DNA of 64,000 bases from Cellvibrio sp. 79 (GTDB taxonomy: Bacteria > Pseudomonadota > Gammaproteobacteria > Pseudomonadales > Cellvibrionaceae), in contig MVDH01000003.1 in the NCBI GenBank assembly GCA_003056245.1, positions 1,155,957 through 1,219,956 on the forward strand, read 5' to 3'. Shown piece after piece: positions 1 through 64,000 of the stretch; positions within the stretch are counted from its first letter, which is position 1; each line of letters begins with the position of its first letter. The notes under the pieces were generated by a model, which was given only the letters and a program-made list of their open reading frames with translations, made no database searches and was not told the DNA's origin. Position numbers and translations under genes: made by a program.

Positions 1-759
1 ACTCGAATGGCCCAAGCCAAAAAATATCAGCACACTCACCAGCAGGAAGGTGGTGTAGTTACCCAACAAGCCCATGGTTTCAAAATCGGTGCTGATACCA
101 AAGCCAATGGAGAGGATAATCATCGCCGCGACCAGCACAGCCCAGAAGCGAATTACCAAAAAGCCAATGACGAGAATTTTTAGCCAGGTTAAATCGATTT
201 TATCAATATCAGAAAAATTGGTACGGATGTGCTGTGTGTAGCGTTTGATTTCAATCAGGCAAATCACTCCCAGTACTACACGGAAAATTTCGCGAAATAA
301 CGTTACATAATTCATTACTTGTGGCGCAAGCGCGAGATCATATTGCTCCTGAATCGTTTTCTTATCGCTCACGTCCAGACTGTAATAAAACAATAACTGG
401 TATCCGACATATAAAATAAAAGGTAATAAATAAACCAGATCGGTGAGTTTCAGGTGGTAATCCTTATAAATTAGCGAACGCGTATACCAAAGCAACAACG
501 GCCCTTCCAGCCAATACCCGAAGCCGAAGACATAAAATAAATTCGGTGACCATTCAATGGCGATATGGCGAAACTCTGCGCCGAAGCTGATCAGAATATC
601 CAGTGGAATCGCTGCCTGTTGCAACAGGAAGAAAGCGAGAAATACATTGCGAATGTAATGCTCACGTTTGATGGTTAACAACAGAAGTGCAAATAAAATA
701 CATTGATAGGCTGTCATCAACAGCACTACATCGTGGGTATTAAAAATAACCTCGTACAT
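1..759 (-). CDS. N-terminal membrane region of a probable AraC-family transcriptional regulator (truncated by window edge)
   Basis: Own reverse-strand translation from ATG at 759 (MYEVIFNTHDVVLLMTAYQCILFALLLLTIKRE...) stays open to position 1. Multi-TM pattern typical of membrane-anchored AraC regulators; HTH not in window. Not in ORF track because the stop lies outside. Confidence 0.65.
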   Translation of the reverse strand, partial: MYEVIFNTHDVVLLMTAYQCILFALLLLTIKREHYIRNVFLAFFLLQQAAIPLDILISFGAEFRHIAIEWSPNLFYVFGFGYWLEGPLLLWYTRSLIYKDYHLKLTDLVYLLPFILYVGYQLLFYYSLDVSDKKTIQEQYDLALAPQVMNYVTLFREIFRVVLGVICLIEIKRYTQHIRTNFSDIDKIDLTWLKILVIGFLVIRFWAVLVAAMIILSIGFGISTDFETMGLLGNYTTFLLVSVLIFFGLGHSS

Positions 760-950
760 GGCAAGGGGACTCCTGTAAGGCTGTACCACATTATTAGTTT
801 TCTAATTCAGCCAGATGCGGTGGTTTTTGTTATGGCCGCACTAATTGCAGATTCGCGGAAGGGCTTATGGTGCTCTGGAATCTATGTGATCCGGATCATA
901 CCATTGAACTAAAAAAGCCAGAACCAAATAAACCGGAAAAATCCCCAAAT

Positions 951-979
951 AAAAACGGAGCCATTAAGGCCCCGTTTTT
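951..979. terminator. Hairpin terminator, probably for the proline iminopeptidase gene
   Basis: AAAAACGGaGCCATTAAGGCcCCGTTTTT inverted repeat with A/T flanks. Confidence 0.6.
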
Positions 980-993
980 ACACGCAGAGAAAA

Positions 994-1965
994 TCAGGCC
1001 AATTGGTCGCCGGTTTTCAGGATCTTCTTGGCAAGGTCATCGGTTGCGCGGATCAGCGCATCCACTATTCCCGGCTCACGCGAGGCGTGGCCTGCTTCGC
1101 GGATAATTTGCAACTCCGAACCCGGCCAGGCTTTGTGCAACGCGTAAGCATTGTCGAGCGGGCAAATAACATCGTAACGGCCATGCACAATGGTACCGGG
1201 AATGTTCGCCAGTTTATGGGCATCGCGCAATATCTGGTTATGCTCCAGAAACGCATCGTTCACAAAATAGTGAGCTTCTATGCGTGCAAGTGATAGCGCG
1301 CGATGCGGTTCGGTAAATGATTCAACAACTTCAGGGCTCGGCTTCAGGGTTGCCGTCCTGCCCTCCCAGCAAGCCCAGGTTTTGGCGGCAGACATTTGCT
1401 GGATCTGGTTTTCGCCGATCAGTTGGCGATAGTAGGCACCGATCATATCACCGCGTTCTTCCTCGGGAATTTGGGCTATAAAATCATCCCAGTAATCCGG
1501 GAATAAACGGCTTGCTCCTTCCTGATAAAACCACAGCAGATCTTCGCGGCGACAAAGGAAGATCCCGCGCAGGATCAAACCCAATACGCGCTCGGGATAG
1601 GTTTGTGCGTAAACAAGGCTGAGCGTTGAACCCCAGGAACCGCCAAATAAAACCCATTGATCGATACCCAATGTGGTGCGAATGACTTCGATATCTTCCA
1701 CCAGTTTTTGCGTGGTGTTGCCTTCAAGTTCTGCATGGGGACGGGAGCGGCCTGAACCGCGCTGATCAAAAAGGACTATGCGATACACTTCGGGATCAAA
1801 AAAACGCCGGTCATATTTTCCGCAACCCGCACCCGGTCCGCCATGAACAAACAACACCGGAATTCCATCGGGATTTCCGGATTCGTCGACATACAATTCG
1901 TGGGGAGGCTCTACGGCAATTTGGTGACGCTGGTAGGGTTTTATCTCGGGATAAAAAATCTGCAT
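994..1965 (-). CDS. pip: Proline iminopeptidase (alpha/beta hydrolase)
   Basis: HGGPGAGCG, DQRGSGRS and GGSWGSTL nucleophile motifs; 323 aa. Confidence 0.93.
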   Translation of the reverse strand: MQIFYPEIKPYQRHQIAVEPPHELYVDESGNPDGIPVLFVHGGPGAGCGKYDRRFFDPEVYRIVLFDQRGSGRSRPHAELEGNTTQKLVEDIEVIRTTLGIDQWVLFGGSWGSTLSLVYAQTYPERVLGLILRGIFLCRREDLLWFYQEGASRLFPDYWDDFIAQIPEEERGDMIGAYYRQLIGENQIQQMSAAKTWACWEGRTATLKPSPEVVESFTEPHRALSLARIEAHYFVNDAFLEHNQILRDAHKLANIPGTIVHGRYDVICPLDNAYALHKAWPGSELQIIREAGHASREPGIVDALIRATDDLAKKILKTGDQLA

Positions 1966-2150
1966 AAACTCGCCTTGTTCAGATCAATCGTATATGACTG
2001 GTGCGGGGTAACGTCCACTAAAGGTAGCACAGGGCCTGCTTCAAGCACGGCATTTTCGCAAGGAAAAGCAGATACGTGCCACATATTTTGGCGCCATGGT
2101 GGTTTATTGTTCAAAGCAACCCGTTTTTTCCCACGACAGTGCCGGCACTC

Positions 2151-2175
2151 CTGACATAAACTGTCAGCAACTGAC
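2151..2175. promoter_or_regulatory. Candidate operator: CTGACA-TAAAC-TGTCAG-CAA-CTGAC
   Basis: 6-bp perfect inverted repeat plus a third half-site, about 40-60 bp upstream of the WYL regulator start. Confidence 0.4.
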
Positions 2176-2211
2176 TATAGGCTGCCAACATTCTTCACGA
2201 AGGAGCACGCC

Positions 2212-3003
2212 ATGCACCGCGCAGAACGCCTTTTCCAACTGACAACCCTGCTACGCAATCGCCGTACCGTACTGACCGCGAAACAATTGAGCGATCACCT
2301 GCGCGTATCCGAGCGCACGATTTATCGCGATATTCAATCCCTGAGCTTGTCCGGCGTACCCATCGAAGGTGAAGCGGGTGTGGGTTATCGCTTGTCCCAT
2401 CGCTACCAGTTGCCGCCACTGATGTTTGATCGCGAAGAAGTGGAGGCCTTACTCCTCGGCGCACGCATGGTGAGCAGTTGGGGGGATACCGATATGGCGA
2501 TCCACGCTAACCAGGCGATCCAGAAAATCCTGGCAGTATTGCCCGATCATTTACGCCACAGTGATGAAACCTTACCGCTGCTGGTGCCAAATATGGAGGA
2601 GGTACAAAAGTATTACACCGCCCACAGCCAACCCATGCGTGAAGCCATACGGTTACGCCGCTGCGTAATTATCGATTACGTGCGGGCCGATGACATACAA
2701 AGTTCGCGCACCATTGAACCGCTCGGGCTAATTTTCTGGGGTAAAGTCTGGACACTGGTGGCGTGGTGCCAATTGCGCAATGACTACCGCACTTTCCGCC
2801 TTGACCGCATTCAAGCCACGGTGATCTCCGATCAGGGTTTTGAAACCCATGATCAAAAAAGCCTCAAGCATTTTTTGAATTTAATGAAAGAAAGGTGTGA
2901 ACAGGATTCGGAAAATTTCGTGGCTGGCCAATCCCCAGCCACAAAAAATGTGCACGAAGAAAATGCACAGGAAGATGCTATACCGGAATTAATCGACGCT
3001 TGA
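2212..3003 (+). CDS. YafY-type transcriptional regulator (HTH + WYL domain)
   Basis: N-terminal HTH (RTVLTAKQLSDHLRVSERTIYRDIQSL) and WYL-like region (EPLGLIFWGKVWTLVAWCQLRNDYRTFRLDRI). Confidence 0.9.
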   Translation: MHRAERLFQLTTLLRNRRTVLTAKQLSDHLRVSERTIYRDIQSLSLSGVPIEGEAGVGYRLSHRYQLPPLMFDREEVEALLLGARMVSSWGDTDMAIHANQAIQKILAVLPDHLRHSDETLPLLVPNMEEVQKYYTAHSQPMREAIRLRRCVIIDYVRADDIQSSRTIEPLGLIFWGKVWTLVAWCQLRNDYRTFRLDRIQATVISDQGFETHDQKSLKHFLNLMKERCEQDSENFVAGQSPATKNVHEENAQEDAIPELIDA

Positions 3004-3031
3004 ATTAGAGCTATCTGTATTGGAGCTAACA

Positions 3032-3631
3032 ATGACAAAACAGGAAAAATGCCGCTGCAGCTGGTGCGGCGACGACCCTTTGTATTGCGAATATCACGAT
3101 CAGGAATGGGGCGTGCCGTTATTTGACGAACAAAAACTCTTTGAATTTCTAGTTCTGGAGGCAGCGCAAGCAGGGCTTTCCTGGATTACGGTATTGCGCA
3201 AACGCGAAAATTATCGCAAAGCCTTTGATAATTTCGACCCGCAGAAAATCGCACGCTACACACCGGCAAAAATTGAAAAGTTAATGCAGAACGAAGGCAT
3301 TATCCGCAATCGGTTAAAAATCGAGAGCGCGATAAAAAATGCAAAAGCGTTTCTTGAAATGAAAAAAAATGGTGAAAGCTTTAGTGATTTTGTCTGGAGT
3401 TTTGTTAACCACAAACCGATCCAGAATAAATTGCGCGGCATGCAGGATGCGGTGGCCAGCACGCCCGAATCCGACGCCATGAGTAAAGCGCTCAAGAAAA
3501 AAGGCTTCAACTTCGTCGGCACCACCATTTGCTACGCGTATATGCAAGCCTGCGGTATGGTTAATGATCATTTTGCCGATTGCCACCGCCACAAGGAATG
3601 TGTTGCCCTCGCCAAACAAATTACCCGTTAG
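3032..3631 (+). CDS. tag: DNA-3-methyladenine glycosylase I
   Basis: CSWCGDDPLYCEYHDQEWGVP...EAAQAGLSWITVLRKRENYR...GFNFVGTTICYAYMQACGMVNDH; start MTKQEK at 3032 (ORF opens at 3020). Confidence 0.95.
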   Translation: MTKQEKCRCSWCGDDPLYCEYHDQEWGVPLFDEQKLFEFLVLEAAQAGLSWITVLRKRENYRKAFDNFDPQKIARYTPAKIEKLMQNEGIIRNRLKIESAIKNAKAFLEMKKNGESFSDFVWSFVNHKPIQNKLRGMQDAVASTPESDAMSKALKKKGFNFVGTTICYAYMQACGMVNDHFADCHRHKECVALAKQITR

Positions 3632-3795
3632 CATCCGCTTTATCTCGCGCTTAACACTCCTTGAATTGCCTGCCACCGGCAGGCTTGTTACCCTGCCATC
3701 CACTATTAGAGTCAACCGCTAAAGGCTGAACGCACCTGGCATACATTTCACCACTATTTTAACCAATCGTTTTTTTTGTTATTTGGAGCTTATCG

Positions 3796-4923
3796 ATGAA
3801 ATATTCCCTGCTGGGTGCTGCGTTGTGTTTTTCACTGGCAATACCATTCGCGACTGCCAAACCGCTGGATATCAAAACGGAAAGCGGCGCTATTCGTGTA
3901 AATACCATTGCTGAAGGTCTGGAAAATGTCTGGAGCCTCGCGTTCTTACCCGATGGCAAAATGTTGGTGACGGAAAAAGCCGGCCGTATGCGCATAGTCT
4001 CCCCGGATGGAAAATTGAGCGAGCCGCTACAGGGTTTGCCAAAAATTTATAACCAGGGACAAGCAGGTTTGCTGGACGTAGTACTTGCACCGGACTTTGC
4101 CACCAGTAAAAAAATCTATTTCAGTTATTCAGAACCGGATGCAAAAGGCGCTAATAGCACCGCTGTTAGCCACGCTGTCCTCAACGGCAATAAATTGGAA
4201 AAAGTCACGCGCATATTCAGCCAGAAACCTAAAGTGGATTCGAATAACCACTATGGTTCACGCCTGGTGTGGGCTACCGACGGAACGTTATTCATCACTC
4301 TGGGTGAACGCTACAGTGAAAAAGATAAGGCCCAGACATTAGATAATCACCAGGGCAAAGTAATTCGTATCAATGCTGACGGCACTATTCCGAAAGATAA
4401 CCCCTTTGTAAAAACACCGGGTGCATTACCGGAGATCTGGTCCTATGGCCATCGCAATGTGCAAGGCGCGGCAATTAATCCGCTCACCAAAAAATTGTGG
4501 ACCGGCGAACATGGCCCGCAAGGTGGTGATGAATTGAATATCGACGAAGCCGCTAAAAACTACGGCTGGCCGGTGATCACCTATGGTGAAAATTACGGCG
4601 GCGGAAAAATAGGTGAGGGCACGCACAAGCAAGGCATGGAACAACCTGCTTATAAATGGGTGCCATCAATTGCCACTGCCGGATTTATTTTCTACACCGG
4701 CGATAAATTCCCGCAATGGAAAAATAATATTTTACTCACTAACCTGAAAGAACAAACACTGGTGCGACTGGTTTTGGATGGCGACAAAATTGTTAAAGAA
4801 GAACGTTTGTTGAAGAATGAATTGGGCCAGCGTTTACGTTCAGTGATACAAGGACCAGACGGCCTTGTGTATATTGTTACCGATGAAAGCAAAGGCAAGA
4901 TTTTGCAAATAGCCCCCCTGTAA
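3796..4923 (+). CDS. PQQ-dependent aldose sugar dehydrogenase family protein (secreted)
   Basis: Signal peptide; GLENVWSLAFLPDGKMLVTEKAGRM, SYGHRNVQGAAINP, GEHGPQGGDELN motifs of the YliI/Asd beta-propeller family. Confidence 0.92.
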   Translation: MKYSLLGAALCFSLAIPFATAKPLDIKTESGAIRVNTIAEGLENVWSLAFLPDGKMLVTEKAGRMRIVSPDGKLSEPLQGLPKIYNQGQAGLLDVVLAPDFATSKKIYFSYSEPDAKGANSTAVSHAVLNGNKLEKVTRIFSQKPKVDSNNHYGSRLVWATDGTLFITLGERYSEKDKAQTLDNHQGKVIRINADGTIPKDNPFVKTPGALPEIWSYGHRNVQGAAINPLTKKLWTGEHGPQGGDELNIDEAAKNYGWPVITYGENYGGGKIGEGTHKQGMEQPAYKWVPSIATAGFIFYTGDKFPQWKNNILLTNLKEQTLVRLVLDGDKIVKEERLLKNELGQRLRSVIQGPDGLVYIVTDESKGKILQIAPL

Positions 4924-4932
4924 TCATTCAAT

Positions 4933-4962
4933 AAAAATTCCCGCTCCGGCGGGAATTTTTAT
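4933..4962. terminator. Intrinsic terminator
   Basis: AAAAATTCCCGCTCCGGCGGGAATTTTT downstream of the sugar dehydrogenase. Confidence 0.8.
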
Positions 4963-5007
4963 TTTCATTGCCCAACAAAACACATTACCTGATATGAGCT
5001 GATAGCA

Positions 5008-5409
5008 ATGAGTGCAGAGTTATTATTTGTATACGGCACATTGCGGCGCGACTGCCCTACTGGCGCACATCAAAAATATCTGGCGGGAGCCGAATTTATT
5101 GCCAATGCACAGGTACATGGTAAACTTTATCGCGTCAGCTATTACCCTGCCCTGGTGCTGGAAGAAAATGCACAAGACGCATTCTGGATTCGCGGTGAAG
5201 TCTATCAGCTGGCAAGCCCGGACCAATTAGGGGCGCTGGATGCCTACGAAGAATGCGATTATCCCGCGCAACCGCATCAGGAATATCAACGCAAACGCCA
5301 TGAAGTAATCACCGTTGCGGGAGAAAAACTGCAGGTCTGGATCTACGCCTATCAACACTCAATCACCCATTTGCCATTAATTGAATCCGGTGATTTTTTA
5401 AACCCTTGA
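5008..5409 (+). CDS. Gamma-glutamylcyclotransferase-like (AIG2/YtfP family) protein
   Basis: N-terminal LLFVYGTLRRDCP and GEVYQL...LDAYEECDYP motifs. Confidence 0.85.
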   Translation: MSAELLFVYGTLRRDCPTGAHQKYLAGAEFIANAQVHGKLYRVSYYPALVLEENAQDAFWIRGEVYQLASPDQLGALDAYEECDYPAQPHQEYQRKRHEVITVAGEKLQVWIYAYQHSITHLPLIESGDFLNP

Positions 5410-5532
5410 CTGTTGTCGTTCATAACCATCGCACAAATAACTGCTCACATCCCCTCGCACTTTGTTGTTTCAAGATATACTTGCGCCCAATTACCTTGTT
5501 CACCATTGCTGCATGTTGTCGGGAGTCCTGTT

Positions 5533-6555
5533 ATGAGTCGCTTCACCGCTTTGAATTACGACATAGATCCGGTATTTCATGCGGCAAACAAGCCCCCCTC
5601 CCGCATAGGCGTGTTATTGGTTAATCTCGGGACACCCGATGAGCCTACCGCACCGGCATTGCGCCGTTACCTGAAAGAGTTTTTATCAGATCCGCGCGTG
5701 GTAGAAATACCGCGCCTGGTTTGGTTAACCATTTTGCATGGCATTATTTTGCGCACCCGCCCGAAAAAATCGGCAGCCCTTTATAAAAGTGTCTGGACCA
5801 GCGAGGGCTCGCCGTTACTTGTGATTAGCAAGCAACAACAAGTCGCTATCCAGCAGCAATTAGGTGACAGCTACAGCGTTAAGTTAGGAATGCGCTATGG
5901 CAATCCATCAATCACCAATGCTTTGCGTGAATTACAAAAAGAGGGCGTGCGCAAAATTATCGTGTTGCCGTTATATCCTCAGTATGCGGGCCCCACGACG
6001 GGATCTACCTTTGATGCGGTTACCAACGAATTGAAAAGCTGGCGCTGGGTGCCTGAATTGCACTTCATTAATAATTACTGTGATCAGCCGTTATACGTTG
6101 AGGCACTGGCCAACTCCATACGCGAACACATCGAAAAAAATGGTTTACCAGAGAAAATAATTTTTTCCTATCACGGCATGCCCAAACGCTTTCTCACTGC
6201 TGGTGACCCTTATTTTTGCTTCTGCCAAAAAACAACGCGACTGGTGCAAGAGAAATTGCAGCTGGATAAAAATATTTGTATCAGTAGTTTTCAATCGCGT
6301 TTCGGCCGCGCTGAATGGTTGAAACCTTATACCAGTGAAACACTGGAAAACCTGCCGAAAGAAGGTGTAAAGAATATTGCAATTGTATCGCCAGCATTTA
6401 GCGCTGACTGCCTGGAAACGCTGGAAGAATTGATGGTGGAAAATCGCCACGTTTTTTTAAGTGCCGGAGGGGAAAAATACGCTTACATTCCGGCATTAAA
6501 TACCAGACCGGATCACATTTACGCATTATCTGATTTGGTAAAACAGCATTCGTAA
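5533..6555 (+). CDS. hemH: Ferrochelatase
   Basis: GVLLVNLGTPDEPTAPALRRYLKEFLSDPRVVEIP, PLYPQYAGPTTGS, FSYHGMP; likely start MSRFTALN at 5533 (ORF opens at 5413). Confidence 0.95.
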   Translation: MSRFTALNYDIDPVFHAANKPPSRIGVLLVNLGTPDEPTAPALRRYLKEFLSDPRVVEIPRLVWLTILHGIILRTRPKKSAALYKSVWTSEGSPLLVISKQQQVAIQQQLGDSYSVKLGMRYGNPSITNALRELQKEGVRKIIVLPLYPQYAGPTTGSTFDAVTNELKSWRWVPELHFINNYCDQPLYVEALANSIREHIEKNGLPEKIIFSYHGMPKRFLTAGDPYFCFCQKTTRLVQEKLQLDKNICISSFQSRFGRAEWLKPYTSETLENLPKEGVKNIAIVSPAFSADCLETLEELMVENRHVFLSAGGEKYAYIPALNTRPDHIYALSDLVKQHS

Positions 6556-6618
6556 TTCAAACTTCAAATATCTGTAGTAATGTATGTTTTGATTTATTCA
6601 TTCAACAAGGAGTCATCC

Positions 6619-7161
6619 ATGAAAAAATATTTATCATCATTAATTGTCGCGAGTTTTATCAGTATTCCGTCATTAGTATGGGCTGGTGATGAAAGTGGCC
6701 TTTATATCGGCGGCAGTGTTGGTCAATCAGGTATTGACGCAAGTGTCGATGATTTTAGTTTCGATGAAGATGCCACAGGTTACAAAGTATTATTTGGTTA
6801 CAACTTTGGCCTGATCCCACTGATTGATCTGGCGGTAGAGGCGGATTATCGCGATTTCGGCAGTTTTAAGGATGGCAAAAATAATATCAAATCCGATATT
6901 ACCTCTGTTGATGTTTACGGCCTTGCCGGATTAAACCTTGGTTTGCTCGGTGTGTTTGCCAAAGTAGGTTATGCAGATACCGATGTTGATACCATTGTCG
7001 ATGAAGGAAAATTCACTTCGTCCGAGAGCAGCAACACTTACGGAATAGGTGCAAGGATTCAATTGGGCTCCCTCGCCGTTCGTGCTGAATATGAAGAGTT
7101 TGACGTGGATAATATTGATGACTTGTCCATGTGGTCACTCGGCGCCACCTATACATTTTAA
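6619..7161 (+). CDS. Outer-membrane beta-barrel (porin-like) protein
   Basis: Signal peptide MKKYLSSLIVASFISIPSLVWA; alternating beta pattern and C-terminal aromatic SLGATYTF. Confidence 0.8.
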   Translation: MKKYLSSLIVASFISIPSLVWAGDESGLYIGGSVGQSGIDASVDDFSFDEDATGYKVLFGYNFGLIPLIDLAVEADYRDFGSFKDGKNNIKSDITSVDVYGLAGLNLGLLGVFAKVGYADTDVDTIVDEGKFTSSESSNTYGIGARIQLGSLAVRAEYEEFDVDNIDDLSMWSLGATYTF

Positions 7162-7190
7162 TCTGCACTCTCCAATTTGACCGCACCATC

Positions 7191-7218
7191 GCCCCTCTCT
7201 CGTTAATACAAGAGGGGC
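7191..7218. repeat. Hairpin (possible weak terminator)
   Basis: GCCCCTCT...AGAGGGGC, 8-bp perfect stem, no clear T tract. Confidence 0.45.
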
Positions 7219-7322
7219 ATCACCATCAATTCTATTTTCAATCTGATGAGTAAGGCCATCGCCCCAACAGCGTAAGAAAAGTCGACAGCTATTTTTCATT
7301 TACTGATCCCCCTAGAATAGCC

Positions 7323-7377
7323 GCGCCGTCGGAGCCTTAGTCCGATAAGGAGTAGCTATCGGAGGTACGCACGGCGT
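7323..7377 (+). ncRNA. Candidate structured 5' leader / cis-regulatory RNA of the PEP-CTERM gene
   Basis: Closing stem CGCCGT (7324-7329)/ACGGCG (7371-7376); inner CCTTA (7335-7339)/TAAGG (7346-7350); TCCGA (7341-7345) can pair with TCGGA at 7329-7333 or 7359-7363. See finding. Confidence 0.45.
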
Positions 7378-7411
7378 TAATCTTCATCAAATTACTCTAA
7401 GGATAAGCTTT

Positions 7412-8107
7412 ATGAAAATTGCAAAAATTGCGTCTGCATTTGCAGGCTTGGTGCTGGGTGCCAGTGCTTTTCAAGCTAACGCGCTTCCGTTTGAAGTAGA
7501 TATTACCGTTGATAATTCCTATGCGCTTTACTACGGTACTGAAACCACTGCAACCAACTTTGTTGGCAGTAACGGTGACTGGACCAACACTGAAAGTTAC
7601 ACATTTGATTTGCCTAAAGATCACTTCATCTATGTAGTAACCCAATCTGATCTGGCAGTTGCACAAGGTTTCCTTGCGCAATTCACCAACCTGAGCAATA
7701 ACTCACGCTTTTACAGCCAGGATTCACAATGGCAAGTAACTGCAACCGGCCACTATGGTTTTGCTCCTTATGACAACACTCCAACCAGCTTTGCTGAATT
7801 GAATGCGCAACTGGCATTGGCGAATGCAGGCACTAACCCATCAGCTGGCTGGGTAGGGACAACCGCAGGGAATGCAAACGGCGCATCCCCATGGGGAACT
7901 CGCCCCGAGATTGATGCCGCTGCTCGCTGGGTATGGTACAGCAGCAACGGTGATCTCAATCCAACTGAACCTGGCTTCGATCACGACGAATACCTGATTT
8001 TCCGTATCGCAGTAAACTCTTCCACTGAAGTACCTGAACCAGCAAACCTGGCGCTGCTCGGTTTAGGCTTGTTAGGTTTGGGTTTTGCAAGAAAGCGCAA
8101 AGTGTAA
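7412..8107 (+). CDS. PEP-CTERM sorting-domain protein (exosortase substrate)
   Basis: Signal peptide and C-terminal VPEPANLALLGLGLLGLGFARKRKV. Confidence 0.9.
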   Translation: MKIAKIASAFAGLVLGASAFQANALPFEVDITVDNSYALYYGTETTATNFVGSNGDWTNTESYTFDLPKDHFIYVVTQSDLAVAQGFLAQFTNLSNNSRFYSQDSQWQVTATGHYGFAPYDNTPTSFAELNAQLALANAGTNPSAGWVGTTAGNANGASPWGTRPEIDAAARWVWYSSNGDLNPTEPGFDHDEYLIFRIAVNSSTEVPEPANLALLGLGLLGLGFARKRKV

Positions 8108-8361
8108 TTCTGCTTTTTTCGATTGCGTCGCAGGGCGCAATCGAAAACCTGCCATTTTTAATTTAGTCGCATTTATCTCCTTTTATTTTTTTTCCGATCA
8201 TTCTCACACCCCAAAAGCCCCCCAAACTGCATTTATTGCAATGGCATTCATAGCCTCCACTAACAAATTATTCTCAATTAGTTTAAAAACTATCAAATGT
8301 ATAACAACTTCCTTACTATGAGGGCTTCACAACCAGAGAATCAACGTCATCCGGCCATATT

Positions 8362-8994
8362 ATGGAATCGCTACCAATCATCGAAAAAGCCAGCATTACA
8401 TTACGTGACCGATTACGTGAGGAAACCGCAACCATTCACCAATCATTACATCGCAATACCGGATTGCACCGGCTGACCCACCTCGATTGCTCACGCTCTC
8501 TATATATAGAGGTATTAAGCATTTTCTTTCATTTTTATCGGGGATTGGAAGAGTATTTCGCCCCGGTTACCCGGCGCTTTATGCATGAAGCAAAACCGCT
8601 ATCCTGGCTGGAAAAAGATTTTTTAATAATGAACCATATCACTCCGCCAGAGTCTCTTTCTTTTGGGGCGAATTTAACAAATAACGTGATGCTCCCACCG
8701 TGTATCGAGACATACATTGGATATTTGTATGTGAAGCAAGGCTCAACACTAGGCGGGCAAACCATTAGCAAACACCTTAAAAAATCACTTTCACTTGAAC
8801 CAGGTGTAACACAATTTTTTTTCGCCGGGTTTGGCGATCAAACAGCCCATCATTGGAAAGCATTTCTTAATTATATTGCCCAACATGAAGCCAGCCTGGA
8901 TACAGATCTGGTAGTTAAAAGTGCCCAAACTTATTTTGAAATTCTCGGCCAGTTGTTCAATCAATATTTTTCCCCAGGGGATATAAATGAATAA
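8362..8994 (+). CDS. bphO: Biliverdin-producing heme oxygenase
   Basis: Bacterial heme oxygenase-like LRDRLREETATIHQSLHR...; 8-bp overlap with a bacteriophytochrome gene. Confidence 0.82.
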   Translation: MESLPIIEKASITLRDRLREETATIHQSLHRNTGLHRLTHLDCSRSLYIEVLSIFFHFYRGLEEYFAPVTRRFMHEAKPLSWLEKDFLIMNHITPPESLSFGANLTNNVMLPPCIETYIGYLYVKQGSTLGGQTISKHLKKSLSLEPGVTQFFFAGFGDQTAHHWKAFLNYIAQHEASLDTDLVVKSAQTYFEILGQLFNQYFSPGDINE

Positions 8995-11737
8995 TGAAAG
9001 CTTCTTTGTCCCGCGGGAACAATTAACAGAACAAGAACTGGATTCAGCATTACAACAATGCGCCAGAGAACCTATACATACTCCCAATTGTATTCAACCT
9101 CATGGCCTGATGCTGGTAACACAGGATACCGCTGATGAAATTATTCAAGTCAGTGAAAATGTTATCCAGCATTTAGGAATTAGCGCAGCGGATTGCATTG
9201 GTAAAAACCTGAACGATGTTATCGGCGGCGATAATCTGGCTGTTATCAACAAGGCAATTCGCGAAGCGGATCTGGCGCCCTATAAATTCACGTCGGTTAT
9301 GTTGGCCAACAAACCTTACGACGCCGTTGTGCATTTTTCACGGCACTATAAAGTCATTGAATTTGAACCCAAAACAATTGCCGATAAAGATTCACTACAA
9401 CAAGTGTATGAAGATTTGCGCAATTATTCGATTGAAGCGCAACAAGCCCACGAAATGGAATCGCTTTATGATTTGATTGTTTCCCATGTGCGTAAAATTA
9501 CCGGCTTTGATCGCGTAAAGCTTTATAAATTTGATGATTCATGGAATGGTTCTGTCGTAGCGGAAAATCGTGCTGATTACATGAACAGCTATTTGGGATT
9601 GAATTTTCCAGCCAGTGATATTCCCGAACAAGCACGCCGCTTGTATAGCATAAATTATTTACGTTTAATTCCCGATATACGTTACAAACCGTCACCGTTG
9701 TACCCCGCATTTGCGGATGGTGCGCGCAAACCACTCGATATGAGTTATTCAATTTTGCGCAGCGTATCGCCAGTACACATCCAGTACCTGGAAAATATTT
9801 GTGTTGAAGCATCAATGTCAATTTCCATTATGCAAGACAACAAGCTTTGGGGACTGATCGCCTGCCATCACCAAACCAGCTTGCATATTTCACACAGCAT
9901 TCGCGTGCTATGTGAAATTATTGCACATATATTTTCGGCAAAACTGACAACCATGCGTCGCTCGCTGGACAACCAACGCCAGGAGTTGCGCAAATTACTC
10001 ATTGAAAAGTTGTCGCTGTCTTCAAGCATGGATACATTTGAAAGTACCATTGCAAGAAATAGTGAGGCAGCACTACAAGCTATGGATGCTGATGGAATTG
10101 CTATATTTGCCGATAGTAAATTCTTTTATTTCGGTGAAACCTACGAACAGGAATGCATCGAGAAACTCGCCAACTGGTATCGAAAATTTGGCAACAAATC
10201 CGTCGTGCATACCAGTTTTGTTGGTGATTACTTTAAGCACGACCCAATGCTTAAAGAGCTAACCGGTGGCGCACTCTTTGTACCTATAGGCATGTACAGC
10301 GATGACATTGCCATCTGGTTCCGCAAAGCACGTATTAAAAGTGTTAATTGGGCTGGCAATCCGGAAAAGCCGGTAGAGCAAACCAAAGCCGGTTATCGAT
10401 TAACACCGCGCAGTTCATTTGAGTTGTGGCAAACAACCGTTAAAGGTCACAGTAAGAACTGGTCGTTCACCGATATTGAAACCGCAGAATCCATTGCGCA
10501 AATTATTTTGGAAAACAGCAAAATACAGGCAGATATTGCCAACCGGGCGAAAACCGATTTCCTATCACACATGTCTCACGAATTGCGTACACCATTAGGG
10601 GCAATTATTTCCATTATCCAGGTGCTTAACCGCGATAAGACATTGACGAATGACCAGAAGAAATTAATTTCCAACCTTGAGGTGAGCTCAGAGTCGCTCT
10701 TTAATTTAATTAATGACTTGTTGGATATTAGCAAGATTGAAGCAAATGAATTTTCGTTGGAAATTGTTCCATTCAAAATTGCAGAACTGGTTGAAGACGT
10801 ACGCAGTATTATGTCGGTAAAAGCGGCAGAAAAAAACCTGCAACTGGGCATTAGCTACCAAGCCGCAAAAGATTATGAATTCCAGGGCGATAAAACCAAG
10901 ATCAAGCAAGTGCTATTTAATCTTGTCAACAATGCAATCAAATTTACCGAGCGCGGTTTTGTAAATTTATTTGCCAGCATCAGTGACAGCATGCACCCGG
11001 AAATCAAAATCCTTAACCTGGAAATTATTGATTCAGGAATAGGTATTGATGAAAGTAAACTGGATGCAATTTTTGGAAAATTCATTCAGGCTGATAGCAG
11101 TACGGCACGAATTTATGGCGGCACCGGTTTGGGCCTGTCTATTTGTAAAAGCATTGTTGATTTAATTGGTGGCGATATTATTGTAACCAGCAAAGTTGGC
11201 CTTGGCAGTAATTTTAAAGTCTCACTGCCTTTGCCGTGCAAACCATCCAATACTGGAAACACCGAATTAAGCAACGAATATTCAGTAACTGACAACCTTG
11301 ATAGCGTTGACAATATTAATAATAAAGACCGCCTTAAAGTATTAGTAGCTGAAGATTACGAAGGCAATATTATTGCTGTACTGGATTTTTTACAAAGCGA
11401 AGGCTGCGAAGTGGTTGTTGCCAAAAATGGCGAAATTGCCGTGAAATATTATCAATCAGCCAGTTTTGATATTATTTTGATGGATGTACAAATGCCACGC
11501 ATGGATGGATTAACCGCAACGCGATTAATCAAGGAAATGGAAGTAAAACAAAACAAACGTCCAACACCTATTCTTGGGATGACTGCAAATGCGATGAAAG
11601 AGGATCGTGAACGCTGCCTTGCTGCCGGAATGGATGATTACATCAGCAAACCCATGCGCCTTGATGAGTTATCCAGCAAAATAAAACAGTTGGTGGAAAA
11701 AAATCGTAACGCTCAACCGCTGACGATCACAGAGTAA
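8987..11737 (+). CDS. bphP: Bacteriophytochrome hybrid histidine kinase (PAS-GAF-PHY-HisKA-HATPase-REC)
   Basis: CAREPIHTPNCIQPHG (chromophore Cys region), PASDIPEQARRLY, PRSSF tongue motif, SHELRTPLGA H-box, GGTGLGLSI, receiver LMDVQMPRMDG. Confidence 0.95.
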   Translation: MNNESFFVPREQLTEQELDSALQQCAREPIHTPNCIQPHGLMLVTQDTADEIIQVSENVIQHLGISAADCIGKNLNDVIGGDNLAVINKAIREADLAPYKFTSVMLANKPYDAVVHFSRHYKVIEFEPKTIADKDSLQQVYEDLRNYSIEAQQAHEMESLYDLIVSHVRKITGFDRVKLYKFDDSWNGSVVAENRADYMNSYLGLNFPASDIPEQARRLYSINYLRLIPDIRYKPSPLYPAFADGARKPLDMSYSILRSVSPVHIQYLENICVEASMSISIMQDNKLWGLIACHHQTSLHISHSIRVLCEIIAHIFSAKLTTMRRSLDNQRQELRKLLIEKLSLSSSMDTFESTIARNSEAALQAMDADGIAIFADSKFFYFGETYEQECIEKLANWYRKFGNKSVVHTSFVGDYFKHDPMLKELTGGALFVPIGMYSDDIAIWFRKARIKSVNWAGNPEKPVEQTKAGYRLTPRSSFELWQTTVKGHSKNWSFTDIETAESIAQIILENSKIQADIANRAKTDFLSHMSHELRTPLGAIISIIQVLNRDKTLTNDQKKLISNLEVSSESLFNLINDLLDISKIEANEFSLEIVPFKIAELVEDVRSIMSVKAAEKNLQLGISYQAAKDYEFQGDKTKIKQVLFNLVNNAIKFTERGFVNLFASISDSMHPEIKILNLEIIDSGIGIDESKLDAIFGKFIQADSSTARIYGGTGLGLSICKSIVDLIGGDIIVTSKVGLGSNFKVSLPLPCKPSNTGNTELSNEYSVTDNLDSVDNINNKDRLKVLVAEDYEGNIIAVLDFLQSEGCEVVVAKNGEIAVKYYQSASFDIILMDVQMPRMDGLTATRLIKEMEVKQNKRPTPILGMTANAMKEDRERCLAAGMDDYISKPMRLDELSSKIKQLVEKNRNAQPLTITE

Positions 11738-11794
11738 CAGCAAAAATAATGCACGGCGGACATGGTTAGTGATAATTATGTCCGCCAACTATAA

Positions 11795-12457
11795 TTATCG
11801 CCTGCTTAGCACGGCCACCAATAACACCCAAAAACATAACACCAGATTAAACAAGGGTATCTGCAATTCCGCCGGCATCGCATAAACCACACATACTGCC
11901 GGAATCCACACCAACCAGTTCGACAACACGACGGTGGGGATTTTTATACAAAAAAATTGTTTATCCATTACGGCGATGGTGCGCGCAAAACTCCAACCGG
12001 ATTCCATCCATGTATAAACAATCGTGATGCCCGGCGCCGCCCAAAGCGAGCTGTAAAGAAATTGATCCACCGCCATTTTAATGATAATAGTTTGCACGTC
12101 ATTTCCAGTACCAAACCAATAAGCTTGCAAGCGATAAAAATAATCGACCTCCATGCCTTTTAATCCCCAAAACACCAGGTAAAAAATAAATAGCGCGAGC
12201 AAACTGCGATCTTTTGCGATAAATCCGCCAAGCCATAAATACAGAAAAGGAATCACGCCGCCAAAGATTGCTGTCGCAACAAATGAATATGCGTACCCGT
12301 AGGTCTGTTTCAACTCGCCAAACCAGGTAAAAAGCGGCTTTGTTGCGGGAACAAAAAAATACACCAGTAATATCGCTATCGCGAATGCTTGCAACACCAA
12401 TCCCGGTTTTATGTTTTTCTTTAATGCGGCAAGGATCGATTCGCGGATAGTCGCCAT
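11795..12457 (-). CDS. Multi-pass membrane protein, C-terminus resembling Mpv17/PMP22 family
   Basis: Several TM segments; KMAVDQFLYSSLWAAPG...SNWLVWIPAVCVVYAMPAELQIPLFNLVLCFWVLLVAVLS. Confidence 0.6.
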   Translation of the reverse strand: MATIRESILAALKKNIKPGLVLQAFAIAILLVYFFVPATKPLFTWFGELKQTYGYAYSFVATAIFGGVIPFLYLWLGGFIAKDRSLLALFIFYLVFWGLKGMEVDYFYRLQAYWFGTGNDVQTIIIKMAVDQFLYSSLWAAPGITIVYTWMESGWSFARTIAVMDKQFFCIKIPTVVLSNWLVWIPAVCVVYAMPAELQIPLFNLVLCFWVLLVAVLSRR

Positions 12458-12458
12458 A

Positions 12459-13265
12459 TTAATGACCGAAGACTGTAATTAACATCTGTAGTGAAAGCCC
12501 AACTAACAACAAAGCAAATAATTTTTTAAGCAACGGAATCGGCAAGCGATGCGCGAGCTTTGCACCTAAAGGTGCAGTAAAAAAACTCATTGAAGCCATG
12601 GCAATTACAGCTGGCCAAAATACATAACCCAGCGTGTAGGTTGGTAAACCAACCTGGCTCCAGCCATTGACGATATAACCAACCGCACCGGAGAGTGCGA
12701 TTGGCAAACCCACTGCAGCAGAAGTGCCAATCGCCACTGGCAAGCTAATATTGCACCACACCAGGAAAGGAACCGTCAGTGTTCCACCGCCAATCGCCAC
12801 CAACGCCGAGATAATTCCTATCCCTGTGCCCGCTGAACTTAAACCGACAACGCCCGGTAATTGTTGCGCTGGTTTTGGTTTTCGGTTGAGCACCATTTGC
12901 AGCGCAACAAATGCCATGAAGCACGAGAAAAAAATCGCCAGGGGTTCTGCCGATAAATAACTCGCCAGAAAAGTTCCGGCAAAAGTGCCCAATAAAATTC
13001 CCGGCGCAATTTTTATCACCACCGGCCATATCACGGCGTTATGTTTGTGATGCGCACGCAAGCTGGCAATCGCCGTTGGCACAATCGCCGCCATGGATGT
13101 CGCTAACGCCATATGTAAAACATGTTCAGCGGGAAATTGTTGCTGCACAAATAAAAACGTGAGCACCGGCACCATAATTCCGCCGCCACCAATACCAAAC
13201 AGGCCGGCAAAAATACCGGTAATGGCACCGAGCAATAAAAAATAAAACAAGAACAGAAAATCCAT
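12459..13265 (-). CDS. Sulfite exporter TauE/SafE family membrane protein
   Basis: GAITGIFAGLFGIGGGGIMVPVLTFLF and ALVAIGGGTLTVPFLVWCNISLPVAIGTSAAVGLPIALSGAVGYI repeats. Confidence 0.93.
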   Translation of the reverse strand: MDFLFLFYFLLLGAITGIFAGLFGIGGGGIMVPVLTFLFVQQQFPAEHVLHMALATSMAAIVPTAIASLRAHHKHNAVIWPVVIKIAPGILLGTFAGTFLASYLSAEPLAIFFSCFMAFVALQMVLNRKPKPAQQLPGVVGLSSAGTGIGIISALVAIGGGTLTVPFLVWCNISLPVAIGTSAAVGLPIALSGAVGYIVNGWSQVGLPTYTLGYVFWPAVIAMASMSFFTAPLGAKLAHRLPIPLLKKLFALLLVGLSLQMLITVFGH

Positions 13266-13304
13266 AACGTCGATAACTCGTAAAACATTTACAACGGGTA
13301 ATAA

Positions 13305-13847
13305 CTATTTAATAAAGCCTTTCAAGCGCGCAAGATTGTAGGCATTGACACTCGTAGCATCTTTAATAACACCGGAAATAATCATTTCCTCGAACTGTGC
13401 GAGCGCAAAAGGTTTGGCAATCAAACCTTCCTCTTCATGATCAAGCGAGTTTTTTTGTTGCTGTAAATCCGTCGCCAGATAAATATGGTAACCCTGATTT
13501 GAATAACCATAAGCTAAATATTGATGGCCGACATACTGCATCTGCCCGGCAATTAATCCGGTTTCCTCGCGCAATTCGCCAGCGGCGATAATAGCGGGAT
13601 CTGCATCGGGATTATCTTCCCAGCTGCCCTGTGGCAATTCCCAATAACGCGCCTGCACCGGATAACGGTATTGCTCGACCAGATGGATGTAACCAGCAGA
13701 GATAGGAATAATCACTACAAAGTCCGGTTTTTCTACTACGCCGAAAATTCCTTCCGCGCCACTGGGACGCTGGATTTTATCTTCGCGCACACGCATCCAT
13801 TTATTTTCGTAAACAGTTTTGCTTACCAACGTTTTTATTTCAGTCAT
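13305..13847 (-). CDS. NUDIX hydrolase (ADP-ribose pyrophosphatase-like)
   Basis: Nudix box-like AAGELREETGLIAGQMQYVG; likely start MTEIKTL at 13847 (ORF opens at 13889). Confidence 0.88.
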   Translation of the reverse strand: MTEIKTLVSKTVYENKWMRVREDKIQRPSGAEGIFGVVEKPDFVVIIPISAGYIHLVEQYRYPVQARYWELPQGSWEDNPDADPAIIAAGELREETGLIAGQMQYVGHQYLAYGYSNQGYHIYLATDLQQQKNSLDHEEEGLIAKPFALAQFEEMIISGVIKDATSVNAYNLARLKGFIK

Positions 13848-13887
13848 CGGTACATCTCCATGAACTGTGAATATAAAGATCAGCATC

Positions 13888-13925
13888 AAAAAAAATCCCC
13901 ACCGTCTTCACGCTGGGGATTTTTT
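13888..13925. terminator. Intrinsic terminator (downstream of bipA)
   Basis: AAAAAATCCCCA...TGGGGATTTTTT hairpin. Confidence 0.75.
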
Positions 13926-13950
13926 ATTATCAGCTAACGATCAAAAAACC

Positions 13951-15777
13951 TTAGGCTTTTTTACCGCGCTTACGTTCATTTTCGGTAAGCAATTTTTTGC
14001 GCAAGCGGATACTTTGTGGCGTTACTTCTACCAACTCGTCATCTTCAATAAATTCCAGCGCTTGTTCCAGCGTGTGACGGATTGGCGGTGACAGGGTCAG
14101 CGCATCGTCAGTACCGGACGCACGAACGTTGGTTAATTGTTTTGCTTTGGTTGGGTTCACAACCAGGTCATTTGAACGCGAGTGAATACCCACGATCTGG
14201 CCTTCGTAAACTTCTACACCAGCGCCGAGGAACAAACGGCCGCGGTCTTGCAACGGGTGCAAACCATAAGCGAGGGTTTTGCCCTTCACCATAGAAACCA
14301 ATACACCATTTTGACGGCTTGCTACTTCACCTTCTTTTACCGGGCCGTAGTGGTCAAAAATACTGGTCATGATGCCGGAACCGGAAGTCATAGTCAGGAA
14401 CTGGCCACGGAAACCAATCAAGCCGCGCGACGGGCAGAGGAATTCCAACTTGATACGACCTTTGCCATCCGGCTCCATGTTGGTCAACTCGCCTTTACGC
14501 AGGCCGAGCTCTTCCATCACAGAACCTTGATGATGTTCTTCAACATCGATTACGACTTGCTCGAACGGCTCATGCACTTCGCCATCAACAATTTTCTTCA
14601 CTACTTCAGGACGCGAAACACCCAGCTCGTAGCCTTCGCGACGCATATTTTCGATCAGTACCGACAGGTGCAATTCACCGCGACCAGATACGATAAATTT
14701 ATCCGGAGAATCGCCTTGTTGAACACGCAGTGCAACGTTAGCAATCAATTCCTGATCCAGACGATCCTTGATATTTCGGCTGGTTACGTACTTGCCTTCT
14801 TTCCCGGCAAACGGTGAATCGTTTACCTGGAAGGTCATGCTTACGGTCGGCTCGTCGATAGACAAGGCTGGCAGGGCTTCAACCGCATCCGGGCTGCACA
14901 GGGTGTCGGAGATGCCGAGCTTATCTACACCGGTAATACACACGATGTCGCCGGCATACGCTTTATCAGTCTCGATACGTTGCAAGCCGTGGTATCCCAT
15001 CACTTGCAATACTTTTGCTTTACGTTGATTACCCTGGTGATCAACTACAACGATTTGCTGGTTGGGTGACAAGCTGCCGCGGGTGATACGGCCGATACCG
15101 ATAACACCTACGTAGCTGCTGTAATCCAACGCAGAAATTTGCATCTGGAACGGGCCATCCAGGTCAACCTGGGGTGGCTGCACCTTGTCCACGATCATTT
15201 GGAACAGCGGAGTCATGTCTTCGGCGATGTTGTCAACGTCGAGACCGGCAACACCGTTCAATGCGGAGGCATAAACAACCGGGAAATCGAGTTGCTCATC
15301 TGTCGCACCAAGGCGATCAAAGAGATCAAATACTTGGTCAATAACCCACTCAGGACGCGCGCCCGGGCGGTCGATTTTGTTGATAACAACAATCGGGTTC
15401 AAGCCTTGCTCGAAGGCTTTGGAGGTTACGAAACGGGTTTGCGGCATCGGGCCGCCAACAGCGTCCACAATCAGCAATACCGAATCAACCATCGACAAAA
15501 CACGCTCTACCTCACCACCGAAGTCGGCGTGGCCGGGGGTGTCTACGATGTTGATACGGTAGTCATTCCACTTGATGGCGGTGTTTTTCGCCAGGATGGT
15601 AATACCGCGCTCGCGTTCCTGATCGTTGCTATCCATGATCAGGTCGCCAGTGTCATCGCGACGATCCAGGGTACCGGATTGGCGCAACAACTGGTCAACC
15701 ATGGAGGTTTTACCGTGGTCAACGTGGGCGATAATAGCGATATTGCGCAGTTTTTCGATTGCTGATTGATCTGTCAC
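13951..15777 (-). CDS. bipA: Ribosome-associated translational GTPase BipA/TypA
   Basis: [54 protein letters not shown]; 608 aa. Confidence 0.97.
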
Positions 15778-15992
15778 TTGGGGTTTCTCTTGGGTGTGCG
15801 CCTATAGAAAGGCAAAGGGGATGCGTAAAAAGGCGCGCATTATACCCATCTCTGCATGGCGCGGATATGACAAATCGTTGTTTGTTGGTGAATTTTTAAT
15901 CTGCCAAAATCCGCGACCCCACTGTACTTACGATCACGTTTTAGGCATATTGCGCGCCATTTTAAAGGGTCGGACTATTTACAGGGTGTCTT

Positions 15993-18680
15993 ATGCGCAA
16001 GTCGTTCTTATTATCCACAATGTGGATTTCTTTTTTGATTTTGCTTACTGCGTGCGGCGGTGGGGGAGGCGGCGGTGGCGACAAAACTACTCCCGCCAGC
16101 TCTTCATCCGTTGCGCCACTTGTTGATCAGTCAGTCATTTTCCCTTTCGCAAATGTCAACATGACCGCCGGGGATACCCTTGCATTTTTAGCCTCAGCAC
16201 AGGGCACAGGCAAAATTGCTTATGCCTCCAGTAACACTAATGTAGCGACTATTAATATGGACGGTCGCGTAACCGGCGTTGCAGCCGGCACTACCACTAT
16301 CACCGCTACCATTGCTGCGGATGCTATCTACAAAAGCGCAAGTGCAAGCTATACGCTCACTGTAAAGCAATTGGCCAGCCAAACAGTCACCTTTGATCAA
16401 TCGGGACCACTCACAGTAGTTGAGGGCGATGTGATTGTGAATGTTGCACAGGGACCAGGAACAGGGGATTTAACGTACAGCTCAAACAACGAGGAAATAG
16501 CTACTGTTAATAATCAGGGTTACGTTACTGCAGTAAAAACAGGGGCTGCAATAATTACAGCAAAAAAAAATCGCGACCAACAGTATTACGATGGTCAGGC
16601 ATCATTTACGATCAACGTGACTCCCACCAATAAATTTACATTAAATGCGTGGGTTGGCGTGAATGACACATTGCTTTCCGTACCGACTGCTGCCGGAGCA
16701 ACACTTTATAGCAGTGAGTCGCCTCTTTGCAATGTAACAAATTATTCGAATTGCATTAATAGCTCACTTGATATTGTGAGCAATCAACCGATCACCACGA
16801 CCGCTGCCACCCTTTCCAAAACCGGCTATTTTATTTTAAGTAAAAATGCGAAAGAGTCTTCGTTGGCGATCAGTAAAAAATTATTTTCATATCGAGTCAA
16901 CCAGCAGATTGTCAGCTATAAAAATCAAATATTTTTATTTGGTGGCCGCGATGCGGACAACAATCGTCTTAATGATGTATGGAGTTCCCCTGATGGAAGA
17001 GTATGGCGTTTACTCACCCAAAACGCTCATTTTGATAAACTCAGCAATCACAAAATTGTTGTATTTAACGACAGGCTTTGGGCTATCGCAGGAAAGTCAG
17101 AGAACCATTCCGACATTTGGTCTTCAGTCGATGGAATAAATTGGAAACAGGAAGTAGCTGAAACACCATTTTCAGCACGCCGCCTTCACCAAATAGTTAC
17201 TTTTGATAATAAATTATGGCTGGTTGGCGGTTATGACGGTACCAATTTTAAAAATGATGTATGGACTTCAGAGGATGGAATAAATTGGTCTTTACTTACC
17301 GTGTCAGCCACCTTTGTTGCTGATCGCACTACCGTCACTGGCAATGGTTTCGGATCCGTTATCTCGCCCGATCAACTGATTGTTTTCGAAAATAAATTAT
17401 GGCTTTTCAGATCATGGATGAATTCCAATACACCCGCAGAATTATGGTCATCTACCAATGGAAAAGAGTGGGAAAAAATAGCTGCGCCACAGGAGGCTAT
17501 TAACCGATGGAATCATCAAGTTGTCGCGCATAAAGGCCGTATGCTAATTATTTCGGGTCAAATGATATCAAATAGTGGAGTCATTTATTCTTCTATGGAT
17601 GGAATGCGCTGGGAAAGAGAATATCAAACCAATCATTCAGAAAATATCACCGACCATACAATCATCACTCACATGAACCAGTTGCTTTCCTTCGGTGGAG
17701 CTACTTATGAGACCGACAATTTAACAACCAATGTATTGCAATCAGCAGATGGGAAATATTGGAAAAAGCTTACGCCCTATGCAGACTTTCCGGCGCGCAG
17801 TGAAACCCAGGCAGTGAGCTTTAACAATCAGTTATGGGTAATAGGTGGTGGAGATAAAAATGATGTATGGTCATCAATCAATGGCATCACATGGAAAGAG
17901 AGCATTGGCAATAATATGTTCTCAAAAAAATGGAACTCGCCTTCGCTGGTAACTTTTAAAAATAAAATCTGGGCTGTTGGTGGAAGCAACTTCGACGACA
18001 ACCCAAGTGAGGTGTGGTCATCGCCTGATGGTAATATCTGGACACAGGAAACCGCACAAGCAGAATTTTCTCGTAGACGATATCAACAAGTAGTTGTGCA
18101 TAACAACCAGTTATGGCTCTACGGCGGACTCGACGATTCTGGAATTTTAAATGATGTTTGGGTATCGCCTGATGGAGTCAACTGGACGCGTAAAGTAGAG
18201 AATGCTCCATTTCCCGGTCGCGTTAAATCTGCATTGATCTCTTACAACAATCGCCTATGGCTAATTGGTGGTCACCAGTCAGGTAAACGATTTAACGATG
18301 TATGGTCATCAGCCGATGGAATCACCTGGACGGAAGAGACAACCGCAGCAGAATTTAATGCACGATCGGGACATCAGGTAGTGGCATTCGATAATAAGCT
18401 TTGGCTGTCCGGTGGCGACGCGAATAACGATGAATTTGAAAACGATATCTGGAACTCCGTAGATGGAATCCATTGGGTGCTGCAAAATAACCACGGCGCT
18501 TTTAACGGAAAGATGGAACATAAAATGCTTGTACACAACAATACACTGTTTATTATTGGCGGCGCGGAAATTTATGCACGTGAATTATTTTATTCACGGA
18601 ACACTAACGAAGTATGGTCATCTTCTAACGGGATTGATTGGCGCTTGGGCTTATACGATTCGTTTAGATTTTCAGATTAA
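15993..18680 (+). CDS. Secreted lipoprotein with Big_2-like Ig domains and about 12 kelch-like repeats
   Basis: Lipobox LLTACGGGG; Ig-like TAGDTLAF...VTGVAAGTTTITATI; repeated VWSSPDGxxW units. Confidence 0.8.
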   Translation: MRKSFLLSTMWISFLILLTACGGGGGGGGDKTTPASSSSVAPLVDQSVIFPFANVNMTAGDTLAFLASAQGTGKIAYASSNTNVATINMDGRVTGVAAGTTTITATIAADAIYKSASASYTLTVKQLASQTVTFDQSGPLTVVEGDVIVNVAQGPGTGDLTYSSNNEEIATVNNQGYVTAVKTGAAIITAKKNRDQQYYDGQASFTINVTPTNKFTLNAWVGVNDTLLSVPTAAGATLYSSESPLCNVTNYSNCINSSLDIVSNQPITTTAATLSKTGYFILSKNAKESSLAISKKLFSYRVNQQIVSYKNQIFLFGGRDADNNRLNDVWSSPDGRVWRLLTQNAHFDKLSNHKIVVFNDRLWAIAGKSENHSDIWSSVDGINWKQEVAETPFSARRLHQIVTFDNKLWLVGGYDGTNFKNDVWTSEDGINWSLLTVSATFVADRTTVTGNGFGSVISPDQLIVFENKLWLFRSWMNSNTPAELWSSTNGKEWEKIAAPQEAINRWNHQVVAHKGRMLIISGQMISNSGVIYSSMDGMRWEREYQTNHSENITDHTIITHMNQLLSFGGATYETDNLTTNVLQSADGKYWKKLTPYADFPARSETQAVSFNNQLWVIGGGDKNDVWSSINGITWKESIGNNMFSKKWNSPSLVTFKNKIWAVGGSNFDDNPSEVWSSPDGNIWTQETAQAEFSRRRYQQVVVHNNQLWLYGGLDDSGILNDVWVSPDGVNWTRKVENAPFPGRVKSALISYNNRLWLIGGHQSGKRFNDVWSSADGITWTEETTAAEFNARSGHQVVAFDNKLWLSGGDANNDEFENDIWNSVDGIHWVLQNNHGAFNGKMEHKMLVHNNTLFIIGGAEIYARELFYSRNTNEVWSSSNGIDWRLGLYDSFRFSD

Positions 18681-18702
18681 TATACATACATCTGATCATG
18701 AC

Positions 18703-18732
18703 AAAAAAGAGCCTCATTTGAGGCTCTTTTTA
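18703..18732. terminator. Bidirectional intrinsic terminator
   Basis: AAAAAGAGCCTCATTTGAGGCTCTTTTT between convergent genes. Confidence 0.88.
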
Positions 18733-18743
18733 ATCTGATCATT

Positions 18744-20219
18744 TTAAATCGCACAAGTACTCTTCGGTTCAGGGCGATACACCCCCACATTCAAATGGCC
18801 AGCATCTTTTAAATTCGCTGCATGCAGTTGGCTCATCACACCTTTCTGGCAATACAAATAATATTGCTTGCTCATATCCATGTTCGCGAAATGGTTATTG
18901 AGCGAATAGAAAGGAATAGTTTTGATTTCTATTCCATCCAGGCGCAGGGGATTGGATTCCTGTTCATCGGGATGGCGAATATCAATAACAATTTGGCCGG
19001 GATTAATATCGCCGACAACTGGCACGGATAAATCCGCATCCAACTCATCAACAATCTCATCGATATTTTGCGCGCGACGCTCAGCGATAGCTTTTTCAAG
19101 AACCGCAAAATCAAAATTATTTTCTTCGCGTTCAATTTTGTGCATGCGCGCTTTGGTGGTGGGATTTACCGAAATCACACCGCAGTATTCCGGCATACTC
19201 GCTGCAAAACTTTCGGTGCCGATTTTGCGCGAAAGATTAATGATATCGCCTTTATCCATCGTGGCGAGTGGGCGCAGTACCAGCATGTCAGTTACGCGAT
19301 CAATTGCATTTAAATTAATAAGCGTTTGGCTGGAAACCTGCGCCACACTTTCGCCGGTAACCAGCGCGGGAATTTCTAAAGATTCGGCAACTTGTTCAGC
19401 AGCACGCAACATCATGCGCTTGAGCACCACGCCCATGTAGGAGTTATCTACTTTTTCGAGAATCTCCCTTACAACATCCTCGAATGGAACCGTGACAAAT
19501 TTTACGCGATGGCTCGCGCCGTATTTATTCCACAAATAATAAGAAACTTCTTTTACACCGATTTCATGTGCGCGCCCGCCGAGATTAAAAAAACAATAGT
19601 GCGCACGCAAACCGCGCTTGATACACAAGTACGTTGACACGGTAGAATCAAAACCACCGGAAATGAGTGATAACACCGGATCTTGCGCACCCAACGGAAA
19701 ACCACCCAGGCCCTGGGTTTTGCTGGTTAGCACCCACAGGCGCTCACCTTTAATTTCCAGCGGCACAATAATATCGGGCTTATGCAGGCTTACGCCTTTT
19801 GCATCAGAGTTATGCAATAAACCGCCACCCACATATTGTTCTACTTCCACTGAACTGAACTCGTGCTTGCCAACACGCCTTGCGCGGACACAAAACGTTT
19901 TGCCAGCAATCTGATCGCGCCAATGGCGCAAAGTATTTTGAAAGATGGAATCAAGGTCCCCCAAAGGATAATCATGGATCAACGCAAAGTTGGCGATACC
20001 GGGGGTACGTGCCAGCACATCAGATACCTGCGCAGTAACCTGGGTGTCCGCTTCCGGGCAGCGGATTTCGATCTTTTCCCAATCGCGCTGCACGTCAATA
20101 TCCACCCCCAGATTTGCAAGCAGTACCCGCAGGTTATCGCGCAATTGCTTGATGAATTTTTTGCGCACGGGTGGACTTTTGATGATGATCTCGGGGAATA
20201 CTTTGACGATGAAATGCAT
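18744..20219 (-). CDS. thiI: tRNA 4-thiouridine sulfurtransferase ThiI with C-terminal rhodanese domain
   Basis: THUMP region, PP-loop LSLISGGFDSTVSTYLCIKRG, rhodanese YLYCQKGVMSQLHA. Confidence 0.95.
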   Translation of the reverse strand: MHFIVKVFPEIIIKSPPVRKKFIKQLRDNLRVLLANLGVDIDVQRDWEKIEIRCPEADTQVTAQVSDVLARTPGIANFALIHDYPLGDLDSIFQNTLRHWRDQIAGKTFCVRARRVGKHEFSSVEVEQYVGGGLLHNSDAKGVSLHKPDIIVPLEIKGERLWVLTSKTQGLGGFPLGAQDPVLSLISGGFDSTVSTYLCIKRGLRAHYCFFNLGGRAHEIGVKEVSYYLWNKYGASHRVKFVTVPFEDVVREILEKVDNSYMGVVLKRMMLRAAEQVAESLEIPALVTGESVAQVSSQTLINLNAIDRVTDMLVLRPLATMDKGDIINLSRKIGTESFAASMPEYCGVISVNPTTKARMHKIEREENNFDFAVLEKAIAERRAQNIDEIVDELDADLSVPVVGDINPGQIVIDIRHPDEQESNPLRLDGIEIKTIPFYSLNNHFANMDMSKQYYLYCQKGVMSQLHAANLKDAGHLNVGVYRPEPKSTCAI

Positions 20220-20428
20220 GGGAACGTTTGCCTGACAGGATGCAGCGGATGCTGGCTGGGTAAAAAGGCGGCGATTATACAGAAACAGAGGCGCCTGAGT
20301 CGCGACTTTGACAGTGCCTGCGAGCCCACAAAATCGCCTGCCCGATATGACGGGGGCCGTCTTTGCTGCTAGAACTTAAAGTTAATCGCGGTGTTTTAAT
20401 GCTTTTTTCTGGTCAAAGGAGGATTCAC

Positions 20429-22051
20429 ATGATCCGCAATATCAAACTCGGTAGCCGCCTCACCCTGGGTTTTGGTGTATTGGCATTAATCATTCTTATT
20501 CAAGGGCTGATTGCACTGAATAAAATGTCGGATATGCACAACAGCCAGGAAGAGGTCGCTGAAAACTGGCTGCCGTCGATTATGGCGATCGCCAACCTGC
20601 GCTACACCATCACCCGCTACCGGGTATTTACCCTGCGCACATTGATGGATTCTTCGGCCAGCGAGATTATCCAGACCAAAACCCGTTTGTCCGAAATAGG
20701 GCAGGATTTGGACAACGCGATAGAAAGATACGATGCGCTCATTAGTGAAGATGAGGAAAGGCGCATATTCAACAGCCTTGTGGATAGTAAAAAGCGCTAT
20801 GTCGCCAATGCCCAGCAGGTGATCGTTCTAGTTGAGGGAGGCAATCTGGATGATGCCAAGGCATTTATTGAGCGGGAGCAAAACCCCTTGGCCGACCAGA
20901 TTGTGAAGGATCTGGCAGCGCTGTTTCAAATTAACAGCGGAGGTGCCAATGCCTCTGCACAGCGCGCTGATGAAGCCTACACATCCAGCAAACTTCTCAC
21001 CATTGCCTCTGTCGTCACTGCCTTGATACTCACGGGGGCGTTGTCATTGGTCGTCACCAAAAGTATCACGTCGCCGATTCAAAGTGCCTTGGTCGCCACC
21101 GAGAATATCGCCAGTGGCAACCTGACCAAGCGCATCGACTCAGACGGCCAGGATGAACCGGCGCGGCTGCTCGCCGGGTTGGCAATCATGCAGGACAATT
21201 TGCGCAGCACCATTAGCGAAATCGCTGATTCTTCTAACCAACTGGCGGCGGCAACCGAGGAGCTAAGCTCCGTCGCCGAAGATGCTACGCGCAACCTGCA
21301 CCGCCAGAATGATGAAATCCAGCAAGCGGCTACAGCAGTCACTGAAATGAGTGCCGCAGTGGAAGAGGTAGCGCGCAATGCCAGCAGTACCGCGGAAGCC
21401 TCCAATGAATCATCCCGCTTTGCCAAAGAGGGGCGCGAGCGCGTCCAGCAAACCGTAGCGTCGATCCAATCCATGACCACTGAAGTGCTCAAAACGTCGC
21501 AACTGGTCGAGGGGTTGGCCGGGCAATCGCAGGATATCGCCAAAGTGCTGGATGTGATTCGCGCGATTGCAGAGCAAACCAACCTGCTCGCACTAAATGC
21601 CGCGATTGAGGCGGCGCGTGCGGGCGAGGCGGGGCGCGGGTTTGCGGTGGTGGCCGATGAAGTGCGGGCACTGGCAAGCCGCACACGCACATCTACCCAG
21701 GAAATCGAAGAGATGATGGGTAAGATCCTGGACGGCTCCAATGCGGCGGCAACCAGCATGCGCAGCAGTGCCGAATACACCCAGAGCACACTCAATGTGG
21801 CATTGGATGCGGGCAAGGCGTTGGACGAGATCTTCAACCGCAGCGGCCTGATCAGCGACCGTAATCTGCTGATTGCCACTGCCTCGGAAGAGCAGGCGGC
21901 GGTAGCGCGCGAGGTGGATCGCAACATCGTTAATATCAGCGACCTGTCTACCCAGACCGCAGCTGGCGCCAACCAGACCAGTGCATCGGCAAATGAGCTA
22001 GCGCGACTGGCAACCAGCCTCAATGGGTTAGTTGCGCGTTTTGTTCTCTAA
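20429..22051 (+). CDS. Methyl-accepting chemotaxis protein (4HB sensor, HAMP, MCP signal domain)
   Basis: [38 protein letters not shown]; start [10 protein letters not shown] at 20429. Confidence 0.95.
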
Positions 22052-22065
22052 ACGCTGATAAATCC

Positions 22066-22105
22066 GCCCAAAAAAATAAAACCCCCGGCATGCCGGGGGA
22101 GGGTT
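22066..22105 (-). terminator. Terminator of the cation/proton antiporter gene
   Basis: Perfect palindrome CCCCCGGCATGCCGGGGG (22082-22099), followed on minus strand by TTTTATTTTTTT. Confidence 0.8.
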
Positions 22106-22128
22106 GTTTAGGCAGAGTGTGTTTTGCA

Positions 22129-23337
22129 TTACTTGGAACGGAAAATCAACTCTTTGATTTTAGCCAGCTTGGGGGACACCACCGGCACTGTCAACATAGT
22201 GCTAGCGACAGCCATAATTAGCAACGCGGTAAAAGTTTCGCTGGTGATGATTTGTTTATCGAGCAATACGTTGGCAAAAATGATCATGATCAGCGCTTTG
22301 GTCTGCAACAGCCAACCAATGATTGGTGCCTCGCCTTTTTCCCATTTCAGGATTTTGCCCGCCGCGTGAACCCCCACCAATTTGCCCGAGACCGAAGCAA
22401 CCAACAGAATTGCTGCCGCGATAAACACCGCTGAGCCACCCACTTCCCAGTTGGTACGCAAACCGGTACTAAGGAAGAACACCGGCATAATGATCATCAG
22501 AACGAAGTGGCGCAGCTTGTCCATATCGTCCTGGTTAAACCACTCAGCATCCATCACCGCACCCGCCAGGAATGCACCTACCATAAAGTGTAAGCCCGCC
22601 CAGTCGGCAGCCAAACCAATCAGCGCCAACCAGATAAAACCGGAATACCAGCGATCTTTTTCCGGGATGGAGACCATGAGCTTACGGAAAACATAGGCTG
22701 CAATGGCAAACCCCAGCAGGAACATACCTTGGCGACCAACACGCTCCCAATCCAGCAGGATCAGCGCCAACACACCCCAGATCGCAATATCGTCGAGACT
22801 GGCATAACGCAGAATACGCTGACCAATCGGCTGGCGCAGGATCTCAAGCTTCTCCATCAACAGAATCAAAATGGGTAACGCAGTAACTGCACAGGCCATA
22901 CCCACGCCGAGGATAAACTGCCAGGTCATGCCGTTGGGGCCCATCCAACCATCGCTGAACGACATCAGCACGACGGCAGCAGCACAACCGAACAATAGCG
23001 GCGTCCCCAAGGCCAATCCGGCGGTGATACCACTTTCACGCTTATATTCCCATGCTTTTTTCAGGTCGAGCTCGATACCGGCAATCCATACAAAGATCAT
23101 CACTGCCCACCAGGCGATACCATTGAGCGACTTGACGACGTCCGGGTTGAAAACAAAGGTGTAGTACTCGGGAAATGCATTACCCAACACCCCCGGACCA
23201 AGCAAGATTCCCATAATGATCTGCACGACAACCAAGGGCGCCCAGTAATCCGTCCTGCCGAGCCGCCAAATCAGGTAGGGGATCGTGAAAATGATCACCA
23301 TCGCGATTAGGAATATTTCTGTTGTTGTCATGTGCAT
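22129..23337 (-). CDS. Cation:proton antiporter (CPA2/Kef-like)
   Basis: About 12 TM segments; GILLGPGVLGNAFPEY, GMACAVTALPILILLMEKL, GAFLAGAVMDAEW motifs. Confidence 0.85.
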   Translation of the reverse strand: MHMTTTEIFLIAMVIIFTIPYLIWRLGRTDYWAPLVVVQIIMGILLGPGVLGNAFPEYYTFVFNPDVVKSLNGIAWWAVMIFVWIAGIELDLKKAWEYKRESGITAGLALGTPLLFGCAAAVVLMSFSDGWMGPNGMTWQFILGVGMACAVTALPILILLMEKLEILRQPIGQRILRYASLDDIAIWGVLALILLDWERVGRQGMFLLGFAIAAYVFRKLMVSIPEKDRWYSGFIWLALIGLAADWAGLHFMVGAFLAGAVMDAEWFNQDDMDKLRHFVLMIIMPVFFLSTGLRTNWEVGGSAVFIAAAILLVASVSGKLVGVHAAGKILKWEKGEAPIIGWLLQTKALIMIIFANVLLDKQIITSETFTALLIMAVASTMLTVPVVSPKLAKIKELIFRSK

Positions 23338-23642
23338 GGTTTACACCCCGATTTTTATAGATATTTAATTATTCGCGCCAATTAGCGGCGGTGACCCAAG
23401 GCTACAAAATTTTGAGCGCCATTCGACCCATACCTTACAGGAGATATCAATAAGATGATTAGGTAAAAACTAAATACCACCAAAAGCTTTTAAAGCACGG
23501 CTGTATATGAGGAAATCAAACATAAAAATGATGCAAATTGGCGCACGCAACTGGCAAACTAGCGCCCGCAGTACCAGGAAGGAAATAAGACAGTCTTAAG
23601 GCGCCAAAAAATGAATCGAAAAAGTGCATTTTTTAAATTTAA

Positions 23643-23659
23643 TGCATTAATTTGGTGCA
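23643..23659. promoter_or_regulatory. Putative NtrC box upstream of glnA
   Basis: TGCATTAATTTGGTGCA, TGC-N11-GCA. Confidence 0.6.
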
Positions 23660-23732
23660 ACAACATTAAAAACCAACGCTCCTTATTGCCGAAAAGCCTT
23701 ATTTCTAAAGGCTTGTTGCTATTTATTTTAAA

Positions 23733-23747
23733 TGGCATATATTTTGC
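23733..23747 (+). promoter_or_regulatory. Putative sigma54 (-24/-12) promoter of glnA
   Basis: TGGCATATATTTTGC, GG-N10-GC spacing. Confidence 0.7.
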
Positions 23748-23911
23748 CCCGTTTCTGACACCCTAGTCTTGCCCCGCTCACCGAAATGAGTCGCGAGCCC
23801 GGATGAAGTGGGAAAATTTTCAGGTAAGCCACCCATTCGGGTTGTTTACCAACCGCACAACAACTTTTCATAATCCGTAGCCTTCGGGCTATTACAACTT
23901 GGAGGCATTCA

Positions 23912-25312
23912 ATGTCTAAGACTTTAGACCTGATTAAAGAACACGAAGCTCGCTGGATTGATTTGCGCTTCACCGATTTCAAAGGTAAAGAGCAGCACGT
24001 TACCTTCCCTTCACACGTTGTAAACGACAGTTTCTTCGTTGACGGTAAAATGTTCGACGGTTCTTCTATCGGTGGCTGGAAAGGCATTAACGACTCAGAC
24101 ATGATCCTGATGCCGGACGATTCAACTGCTGTTCTGGATCCTTTCTACGACGAAGCAACCATCAACGTTCGTTGTAACATTGTTGAACCTGCAACCATGC
24201 AAGGTTACGACCGCGACCCACGCTCTATCGGCCTGCGCGCTGAAGAGTACCTGAAGTCAACTGGTCTGGGCGACGTTGCTTTGTTTGGTCCAGAGCCAGA
24301 ATTCTTCATCTTCGATAGCGTTCACTTCCACGCTGGTATGGGCGGCGCTTTCTACAAGATCAAATCTGAAGAGGCTGCATGGCAATCAGGTGACGACATC
24401 GAAGGTAAACACGGCCACGCTCCACGCGTAAAAGGCGGTTACTTCCCGGTTGCTCCAGTAGACTCACTGCACGACATCCGTGGCGCTATGTGTAACGCGA
24501 TGGAAGCAATGGGCCTGGAAATTGAAATCCATCACCACGAAGTTGCTAACGCTGGTCAATGTGAAATCGGCGTAGGCGCTAACACTCTGGTTAAGAAAGC
24601 GGACGAAGTACAGATCCTCAAGTACTGCGTACACAACGTTGCTCACCAATACGGTAAAACCGCAACCTTTATGCCGAAGCCTTTGATCGGTGATAACGGT
24701 TCAGGTATGCACGTTCACCAGTCTTTCTCTAAAAACGGCAAAAACCAATTTGCTGGCGACGCTTACGCTGGTTTGTCTGAAACTGCCCTGTACTACGTTG
24801 GCGGTATCATCAAGCACGCTAAAGCATTGAACGCTTTCTGTAATGCGTCTACCAACTCTTACAAGCGTCTGGTTCCAGGCTTTGAAGCGCCAGTAATGCT
24901 GGCTTACTCAGCACGTAACCGTTCAGCGTCGATCCGTATTCCTTACACTGTTGGTGAGAAAGCCAAGCGTATCGAAACCCGTTTCCCTGATCCAACTGCT
25001 AACCCATACCTGTGCTTTGCTTCATTGCTGATGGCTGGTATTGATGGTGTTCTGAACAAGATCCATCCGGGCGAAGCAGCGACCAAAGATCTGTACGATC
25101 TGGAGCCGGAAGAAGAAGCACAAATCCCGCAAGTGTGTTCATCTCTGGAAGAAGCATTGGCTAACCTGGAAGCTGACCATGACTTCCTGTTGGCTGGCGG
25201 TGTGTTCTCTAAAGACTTCATTGATGCATACATCAACCTGAAGAAAGAAGAAATCCAACGCGTTAACATGACTCCGCACCCGGTAGAGTTCGAACTGTAC
25301 TACAGCGTGTAA
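23912..25312 (+). CDS. glnA: Glutamine synthetase type I
   Basis: [11 protein letters not shown]-like N-terminus, [27 protein letters not shown], adenylylation-site region NLYDLEPEE-like ([10 protein letters not shown]). Confidence 0.97.
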
Positions 25313-25359
25313 TTCCTGTTGGTTTTGTCGCTTGGTCGGCAAAATCAATAAACGCTTTG

Positions 25360-25394
25360 AAAAAGCCCGCACAGGCAACTGCGCGGGCTTTTTC
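25360..25394 (+). terminator. Intrinsic terminator after glnA
   Basis: AAAAAGCCCGC...GCGGGCTTTTTC. Confidence 0.85.
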
Positions 25395-25462
25395 TTTGGT
25401 AGGCAGAAAGCTACTCTTCAGTTATAAATGCCGTTGTTGAATTCAGTTCTGAGGATAAAGTC

Positions 25463-25999
25463 ATGCGTATTTTTCTGCTGTTCATTCTACTTGCAGCGCC
25501 TTGGGCACTGGCTGATGTGTACAAAACCGTCGATAAAGATGGACGCGTGATTTATACCGATAACCCCAAAGATGACAAAGCCAAAAAAGTGGAACTGCGC
25601 GAGATCAATACCGTGCCAGGTGCCCCGCCTACACCGCAATCAACGCCTGCGGACTCATTCCAATCACAACCCGCCGCCATTAATTACCAGATCAAAATCA
25701 TTAGCCCGCGCAATGACGCCATTATTCCGGTCGGGCAACGCGATTTGGGAATCGCAATAACAGTAACGCCGCAATTGGAGGAGGGGCACCTGCTGGTGTA
25801 TTTCCTGAATGGTGAATTGCTGGAGGAAACTACGCAGACCAACATCATCGTTAAGGATGCGCCGCGCGGTATTCATACCCTGGCCGTGGAAGCCATAGAT
25901 GCCGATGGTCAATCATTGGGCACATCTGCCCCGGTTTCTGTGAGCCTTATGCGCCCAATTATCAAGAAGGCTGCCCCACCAGTGCCCACACCAAAATAA
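25463..25999 (+). CDS. DUF4124-domain periplasmic protein
   Basis: Signal peptide then DVYKTVDKDGRVIYTDNP, typical DUF4124; located between glnA and ntrB. Confidence 0.8.
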   Translation: MRIFLLFILLAAPWALADVYKTVDKDGRVIYTDNPKDDKAKKVELREINTVPGAPPTPQSTPADSFQSQPAAINYQIKIISPRNDAIIPVGQRDLGIAITVTPQLEEGHLLVYFLNGELLEETTQTNIIVKDAPRGIHTLAVEAIDADGQSLGTSAPVSVSLMRPIIKKAAPPVPTPK

Positions 26000-26001
26000 G
26001 C

Positions 26002-26016
26002 GCACCAAATTGGTGC
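26002..26016. promoter_or_regulatory. Putative NtrC-binding palindrome upstream of ntrB
   Basis: GCACCA-AAT-TGGTGC, perfect 6-bp half-sites matching the TGCACCA-N3-TGGTGCA pattern. Confidence 0.65.
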
Positions 26017-26090
26017 TATGCTTTTCCTGAAAATCCCCATAATGGACAGCTTTATCAGCTAAATCCGCTAAATCCTGCCATTTTTCCACT

Positions 26091-26106
26091 TGGTTTGGTT
26101 TTTGCA
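26091..26106 (+). promoter_or_regulatory. Possible sigma54 promoter of ntrBC
   Basis: TGGTTTGGTTTTTGCA: GG-N10-GC with consensus TTGCA -12 element; -24 element partly degenerate. Confidence 0.5.
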
Positions 26107-26152
26107 GTAAGCCATATGCCCATTGTAGAGGCGTTCAGGAGAGCAGAACCCG

Positions 26153-27226
26153 GTGAGTCCGCGCGATATCTATAAACCCATATTGGATAGCTTGAGCACA
26201 GCGATTGTGCTGGTGGATACCGATCTACTGCTATGCCATATGAATCCGGCTGCGGAAGCGCTGCTAGCGATGAGCTGCGAAAGCAATACCGGCGAACCCA
26301 TCACCTATTTTTTCTATGAATCCGATGAGACTGATCGCCAACTCAAAATGGCGGCAGCGCAAGCCAACCATTACACCAAACGCCACGCGGAATGGCGCTT
26401 GCTCAGCGGCGGCAACCTCACTGTCGACTACACCGTAACTCCATTTGGTGACCATGAAGGGCTGATTATCGAGATCCAGCCGATTGATCGTTTACTGCGT
26501 ATCAGCCGCGACGAAATGCTCACCACCTCCCATGAAACCACCCGCACCCTGGTGCGTGGTATGGCGCATGAGATCAAAAATCCACTCGGCGGAATCCGCG
26601 GTGCGGCGCAATTGCTGGCGCGCGAGCTGCCCAATGCCGGGCTGGCCGAATACACCAACATCATCATCGATGAAGCGGACCGCCTGCGTAATCTTGTAGA
26701 CCGCATGCTTGGCCCCAACCAATTGCCCAAATGGCAATCACTCAATATCCATGAAGCGATTGAACGCGTAGCCAATATCATCAAAGCCGAAAGCAGTGAT
26801 GCGATCAGAATTGTGCGCGATTACGACCCCAGTATTCCCAATATGCAAGGCGATAAGGAGATGCTGATTCAGGCATTGCTCAATATCGTCCGCAATGCCA
26901 TGCAGGCGCTGGTGGAAGCCAATATCATGAATGGCGTAATTCAGTTGCGAACCCGCATCCAACGCCAATACACCATTGGCCGCAAGCATCACCCGCTGGT
27001 ATGCAGGGTGGATGTAATCGACAACGGCCCTGGTATCCCGCCAGACATGATTGAAAACATTTTCTACCCGATGATCACCGGCCGTGCGGAAGGTACTGGC
27101 CTGGGCTTGACCATCTCCCAACACCTTATCCATCAACACCACGGCCTCATCGAGTGCCAAAGCGAGCCGGGCAAAACCCGTTTCTCGCTCTACTTACCAA
27201 TGGAAGCGCAACATGCAGAAGTCTAA
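26153..27226 (+). CDS. ntrB: Nitrogen regulation sensor histidine kinase NtrB (GTG start)
   Basis: RGMAHEIKNPLGGIRGAAQLL H-box, HATPase motifs; upstream of ntrC. Confidence 0.93.
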   Translation: MSPRDIYKPILDSLSTAIVLVDTDLLLCHMNPAAEALLAMSCESNTGEPITYFFYESDETDRQLKMAAAQANHYTKRHAEWRLLSGGNLTVDYTVTPFGDHEGLIIEIQPIDRLLRISRDEMLTTSHETTRTLVRGMAHEIKNPLGGIRGAAQLLARELPNAGLAEYTNIIIDEADRLRNLVDRMLGPNQLPKWQSLNIHEAIERVANIIKAESSDAIRIVRDYDPSIPNMQGDKEMLIQALLNIVRNAMQALVEANIMNGVIQLRTRIQRQYTIGRKHHPLVCRVDVIDNGPGIPPDMIENIFYPMITGRAEGTGLGLTISQHLIHQHHGLIECQSEPGKTRFSLYLPMEAQHAEV

Positions 27227-28649
27227 TAAAGTCTGGATCATCGATGATGATCGCTCGATCCGCTGGGTGCTGGAAAAGGCCTTGCAACAAGCGAATATAG
27301 AAACGCGTGTTTTTGATTCGGGCGATAGCGCCATGAACCAGCTGAATCGCGATACGCCCGATGCCATCATCAGCGATATCCGTATGCCGGGAACCGACGG
27401 CCTGACTTTGCTGGGAAACCTGCACAACACCCATCCGCAGATTCCGATCATTATTATGACGGCGCACTCGGATCTGGACAGCGCGGTAGCTGCTTATCAG
27501 GGCGGTGCCTTTGAATACCTGCCAAAACCGTTTGATGTCGATGACGCCGTTGCGGTTACCCAGCGCGCACTGGCTCATGCGCAAGAACAAAAAAGCGAGC
27601 ACGCGCCGGAAAACAGCGTTGAGACCAACACCGAAATTATCGGCGAAGCGCCGGCGATGCAGGAAGTATTTCGCGCAATCGGCCGCTTGTCCCAATCCAA
27701 CATCACGGTATTGATCAACGGTCAATCCGGTACCGGTAAAGAATTGGTGGCACGCGCGTTACATCGCCATAGCCCGCGCCGCAACGAGCCGTTTATTGCA
27801 CTCAATATGGCTGCGATTCCCAAGGATTTGATGGAGTCCGAACTGTTCGGGCACGAAAAAGGTGCGTTTACTGGCGCAGCAGCGCAACGCCAGGGACGTT
27901 TTGAGCAAGCTAATGGCGGCTCCCTGTTCCTCGATGAAATCGGCGATATGCCCGCTGAAACCCAAACCCGCTTGCTGCGCGTATTGGCTGATGGTGAGTT
28001 CTATCGCGTCGGTGGCCACACACCGGTGAAAGTAGATGTGCGCATCATCGCCGCGACCCACCAAAACCTGGAAACCCTGGTGGCCGATAACCGTTTCCGT
28101 GAAGACTTGTTCCATCGCCTGAACGTTATCCGTATCCATATCCCCAAGCTGGCCAATCGCCGGGAAGACATTCCCAAGCTGGCGCGTTTCTTCCTGCATA
28201 AAGCGGCAACCGAGCTGAATGTCGATCCCAAAGTATTGCTGCCGGAAACCGAGGAATATTTTTGCTCACTACAATGGCCGGGCAATGTCCGCCAATTGGA
28301 AAACACCTGCCGCTGGATTACGGTGATGGCCTCAGGCCGCGAAGTCCATGTAGAGGATTTGCCGCCCGAATTACTGGAAAACAAAGAAACCAGCACGCCT
28401 GCGGACGATTGGGAAAAAGCCTTGCGCCATTGGGCTGACCAGGCGCTGACACGCGGTCAGCACCAATTACTCAGCGAAGCAGTGCCTACCTTTGAACGCG
28501 CGTTGATCGAAACCGCACTGAAATATACCGCTGGCCGCAAGCGTGATGCCGCGAATTTACTGGGCTGGGGGCGCAATACCCTGACACGCAAACTCAAGGA
28601 ATTGGGCATGGCGGGTGGCAATGATGCAGACATCGAGGGGGATGATTAA
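27213..28649 (+). CDS. ntrC: Nitrogen regulation response regulator NtrC (sigma54 activator)
   Basis: REC (WIIDDDRSIRWVLEKAL), GQSGTGKELVARALH, GAFTGA loop, C-terminal Fis-type HTH. Confidence 0.96.
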   Translation: MQKSNKVWIIDDDRSIRWVLEKALQQANIETRVFDSGDSAMNQLNRDTPDAIISDIRMPGTDGLTLLGNLHNTHPQIPIIIMTAHSDLDSAVAAYQGGAFEYLPKPFDVDDAVAVTQRALAHAQEQKSEHAPENSVETNTEIIGEAPAMQEVFRAIGRLSQSNITVLINGQSGTGKELVARALHRHSPRRNEPFIALNMAAIPKDLMESELFGHEKGAFTGAAAQRQGRFEQANGGSLFLDEIGDMPAETQTRLLRVLADGEFYRVGGHTPVKVDVRIIAATHQNLETLVADNRFREDLFHRLNVIRIHIPKLANRREDIPKLARFFLHKAATELNVDPKVLLPETEEYFCSLQWPGNVRQLENTCRWITVMASGREVHVEDLPPELLENKETSTPADDWEKALRHWADQALTRGQHQLLSEAVPTFERALIETALKYTAGRKRDAANLLGWGRNTLTRKLKELGMAGGNDADIEGDD

Positions 28650-28661
28650 CTATTCCCACGC

Positions 28662-28688
28662 AAATGGGCCTGATCCAAGGCCCATTTT
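28662..28688 (+). terminator. Terminator after ntrC
   Basis: AATGGGCCTGATCCAAGGCCCATTTT. Confidence 0.7.
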
Positions 28689-28956
28689 CTATCATCAATT
28701 TGGCGCATTAAACTTCTTTACTCAACTTTCCCCTTCCTTCGAGCAGCTTTGAAAAGCTGTGTCTATACTCAGCTAACCGGGTTTTCAAGCCGAACTTGGC
28801 AACCACTACTACAGCTCTTATAACTTTAGATTGTTAACCCGCACAAGGCAGTTGACCCGTACAAAAGCCTGCATGGATTCAAGAAAAGATCCCTGCTGCC
28901 GCCAATAACAACTGACGCTAATAAAAACTGAATTCCGAATGATTTCGGGGGAAAAC

Positions 28957-30450
28957 ATGGTACAAAAATCGTTACTCACCAAATTGATGATGGTATTAAC
29001 CATCGCAATGGTTGCTATTGCTGCGTTAGTCGCTTTTACCAACTACAAAATTGCCTCAGCGGACCTTGAAAAAGAACTGGAAGCAGAAACCTCGGCCATG
29101 ATAGAACTCACCAACAGCTCCATTCTGGAAGCCGTATTTGCTTACGATTTCCAGCAAATCGAAGCCATTGCCAAATCGCTGGTGAATACTTCATTAGTTA
29201 CGTCGGTCAGTGTGGTGGATCATCGTGGTCAATCGCTGGCCAAAGCGACCGATGGTGACGAGAGCAACGATAACCAGATTACCCGCGCCGCCGTGCCTAT
29301 CGTTTACAACGGCAACACTATCGGCAGTTACGACATTACGTTTTCAACCCAGGAACTGAATGACACCTTGGCAAGCCAGATTCAAACCAATGTGTTTACT
29401 GTATTGGCATTGCTTGCTGCCAGTTTGATTACCGTTTATATCCTGATTCGCAGTCTCGTGCTGGCACCCGTGGATGAAGTAACCCGTTCACTCGCCACCA
29501 TTGCAGACGGCGGCGGCGACCTGACTCGCCGCTTGCCCACAGACAGCCAAAACGAAATCGCCGCACTCGCCCATAATTTCAACCGGGTGATGGAGCATAT
29601 CGCCGATATCATTCGCAACGTGGTGCAGGTAAATGACAAAGTGCGCACCAACGTCAATACCATGAGCAGCGCCACCGAAAGCACCGTCAATTCTACTTCC
29701 CAACAATTGCGCGAAATTGAACTGGTAGCGACTGCTGTTGAAGAACTTTCAGCATCAGCCACCGAAATTGCCCGCCATGCTGGCGACACTGCCGAGCGAA
29801 CCAATGCCACCAGCATCCTGGCGGAAGAGGGCAACACCATCGTTAATTTGTCATTGGAAAACGTAAATCGTTTGACCGGGCAAATTGAATCTACGGCGCA
29901 AAAAATCCAGGTGCTGAAAAATAATTCGGTCAATATCGGTTCCGTAATGGAAGTAATCAGAACCATCGCCGAACAAACCAACTTGCTTGCACTCAACGCT
30001 GCGATTGAAGCGGCTCGCGCCGGTGAGCAAGGCCGTGGTTTCGCCGTGGTAGCAGATGAAGTGCGCTCCCTCGCACAAAAAACCCGTTCATCTACTGAAG
30101 AAATCGAATCGATTATCGTGCAACTGCAACGCGCCGCTGATGAAGCGCACCAAGCGATGAGTACCAGCACATCATCTGCACGCGAAACAATTGATACCGC
30201 ATCCAAAGTGGGCAGTGCGCTCGATAAAATTCGCGCGAATATCGGCATTATCAATGACATGAACCATCAAATTGCCACCGCGTCGCATCAACAAAGCTCT
30301 GTTGCTAATGAAGTAAGTAAAAATATTACGGCAATTCATGGTTTATCCGAAAACGTAGTGCAAAACGCGCAGGTTGTTAATCACAGTGGCAGCCAGTTGA
30401 TTAATGAAACCAGCGAATTGAAAAAACAAATCGATAATTTCAAAGTGTAA
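28957..30450 (+). CDS. Methyl-accepting chemotaxis protein
   Basis: [55 protein letters not shown] opens at 28939, alternative ATG at 28957. Confidence 0.94.
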
Positions 30451-30465
30451 TTTTTCCTCCGTGCA

Positions 30466-30494
30466 ATAAAGCCAGCCACTGCTGGCTTTATTTT
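30466..30494 (+). terminator. Intrinsic terminator
   Basis: AATAAAGCCAGCcactGCTGGCTTTATTTTTT. Confidence 0.85.
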
Positions 30495-30590
30495 TTGGCT
30501 ATTTCGTTTATTTATATTTCACTTCGCACGAATCCGTTCATTAGCCAGCACAACAAATTAGCCAATCATTAGTTTTTAATTTTCGATCAA

Positions 30591-30618
30591 ACAAAAAAGC
30601 CCGGCACCTAGCCGGGCA
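30591..30618 (-). terminator. Intrinsic terminator of the TonB receptor gene
   Basis: GCCCGGC...GCCGGGC with minus-strand T tract. Confidence 0.8.
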
Positions 30619-30661
30619 AAATAAGGCTTCATAAAAAGCCTTGGCATCACAGGGAAGAAAA

Positions 30662-33241
30662 TTAGAACTTGGCCCGCACACCGAGACTATAACGCGCCCC
30701 GTTTTCGTAAAAACCAACCGGGATACCATCATCTGTGTGTGTGTAAATAACTTCATTGGTGAGATTAACAGCGGTCAGGAACAAGGTAATTTGATCATTA
30801 ACAGCCCAATCGGCAGTTGCATCCCATTGGTCGTAATCTGACGTTACCAATTGTGAACCCGAGGTCAAATTACCATAGGCTTCGGAACGAAAATTGTAGG
30901 ATAGACGAACGCTCACCGAATCGTTTTCGTAATAAACAGAAGCGTTTGCCTGGTCTTCAGAATTGCCGGGTAGTTTTAATTTTTGTCCGCCCTCTACAGC
31001 AGGCACGGTCGCATCAGTAAAGGTGTAATTAGCGACCATACCAAAACCCGCGCCCAATTCTTTTTGCAACTGTACTTCAAAGCCGCTGATGTCTGCACCA
31101 TCAGACGCGTTGTGCGGCCTGGTTACCGATAACTGATCACCATCGATAGTTTCGGTAATCGTACGGGTAAACACAAAAGTATCCAGGCGTTTGCTAAAGA
31201 AAGTTCCGGATAAAATAGCACCCTCTTCAAAATACCACTCCACGCCCGCTTCAAATTGCTCGGCATAAAACGGTTTGATATTGGGATTGCCGGCACTCGC
31301 CGATGAAGTCGTTAAGTTAATCGTGATATTCGCACTCAGGTCCTGGAATGTCGGGCGCGCCATTACTTTGGAAATTGCCGCGCGCACTTTCACATCATCG
31401 GCCACATCATAAATCAGGTTGAAGCTCGGCAAAAAATCATCATAGCTGCGCGATACTGAACCTAGTTCACCATCGATATACGCTTTGGATGTTTGATCGG
31501 TTTGCACCGCACGCACACCGACATTACCGTGAAATTTGGCGATTTCAAAATCAGCTTTTACATAGGCAGCGGAAATTTCTTCGTTAATTTCGTAGAACGC
31601 CTTTTTATCGTAAGTGTAAGTCATTGCACCGGCAGCAAACATCGGGTCGATAACCTGTTTGGCTTTATCACCATCAATCCAGGCATATTGTGTCAATGAA
31701 CCTGATGTGGCAGCCTCACCATGCAAGCGCGGTGTTAATCCACCGGATACTTGATCCATGGTGATAACTTTCCACGCTGGATGGGAAGAATTGGTTGAAC
31801 CTACTGTGCGATTATTAGTAATAGTTTCATCGCGGAATTTAACACCGGTTTTAATACCAGTAACAATTCCCCAATCAAGTTCTTTTTCAAAATCCAGCTG
31901 CGCATAATTTTCTTCATCTTCCATTTTGCGAATCCAGTCGCGCGCGCTTAACAATGTCAGTGCCGAATGATCTTTAGGATCAATATCCAGATATTCAATT
32001 TCAATAGTATTTTTACCCAGGTTAACGCGCTCGCGGGTATTGGCCTCAAACCAGTAACCCATGTCGCGATCACTGCCGCCTTCTGCGCTGGTAGTTCCTA
32101 TTTGCGCGTGCGCAGTCCAACTATCCCCGGTATAAGTTGCATCAAAATCCAATACTTCTGACTCTACCGAGGCATCGCGAAAAATTGGCTCGATTGCCGC
32201 GCCACCACTATTCGGGTTTTCAAATGTACCCGCGACAATCGCTTTTTTTCCGTCACCGGTGGTAATAAATTTCGGGTTAGTTACGCGATCACCCTTTTCC
32301 AGTTTGTAACCGCCCGGCATAAATAAATAGTTTTGGTTATTGTTATCCGAATCCATATCGGATTTGACATAGTTCAGCGTTAAATCCCACGCATCGGTGG
32401 GTTTGAATTGTAATGTGGCGTTGCTGGTAAGGCGCTCGTTTTCCTGTTGGAAAATCGCCGAGCCACCACCCCATACCGCATAAACATCATTTGTTACCAC
32501 ACCATTTTGATCGGTTACCGAATAGAGGGTGTTATCCGCAAAACCTTCCAATCCATCGCGGCGCACACGGCGCTTTTGTGAACTAATTGAGGCGAGCACA
32601 CCCAATGTACCTTCTTCATTTTTCCAACTACCCAACGCAGAAAGTTGCGGATCCCACACATCGGGCAATTCGCTGTACACACTTTCTGCCGATAAATTAA
32701 TAGTGCCGGATGCAAGGTCCAGAGGCTTGCGCGTGCGCACAATGACGGTACCACCGATGCTGCCCTCATCGATATCCGCTTCAGGACTTTTATACACTTC
32801 CAGTGAAGAAACCAATTCGGAAGCAAGGATCGAATAGTTAAAACCACGGCTCGGGTTATCGTTCGCCCACCAATAAGCCGATGCAACGTTTTGTCCATTC
32901 ATCAAGGTGCGGTTCATGGTGCTATTGGTGCCGCGCACAAAAATATCTCGGCCTTCGCCCCAATTCCGATCCACCGATATGCCGGGGATTCGCTGCAACG
33001 AATCCGCAATATTTTTATCTGGAAATTCACCAATATCTTCCGCATTAATAGCATCTACAATTGCATCGGAATTTTGTTTAACCGATAACGCCTGCTGCAA
33101 ACTACTGCGAATACCAGTAATAACCATCTCTTCCGGTTCTTCCGTCGTTTGTGCGAATACTGATGCCGAGCAACCCGCAGCAAGTAATGCAATTGCGACG
33201 GGTAATTTTTTGTGACGCATTATTTTATTCATTGTTTTCAC
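30662..33241 (-). CDS. TonB-dependent receptor (no STN domain)
   Basis: Signal peptide, plug SLQQALSVKQNSDAIVDAINAEDIGEFPDKNIADSLQRIPGISVDR, C-terminal barrel ending YSLGVRAKF. Confidence 0.93.
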   Translation of the reverse strand: MKTMNKIMRHKKLPVAIALLAAGCSASVFAQTTEEPEEMVITGIRSSLQQALSVKQNSDAIVDAINAEDIGEFPDKNIADSLQRIPGISVDRNWGEGRDIFVRGTNSTMNRTLMNGQNVASAYWWANDNPSRGFNYSILASELVSSLEVYKSPEADIDEGSIGGTVIVRTRKPLDLASGTINLSAESVYSELPDVWDPQLSALGSWKNEEGTLGVLASISSQKRRVRRDGLEGFADNTLYSVTDQNGVVTNDVYAVWGGGSAIFQQENERLTSNATLQFKPTDAWDLTLNYVKSDMDSDNNNQNYLFMPGGYKLEKGDRVTNPKFITTGDGKKAIVAGTFENPNSGGAAIEPIFRDASVESEVLDFDATYTGDSWTAHAQIGTTSAEGGSDRDMGYWFEANTRERVNLGKNTIEIEYLDIDPKDHSALTLLSARDWIRKMEDEENYAQLDFEKELDWGIVTGIKTGVKFRDETITNNRTVGSTNSSHPAWKVITMDQVSGGLTPRLHGEAATSGSLTQYAWIDGDKAKQVIDPMFAAGAMTYTYDKKAFYEINEEISAAYVKADFEIAKFHGNVGVRAVQTDQTSKAYIDGELGSVSRSYDDFLPSFNLIYDVADDVKVRAAISKVMARPTFQDLSANITINLTTSSASAGNPNIKPFYAEQFEAGVEWYFEEGAILSGTFFSKRLDTFVFTRTITETIDGDQLSVTRPHNASDGADISGFEVQLQKELGAGFGMVANYTFTDATVPAVEGGQKLKLPGNSEDQANASVYYENDSVSVRLSYNFRSEAYGNLTSGSQLVTSDYDQWDATADWAVNDQITLFLTAVNLTNEVIYTHTDDGIPVGFYENGARYSLGVRAKF

Positions 33242-33289
33242 GCTTATACCTTTACCGGTTGATAAAAAATTTGCAAGATTAATAAACCA

Positions 33290-33310
33290 TCAGGAGTTAT
33301 GGACTCCTGA
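33290..33310. repeat. Intergenic hairpin between the two TonB receptor genes
   Basis: TCAGGAGTtatggACTCCTGA. Confidence 0.5.
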
Positions 33311-33447
33311 CTATTAACGAGAGACAAATTTAAAAACCGACAGAAGAACAACAAAAAAAACGCGAAAAATAAAAAATTTAATTTTTTTATAAAGAAATGG
33401 CGGGTTTTAATGTGAAGATGCGTTTAGGGGTTGCCAAAAGCATTTTT

Positions 33448-36399
33448 CTAAAAACGCAAACGTAAACCTATAGCAAAACGGCGTCCGCTTTCATAAAGCC
33501 CCTGGGGAATATCATTCGCGGTACGATAGTAAATCACTTCGCTGGTGAGATTAATCGCTTCAATATAGAGAGTGGCAAACTCAGCAGCATTCCATGCAGC
33601 GGTAAAATCCCATTGTTGATAGGCGCTCGTTTCATCCTGGGTGCCGGATAATACCTCCCCAAACGATTTCGAACGATAGTTATAGGACAAGCGCACGCTG
33701 TACTGCATATCCTCGTAATAAAGTGAGGCATTAATCTGGTCGCGGGAATTTCCAGGCAATTTTAGTATTTGTTTTTTATCCTGGGATACAACCCTGGCCT
33801 GGGTAAAGGTGTAGTTACTTGAAACGCCCACACCGTTGCCGATGTTTTGTTGCCACTGTAATTCAAGGCCGGAAATTTTTGCGCCCTCGGCATTGTAAGG
33901 GCGAGAAACATCTAGCATCTTACCGTCCAAATTTTCCTCCATGGCTTTATTGTAAATAAAAGTGGAGATCGTTTTATAAAAAGCCGTTGCCGAAAATAGG
34001 GATGCCGAATCAAAATACCATTCAAAACCCAAATCGCCCTGGCGCGCACGAAATGGTTGTAAGTCCGGATTGCCACCGGAAGCATTTCCGCTAGTGCCAT
34101 CAATCACAATATTGGAACTAAGATTTTGAAACGTAGGGCGCGCCATCGCGCGTGACAAAGAACCACGAAAAATAAAATTATCGCGATAATCATAAACAAG
34201 ATTCACGCTCGGCAAATAATCATTATAACGTCGCGTCTGCGAATGGAGTTTCTGCTCTTCATAAGCGGTTGATATTTGCTGTGTCTCTACCGTGCGAATC
34301 CCCAGGTTTCCATGCCACGAATCCCGTTGAAATTCTCCTTTTATATAGGCAGCACTGATGGTCTCATTAATCCGGTAAAAAGCGTCATTATCATAACGAT
34401 AATGCATTAAACCCTTATCAAATGCCTCCGCAAAAATTTCATTCGCGCGGGCCTCATCAACCCGGGCAAAGCGAGTCAGCGATTGACGGCTAGCAGTTTG
34501 CTCATGCAATTCCGGCGTTAAGTCGGTAGATACGCTAGCTAAGCCAGTGTTTGAAAAACTGACCCAAAGCGGATGAGATGTATCTATGCTGCCCGCATAA
34601 CGATTATTTTCTATAGTTTGATAGCGCCATTTAAGACCGGTTTTCAACGCAGAAAAAAATGCATGGTCCAATGTCCATTGAACATCAGTTTGCGCATAAA
34701 TTTCATTGTCCTCCATGTTGCGAATCCAATCGCGGGAATCACTGGAAAGGTAAGGAAGGCTACGCGGGTCTTGCGGATCAAGATCCAGATATTCCACTTC
34801 AATCGTATTGCGACTTAATGAAAAACGTTCGCGGGTATTGCCGATAAAACGGTAGAGCTGGTCTTGATTAGTGCCACCATCGGCATTGGTACTACCCAGC
34901 TGGGAATGCACTAATAAATTGTCGTTGGTGTATTCAATGTCCAGATCGTAAACATTACTGTCCACATAGGCGCGACGAAAAATTGCATCCAGCGCTGCAC
35001 CGGTACTATCAGCATTATTTAGCGTGCCTGCCAGTAAAATTTTCCTACCGTCGCCGGTTGCACCAAAACGAGGGTTGGAAACTGTTACCGGTGGATTTTC
35101 GCGTAGTTTAAAACCGCCCGGCATAAACAAATAATTCTGGTTGGCGATCTTCATCTCCATCGCAGAACCAACATAATTAAATACCGCTTGCCAATTTTCC
35201 GTAGGACGCCACTGCAATGTAACGTTACTGGTATCGCGCTCGCGCTGTTGCTGAAAAATGGCAGAACCTCCACCCCAGATAACATATACGTTATCCGTAA
35301 TATTCCCCAAGTCATCTTTAATAGCGTGCAAACTGTTATCAGGAAACGTTTCCAATCCATCGCGGCGCGTGCTGGTATTTTGCCAATTCAATGACACCAA
35401 CGCACCAAAAGTCTGTTCGCTGTTTTGCCAACTGCCCAATAAGGACGCTTGCGGATCGTAAGCATCGGGTAGTTCGCTATATTGCTCTTCTAATGTAAAC
35501 CGTAAATTATTTTTTCCCATATCAAACGGTTTATGGGTATAAATAATGACGGTGCCACCGATGCTACCTTCATCAACATCCGCTTGCGGACTTTTATAAA
35601 CACGCAGCGATGAAATTAATTCCGATGCGAGAATAGTGTAATTAAAACCGCGACTGGGATTATCATTAGCCCACCAATAAGCAGAAGCAACATTTTGCCC
35701 ATTCATTAAAGTGCGATTGATATCTTTATCAGTACCGCGAATATAAATATCGCGCCCTTCACCCCAAATGCGATCTACCGAGACACCCGGAATTCGCTGC
35801 AATGAATCGGCAATATTTTTATCGGGAAATTTTCCGGCATCTTCAGCATTCATTGCATCAAGTACTGCATCCGCTTCGCGTTTAATAGCCAAATTGCGAC
35901 GCAAGCCTTCCTGAATTCCGGTTACCAATAACTCTTCTGTTGATTGCTCAACGGCTTCTTCAGCATGAATTTTTTGATCCACTGAAGATGGTGAAGGTGA
36001 TACCGATTTACTCTGTGCCTGAATTACCACCGCACCGTTGCCACCAAAAATAAAATTCAACGATGTGTTACGCAGTAGCAGTCCTAACACTTGCTCAGAG
36101 GTGTATTCACCTTTTACAGGTTCGACGTGAATAGCGGGCAAACTTTCCGGTCGGAATAATAATTGCAAATCGGCCTGCTCAGCGAAGCGAGTAAGTGCTT
36201 CTGCCAAGGGTAATTTTTCAATCTGGTAATAACGTGTTGCAGCAAATGCATTGCCGCTTGTTAGCATTCCAATGAACAAACCAATGGCCATACCCCTACG
36301 CCATGCGAAGCGTAAGCGGACAGCAGTTATGGTCTGATTAACCTTTTTCATGGGAGTTATTGTTGGTCGCGCCAGAAGATAAATGCGCAACCATAACAA
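33448..36399 (-). CDS. TonB-dependent transducer with N-terminal STN (signalling) domain
   Basis: STN-like YYQIEKLPLAEALTRFAEQADLQLLFRPESLPAIHVEPVKGEYTSEQVLGLLLRNTSLNF, then TonB plug/barrel paralogous to 30662-33241. Confidence 0.92.
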   Translation of the reverse strand: MLWLRIYLLARPTITPMKKVNQTITAVRLRFAWRRGMAIGLFIGMLTSGNAFAATRYYQIEKLPLAEALTRFAEQADLQLLFRPESLPAIHVEPVKGEYTSEQVLGLLLRNTSLNFIFGGNGAVVIQAQSKSVSPSPSSVDQKIHAEEAVEQSTEELLVTGIQEGLRRNLAIKREADAVLDAMNAEDAGKFPDKNIADSLQRIPGVSVDRIWGEGRDIYIRGTDKDINRTLMNGQNVASAYWWANDNPSRGFNYTILASELISSLRVYKSPQADVDEGSIGGTVIIYTHKPFDMGKNNLRFTLEEQYSELPDAYDPQASLLGSWQNSEQTFGALVSLNWQNTSTRRDGLETFPDNSLHAIKDDLGNITDNVYVIWGGGSAIFQQQRERDTSNVTLQWRPTENWQAVFNYVGSAMEMKIANQNYLFMPGGFKLRENPPVTVSNPRFGATGDGRKILLAGTLNNADSTGAALDAIFRRAYVDSNVYDLDIEYTNDNLLVHSQLGSTNADGGTNQDQLYRFIGNTRERFSLSRNTIEVEYLDLDPQDPRSLPYLSSDSRDWIRNMEDNEIYAQTDVQWTLDHAFFSALKTGLKWRYQTIENNRYAGSIDTSHPLWVSFSNTGLASVSTDLTPELHEQTASRQSLTRFARVDEARANEIFAEAFDKGLMHYRYDNDAFYRINETISAAYIKGEFQRDSWHGNLGIRTVETQQISTAYEEQKLHSQTRRYNDYLPSVNLVYDYRDNFIFRGSLSRAMARPTFQNLSSNIVIDGTSGNASGGNPDLQPFRARQGDLGFEWYFDSASLFSATAFYKTISTFIYNKAMEENLDGKMLDVSRPYNAEGAKISGLELQWQQNIGNGVGVSSNYTFTQARVVSQDKKQILKLPGNSRDQINASLYYEDMQYSVRLSYNYRSKSFGEVLSGTQDETSAYQQWDFTAAWNAAEFATLYIEAINLTSEVIYYRTANDIPQGLYESGRRFAIGLRLRF

Positions 36400-36560
36400 A
36401 AGTGCTCATCATGCAACAATCCTGAAATGGAAATGGGATACGGAAAATGATTTCCCAAAAAAGCGGGAGGAGTTAATTCGTTGTCGGGTTTTAGACCTAT
36501 GCTACGTTTATAGAGGCAGACCCATTCAGATGTTTATTTGCCCGGGGCCCGGCTATTACC

Positions 36561-37142
36561 ATGTCCAAACCTACTTTTACCCTTATATCCAGGCTCGGCC
36601 CGGATCAACCGGGCACCGCGGGTGAGCCCCCACCCATGCCCCTTACCGCTGAGAATCTATATAACACCTATCGTGCTTCACTCTTGAAATACCTTATCGG
36701 CATGCTGCCGGGTGGCCGGCAGGACGCGCTGGAAATTCTCCACGAAACTTACATCCGGCTGTTACAACACGAGGATCTGGAGCGTATCCAGCAAAATCCG
36801 CGCGCGTATATTTTTACCATAGCCACGAATTTAGTCACCGACTGGCTCAGACGCCGTCACAGTCGCCGCCAGGATTTTCACGATAGTTTTGATGAGCTGG
36901 AATTCCCGTGCGATGAAATGACTCCGACCCGCGCGTTGAATTGGGAACAATCCCTGTCCCAACTCAAACAGGCATTAATGGGCTTACCGGGATTAACGCG
37001 GCAGATTTTTTTACTGAGCCGTTTTGACGAATTAACCTATCCTGAAATTGCGCGTGAACTGAACATTAGTACGCGCACAGTGGAGCGTCACATGAGCAGC
37101 GCATTCCACGCGTTGCAACAATCACTTGAAGATTTTTTATGA
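36561..37142 (+). CDS. FecI-type ECF RNA polymerase sigma factor
   Basis: TENLYNTYRASLLKYL-like region 2, YIFTIATNLVTDWLRRR, region 4 LPGLTRQIFLLSRFDELTYPEIARELNISTRTVERHMSSAFHAL; alternative ATG at 36636. Confidence 0.93.
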   Translation: MSKPTFTLISRLGPDQPGTAGEPPPMPLTAENLYNTYRASLLKYLIGMLPGGRQDALEILHETYIRLLQHEDLERIQQNPRAYIFTIATNLVTDWLRRRHSRRQDFHDSFDELEFPCDEMTPTRALNWEQSLSQLKQALMGLPGLTRQIFLLSRFDELTYPEIARELNISTRTVERHMSSAFHALQQSLEDFL

Positions 37143-38122
37143 ATACCCACAGTTCTGAACAACATTCCAACCGCTCCATTCGCGCGCAAGCAGCCGATTG
37201 GTTAGCGCAAATGCAAAATCCGGATGCAACGCCGGACACCCAGGACGCATTCGAACAATGGCGCAACGCAGATATCCGCCACGCGCTCGCGTTTGAACAA
37301 TGCCGCAGCTTATGGTTAATGACACAGGAGTTAAAAAATGATGCTGACATCCAACGCGAACTGGATTCTGCACGCGCCAGGAAAAAATCCCGTGCGCACA
37401 ATAGCGGTTGGTATTTATTTGCGGCAGCAGCCACATTTCTGGTAATTAGCATCGGCGTATTTTTTCAACTTTCACCAAAGCCCATCGAATATTCAACCGG
37501 AATTGCTGAGCAACGTTTGATTCAATTGGAGGATGGTTCAAGCGCATTACTCAATACTGACTCAGTGTTGCAAGTCCGTTTTACCAGCAATAAACGTGAG
37601 TTATTACTTAAAAAAGGCGAAGCTTACTTCACCGTTGCCAAAGACAAACAACGCCCCTTTGAAGTCACTGCTGCAAAAAGTTCTGTGCGCGCAGTAGGTA
37701 CAGAATTCAACGTAGCTCTGTTAAACCACAAACTTACACTGGATGTCACAGAAGGTATTGTTGAATTCAAAACAAAAACAACCGCTGATGAATTACTTAC
37801 CAGTAAAGTAAAACAAGGCGAAGCTATTAATTTTAATGCAGACGATTCCAAACTGCTCATTCAACCGGCTAACACCGCGCGAATCTCTGCCTGGAAAGCA
37901 CGCAAAATTTATTTCTCCGCCGATACGCTCGAAAGCGCTATTACAGAATACAACCGCTACACCCGGAAAAAAATAGTGATCTTGCACGATGAATTGAAAC
38001 ACCAGAAAATTTCCGGCGTGTTTAATATTGATGATGTGGATGCGTTTATTTTTTCATTGGAACAATTACTGGATGTACGGGTGGAGCGTCATCGGGATAA
38101 TATTTTGGTAATGCGGAAATAG
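37139..38122 (+). CDS. FecR-type anti-sigma regulator
   Basis: AADWLAQMQNPDATPDTQDAFEQWRNADIRHALAFEQ, single TM, FecR domain LEDGSSALLNTDSVLQV; ATGA overlap with sigma gene. Confidence 0.92.
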   Translation: MNTHSSEQHSNRSIRAQAADWLAQMQNPDATPDTQDAFEQWRNADIRHALAFEQCRSLWLMTQELKNDADIQRELDSARARKKSRAHNSGWYLFAAAATFLVISIGVFFQLSPKPIEYSTGIAEQRLIQLEDGSSALLNTDSVLQVRFTSNKRELLLKKGEAYFTVAKDKQRPFEVTAAKSSVRAVGTEFNVALLNHKLTLDVTEGIVEFKTKTTADELLTSKVKQGEAINFNADDSKLLIQPANTARISAWKARKIYFSADTLESAITEYNRYTRKKIVILHDELKHQKISGVFNIDDVDAFIFSLEQLLDVRVERHRDNILVMRK

Positions 38123-38564
38123 CGGATGCAAATTAACTCTCATCACTCTTTTTAATGCCTGGTGTGCTGGACCGGATAGCCATCCCTGTCTCTGGCCAAG
38201 TGCTTACTTTAAGGAAACTTGCCTCACCTATAACAGCTTACAGCGCGCGTAATTAGTAATACACATGTACTGAAACGGCACAGACGTAGCACAATCAACT
38301 ATTATTTTTACCACCGGAAAGCCAGATAAGAGAGCAAATTTTATATTCATTGAGCAAAAATCGTCCTTACCCTTATTTTAATTATGTCAAATATCACCTA
38401 TGCTGCCGCTCCCGTCGTTGCGGCCATATAGCTCTCATTCTGGTTCGGTTTATTAAACAGGCGTTTACAGTTAATTGACCGCAGCATTGAAAGAAACACC
38501 TACCATGAAAGTACGATATGGCGTGCATGAGTCAAAATTCTAAAATCTCAATATGGAGTTTTAT

Positions 38565-38921
38565 ATGAAAAAGCTACTGTTAGCTACATTGTTTTCTTTT
38601 CTTAGTGGGAATTTAATTGCCGCAGAATTCTCCGGAAAAATTCAATCAATTGGAGCTGGACCTGGATTGGGAAGCATAGTACTGATAAGAGTGGAGAATC
38701 ACTCAGCCAGCGCCCCATGGGCTGCTGCAGGTTGTGCAAATGGTTTTTGGAGTTTTAAATTTGATACGGCTGTTGCGGGGGGAAAGGAAACTTACAGTCA
38801 ATTATTAGCAGCCTATACATCTCAATCCACAGTAGTAATTGAAGGCACAGGCACCTGCCCAACAACATCAGGTGGATTAGCCCAGGTACAAAATCTTAGC
38901 TACACAAGATTTGCGTATTAA
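38565..38921 (+). CDS. Small secreted protein of unknown function
   Basis: Signal peptide MKKLLLATLFSFLSGNLIA; two Cys in mature part; start MKKLLL with upstream ATATGGAG. Confidence 0.7.
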   Translation: MKKLLLATLFSFLSGNLIAAEFSGKIQSIGAGPGLGSIVLIRVENHSASAPWAAAGCANGFWSFKFDTAVAGGKETYSQLLAAYTSQSTVVIEGTGTCPTTSGGLAQVQNLSYTRFAY

Positions 38922-38963
38922 GAAAGTGTTTAACCCTGCCATTAAAAATAGAAAAATAGTTTT

Positions 38964-38989
38964 AGGCAGGCTGTTATATCAGCCTGCTC
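38964..38989 (-). terminator. Hairpin terminator candidate
   Basis: GCAGGCTGttatatCAGCCTGC; minus-strand downstream CCTAAAACTATTTTTC. Confidence 0.5.
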
Positions 38990-38990
38990 A

Positions 38991-39272
38991 CTAACGATTA
39001 AACTTTCCCTTATAGGGATGAGACTTTTGCCAACCCGCTTCACTGAAGTTATCAACAAAACAGATCTTGACATCTGCCATACCGACACTGGTGGGGAAAA
39101 TCCATGCAGTAGCATCTTGTTTGCTGCGTGTAACAAACCAAAGTGCGTCCCCCCTAGCTAATCCCCAGCTACTTACTTTATGAACCAATAAATCAGCCTC
39201 TTCTCGTGTTGCAACAATAGCAATTCTAATGTGTGCTTCACCCATAGTTGCTGCTTGATAAATTCTGGCCAA
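38991..39272 (-). CDS. Small conserved protein, probably DUF6150-like
   Basis: MARIYQAATMGEAHIRIAIVATREEADLLVHKVSSWGLARGDALWFVTRSKQDATAWIF...ADVKICFVDNFSEAGW; family name from recall, not searched. Confidence 0.6.
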   Translation of the reverse strand: MARIYQAATMGEAHIRIAIVATREEADLLVHKVSSWGLARGDALWFVTRSKQDATAWIFPTSVGMADVKICFVDNFSEAGWQKSHPYKGKFNR

Positions 39273-39366
39273 GGTAGACTCCTGATAAGCGGATGCGAAG
39301 TTAGTTTTTCATCCCGTAAATTCTGTTAATACCACCCTGTATTATCGCCAAATATAAAGTGGTACT

Positions 39367-39398
39367 AAAAAAACCGCCCTTGTGAGGCGGTTTTCTTT
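39367..39398. terminator. Bidirectional intrinsic terminator
   Basis: AAAAAACCGCCttgtgAGGCGGTTTTCTTT. Confidence 0.8.
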
Positions 39399-39430
39399 AA
39401 AACGCAAAAGTTGATAGACCTTAACTGCGT

Positions 39431-40225
39431 TTAAGCTTCATTACCTGGCTTACCAATAGTCGCCAAAATCCCGCCATCCACATAAACAATTTGCCCGGTA
39501 ACAAAATCACTTGCTTTGGATGCAAGGAAAATTGTTGCACCTTGCAAATCATCCGGATCACCCCATTTTGCAGCGGGAGTGCGGTTGATAATAAATTCAT
39601 TGAAAGGATGACCATCCACACGAATCGGTTCGGTTTGGCTAGTAGCGAAATAACCGGGGCCAATGCCGTTTACTTGTACATTGTATTTCGCCCACTCGGT
39701 GGCCATATTTTTGGTTAGCATTTTCAAACCGCCTTTGGCAGCGGCGTAAGCGCCTACTGAATTACGGCCAAGCTCACTCATCATTGAACAGATATTAATA
39801 ATTTTTCCCTGACGACGCTCCACCATTTTTCGCGCAACCGGGCGGGTCATGGTGAATACACCGGTTAAATCGATTTTAATTACTTCTTCAAAATCTGCTA
39901 ACGACATTTCGAGTAATGGTGTACGTTTAATAATGCCTGCGTTGTTAACCAGAATATCGATGGGACCATGATCGTTTTCGATTTGCTCAACGGCAACAGC
40001 AACTTGATCTTCGTCAGTGACATTAAATTTGTAACCAAACGCTTGAAAACCTTTTGCGCGATATTCGTTGACGGCATTGTCGATTTTCTCTTGCGAGGAG
40101 TTGCCATTAATAATCAATGTTGCACCAGCGCTGGCCAGACCTGAGGCCATAGCCATTCCGAGGCCGTGAGTTGCGCCGGTTACTACAGCAACTTTTCCGG
40201 TTAAGTCGAAGAGTGGGTGAGTCAT
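39431..40225 (-). CDS. kduD: 2-dehydro-3-deoxy-D-gluconate 5-dehydrogenase (SDR)
   Basis: LFDLTGKVAVVTGATHGLGMAMASGLASAGA, YAAAKGGLKMLTKNMATEWAKYNVQVNGIGPGYF; adjacent to kduI. Confidence 0.93.
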   Translation of the reverse strand: MTHPLFDLTGKVAVVTGATHGLGMAMASGLASAGATLIINGNSSQEKIDNAVNEYRAKGFQAFGYKFNVTDEDQVAVAVEQIENDHGPIDILVNNAGIIKRTPLLEMSLADFEEVIKIDLTGVFTMTRPVARKMVERRQGKIINICSMMSELGRNSVGAYAAAKGGLKMLTKNMATEWAKYNVQVNGIGPGYFATSQTEPIRVDGHPFNEFIINRTPAAKWGDPDDLQGATIFLASKASDFVTGQIVYVDGGILATIGKPGNEA

Positions 40226-40336
40226 AGGGTGATCTCGATTGAAATATTTTTTGAAATTGTTGGTGAGATAAAATGTTTAACGTTGGAGAAACCCGTATTT
40301 CGTGAGATTCCATACGGGTTATATATTGGAAATAAT

Positions 40337-41176
40337 TTATTTCAATTCGCTGGGCTTGTGGAAATCCATATCGGTGTAGTCGTGGTTCTCTCCAGCCATG
40401 CCCCAAATAAACGTATAGTTGGCGGTACCAACACCCGAGTGCATTGACCATGGTGGCGACACAACAGCTTGCTCATTACCAACCCAAATGTGACGGGTTT
40501 CTTCTGCTGGCCCCATGAAATGACACACGGCGTGATCTTGCGGAATATTGAAATAAAAATAGGCTTCCATACGACGGCTATGGGTATGCATCGGCATGGT
40601 ATTCCAAATGCTACCGGGCTTTAATTCGGTCATGCCCATTTGCAACTGGCAAGTGTCCAACACAGTGCTGATCATCAGCTGATAAATTTCGCGCTCATTG
40701 CAAGTATCGCCTGCGCCGACTTGCAGTACTTTGCTATTTTCCTTATTTAATTTTTTCGTAGGAAACGTTTGGTGCGCAGGAGTAGAATTTAAATAGAATT
40801 TCGCAGGATTATTCGCATCGTCGCTGCTGAAAATAACTTCTTTTGCACCGCGACCAATATAGAGCGCTTCTTTAGTGTTGATTGAATAAATTTCACCATC
40901 AACTGATATTTTTCCTGGGCCACCAATATTAATTGCACCCAACTCACGACGCTGCAGAAAAAAATCCGCTTTCAATTGATCATAGGTTTCAAGAGGAACG
41001 GCTTTATTTACCGGAAAAGCACCGCCGACCATTAAACGTTCGTAGTGGGTGTAGGTGAATAATACTTCGTCGGCCGCAAAAATATTGTCAACCAGGAAAT
41101 GTTTGCGCAGCTTTTGAGTATCGTAATGTTTGAAATCATCGATATGGACTGCAAAACGTTCTTCTACGACTTTCAT
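40337..41176 (-). CDS. kduI: 5-dehydro-4-deoxy-D-glucuronate isomerase
   Basis: TYTHYERLMVGGAFPV, GAKEVIFSS, MGMTELKPGSIWNTMPMHTHSRRMEAYFYF; start MKVVEERF at 41176. Confidence 0.96.
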   Translation of the reverse strand: MKVVEERFAVHIDDFKHYDTQKLRKHFLVDNIFAADEVLFTYTHYERLMVGGAFPVNKAVPLETYDQLKADFFLQRRELGAINIGGPGKISVDGEIYSINTKEALYIGRGAKEVIFSSDDANNPAKFYLNSTPAHQTFPTKKLNKENSKVLQVGAGDTCNEREIYQLMISTVLDTCQLQMGMTELKPGSIWNTMPMHTHSRRMEAYFYFNIPQDHAVCHFMGPAEETRHIWVGNEQAVVSPPWSMHSGVGTANYTFIWGMAGENHDYTDMDFHKPSELK

Positions 41177-41308
41177 AATAAAACCTTTTATCTCGGCTTG
41201 TTGCTTGTGCCCGTGCGAACTATACACACGGGCAATGTGGTCACTTGCAATTAAGAATAGTAAATTGCATAACCAGTTAAAAATGAAATCTGGCTATGTA
41301 AATGATGG

Positions 41309-43837
41309 TTATTGTTTGAGTAATTTATAGATTTCCAGGCTGGCACCAATAAACGGCGCGTTGCCTTTTGGATCGTTGGAAAAAATACGTTCAGTCATGT
41401 AGTAATCATAGGTCCCATCGCGACCAAAACCCAAGCCTGCAACCAGGCATTGATCGTTCATACTGATGTTGCCATCTTTATGAACGGTAACGAATTCGTT
41501 GATAAGACCCTGGTAGCTTTTCACAGCGGCAGCGCGATAGGATTCTGGCAAATAGCCTTTGTTAACCGATTTTGCAAAAAAATAAGTAAACATAGCACTC
41601 GCTGATGACTCGCGATAATTCGCGATATCACCCGGTCTGTCGGTAATTTGCCACCAGGTGCCGGTTGCTGCATCCTGGTAGCGCAAAATATCCGGAGCAA
41701 ACTCAGTGATAATATCGATCAGTGTTTTGCGCAATTCAGTTTCAGATTCGGGAATAAAATCCAGCACATCAACCAATGCCATTGCATACCAGCCCATACC
41801 GCGCGACCAGAATTGCGGGGCGCGGCCGGTTTGCTTATCGGCCCAATCGGCTTTTTTGGATTCATCCCACGCGTGATAATAAAGACCTGTTTTTGCATCG
41901 CGCAGATGTTCCCGTGCAATAACAAATTCATGCACCGCTTCGTTAAAACTTTTATGTTGTTGTTCACCCGTTTCATATGCGGCAGCATAGCGCGCTAAAA
42001 ACGGCATGCCCATATATACGCCGTCCAACCATAATTGGTTTGGATAAGTCGCACGATGCCAGAACGCACCTTCACTGGTGCGCGGGTGACGTTTTAAATT
42101 CTCACGTAAATAATCGGCGGCTTTGCGATATTTTTCCTGTTTGGTGCGCTGCTCCAGCAAAATAACCATTTCACCGGGTTTGGTTAAATCAATGCTGAAT
42201 AAATCCGGTTCAAATGTTTCGATGTGGCCATCGTCGCGAATAAAACTTCCGGTAACGGTTTCAAGCGCTTTGCGATAAGCGGGGTTGGGGCTAATTGCAT
42301 CAATATCTTGCAATGCGGCAATTTGCATTCCTACCACATCGTATTCAAATTTTCCGGGGCGTTTGCGGTATTCATCCCAGCCTTGATAGTGGTAATTCAG
42401 GGTTTTACGCTTAAGTTCGGAGTCCGCTAATTTTTTTGCCCAATTCAATGCAGCTTCAGAATCAACCGGTTTTTGTTTTGCCGCCTGACTGATAGACGAT
42501 TCAAAACGTACCCGTGGTGTTTTGGTCAAGCGCTGGATTTCGCTATCGAGATACGCCTTGAATTCGGCTTCGGTTTTGATGCCGTTTAATTCATGTTCCC
42601 AAGCAGCAACAAAATAATATTCCAGCTCACCGCCTTTATCTTTCATGATGGAAACATAAGAATTTTCATCAGTGGTTTGCTTTTCGCGATCATCGCGACG
42701 GAAAATTACCGCCATACCCAAATGATCGTTTTCGCCACTTAAACTTTGTTTGCCCCAACTGGCGGCGTAGGTCCAGGCGTAACCGCTAATATTTTGCGGA
42801 CCTTCAATAAACGTAGTGCCAGGGTGCTTAACCAAACCAATCGCAAGATTTGGCAATTGCTGGCTGGCTTGCAATTTCACATTCACCAGGCGACTGCCGG
42901 CATTCATGGTTAAATGCGCTGTTAAATCCACCTTTTGGTTATTGATTTGCCAACCGTTGTAATTAATTTTGAGTCCGGAATAAATATCACCGTTGTTGGT
43001 GATAACAGCATCGCGAGTATCGACTAACGAAACCAGATCAACACTTTTACCATTCCAGAAACCATAACCACCCATACCGAGGGACTTGCCGACTTTTAAA
43101 ACGTCCACACCCCAATCGGAATTCAGGTGATAGGAATCGTAACCATCCTGCCCGACGTTCTGCAGAACAACATCGTTAGTTTTCTTGCCAAAAATATCGA
43201 AACCGTTGCGCCAATCGAGATAAACACGATACGCCACCTTATCGGATTCAATGCCTGGGCCTTCGTAACGAATCCAGAATGAGTGATCCGTGTATTGTGC
43301 GGGTGGCGTTACTTTATCGACATTTTTAAAAGTACCGCCCACATATTCCTTACCTTTCCATTCGCCGCCTTCTTTAATGGAAATTTCTGCCTGGGTTTGT
43401 TTTTTCAACGCCGGCTTTTGAATAGCGGGATCGGAAGAAATTACAAAGGATTTGCTTTCTGCCGCAGCGAAATCACCTGCTAATAACAAGCTATCCAGGG
43501 CGCCATCGCCATCGGTATCGACTGTTTGCGAAGGCTGCACTGCACCATTGGTAGAAACACTTAAATGTTTTACCGCTTCATCGGTTGGGTCTAAACCCAG
43601 ATCGTAAAATGGAAAATAAATGGGCTCTTGTTGCAATGCAAAATTATTGGCATTGGTAATTTCAGCGGTTGCCACTTGGAGATTGGCAGCCGTAGTTTGC
43701 GCAACAGATGTTGTAGCTGTGGTTTGTTGTTCATTGGTTTTTTCGGGTGAGCAACCAGTGATTGCTGCCAAAAAAATACCTCCATAAATAGCCTTGCGGG
43801 GCGTTCTGCTTTTCAACAATAAACTCACGCTCTTCAC
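41309..43837 (-). CDS. Lipoprotein: DUF4861 domain fused to GH105/GH88-type unsaturated glycuronyl hydrolase
   Basis: Lipobox AITGCSPEK; DUF4861-like N-half; C-half WHRATYPNQLWLDGVYMGMPFLARYAA, WSRGMGWYAMALVDVLDF typical of GH105. Confidence 0.88.
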   Translation of the reverse strand: MKSVSLLLKSRTPRKAIYGGIFLAAITGCSPEKTNEQQTTATTSVAQTTAANLQVATAEITNANNFALQQEPIYFPFYDLGLDPTDEAVKHLSVSTNGAVQPSQTVDTDGDGALDSLLLAGDFAAAESKSFVISSDPAIQKPALKKQTQAEISIKEGGEWKGKEYVGGTFKNVDKVTPPAQYTDHSFWIRYEGPGIESDKVAYRVYLDWRNGFDIFGKKTNDVVLQNVGQDGYDSYHLNSDWGVDVLKVGKSLGMGGYGFWNGKSVDLVSLVDTRDAVITNNGDIYSGLKINYNGWQINNQKVDLTAHLTMNAGSRLVNVKLQASQQLPNLAIGLVKHPGTTFIEGPQNISGYAWTYAASWGKQSLSGENDHLGMAVIFRRDDREKQTTDENSYVSIMKDKGGELEYYFVAAWEHELNGIKTEAEFKAYLDSEIQRLTKTPRVRFESSISQAAKQKPVDSEAALNWAKKLADSELKRKTLNYHYQGWDEYRKRPGKFEYDVVGMQIAALQDIDAISPNPAYRKALETVTGSFIRDDGHIETFEPDLFSIDLTKPGEMVILLEQRTKQEKYRKAADYLRENLKRHPRTSEGAFWHRATYPNQLWLDGVYMGMPFLARYAAAYETGEQQHKSFNEAVHEFVIAREHLRDAKTGLYYHAWDESKKADWADKQTGRAPQFWSRGMGWYAMALVDVLDFIPESETELRKTLIDIITEFAPDILRYQDAATGTWWQITDRPGDIANYRESSASAMFTYFFAKSVNKGYLPESYRAAAVKSYQGLINEFVTVHKDGNISMNDQCLVAGLGFGRDGTYDYYMTERIFSNDPKGNAPFIGASLEIYKLLKQ

Positions 43838-43930
43838 CTTCTCTTTTACTGAATAGTAGCTGCTTGAAATTAGCTGTTACTTAACAATTAGTACTGCATG
43901 AAAAACAACAAAACACGTACTTAAATAATC

Positions 43931-43964
43931 AAACAGGGATGCCAGCGAACTGGCATCCCTTTTG
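43931..43964. terminator. Hairpin terminator downstream of TonB receptor
   Basis: GGGATGCCAGcgaaCTGGCATCCC. Confidence 0.65.
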
Positions 43965-43996
43965 ATTTCACTCTTAATGCAACAAGTGTACAAACA

Positions 43997-46735
43997 TTAA
44001 TTAAATTTGTATTGAACGCCGATGTTGTACTGGCGACCAGTTTGGTGATAGTAAGAGAGACGCTCATTGCTGCCCATATTACCAACCCATTGATCATCCG
44101 CTTCATCGGTCAAGTTCAATGCTTCAAGCGTAACTTTCCATTGATCATTGAATGAGTAATTGAACGATGCATCTACGTTCATTGTACCGTTAGTACCTTC
44201 TTCGTAATTGTTGTTACGACCAACAGGAGTGGTGAGGTAATCACTTCTACCAACGACTGACACACGACCACCGAAATTGTCTTGTTCGTAATAAAGAGTC
44301 GCCGCATATGTTTCATCAGAAAGGTTAACTAACGGACTTGTGCGCTCAACTAAACCGGGTACGGTTGCACTCAAATAATCCAGGTCAGATTCAACAGAAG
44401 TGTAGGAACCGATAAAACCGAAGTTGGCCCAGAAACCAGGCAGGAATGTGAAAGGCTGTTGGTAACTTAATTCATATCCAGTTAAATCACCACCGGGACT
44501 GTTGACCTGAGCACTGTAACCCCAGTCTGCATCGGCAGTACAACTAGTGTTAGTACCACAAGCGGCTTTCATTGTATCAAGTGATAGACCTAAATCATTC
44601 ATCAGCGCAGTGTAAGTAGTACTCTTGCGAGCAGTTTGCGCAAAACTTTCAAAGTCTTTTTGGAACAGAGTTATGCCAACGCTTGCACCTTCCTGGAAGT
44701 ACCACTCAAAACCAAGGTCATAACTTTTAGCTTTGGTTGGCTCCAAATATGGGTTACCACTCGAAACTGTAAATGCGTTACCTGATGCAGAAACGTTTGT
44801 ACTTGGTGCCAATGCGCCCAAACCTGCACGTGCAATACCCTCGGAAGCCGCAAAGCGAATTAATACATCTTCAATAGGCTCAACAACCACATTCAGTGCT
44901 GGTAACGTGTCTGAGTAACTATGATCTACCGATAATGCGACACCTCTGTTGTCATAGCCAGCTGCCGTTTGATCAGTTTCAAAACGTCTTACACCGATAT
45001 CACCACGAACAGGCAATGAACCAATATCAAAATTAAAATCTAATTGGGCATATACACCGGTAGTTGTTTCATTGATTGCAGTTTTGCTGGCCCATTGAGG
45101 AGTTAATGGAGCATTGAAGAGATTGTTCGCCTCCATAATTAATGCTCTATTCGGAATAAGCCATGGACGACCATCACCTAAACCTGAATCATACTCAACA
45201 ATGTAATCGGGATTGGCTTGGATATTTACACCTTGAGTGCCTTCATTGATCCTGTTTTCATCAGTTTCAAAATTGAAATCTTTATAATCAACACCCGCTT
45301 TCAACTTGATGGCTTCAGAAGCATCAAATTCAAATACAAGATTTCCAGCATCATTTTCATTTAGAGTCGTTTGTGGACGCTGTCTAATACTGCTGGTTAC
45401 CCAAGATGATTTGTTGTACGCACCTTCGCCGAAAGTTAATACAGGACTATCATAATCACGGTAGTCATAAGTAAAATCCTGACCGTTAGCAATCATAATG
45501 ACAGTGTTTTGAATCGGGTTATCGTAGTCAGATTTGGTAGTTCCTACCATTGCTTTCAAACGGAAACTATCAGTGAAATCTTGCTTCAACGATACTGTCG
45601 TTTGCGAGAAGTCAGTTGACATATCATCGAAACGATTCTCAGACCACAGACGTGCGTTATCAATGTCTGCATATACGAGATTGCCATTTGCAATCTCGTA
45701 ATCACGGAGAATCATATTGATCGTTGGAGTCGGTGCCGCAGCAGTGCCACCCACAGTGCCGTTAAGTACGGTTGAGAAAAACGTTTCTTCACGGGTTGCA
45801 TCAAATTTTGCAAACAACGAGTCAACACTGATCTCAGTGGTGTCGGTAGGTCTAAATTGTAAAGAGAGGCTTGAACCCATACGCTCCAACTCATGCTGAT
45901 AGGAGTCGTAACGAGGCAAACGAGGATGGAATGCAGTGTATATCGGATCTGTTGCCGGGATAATAGTTGGTGTTGTAGCGCCATTTAATTGGGAACGGTA
46001 GAATCGATCACCTGCTGCGCCGGACCAGCGACCTGTACTTGAGCCGTCATCGTGTAACTGACGCTCGGAATAAGAGAATGAAAAAAGCGCACCAAATTTT
46101 CCATCGCCAAAAATATTACTCACGAGAAATGATGCGCCCGGATCAGTCTTTTCAGATAAATCGTTGTAACCTAATTGACCGGCAGCAGTAAATACAAAGC
46201 CATCATAATCAAATGGCTGTGCCGCTTTTAAATCAACTGTCGCGCCCAAAGAACCTTCCTGCACTTCTGCAGAGTTGGTTTTGCGCACGGTCAAAGAGCT
46301 GAATAAATCCGAAGAAAATGTATTGAAGTCAAAACCGCGACCACGGTTGTTACCGCCGGCAGCATCAGTACTACCGGTAGTAGAAACTGTTTCCATACCA
46401 TTCAAACGAACGGTTGTAAAAGTAGGGCCAAGACCGCGCACAGTAATGCCACGACCTTCACCGCCAGAGCGCTGGATTGTTACACCGGGAACACGCTGCA
46501 AAGATTCAGCGAGGTTGCTGTCCGGGAATTCAGCAATATCTGAAGCAACAATTGCATCAACAAAGCCACTTTGGCTCTTTTTAATATTTAACGCATTATT
46601 CAAGCTGTCACGAAAACTACCAGTAACCAATACTTCTTCAACAGTATCGTCACCAGCGTCTTGCGCATAAACACCAACAGGTAATGCTGATACGGCCATG
46701 GCCAATACGAGCGGATGTAGTGCAAACTTTCTCAT
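43997..46735 (-). CDS. TonB-dependent receptor (pectin locus)
   Basis: Plug VEEVLVTGSFRDSLNNALNIKKSQSGFVDAIVASDIAEFPDSNLAESLQRVPGVTIQR; C-terminal YNIGVQYKFN. Confidence 0.93.
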   Translation of the reverse strand: MRKFALHPLVLAMAVSALPVGVYAQDAGDDTVEEVLVTGSFRDSLNNALNIKKSQSGFVDAIVASDIAEFPDSNLAESLQRVPGVTIQRSGGEGRGITVRGLGPTFTTVRLNGMETVSTTGSTDAAGGNNRGRGFDFNTFSSDLFSSLTVRKTNSAEVQEGSLGATVDLKAAQPFDYDGFVFTAAGQLGYNDLSEKTDPGASFLVSNIFGDGKFGALFSFSYSERQLHDDGSSTGRWSGAAGDRFYRSQLNGATTPTIIPATDPIYTAFHPRLPRYDSYQHELERMGSSLSLQFRPTDTTEISVDSLFAKFDATREETFFSTVLNGTVGGTAAAPTPTINMILRDYEIANGNLVYADIDNARLWSENRFDDMSTDFSQTTVSLKQDFTDSFRLKAMVGTTKSDYDNPIQNTVIMIANGQDFTYDYRDYDSPVLTFGEGAYNKSSWVTSSIRQRPQTTLNENDAGNLVFEFDASEAIKLKAGVDYKDFNFETDENRINEGTQGVNIQANPDYIVEYDSGLGDGRPWLIPNRALIMEANNLFNAPLTPQWASKTAINETTTGVYAQLDFNFDIGSLPVRGDIGVRRFETDQTAAGYDNRGVALSVDHSYSDTLPALNVVVEPIEDVLIRFAASEGIARAGLGALAPSTNVSASGNAFTVSSGNPYLEPTKAKSYDLGFEWYFQEGASVGITLFQKDFESFAQTARKSTTYTALMNDLGLSLDTMKAACGTNTSCTADADWGYSAQVNSPGGDLTGYELSYQQPFTFLPGFWANFGFIGSYTSVESDLDYLSATVPGLVERTSPLVNLSDETYAATLYYEQDNFGGRVSVVGRSDYLTTPVGRNNNYEEGTNGTMNVDASFNYSFNDQWKVTLEALNLTDEADDQWVGNMGSNERLSYYHQTGRQYNIGVQYKFN

Positions 46736-47024
46736 AGCTATTCCCCATCTTTTATTGTGATTAAATCATTGAGCTAATAGAGCTGTGTTTTTGTTGCCTC
46801 GTGGTAACAACAATTGACACGGTTTTCACAAACGAGCGAATTCAGTCAGTCAAAATTCGCAGTACTTTGTAATCTGTTTTTTATAAATGCTTTTAGCCTA
46901 GACGACTTTCAACACTTTTTCTTTTTGGTCCGGATGCTTGGCACTATTCAAAATTTTTTATATTTCAATTCGCTGTATTAAAATTTGCTAATACGTTTTC
47001 TTGATGCAAATGTCGCGCTTTGCA

Positions 47025-48485
47025 TCAAACTTTAAATTCAACACCCTGGATTTTTACATTGCTGGTGACAAACTTGTCCAATTCTTCCAGCACACCAACT
47101 GCGTCTACCTTTTTAAAATCGCAATTGATTAATTGAAGATTCTGGATGGGAGAGCGTTTATAACCACGCACTTGAAATACCTTATGCGCTGTTTCACATT
47201 TCAAATTGCTGATGTGGATATTGCGTACGGTGGGTGTAAATTTTCCGGCATCACCTTCTTCGTAGTGAAAGTCAATAACAATGGCGGTTTGCACTTCACC
47301 GATCATTATGTTTCGAATATAGAAATTTTCGATCAAACCACCGCGAATGGAATTGGTTTTGATGCGGATGCCGCGCTCAAGCTCCGGGCTGCTCATCACG
47401 CAATTTTCAACAAATACGTTGCGCACACCGCCGGAAATTTCACTGCCGATCACTACACCACCGTGACCACTGCGCATTTGGCAATTGTTGATTACAATAT
47501 TTTCGGAGGGGATGTTAATTCGGCGCCCATCCGCATTGCGGCCAGATTTAATGGCGATGCAATCATCACCGTTATCGAATAAACAATTTTTGATAACAAC
47601 ATTTTTGCAAGATTCGGGATCACAACCATCGGAATTAGGGCCATGGCTAACCAACTTGACGCCATCAATAGTGACGTTTTCACACAACACCGGATTCAAT
47701 AACCAGAACGGAGCGTTAGTGATGGTCACATTTTCAATCAATACATTTTTGCAGGAATAGGGCTGCACAAAGGTTGGACGCAAATAAGAACCGTCAGCGT
47801 AAATACGCCGGGCAACAGGCACATTGTTTTCCATGTCCTGCATTAATTTATTGCGCGCGGCTTCCTGGGTCGGCACACCCGGAATCCCCCAATCCACGCT
47901 GCTGAAATTACTGCCCTTCCACGGCCACCAGGTGGTGCGATTGCCCTGGCCATCGAGCGTACCTTTACCCGTCACCGCAATATTGGTTTGTTCATAAGCG
48001 TAAATCAGCGGGGAGTAACCCATGATTTCCATGCCTTCCCAGCGGGTAAATACGGCGGGCAGGTAGGCTTTGGGATCGGTGATAAATGCGATGGTTGTAT
48101 TTTCATCAATATGCAAATTGACGTTGGAACGCAGATGAATCGGACCACTCAGGTATCTGCCGTCGGTCACCAGCACCTTACCGCCACCAGCGTTATGGCA
48201 AGCAAGAATAGCGGCGGCAATCGCCTGGCTATTGTCATAGCCATCTTTGGCCTGAGCGCCATAAGTACGGATATCAAAGATTCGATCAGGAAATTCGGGG
48301 GGGCGCACTTGCTGGCGAATCAACTCCGCCTGTGACCAAGGGTCAGCACTAACAGGAGAGTCGACTGAAATTTTGGTGTGGGCACAACCACCCAGAGCGC
48401 CAATGGCCGAGCAACCGGCAATGGCTGCCAAACTCTGATGGATAAAGGCACGACGGCCTGCATGTTCCAGGTACATCTCAGTCAC
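47025..48485 (-). CDS. Glycoside hydrolase family 28 (polygalacturonase-like)
   Basis: DIRTYGAQAKDGYDNSQAI, NSDGCDPESCKNVVIKNCLFDNGDDCIAIKSGRN, GHGGVVIGSEISGG; signal peptide/lipobox-like N-terminus. Confidence 0.94.
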   Translation of the reverse strand: MTEMYLEHAGRRAFIHQSLAAIAGCSAIGALGGCAHTKISVDSPVSADPWSQAELIRQQVRPPEFPDRIFDIRTYGAQAKDGYDNSQAIAAAILACHNAGGGKVLVTDGRYLSGPIHLRSNVNLHIDENTTIAFITDPKAYLPAVFTRWEGMEIMGYSPLIYAYEQTNIAVTGKGTLDGQGNRTTWWPWKGSNFSSVDWGIPGVPTQEAARNKLMQDMENNVPVARRIYADGSYLRPTFVQPYSCKNVLIENVTITNAPFWLLNPVLCENVTIDGVKLVSHGPNSDGCDPESCKNVVIKNCLFDNGDDCIAIKSGRNADGRRINIPSENIVINNCQMRSGHGGVVIGSEISGGVRNVFVENCVMSSPELERGIRIKTNSIRGGLIENFYIRNIMIGEVQTAIVIDFHYEEGDAGKFTPTVRNIHISNLKCETAHKVFQVRGYKRSPIQNLQLINCDFKKVDAVGVLEELDKFVTSNVKIQGVEFKV

Positions 48486-48788
48486 TGCGTGTTCTCTCGT
48501 GTATTGCTTTATCGGCTGAATGCTTTTGTTTTTATGGCCAGGCTTCTTTAAGGGCGGCTTTTGATTATCGGTAACACTATCGCCTGCATCACTTATTAAT
48601 GAGTTTTAGCAGATGATCTTATGTGTCACTGGCAAATTACCCAATCCGGCTTTTTCTCGAAAGAAGATATTTATCCTCCTATCGAATGAAAATCATTCTG
48701 TATGTCATGTTTGATATTTGCAAGCCAATAGCACAAAAATTTTCCTTAACAAGCGTAAATTTAGTGTTTTTTACGTCATATTTGTCAT

Positions 48789-48800
48789 GTAACCGTTTAC
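48789..48800. promoter_or_regulatory. LacI-type operator candidate 1
   Basis: GTAACCGTTTAC, central CG. Confidence 0.45.
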
Positions 48801-48819
48801 TTTTATTTAATAATTAAAA

Positions 48820-48833
48820 TGTAAACGTATACA
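48820..48833. promoter_or_regulatory. LacI-type operator candidate 2
   Basis: TGTAAACGTATACA, central CG; 32 bp centre-to-centre from candidate 1. Confidence 0.5.
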
Positions 48834-48979
48834 TATCACTTTAGATAGAAATTTTTTAAAAAATATTTCACTTTTCGTAAAAATTAAACATCCTATTATT
48901 TTATAAAATTTAGGATAATTTTATTAATATGATAGATTAGCTTTTATGTAACAGGCTAAAGATTTGTTTCGCGCCAAAT

Positions 48980-49110
48980 GAAACCGATTACATTTGCGGT
49001 TTCGGCGATTTTGGGGCTGTTGCAGGGCCAAAAAATCGAGCGTAGATTTGATCCCGGTATTGACCGAATACCATTGCCGATTTTGAGGCGCCGCAAGGCG
49101 CCTTTTTTTT
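48980..49110 (+). ncRNA. Candidate structured RNA (small RNA or attenuated leader of uxaA)
   Basis: Hairpins GAAACCG/CGGTTTC (48980-49003) and GGTATT/AATACC (49056-49072), then a strong terminator. Confidence 0.45.
49086..49110 (+). terminator. Strong intrinsic terminator with GCAA tetraloop
   Basis: AGGCGCC-GCAA-GGCGCCT followed by T7. Confidence 0.85.
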
Positions 49111-49283
49111 ACGATCGAATTATCGGTGCGGCTAAATACGCCAAAGGGCGTATGGAGTTGAAGGAATAGCGGTGAGAATTTTCTTGCGGGCTACACTTGA
49201 AAAGATCACGGAGGCATCAATCCTTTTCGGTAAGTCATTACATCGATATTCCCTACTTCGAAAGCATCGAAAGAGAGACACGC

Positions 49284-50804
49284 GTGAGCAGTATTATTGT
49301 TTTGCATGACAGAGATAACGTTGGTATTTGTAAAGTTGCCCTGCCAGCCGGGGTTCTGTATGCAGAAAAAGATGTCACCCTCCTGCGCGACATTCCAGCC
49401 CTGCACAAATTTGCTGTGCGCCCTATCGCCAAAGGCGAAGCGATTTTGAAATACGGTCAAACCATTGGTTTTGCCAGCCAGGATATTCCCGCCGGTGAAC
49501 ATGTACATGTCCACAATTGCGTGATGGGGGTTCTGGAAAAAGATTACGGTTTTTGCGAAGAAACCAAACCCACAGAATTTGTACCTATCGAAAAGCGCGC
49601 GACCTTCCAGGGCTATAAGCGTCTGAATGGGAAAGTTGGCACGCGCAATTTTGTGGGCATTATCACCACCGTCAATTGCTCAGCGACCGTTGCGAAAGCA
49701 ATTGCCCAACATTTCACATTTTCCGGCGAGTTGGAAAAATATCCGAATATTGATGGCGTCGTCGCCATGACTCACGACTCCGGCTGCGGTATGCGTTCGG
49801 ACGGTGAAGGCTACGAAACCTTGCGTCGCACTTTTAACGGTTATGCGCGTCACCCGAATTTTGGCGGTGTGATGATGGTCGGCCTGGGTTGCGAAACCAT
49901 GCAAATCCAACGCGTGATGGAAGAGTGCGGCCTCGCCGATTCCAAAACATTTACGGCGTACACCATTCAGGATGTGGGCGGTACGCGTATTGCGATTGAA
50001 AAAGGTATTGAGACCTTGCGCGCGATGTTACCGCTGGTCAACGAGTTCCAACGCGAAACCGTTTCTGCGAGCGAATTAATTATCGGGTTGCAATGCGGTG
50101 GATCTGATGCACTGTCCGGCGTAACGGCAAATCCTGCCCTGGGTATCGCAGGCGATATTTTAGTTCGCCACGGCGGCACTGTAATTTTGTCCGAAACGCC
50201 GGAAATTTTTGGTGCCGAACATTTGCTGACGCGCCGCGCTGAAAACCCGCACATCGCACAAAAATTATTGGATCGCATCAGCTGGTGGGAAGATTACACT
50301 GCACGCAATGATTTCGAATTAAATAACAATCCATCACCCGGTAATAAAGCGGGCGGATTAACAACAATTATTGAAAAATCCCTCGGCGCGCAAGCCAAGA
50401 GCGGCTCGACCAATTTAACCGACGTATTTTTATACGGCGAAGACATAACCACAAAAGGTTTTGTGTTTATGGATAGCCCCGGTTATGACCCGGTTTCGGC
50501 AACAGGCCAGGTTGCATCCGGCGCGCAGATTTTGTGTTTCACCACCGGTCGCGGATCTGCATTTGGTTGCAAACCAGCGCCGAGTATCAAGCTTGCCACC
50601 AACAGTAAAATCTTTGCCCACATGAATGAAGATATGGATTTGAATTGCGGCAAAGTACTGGATGGTGAAGTAACACTGGAGCAAAACGGCCAGGAAATTT
50701 TTGAAGAAATTCTTGCAGTTGCGTCCGGAAAGAAAACCAAAAGCGAATTGCTAGGCTATGGGGATAATGAATTTATTCCGTGGAAGATTGGGGCGGTGGT
50801 TTAA
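49284..50804 (+). CDS. uxaA: Altronate dehydratase family (UxaA)
   Basis: SAF-like N-terminus, GYKRLNGKVGTRNFVGIITTVNCSATVAKAIAQHF, GLQCGGSDALSGVTANPALG; GTG start at 49284 preferred (ORF opens at TTG 49197). Confidence 0.93.
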   Translation: MSSIIVLHDRDNVGICKVALPAGVLYAEKDVTLLRDIPALHKFAVRPIAKGEAILKYGQTIGFASQDIPAGEHVHVHNCVMGVLEKDYGFCEETKPTEFVPIEKRATFQGYKRLNGKVGTRNFVGIITTVNCSATVAKAIAQHFTFSGELEKYPNIDGVVAMTHDSGCGMRSDGEGYETLRRTFNGYARHPNFGGVMMVGLGCETMQIQRVMEECGLADSKTFTAYTIQDVGGTRIAIEKGIETLRAMLPLVNEFQRETVSASELIIGLQCGGSDALSGVTANPALGIAGDILVRHGGTVILSETPEIFGAEHLLTRRAENPHIAQKLLDRISWWEDYTARNDFELNNNPSPGNKAGGLTTIIEKSLGAQAKSGSTNLTDVFLYGEDITTKGFVFMDSPGYDPVSATGQVASGAQILCFTTGRGSAFGCKPAPSIKLATNSKIFAHMNEDMDLNCGKVLDGEVTLEQNGQEIFEEILAVASGKKTKSELLGYGDNEFIPWKIGAVV

Positions 50805-50837
50805 AATTCGCTCCCGCTGTTTTCGAAGTGCGTACCG

Positions 50838-50918
50838 ATTCCCTCCTTTGAAAAAGGGGGCTAGGGGGGATTGAAGCTCCAAAAAATCCCCCCGGCCCCC
50901 TTTTTCAAAGGGGGAGAA
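50838..50918. repeat. MITE-like / palindromic intergenic repeat
   Basis: CCCTCCTTTGAAAAAGGGGGCTAGGGGGGATT ... AATCCCCCCGGCCCCCTTTTTCAAAGGGGGAG inverted arms. Confidence 0.75.
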
Positions 50919-51105
50919 TAAGTCGCAGTTTTACAGATCATCTTTTTATCGAACTACGCTCAATTTTAAAAATTTTTACACAACAATAACCAGCAAATAG
51001 CTGGATTAACTAGAAAGCAAATTACGGCAGTTCCATCGGTCACATTAATAATGCATTGATGTGACTTTCTATTGCCCAAAATTTGCCACAGAGAGAACGA
51101 CAACA

Positions 51106-52263
51106 ATGAAAATAGCCATCACCAAAGAACGGCGGGCGCACGAGCGTCGCGTTGCCGCCACACCTGACACCGTTAAAAAATTTGTCGCCCTGGGTTTTTC
51201 TGTCGCCATTGAAAAAGGTGCCGGAGAATCCAGCCGTATTCCCGATAGCGATTACCAGACTGCTGGCGCAACTATTGAAAACGATACCGTTAATTTATTG
51301 CGCGATGCCGACATAGTATTGAAAGTTCAGCGACCATTGCTCGAAGGCGAGGGCGAAATTAATGAGCTCGCGCTAATAAAGCGCGGAGCGTTATTAATTG
51401 CCATGCTTTCACCTTATGCCGATCCCGTCGCGCTCACTCAATACGCGCAAGCAGGTATCACGGCGATGACTCTGGAATTTGTGCCGCGAATTACGCGCGC
51501 GCAATCTATGGATGTATTGAGCTCGCAATCCAACCTCGCCGGTTATCGCGCGGTGCTGGAAGCAATTAATATTTATGATCGCGCCATGCCGATGATGATG
51601 ACCGCCGCCGGCACAATTGCACCAGCGCGCGTAATGGTTCTTGGTGCCGGTGTCGCTGGCTTGCAAGCCATTGCAACGGCACGCCGTTTAGGTGCAATTG
51701 TTTCTGCAACAGACGTGCGCGCTGCATCCAAAGAACAAGTGGAGAGCCTCGGCGGAAAATTTGTGATGGTGGAAAGCGAGGAAGTTAAAAACGCTGAAAC
51801 TGCTGGCGGTTATGCCAAAGAAATGAGTGACGATTATAAACGTCGTCAGGCGGAATTGGTTGCTGAAACATTAAAGAAACAAGACATCGCCATTTGCACT
51901 GCGTTAATTCCCGGACGCAAAGCGCCCACACTCATTAATGATGAAATGGTTTATTCCATGCGCCCCGGCTCGGTAATTGTCGATCTTGCAGCAGAGCAAG
52001 GCGGTAATTGCACGCTGACGAAACCCGGTGAAATTGTTGAGGTTAACGGTGTAAGCATCATCGGTTTATTAAATATTCCGAGCCGCTTGTCGGCAGATGC
52101 CAGTGCACTTTATGCAAAAAATCTATTGAATTTTATTTCCCCTATGGTGAATGCCGATAAACAGCTCGCTGTTAATTGGCAGGATGAAATTATTGCGGCA
52201 ACCGTGCTTACGCGCGACGGCGATATTGTTCATCCCAACTTTAAACCTGCCAGCGCGGCTTAA
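51106..52263 (+). CDS. pntAA: NAD(P) transhydrogenase subunit alpha part 1
   Basis: MKIAITKERRAHERRVAATPDTVKKFVALG, RVMVLGAGVAGLQAIATARRLGAIVSATDVR. Confidence 0.95.
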   Translation: MKIAITKERRAHERRVAATPDTVKKFVALGFSVAIEKGAGESSRIPDSDYQTAGATIENDTVNLLRDADIVLKVQRPLLEGEGEINELALIKRGALLIAMLSPYADPVALTQYAQAGITAMTLEFVPRITRAQSMDVLSSQSNLAGYRAVLEAINIYDRAMPMMMTAAGTIAPARVMVLGAGVAGLQAIATARRLGAIVSATDVRAASKEQVESLGGKFVMVESEEVKNAETAGGYAKEMSDDYKRRQAELVAETLKKQDIAICTALIPGRKAPTLINDEMVYSMRPGSVIVDLAAEQGGNCTLTKPGEIVEVNGVSIIGLLNIPSRLSADASALYAKNLLNFISPMVNADKQLAVNWQDEIIAATVLTRDGDIVHPNFKPASAA

Positions 52264-52275
52264 GGGGAATTCATT

Positions 52276-52575
52276 ATGGAAACCAGTTTTGTTTCGCAGT
52301 TATCTATTTTTGTGCTCGCGATTTTTGTGGGCTACTACGTGGTCTGGAGTGTAACGCCCGCGTTGCATACTCCATTGATGGCAGTGACCAACGCAATCTC
52401 CAGTGTAATTATTGTCGGTGCATTAATTGCCGTCGGCCCCGAAGGCATCAGCTTGTCCAAAGTGCTCGGCTTTGTCGCCATGGTGTTAGCCGCAATTAAT
52501 ATTTTTGGCGGTTTCACCGTGACGCATCGCATGCTCGCCATGTATAAAAAGAAAGATAAAGCGGGAGGCAAATAA
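52276..52575 (+). CDS. pntAB: NAD(P) transhydrogenase subunit alpha part 2
   Basis: 99 aa, GYYVVWSVTPALHTPLMAVTNAISSVIIVGAL, FGGFTVTHRMLAMYKKK. Confidence 0.95.
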   Translation: METSFVSQLSIFVLAIFVGYYVVWSVTPALHTPLMAVTNAISSVIIVGALIAVGPEGISLSKVLGFVAMVLAAINIFGGFTVTHRMLAMYKKKDKAGGK

Positions 52576-52577
52576 TC

Positions 52578-53981
52578 ATGACCAGCCTTCATGTAAATCT
52601 GACAGCGTTTGCTTATTTAGTCGCAGCCGTTTTATTTATTCTTGCATTGCGCGGTTTGTCATCCCCCGAATCATCACGACGCGGCAACACGCTCGGTATG
52701 ATCGGCATGGCGATCGCAATTATTACTACGATTTTGAGCCCGGAAATTACATCCTACAGCTGGATTTTTTCCGCGTTAGCCATTGGTGCGGTGATTGGTA
52801 TTTTTATCGCGCGCAAAATTGCCATGACAGCGATGCCGCAATTAGTCGCAGCGTTTCATAGTTTGGTGGGCATGGCGGCGGTGTTAGTCGCTGGTGCTGC
52901 ATTCAGTAATCCGATTGGTTTTGGTATTGCCAATGCAGCAGGTGAAATCTTTATCGCCAGCCGCATTGAAATGGGATTGGGCGTCGTCATCGGTGCGATT
53001 ACCTTTTCCGGTTCAGTGATTGCATTTACCAAATTGCAAGGTTTGGTTTCCGGCAAACCGATCGTGTTCGGCGGCCAGCATTTTTTAAATGCATTAATTG
53101 GTTTGCTGATTATTGGTTTGATCGTTTATTTCTGCGTTGACCAATCACCGTGGATTTTCTGGAGCATGACCGCGCTGGCATTTTTAATTGGTGTACTGCT
53201 GATTATTCCTATCGGCGGAGCTGATATGCCGGTAGTAGTTTCCATGCTCAACTCTTATTCAGGGTGGGCTGCTGCCGGTATCGGATTTACCTTGCACAAT
53301 AATGCATTAATCGTTACTGGTGCACTAGTCGGCTCGTCGGGCGCTATTCTTTCCTATATCATGTGCAAAGGTATGAATCGCTCATTTTTCAATGTAATTC
53401 TTGGCGGTTTCGGTGCGGATGCAACGGCTGTTAATACCGCAGGTGGCGAAGATAAACCGGTTAAACAAGGCAGCGCCGAAGACGCCGCGTTTATTATGAA
53501 AAATGCCGGTTCAGTCATTATCGTTCCCGGTTACGGCATGGCGGTGGCGCAAGCGCAACATGCATTGCGCGAAATGGCCGACGAATTAAAACACGCCGGA
53601 GTAAAAGTAAGCTATGCCATTCATCCGGTGGCGGGCCGTATGCCCGGCCATATGAATGTGCTGCTCGCTGAGGCCAATGTGCCTTACGACGAAGTGTTTG
53701 AGCTCGATGATATTAACAACGAATTCCAGACTGCGGATGTTGCTTTTGTGATCGGTGCAAATGATGTAACGAATCCCGCTGCCAAAACCAATCCACAAAG
53801 CCCGATTTTCGGCATGCCGATCCTGGAAGTGGAAAAAGCGCGCACCGTATTGTTTGTGAAACGCTCCATGGCTTCAGGTTACTCGGGCGTGGAAAATGAA
53901 TTATTTCATCGCGATAACACCATGATGTTGTTTGGTGATGCGAAGAAAATGGTTGAGTCCATTGTAAAAAATATTTCATAG
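52578..53981 (+). CDS. pntB: NAD(P) transhydrogenase subunit beta
   Basis: GADMPVVVSMLNSYSGWAAAGIGF, VIIVPGYGMAVAQAQHALREM, HPVAGRMPGHMNVLLAEANVPYDEV. Confidence 0.96.
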   Translation: MTSLHVNLTAFAYLVAAVLFILALRGLSSPESSRRGNTLGMIGMAIAIITTILSPEITSYSWIFSALAIGAVIGIFIARKIAMTAMPQLVAAFHSLVGMAAVLVAGAAFSNPIGFGIANAAGEIFIASRIEMGLGVVIGAITFSGSVIAFTKLQGLVSGKPIVFGGQHFLNALIGLLIIGLIVYFCVDQSPWIFWSMTALAFLIGVLLIIPIGGADMPVVVSMLNSYSGWAAAGIGFTLHNNALIVTGALVGSSGAILSYIMCKGMNRSFFNVILGGFGADATAVNTAGGEDKPVKQGSAEDAAFIMKNAGSVIIVPGYGMAVAQAQHALREMADELKHAGVKVSYAIHPVAGRMPGHMNVLLAEANVPYDEVFELDDINNEFQTADVAFVIGANDVTNPAAKTNPQSPIFGMPILEVEKARTVLFVKRSMASGYSGVENELFHRDNTMMLFGDAKKMVESIVKNIS

Positions 53982-54092
53982 CATTTTTGTACAGAGTTTG
54001 TTTGTGTGAGTTATGGAGCTCCTTGGGTGCCGCTCGGTGAGGGCACTCATTTTTTATAATGATTTTTAACTCCACAACGAGAGATTATATTG

Positions 54093-54494
54093 ATGAAGAT
54101 TGAACATTTTGCAGTAAATGTCGCAGATCCGATTTCAATGGCTGCGTGGTATGTTGCCAATATGGGATTGCAGATTGTACGCAAACAAGATGGTGGCGCT
54201 AACACCCATTTTCTGGCAGACGATTCCGGCGATGTAATGATTGAAATTTATAACAATCCACCGGATGACGTTCCCGATTACAAAAGCATGAATCCGTTGT
54301 TATTACATCTGGCATTTGTGTGTGAGAACCCGGAACAAAAACGTGCTGAGCTGGAATTAGCTGGAGCAAGCTTTGCCGAAGAAGTGCATATTAAAGATGG
54401 ATCACATTTAGTGATGATGCGCGATCCCTGGGGATTAGCAATTCAATTATGCAAACGCGGAAACAAAATGCTGAAGTATCAGACCCCCACCTAA
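54093..54494 (+). CDS. VOC/glyoxalase family protein
   Basis: KIEHFAVNVADPISMAAWYVANMGLQIV...HLAFVCEN...MMRDPWGLAIQLCKR. Confidence 0.88.
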   Translation: MKIEHFAVNVADPISMAAWYVANMGLQIVRKQDGGANTHFLADDSGDVMIEIYNNPPDDVPDYKSMNPLLLHLAFVCENPEQKRAELELAGASFAEEVHIKDGSHLVMMRDPWGLAIQLCKRGNKMLKYQTPT

Positions 54495-54557
54495 CGTTCC
54501 CTTATTAAGATGGAGAAACAATTCCCTCCCCTGACAAGGGGAGGGTTAGGGTGGGGT
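54483..54557. repeat. MITE-like palindromic element between convergent genes
   Basis: Terminal inverted repeats ACCCCCACCTAAC / GTTAGGGTGGGGT (11/13) with internal hairpin CCCTCCCCTgacAAGGGGAGGG (54524-54545). Confidence 0.65.
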
Positions 54558-54563
54558 AGCGGC

Positions 54564-55505
54564 CTATGCGCCAAGTTCTTTATCAAAAATAGCTTTATCA
54601 ATAATCGCACCACGGTGACGGATGATAATACCGGCGCAACGAATGCCTTGTTTTGCAGAATCTTCAATTGATTTTTTCTGCAAACGGCCCGCGAGATAAC
54701 CGGCGTTAAATGTATCGCCTGCACCCGTGGTATCAATGACACCTTGCACCGGTGGAACAGGTACGCGAACTTCCGCATCGGGAGTAATAATTACCGCATC
54801 ATCGGCGCCACGTTTTAATACCAGCTCTGCCAGGTTGTAAGAGGCGTAACGTTGCTTGCAACCTTCGATACTGTCATCGCCCCACAACAATTGTTCGTCA
54901 TCAAGTGTAAGTAACGCGATATCGGTGTATTGCATAATCGCGAGCATCGCTTGTTGTGCTTCGGCTTTATCGCGCCACAAGCGCGGACGATAGTTGCTAT
55001 CGAACGCGATAATCACATCTTGTTGACGCAATTTGTGCAATGCGTTGTATAAAAACTCACGAGATTTTTCGCCGATAATTGCCAAGGTAATGCCACTCAG
55101 ATAAACACAGTTACAATCAACCAGTTTCTGGCAAAGTTGATCGGCTGCTTCTTGCGAATTAAATAACTCGCGCGCCGGTGCTTCTTTGCGCCAGTAAAAA
55201 AATTCGCGCTCTCCATCAGGGCGATTGCGGATAATGTACAAACCGGGTGAACGGCCAGGAATTTGTTTAATCAAACCAGTGCCAATATTTTCAGTGGCAA
55301 TACGCTGCATAATTTGCGCACTGTAAGGGTCATCACCTAATTGGGTTACGTAATCAGTTTTTAAACCCAGGCGGGCCATATACACCGATGTGTTGTAGGT
55401 ATCGCCAGCGAAAGAAAGGGCCATTGTTTCGCGGCCATTGCTGTCGGCGGTCGGGAACGGGGAAAGCTCCACCATGACTTCGCCAATTGCTGCTATGTGT
55501 GCCAT
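54564..55505 (-). CDS. kdgK: 2-dehydro-3-deoxygluconate kinase (PfkB family)
   Basis: IGEVMVELSPFP, GDTYNTSVYMARLG, DTTGAGDTFNAGYLAGRL; start MAHIAAIGE at 55505. Confidence 0.92.
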   Translation of the reverse strand: MAHIAAIGEVMVELSPFPTADSNGRETMALSFAGDTYNTSVYMARLGLKTDYVTQLGDDPYSAQIMQRIATENIGTGLIKQIPGRSPGLYIIRNRPDGEREFFYWRKEAPARELFNSQEAADQLCQKLVDCNCVYLSGITLAIIGEKSREFLYNALHKLRQQDVIIAFDSNYRPRLWRDKAEAQQAMLAIMQYTDIALLTLDDEQLLWGDDSIEGCKQRYASYNLAELVLKRGADDAVIITPDAEVRVPVPPVQGVIDTTGAGDTFNAGYLAGRLQKKSIEDSAKQGIRCAGIIIRHRGAIIDKAIFDKELGA

Positions 55506-55660
55506 GTTAAATTCCACGGATGTGCTGGTTAAGAATATTGTTATGGGTTGTGCAAAAAGATGCGTGATATTAAGCCGGGCAACTATAACACTTGTTAAAT
55601 AGCAACCCTAGAATTTTGTGCGATTAAAATGAAGTTGTTTTGTTATTTTAAAATTTAATT

Positions 55661-55678
55661 CCCGATTAATAAATCGGG
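55661..55678 (+). terminator. Terminator-like hairpin in the kdgK/uxuB divergent intergenic region
   Basis: CCCGATTaataAATCGGG followed by CTTTATTTATGATTTTTATTTTTT. Confidence 0.5.
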
Positions 55679-55754
55679 CTTTATTTATGATTTTTATTTT
55701 TTAAATTTTACCCTTTAAGCTCAAGAATGCTATCAACCTTTGCTGGATTTTATA

Positions 55755-57245
55755 ATGAATCGTTTAAACAAAAACTTGTTGTCACAGTTACCTGAAGATG
55801 TTGTTTTGCCAAAATATAATCGCGATGCATTAGTGCCTGGCATCGTCCATCTGGGGATAGGGGCATTTCATCGTGCCCACCAGGCTTTTTATACAGAAGC
55901 GGTGTTAAATCAATTTGGTGGCAATTGGGGAATTATTGGTAGCAGCTTGCGTTCGGCAAGTGTACGCGATCAACTGGTACCGCAAGATTGTTTATACACA
56001 TTAGTCGAGCGTTCAGGTGATGGAGAAAAACTACAGATTATCGGCGCGGTAACCGACACCCTCGTTGGTCCGGAAAATCCCGCGGCATTAGTGGCAACAA
56101 TTGCGCAGCCTAACATTAAAATTGTTTCATTAACCGTAACGGAAAAAGGTTATTGCCATGATCCTTCAACCGGCAATTTAAATGAAACCCATCCGGATAT
56201 TATTCACGATCTGCAAAACCTGGATAAACCTGTCTCTGCTATTGGTTTTATCGTCGCTGCGCTAAAACAGCGTTATGAAAATAAACAGAAAGCCTTTACC
56301 GTATTGAGTTGCGACAATCTGCCCAACAATGGCGAAGTATTGGAAAAAGTTGTGCTGCAATTTGCACAAAAAATTTCCCCTGCGCTTGCCGATTGGATTA
56401 AAACCAATGCAACTTTCCCCAGCACAATGATTGACCGCATTGTTCCCGCCACCACTGACGATGACCGCCGCGATATTGAAGCGCGATTGAGTATCAATGG
56501 TGAAAGTGTGCGCGATGAAGGAATGGTGGTGTGCGAACCATTCTCCCAATGGGTGGTGGAAGATAAATTTGCTGATGGTCGTCCCGAATGGGAAAAAGTA
56601 GGCGTGCTGTTAGTAAACGATGTGCGCGTGTTTGAAAAAATTAAACTGCGTTTATTAAATGGTGCCCACTCCACCATGGCCTATACCGGTTATCTTTCCG
56701 GCTTCCAATACATTAGTGAAGTCATGGAACAGCCAGCATTTGTCAATCTGGTAAAAACTTACATGGCGCGCGAAGCGGGTGAGACTGTTGCTGCTCCAGC
56801 CGGGTTTGATATTGAAGCCTACAAACAACAATTGCGCGACCGTTTTTCCAATAAAGCGCTTAAGCATCGCACCTGGCAAATTGCGATGGATGGTTCGCAA
56901 AAATTGCCGCAGCGTTTACTGGAAACATTGCGCGAACAATTAGCAGGTAATGGTAATATCGATATTTTATGCCTCGGTGTAGCCGCGTGGATTCGCTATG
57001 TATCCGGTGTAGATGAACAAGGTAAGGCAATTGAAGTTTCTGATCCACTTGCAAAAGAATTACGCGCGGCTTGCGATGCAAACCAAGGCAATCCCGCTGG
57101 CATGGTTAAAGCCATCGTGAGCATTCAAAAAGTATTTGGCACCGACTTGATTAACGAATCACGTTTTACCCAAACCACCACAGAATGGCTGGAACGTTTT
57201 TATAGCAAAGGTGTATTGGCCTCTATACAAGAATCCTTCCAATAA
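55755..57245 (+). CDS. uxuB: Fructuronate reductase (mannitol dehydrogenase family)
   Basis: IVHLGIGAFHRAHQAFYTE, VTEKGYC, SCDNLPNNG, HRTWQIAMDGSQKLPQRLL (UxuB-like); start MNRLNKN at 55755. Confidence 0.9.
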   Translation: MNRLNKNLLSQLPEDVVLPKYNRDALVPGIVHLGIGAFHRAHQAFYTEAVLNQFGGNWGIIGSSLRSASVRDQLVPQDCLYTLVERSGDGEKLQIIGAVTDTLVGPENPAALVATIAQPNIKIVSLTVTEKGYCHDPSTGNLNETHPDIIHDLQNLDKPVSAIGFIVAALKQRYENKQKAFTVLSCDNLPNNGEVLEKVVLQFAQKISPALADWIKTNATFPSTMIDRIVPATTDDDRRDIEARLSINGESVRDEGMVVCEPFSQWVVEDKFADGRPEWEKVGVLLVNDVRVFEKIKLRLLNGAHSTMAYTGYLSGFQYISEVMEQPAFVNLVKTYMAREAGETVAAPAGFDIEAYKQQLRDRFSNKALKHRTWQIAMDGSQKLPQRLLETLREQLAGNGNIDILCLGVAAWIRYVSGVDEQGKAIEVSDPLAKELRAACDANQGNPAGMVKAIVSIQKVFGTDLINESRFTQTTTEWLERFYSKGVLASIQESFQ

Positions 57246-57248
57246 CCC

Positions 57249-57346
57249 GTAGGGGCGCAATTTATTGCGCCCTTTTTTCTGCAAAAAGATTTATCGCTCT
57301 ATCAAAAAGGTACAATAACGAAGGGCGCAATAAATTGCGCCCCTAC
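57249..57346. repeat. BIME-like pair of REP elements in inverted orientation
   Basis: GTAGGGGCGCAATTTATTGCGCCC at 57249-57272 (+) and an identical 24-mer on the minus strand at 57323-57346. Confidence 0.8.
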
Positions 57347-57373
57347 AGGTCATATTCATTTTGCGAGGAAAAA

Positions 57374-58492
57374 ATGATCGTCCGTAATGTAAATTTATTT
57401 ATTGCGATCATTTTTTCGCTGATTTTTATCTCAAGTTGTGCAACACAACCCTATGCAGACTACGATGCGGTAGTTAATGCCCCCATAAAATCCTCTGCAA
57501 AAAATTTCACCAGTATTCAAGCCGCGTTGGATGCAGCGCCGACAACCGCCAAAAAACCGTATCGAATTTTTATTGCGCCTGGCGACTACTATGAAAAAAT
57601 TATTATCGCCAAACCCAATATCCATTTGATTGGTACCGATAAAAAAAGTACCCGAATTTTTTACAATGCCTATGCCGGCCAGCAATCTACTGAAGCTGGC
57701 TCGACCAAAGGACAAATATGGGGAACATCAGGTTCCGCTACATTGATTATTCGCGCCGCCAATATTCATATCCACCAACTGACGATTGAAAACACCTTTG
57801 ATTTTCTTGCCAACGATGCACTCGCCAACGATGATCCCAAGCGCATTGCCAATACCCAGGCCGTGGCCTTACATCTGGATAATGGCAGCGACCGGTTCCT
57901 GGCGCGCGATGTGCGCTTGCTGGGTTATCAGGACACATTGTTTGTTAATGCGGGACGCAGCTGGTTCGATAAAAGTTTTATCAGCGGGAATGTGGATTTT
58001 ATTTTTGGCAAAGGCAACGCGCTATTTACTGCTTCAGAAATAAAAACACGCGGGCGCGGCAAGCCCAGTGAACCCCATGCGTATCTGGTGGCACCCTCAA
58101 CGCACATTAGCAGCGAATACGGATTAACCTTTATTGATTGCATTTTAACGCGCAGTAAATCCGTGCCCGATAATTCCGTGCCGCTCGGCCGCCCCTGGCA
58201 CCCCACCACCCAGTTTGTGGACGGTCGCTATGCGGACCCTGACGCAATTGGTAAAGCCGTTTTTATTAATTCGTGGATGGACAAACACATTACACCCGAT
58301 GGCTGGTATTCCATGGGCGGCACCGCCAAAGACGGAACAAGAATCCAGTTCAAGCCGGAAGACTCGCGCTTTTTTGAATATAACAGTAAAGGGCCCGGCG
58401 CAACGGTGAATGCAAAGCGTCGACAGTTATCTGTCGAGGAAGCTAAAAATTATTCCAAAGAAAAAATCCTGGGGGATTGGAAGCCGGAATAA
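57374..58492 (+). CDS. Pectinesterase (carbohydrate esterase family 8-like)
   Basis: SIQAALDAAP, LGYQDTLFVNAGRSWFDKSFISGNVDFIFGKGNALF, LGRPWHP; lipobox-like SSCATQ. Confidence 0.94.
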   Translation: MIVRNVNLFIAIIFSLIFISSCATQPYADYDAVVNAPIKSSAKNFTSIQAALDAAPTTAKKPYRIFIAPGDYYEKIIIAKPNIHLIGTDKKSTRIFYNAYAGQQSTEAGSTKGQIWGTSGSATLIIRAANIHIHQLTIENTFDFLANDALANDDPKRIANTQAVALHLDNGSDRFLARDVRLLGYQDTLFVNAGRSWFDKSFISGNVDFIFGKGNALFTASEIKTRGRGKPSEPHAYLVAPSTHISSEYGLTFIDCILTRSKSVPDNSVPLGRPWHPTTQFVDGRYADPDAIGKAVFINSWMDKHITPDGWYSMGGTAKDGTRIQFKPEDSRFFEYNSKGPGATVNAKRRQLSVEEAKNYSKEKILGDWKPE

Positions 58493-58705
58493 TCACATTG
58501 ACATATCACGGCCCGGCAAAAAGCCAGGCTTCAACCACAATATCCAACCGAAAAAAGACCGCAATTCCCTCCTGAAAGTCGCCGTGCTTGCGAAGGTTTG
58601 AGCTGGCTTACAGATACAAAAAATATCCAGGCGACACAAGGATTTTCCCCGGCGCTTTGCGTATGATGGCGCCCTCGCTGTCAGGGACCCTATGGATATT
58701 GGCTC

Positions 58706-60106
58706 ATGCATTACCTCTCTCCCGAATTTGCCTTAATTTTCGTTGGATTTTTGTGGCTCTACTGGTGGGCGGGATCGGCCTACGGTGTGCGTGCACAAAA
58801 CCATTTATTGCTCGGGGCCAGCTATCTTTTTTATTGCAGTTTTGATTGGCGTTTTGCGCTTTTGCTGCTCAATTTTTCGCTCGTCATTTTATTGCTCGCC
58901 CAAGCGATACGGACACCGGATGGAGTCCGCCGCCGTTGGCCGATGATCGCCGGTGTCGCCATTGCGCTACTCAACCTCGGTATCTTCAAGTACTACAATT
59001 TTTTTCGCGAAGAAGCGATGGCGTTACTCTCGCCAGTATTTACCGGTGCGAGCCTGCCGGTGCTGGAACTGGTTTTACCGGTAGGGATTTCCTTTTATAC
59101 ATTCCAGGGAATTGCTTATCTGGTCAGCGTTGGCCGCGGGGAATACAAAGCGGCAAATCTGTCCGATGGTTTATTGCACCTTTCTTTCTTCCCCACCTTA
59201 TTAGCGGGGCCGATTTGCCGCCCTAACGAATTGCTCGCACAAATTGAATCGCCAGCGCAGCGCGCGATTGTTGCGCCCGAGTGGGCGATCCTGCTGATGA
59301 TTTCGGCGTTGATTAAAAAAGTCTGGCTCGCGGCATGGCTGGCCGAAGAGTGGGCCAATCCGGTTTTTTCGAATCCGGAGAGTTATCACGCGGTGGAATT
59401 GGCAGGCGGCTTGATGGCCTACGCCTGGCAATTGTTTTTCGATTTTTCCGGTTACACCGATGTGGTCACGGCGCTCGCATTGTTACTCGGTTTTAATTTA
59501 CCGGTGAATTTCCGCCAGCCGTATCTCGCCACTAACCTCAGTGATTTCTGGAAACGCTGGCACATCACCTTATCGCGCTGGATTCGCGATTATGTGTACA
59601 TCCCGCTCGGCGGCAATCGCGGCAATTGGGCGCGCACGCAAATTAATCTGGTTATCGCCATGACCTTGTCCGGCTTTTGGCACGGCGCGAGCATTACGTT
59701 TGTGGTCTGGGGTTTATGGCACGGCATTGGCTTGGTGTTCCAGAACTTGTGGCATAAGGTTTCGGAGTGGCGCTTTCCAGCGGTGGTCGGGCAGATCATT
59801 ACTTTTATATTTGTATGCCTTGGCTGGCTGTTATTCAGGGCAGAAGACTGGGATTCGGTATCCGCATTTGTAAAAGGTTTTGGCGAGTGGGATATCGTAC
59901 CCAGCCTGAATTGGTTGGGTTTATTACTGGCAATGGTGGTATTTTTTACACTGGCCAGGCATGCACAAACAATTATGGATAAATCCGCCGTCGCGTTGCG
60001 GAAGCTGCCCTGGTGGGGCCAAAGCTTTTGCTTATTGATTTGTGCCCTGGCAATTATGGAACTAGCACCTGCCGGTATGCCGGGCTTTATCTATTTTGGT
60101 TTTTAA
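58706..60106 (+). CDS. MBOAT-family O-acyltransferase (AlgI-like)
   Basis: VLPVGISFYTFQGIAYLVSV, FSGYTDVVTALALLLGFNLPVNFRQPYLATNLSDFWKRWHITLSRWIRDYVYIPLGGNRGN, GFWHGASITFVVWGLWHG. Confidence 0.95.
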   Translation: MHYLSPEFALIFVGFLWLYWWAGSAYGVRAQNHLLLGASYLFYCSFDWRFALLLLNFSLVILLLAQAIRTPDGVRRRWPMIAGVAIALLNLGIFKYYNFFREEAMALLSPVFTGASLPVLELVLPVGISFYTFQGIAYLVSVGRGEYKAANLSDGLLHLSFFPTLLAGPICRPNELLAQIESPAQRAIVAPEWAILLMISALIKKVWLAAWLAEEWANPVFSNPESYHAVELAGGLMAYAWQLFFDFSGYTDVVTALALLLGFNLPVNFRQPYLATNLSDFWKRWHITLSRWIRDYVYIPLGGNRGNWARTQINLVIAMTLSGFWHGASITFVVWGLWHGIGLVFQNLWHKVSEWRFPAVVGQIITFIFVCLGWLLFRAEDWDSVSAFVKGFGEWDIVPSLNWLGLLLAMVVFFTLARHAQTIMDKSAVALRKLPWWGQSFCLLICALAIMELAPAGMPGFIYFGF

Positions 60107-60154
60107 TATCGTTTCATATTTTTTAATGTTTGCGTTTAACGGATTCACAACGCT

Positions 60155-61525
60155 ATGCAGTTAGATGAAAAACCATTCCTGGCGATTGAGCCGGAATCAC
60201 AACACCCCAGCGCCCTGGCAGCCATCAGTCTTGCCTGCGTGTTATTGGTGGCCATTAAAGGCAATGCTTTGTTGCAATACTGGCAACAGACGCACCATAT
60301 TTTTCTGGAATTTGGCCATTTGCCCAGCGCCAGTCAGTTAATTCCCGGCAGCCAAACATTGGCAAACTGGCAGCAGGACATTAACCGCTGGACTGATGAG
60401 CGCGCCGCTCGGATGCTGATTGCCGGGCAATTATTATTAACCGGTAATAAAGCCCTGCCAGAACCAGCCCCTTTGATGGCAGCACAACCCAAATGCCCTG
60501 ATGTTGTTATCCCCAAAGCAACAGCGCCGACCTGCCCTGCGCCTGCAACGAACGACAAACAAACAGCAGAACAATTGCAAACAGCGGCACCGGTGGTAGC
60601 AAATATCAGTATTGCCGCCAGTGAAAATAACGATGAAACCAAAGGAGCAGATGCAACCGCCGACCCGGCATCGATTAATGAACCTGCCGCGCCATTTGTG
60701 ATGCCCGATGCCACACCCGAAGCTTTGGCTATCGCCAATGCGCCCATCGCGCTACAAACCGGTGACCGCATTTTGCTAGTCGGCGATTCGTTGATGCAAG
60801 GTGTTGCCCCCCACGTAATCACTGCGCTCAAGCGCAATTACAAAGTCGAATCGATGGATATCAGCCGCCACAGCACCGGCCTGACTTACCCCGCATTTTT
60901 TGATTGGCCAGCCACGGTCAAAGCCGCGTTTGAGCTGGAAAATTATCAGGTGGTGATCGTTTTCCTGGGCGCCAACGACCCGTGGGATATGACCCTGCAA
61001 GGCAAATATGTTCGCTACGGTTCCGAACGCTGGAAAGAAGTTTACAGTGCACGGGTGAAGCAGATTATCCAGACCGCCGCAGAACATAATGCGCGGCTGG
61101 TGTGGCTGGGCGCACCGCCTATGGGACGCGAAGACTTGCTCGGCAAAGAGCCATTGCTCAATGAAATCTATGCAAATGAATCGGCGAAATACCCGCTGTT
61201 CGCACGTTTTGTCGCAACCGCCCCCAGCCTGAGCACGGATGGCAGCAGCTTTACCAAATTTTTGGAATTGCCGGAGCGTGGTAGCGTAATGGTACGCACC
61301 GATGACGGCGTACATTTCACCACCCAGGGCCAAAAACTGCTCGCCAAATTAATGCTGGCGCAATTCACCCATGCCGCACAACCATCAATAGAGCAACAAT
61401 CACCCCAACAATCCGAGCAACCTGTGGCAGAACCGGGAGCGACACCTGCCGAATCAAAACCAACTGCTACACCTGCACCTGTGGAACAGCCCCAGCAGCC
61501 TAGCCCGGCCATTAGTCAACGATGA
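60155..61525 (+). CDS. Membrane-anchored SGNH hydrolase (DUF459-like)
   Basis: GDRILLVGDSLMQGVAPHV, VIVFLGANDPWDM, DDGVHFTTQGQKLLA; N-terminal TM and Pro/Ala/Gln-rich tails. Confidence 0.85.
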   Translation: MQLDEKPFLAIEPESQHPSALAAISLACVLLVAIKGNALLQYWQQTHHIFLEFGHLPSASQLIPGSQTLANWQQDINRWTDERAARMLIAGQLLLTGNKALPEPAPLMAAQPKCPDVVIPKATAPTCPAPATNDKQTAEQLQTAAPVVANISIAASENNDETKGADATADPASINEPAAPFVMPDATPEALAIANAPIALQTGDRILLVGDSLMQGVAPHVITALKRNYKVESMDISRHSTGLTYPAFFDWPATVKAAFELENYQVVIVFLGANDPWDMTLQGKYVRYGSERWKEVYSARVKQIIQTAAEHNARLVWLGAPPMGREDLLGKEPLLNEIYANESAKYPLFARFVATAPSLSTDGSSFTKFLELPERGSVMVRTDDGVHFTTQGQKLLAKLMLAQFTHAAQPSIEQQSPQQSEQPVAEPGATPAESKPTATPAPVEQPQQPSPAISQR

Positions 61526-62742
61526 GATATTTTTGTTTTTGCGTGTTTTTCCTGGCAGCGCATACGCTCGCCAACCAATTTACGGCCATTCAGGATTACG
61601 GTGACCGCAAAGCACCGGCACTGTGGGAAAGCCTGCAACAACTGGAGCAGGGTAAACGCACCGAACCGCTGCGGATCATCCAGTTAGGCGATTCCCATAC
61701 CGCCGGAGATTACTTCACCGGCCAACTGCGCCTGCGCTTGCAGCGCCAGTTCGGCAATGCCGGGATCGGCTGGTTAACGCCGGGCTACGTCACTAACCAA
61801 CGCTCACACCAGGTGCTGTTGCGCAGCCTGGGCAAATGGACAATCAGCGATAGCAAGGTTGCCAAACATACCGGCACTTTCCCGCTCGGTGGTCTCATTA
61901 ATACTTCCGCGGGCAACTCAATCCTGGAGATCAAAGCCAAAGAGGACCTTGCCACTGGCCAATGGCAAGTGAGCATCTGGCAACAATCGAAACAAACGCC
62001 CTGGAGCCTTGCGTTGGTGGGCGGTAAGTTGTCAAAACTGCCAGGCCAGGGCGACTCCAGCGCGAGCTGGCGCCTGAGCAACCAGTTGATTGATGCCAGT
62101 AAAGTAAATGGTTTGCGCTTGCTAGCCCCGAGTGGTGGCAAGTTGGGTGGCGTGGTTTTGGATCGTCAGGCGCCCGGTATCACGCTCGATGCATTGGGTA
62201 TTAACGGGGCCGTTGCCAATGTCATTAGCCGCTGGGACCAAGCCAGCCTGCACACCCAATTGCAGTGGCGAAACCCTCAATTAATTATTCTGGCCTACGG
62301 CACCAACGAAGCCTTTGGCAAAGACCTGATCCCGGAAACCTACGAAAGTGAGCTGAGCCAGGTGATTCGCCGGTTACGCGCCGCTGCTCCCGATGCCGCC
62401 ATATTATTGGTGGGCGCTCCCAGCTCCGCAAAATCCAAAGCCCCCAATATCAATGGTGGTTGCCAGTTGCCCCTGCCGCCGTCGCTGATCAAAGTGCAAA
62501 ACAGCCAGCGTCGTATCGCCCGCCAGGAAAAAACCCTGTACTGGGATTGGGGCGCGATGATGGGCGGCAACTGCGGTGCGCAAATCTGGCTGAAACAACG
62601 CGTTCCGTTTATGCGCCCGGATTTAATCCACATGAGCCCCGAAGGCTATGCGGCCAGTGCCGATGCGCTTTACATGGCATTAGTCCGCGAGATGGATGAC
62701 GGACTTAAACGCGAGCAATTCAGAAAGGAAAAATCGCAATGA
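61522..62742 (+). CDS. Secreted SGNH/GDSL hydrolase
   Basis: IIQLGDSHTAGDYFTGQLR, YGTNEAF, DLIHMSPEGYA; ATGA overlap with previous gene. Confidence 0.86.
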   Translation: MRYFCFCVFFLAAHTLANQFTAIQDYGDRKAPALWESLQQLEQGKRTEPLRIIQLGDSHTAGDYFTGQLRLRLQRQFGNAGIGWLTPGYVTNQRSHQVLLRSLGKWTISDSKVAKHTGTFPLGGLINTSAGNSILEIKAKEDLATGQWQVSIWQQSKQTPWSLALVGGKLSKLPGQGDSSASWRLSNQLIDASKVNGLRLLAPSGGKLGGVVLDRQAPGITLDALGINGAVANVISRWDQASLHTQLQWRNPQLIILAYGTNEAFGKDLIPETYESELSQVIRRLRAAAPDAAILLVGAPSSAKSKAPNINGGCQLPLPPSLIKVQNSQRRIARQEKTLYWDWGAMMGGNCGAQIWLKQRVPFMRPDLIHMSPEGYAASADALYMALVREMDDGLKREQFRKEKSQ

Positions 62743-63491
62743 CATCAACCAATCCTGTAATGCTAATTACCGGCGCCAGCAGTGGCATCGGTGCGGCAAC
62801 CGCTTTGCTCGCCGCACAACGCGGTTACGATGTCGCGTTCACTTATCTCAGCCAGCAACAACAGGCCGAAGCGATCGCTGAAAAGATTTCAGCGTTAGGT
62901 CGCAACGCACTCTTCACCCAAGTCGACTTAAGTAAAGAAGCTGACATCCTTGCATGGTTTACGCAAATCGATGCGCATTTTGGCAACATTGATGTACTCG
63001 TTAATAACGCCGCAATCTTGCGGCAAAAATTATTTAGCAACATTGACGCGGATGAGCTACAGCATTTATTTGCGATAAATGTAATTGGCAGTTTTTTGTG
63101 CGCGCGCGAAGCAATTAAACGCATGAGCATTGCACAGGGCGGGCGAGGCGGATCGATTGTGAATGTTTCTTCAGTTGCCTCGCGTTTTGGTTCGCCTTTT
63201 GAGTATATCGATTACGCAGCCACCAAAGGTGCCATTGATACATTCACACTGGGCCTCGCCAAAGAAATTGTCAGTGAAGGTATTCGTGTTAATGCAGTGC
63301 GCCCAGGGATTATTAATACCGATATGCATGCAAAAGGCGGAGAACCTGGCCGCATAGCGCGGATTGCACCATCGGTCCCCATGCAACGCGCAGGAGAACC
63401 GGAAGAAATCGCCAACGCCATTTTATGGCTCGCCTCTACAGAGGCATCTTTTGTCACCGGCACGATAATAGATGTTAGTGGTGGCCGTTAA
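62739..63491 (+). CDS. SDR family oxidoreductase
   Basis: VMLITGASSGIGAATALLAAQRGYDVAF, VNNAAILRQ, YIDYAATKGAIDTFTLGLAKE; ATGA overlap with previous gene. Confidence 0.92.
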   Translation: MTSTNPVMLITGASSGIGAATALLAAQRGYDVAFTYLSQQQQAEAIAEKISALGRNALFTQVDLSKEADILAWFTQIDAHFGNIDVLVNNAAILRQKLFSNIDADELQHLFAINVIGSFLCAREAIKRMSIAQGGRGGSIVNVSSVASRFGSPFEYIDYAATKGAIDTFTLGLAKEIVSEGIRVNAVRPGIINTDMHAKGGEPGRIARIAPSVPMQRAGEPEEIANAILWLASTEASFVTGTIIDVSGGR

Positions 63492-63887
63492 TTATTTAAC
63501 TGCCATTAACACTCAAACCTCCCAATAAATTTTATTTTCTTAAATTTTTTAAGAACTACCGTTTTTTCCCTAGCAGCATTAACAATTTAATTAATATCCC
63601 ATTAGTGAATTTAAAATTATTTTCTCTCACCCTTAAATAAAAAATTTCAATTTAATTTGAAACTCCTACGCACTGATTTTGTACCTTTTTCAACCATAGC
63701 GTTTTAATCATCCTCAAACCCCACTAAACTCGCGAATAAAAATTGGCATTTACCTTGCAAAAGTAAACGTGCTAATGGAAGTTTCTTTATCCCGCGATGT
63801 GGCGACACATAAAATCGCAAATGTATGAAGAAAAGTGCACAAAAAATAAATGGAACTTTTTACTAATCCACTATCGAGGTGAATATC

Positions 63888-64000
63888 ATGAACAAAGATA
63901 TCGTTGAAGGTAAATGGAAACAATTGAAAGGCTCTGTGCAAAAAAAATGGGGCGATATTACTGATGACGACTTTGATCGCATCGCTGGCAACCGCGAACG
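63888..64000 (+). CDS. CsbD-family stress protein (truncated by window edge)
   Basis: [38 protein letters not shown] runs off the window. Confidence 0.9.

Follow-up and report, generated by a model that had tools for sequence, protein, structure and literature searches.

The window (the whole 64,000-nt stretch of Cellvibrio sp. 79 DNA that was analyzed) holds a GH28 pectinase-family gene on the minus strand and uxaA on the plus strand, which point apart and leave an intergenic tract between them (table 1). This divergent arrangement had been proposed in a sequence-only reading of the DNA and is upheld by Pfam and by the GTG start codon of uxaA at 49284, which is conserved among relatives; all sequences named in that reading are present where it placed them. 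GH28 is the flanking gene in Cellvibrio, and synteny shows another gene in its place in Marinimicrobium. As judged by comparison across relatives, the tract is composed of an operator, a promoter, an RNA gene of ∼55 nt, and a separate probable −10 element of uxaA, rather than being a single multi-hairpin leader.

Table 1. Features of the GH28–uxaA intergenic region and the second copy of the sRNA gene.
Feature	Position	Strand	Basis
GH28 pectinase-family gene	47025..48485	−	Pfam Glyco_hydro_28
Two further LacI-like palindromes, TGTAACCGTTTACT and TGTAAACGTATACA	48787..48833	.	Kept in most of 17 aligned Cellvibrio
Predicted LacI-type operator, TGAAACCGATTACA	48979..48992	.	Fixed spacing to invariant block; rare genomic motif
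Predicted sRNA promoter, sigma-70-like, TTGCAG-N17-TAGATT	49020..49048	+	Found in all 23 copies
Predicted sRNA gene, ∼55 nt	49056..49110	+	Conservation profile, invariant 26-mer, fold z
Invariant 5′ element, 26-mer GGTATTGACCGAATACCATTGCCGAT	49056..49081	+	Letter-identical among carriers
5′ hairpin, GGTATT-GACCG-AATACC	49056..49072	+	One of two folds of the invariant element
Linker between 5′ element and terminator	49082..49085	+	
Intrinsic terminator, AGGCGCC-GCAA-GGCGCCT + T-run	49086..49110	+	Kept in all copies
Probable uxaA −10, TACACT	49192..49197	+	CTACACT in 12 of 17 Cellvibrio
uxaA, altronate dehydratase	49284..50804	+	Pfam GD_AH_C, GD_AH_second, SAF
Second copy in this genome (L110)	G000:C8, core at 266961		Counterparts in relatives: L111, L112

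Conservation delimits the RNA gene at both ends. When 48940–49300 is used as a query, matches are found in most genomes of the genus and many stop at the T-run. With 17 Cellvibrio aligned, identity to the window stands at ∼0.95–1.0 over 49056–49105, drops directly after the terminator to 0.25–0.45 (0.25–0.57 across 49116–49275), and climbs again at the start codon of uxaA. Conservation of 49056–49110 is far above chance and, on alignment, the profile is that of a short gene and not of a long leader. The 26-mer at its 5′ end (GGTATTGACCGAATACCATTGCCGAT) is found with zero mismatches in 17 of 21 Cellvibrio and in all three genomes of a genus that we take as Marinimicrobium, and an exact match is also present in Marinimicrobium agarilyticum. 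With up to three mismatches allowed, none of the family's 30 other genera has it. Outside these genera, a covariance model recovered no convincing relative in either the family or the order; its weak matches in other genera were rejected, having the GC-rich terminator alone in common with the query. A search for a phage origin of the gene gave no match. Both of the Cellvibrio genomes without a uxaA match (among 21) also lack the RNA, and among the 19 with uxaA only two, G002 and G005, are without it, the uxaA of G002 being a fragment in a draft assembly. On these comparisons, we consider 49056–49110 very likely to be a genuine sRNA gene with independent termination.

The predicted promoter is likewise constant. 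Each of the 23 copies has a TTGC or TTGT box, a spacer of 17–18 nt, and then TAGATT, TACATT, TAAATT, or TAGTCT, and in each the −10-like hexamer ends 6–7 nt ahead of the invariant block (the promoter of copy L066 was read directly from sequence). Because these promoter-like boxes stand at a fixed distance from the block, the most likely transcription start is 49056 or a position one or two bases away, which makes the first G of GGTATTGACC the predicted 5′ end. The sequence-only reading had instead proposed an RNA of ∼170 nt with several stems, beginning near TATGAT at 48928–48933. That hexamer exists but is poorly conserved and too far upstream, and the long RNA is replaced by one that most likely begins near 49056. 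The stems of the proposed multi-hairpin tract all exist as sequence, but only 49056–49110 is conserved as RNA. GAAACCG (48980–48986) can pair with CGGTTTC (48997–49003), but this stem is not conserved, and the operator TGAAACCGATTACA has GAAACCG as its left half. Similarly, CGATTTTGG (49006–49014) can pair with CCAAAAAATCG (49028–49038), but the stem is not conserved among relatives and the pairing overlaps the −35 box and spacer of the sRNA promoter. Both are therefore better regarded as DNA features. Only the stem of GGTATT (49056–49061) and AATACC (49067–49072) is inside the invariant 5′ element.

The plus-strand terminator described earlier is correct in each part, with AGGCGCC at 49086–49092, a GCAA loop, GGCGCCT at 49097–49103, and a T-run at 49103–49110. 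A single terminator-like site is unremarkable alone (two were found in the region versus 1.7 expected in shuffles); it is the relatives that make the region remarkable. The fold of the segment 49054–49111 is much more stable than expected from shuffled versions of it (z = −4.5; 0 of 200). The window copy has a T7–T8 tail and an ATTTTGA linker, agreeing with the U tail of at least ∼7 and the U-rich stretch ahead of the terminator that we used to define Hfq-class RNAs. One clade has a shorter tail (T5), and in the second copies the terminator loop is built differently. The 5′ element can adopt either of two mutually exclusive folds, GGUAUU-GACCG-AAUACC (−6.1 kcal/mol) versus CGGUA.UG...CA.UGCCG (−6.7 kcal/mol). 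No covariation supports either hairpin among the copies compared, since the element never varies. Paired and unpaired bases alike are invariant, which suggests that the 5′ sequence itself is constrained, by target pairing, by protein binding, or by a need for both folds. Total invariance of a paired region is unusual and points to a strong constraint at the level of sequence.

The location of the predicted LacI-type operator relative to the sRNA is also maintained. The center of TGAAACCGATTACA is at about −70 relative to the predicted sRNA start, and the spacing from operator to block is 63 bp here and in 15 of 17 Cellvibrio primary copies (those beside uxaA), some of which have divergent palindromes, and 61 bp in the second copies. 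Marinimicrobium and two Cellvibrio have another type of palindrome, TGACA-CG-TGTCA, located 92–95 bp away. This is approximately three helical turns further out, suggesting that the bound protein would work from one face of the DNA. The TGWAAYCGRTTWCA motif has seven sites in this genome versus none in the reversed control, and the other six precede, or lie close to, genes of mannanase-like, TonB-receptor, epimerase-like, and alpha-glucosidase-like type, names that come from reading the proteins and not from a family search. The predicted operator is palindromic with a central CG and is common to functionally related genes, as is typical of a LacI regulon; there is thus an apparent mannan-type LacI regulon that takes in the sRNA. 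The palindromes TGTAACCGTTTACT and TGTAAACGTATACA probably serve the GH28 promoter. Between these palindromes and the operator, TGTAACAGGCTAA (48947–48959) is strongly conserved upstream of primary copies in most Cellvibrio, is not present in second copies, and is perhaps part of the GH28 promoter.

The sequence-only reading allowed for either an sRNA or an attenuator, and the sharp-ended conserved gene, the upstream promoter element, and the second copies favor the sRNA. Second copies are located away from uxaA in this genome (G000) and in two relatives (G013 and G014). Each has an identical 26-mer, its own promoter, and its own operator, with a different terminator. On one side of each is a carbohydrate-type gene, TonB receptor or GH43-like, that points away from it; on the other side, a convergent gene for a TonB-type receptor ends in a terminator of its own. 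Because the next gene faces them and no co-directional gene is downstream, the second copies cannot attenuate. They stand alone, which demonstrates independence from a neighboring gene in position, not in activity. If the primary copy were a conditional terminator, or a protein- or ligand-responsive leader of uxaA, transcripts from the promoter at 49020–49048 would stop at 49110 unless uronate allowed read-through, and the second copies would be repurposed duplicates. The constant place of the primary copy, immediately ahead of uxaA in each of the 20 genomes that have one, including Marinimicrobium with its different gene on the other flank, fits an sRNA and an attenuator alike and could mean a role in cis. 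One Cellvibrio clade, in which the gap to uxaA is just 61–94 nt and CTACACT is missing, is more in line with attenuation. However, an attenuator should precede a co-directional regulated gene in every copy, and three do not. Moreover, the gap between terminator and uxaA (60–200 nt) is unconserved, and CTACACT, the probable −10 of uxaA in 12 of 17 Cellvibrio, is downstream of the terminator at a variable distance from both the terminator and the start codon. Nor was an antiterminator found: the terminator hairpin persists in the predicted folds, and its arms have no conserved partner or alternative pairing. For these reasons an independent sRNA is favored and the attenuator reading is disfavored, and we regard it as unlikely. 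Attenuation by the primary copy may nonetheless occur as a side effect, given that this copy is always just upstream of uxaA. An sRNA with a leaky or regulated terminator, whose read-through supplies part of the uxaA mRNA, would combine the two and would suit a promoter, terminator, and uxaA that are co-directional and always adjacent. But most Cellvibrio have a separate element for uxaA, and we give such a combination little weight.

The favored reading is that 49056–49110 would be a stand-alone, trans-acting sRNA of ∼55 nt. It would be transcribed from its own sigma-70 promoter, starting within a base or two of 49056, with termination at the GC-rich hairpin and its U tail. Transcription would be controlled by a sugar regulator of the LacI family bound ∼70 bp upstream, Hfq would associate with the U-rich linker and 3′ tail, and the invariant 5′ element would base-pair with mRNAs via GGUAUUGACCGAA and/or AUUGCCGAU, with the outcome that sugar metabolism is adjusted during use of plant polysaccharides. 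The gene, its ends, the promoter element, the operator, and independence from uxaA come from sequence comparison, and the model as a whole, which adds to these LacI control, a role for Hfq, and base-pairing, we judge to be probable. Hfq is encoded in this genome (PF17209 match, 101 bits) and the terminator has a T7–T8 tail, making an Hfq-class base-pairing sRNA the most economical model; the predicted gene also has the own promoter, intrinsic terminator, and absence of a coding frame of that class. The first 26 nt do not differ among 20 species, and the sRNA would therefore probably help to regulate the use of plant sugars.

Searches for targets were less informative. Complementarity at translation-start regions was not above that of shuffled seeds in the 2.4 of 4.4 Mb of the related genome G004 that were covered, and no candidate target conserved across the genus was found. 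A 12–13-nt complement of GGUAUUGACCGAA is located ∼30 nt before the start of nagB in 6 of 21 genomes (G001, G002, G004, G008, G011, and G019; the leader in G004 is at C2:166846–166892). In this genome the 13-mer complement is missing from nagB; its sole occurrences are in the two sRNA genes. The site is confined to six close relatives, and the rest of the leader is just as well conserved among them; it therefore does not count as independent evidence, and nagB was rejected as an established target. A possible hairpin over the ribosome site, CACTCACTGGAGTG, adjoins the nagB complement. Also rejected were a GntR-type regulator (2 of 21 genomes), the uxaA leader, which pairs no better than shuffled sequence, and the genes of the window, which have no strong site in common with their orthologues in G004.

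The lack of targets in these searches, along with invariance that covers both paired and unpaired 5′ bases, would also be consistent with a decoy, that is, an invariant hairpin that titrates an RNA-binding protein and does not pair with mRNA. But the RNA is without the GGA motif expected of a CsrA/RsmA decoy and without any repeated motif, and there is a single element per RNA; we find a decoy rather improbable. A small protein, encoded by the ORF at 48978–49169 or by a frame through the core, has in its favor that one frame of the core reads GIDRIPLPI in every copy. The sequence-only reading had already deemed this 63-aa ORF noncoding, and interrupted frames refute it as a coding sequence. 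A stop occurs before the core in 8 of 17 Cellvibrio copies, five of which have no start codon after it; in addition, wobble positions are invariant too and the frame continues through the terminator. The chance that this is a protein gene is negligible. Returning to the base-pairing sRNA, we offer as speculation, with low confidence, that one 26-nt sequence forms two mutually exclusive hairpins that present different surfaces for pairing. The RNA would then link the mannan-type LacI regulon with the use of galacturonate through trans effects on several pathways of sugar use (in some species nagB, for example), the clade of this genome having an additional copy.

No family in Rfam 15 is above its gathering threshold over the region. 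The earlier suggestion to search Rfam, covariance models, and orthologous intergenic regions thus yielded no family, but did yield conservation of 49056–49110 in the orthologous regions. The sole Rfam match, isrK (RF01394), is likewise a small RNA with a hairpin and a terminator, but it scores 20.3 bits versus a gathering score of 50 (E = 1.1), which is chance level, and this identity was rejected. Spot 42, SgrS, and ChiX are Hfq-dependent, carbon-source-regulated sRNAs of Gammaproteobacteria. The predicted sRNA resembles them in being intergenic, with its own sigma-70 promoter, a U-tailed terminator, a predicted site for a sugar regulator, and catabolic neighbors, and differs in having no sequence or Rfam match to them, a much shorter length (∼55 nt), and a LacI-type site. 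Like the attenuators and leader RNAs of catabolic operons, it has a hairpin and terminator before a catabolic gene, uxaA; unlike them, it has no antiterminator that could be found, a likely separate element for uxaA, and copies without a downstream gene. None of the papers returned by literature searches described an sRNA of Cellvibrio or one at uxaA. We rate the candidate as a new family among sRNAs of a familiar type. Cellvibrio is a genus studied for the breakdown of plant polysaccharides. If correct, the model provides a post-transcriptional regulator of polysaccharide use that can be tested directly, is under a sugar-regulator operator, and is duplicated in some species.

Other features of the window concern sugar use as well. 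One protein of the pectin locus (41309–43837, minus strand) has DUF4861 fused with a GH88 domain. Genes for NAD(P) transhydrogenase-like subunits, named by reading the proteins, follow uxaA at 51061–53981, and this order is kept in several relatives, which suggests a redox link to galacturonate use.
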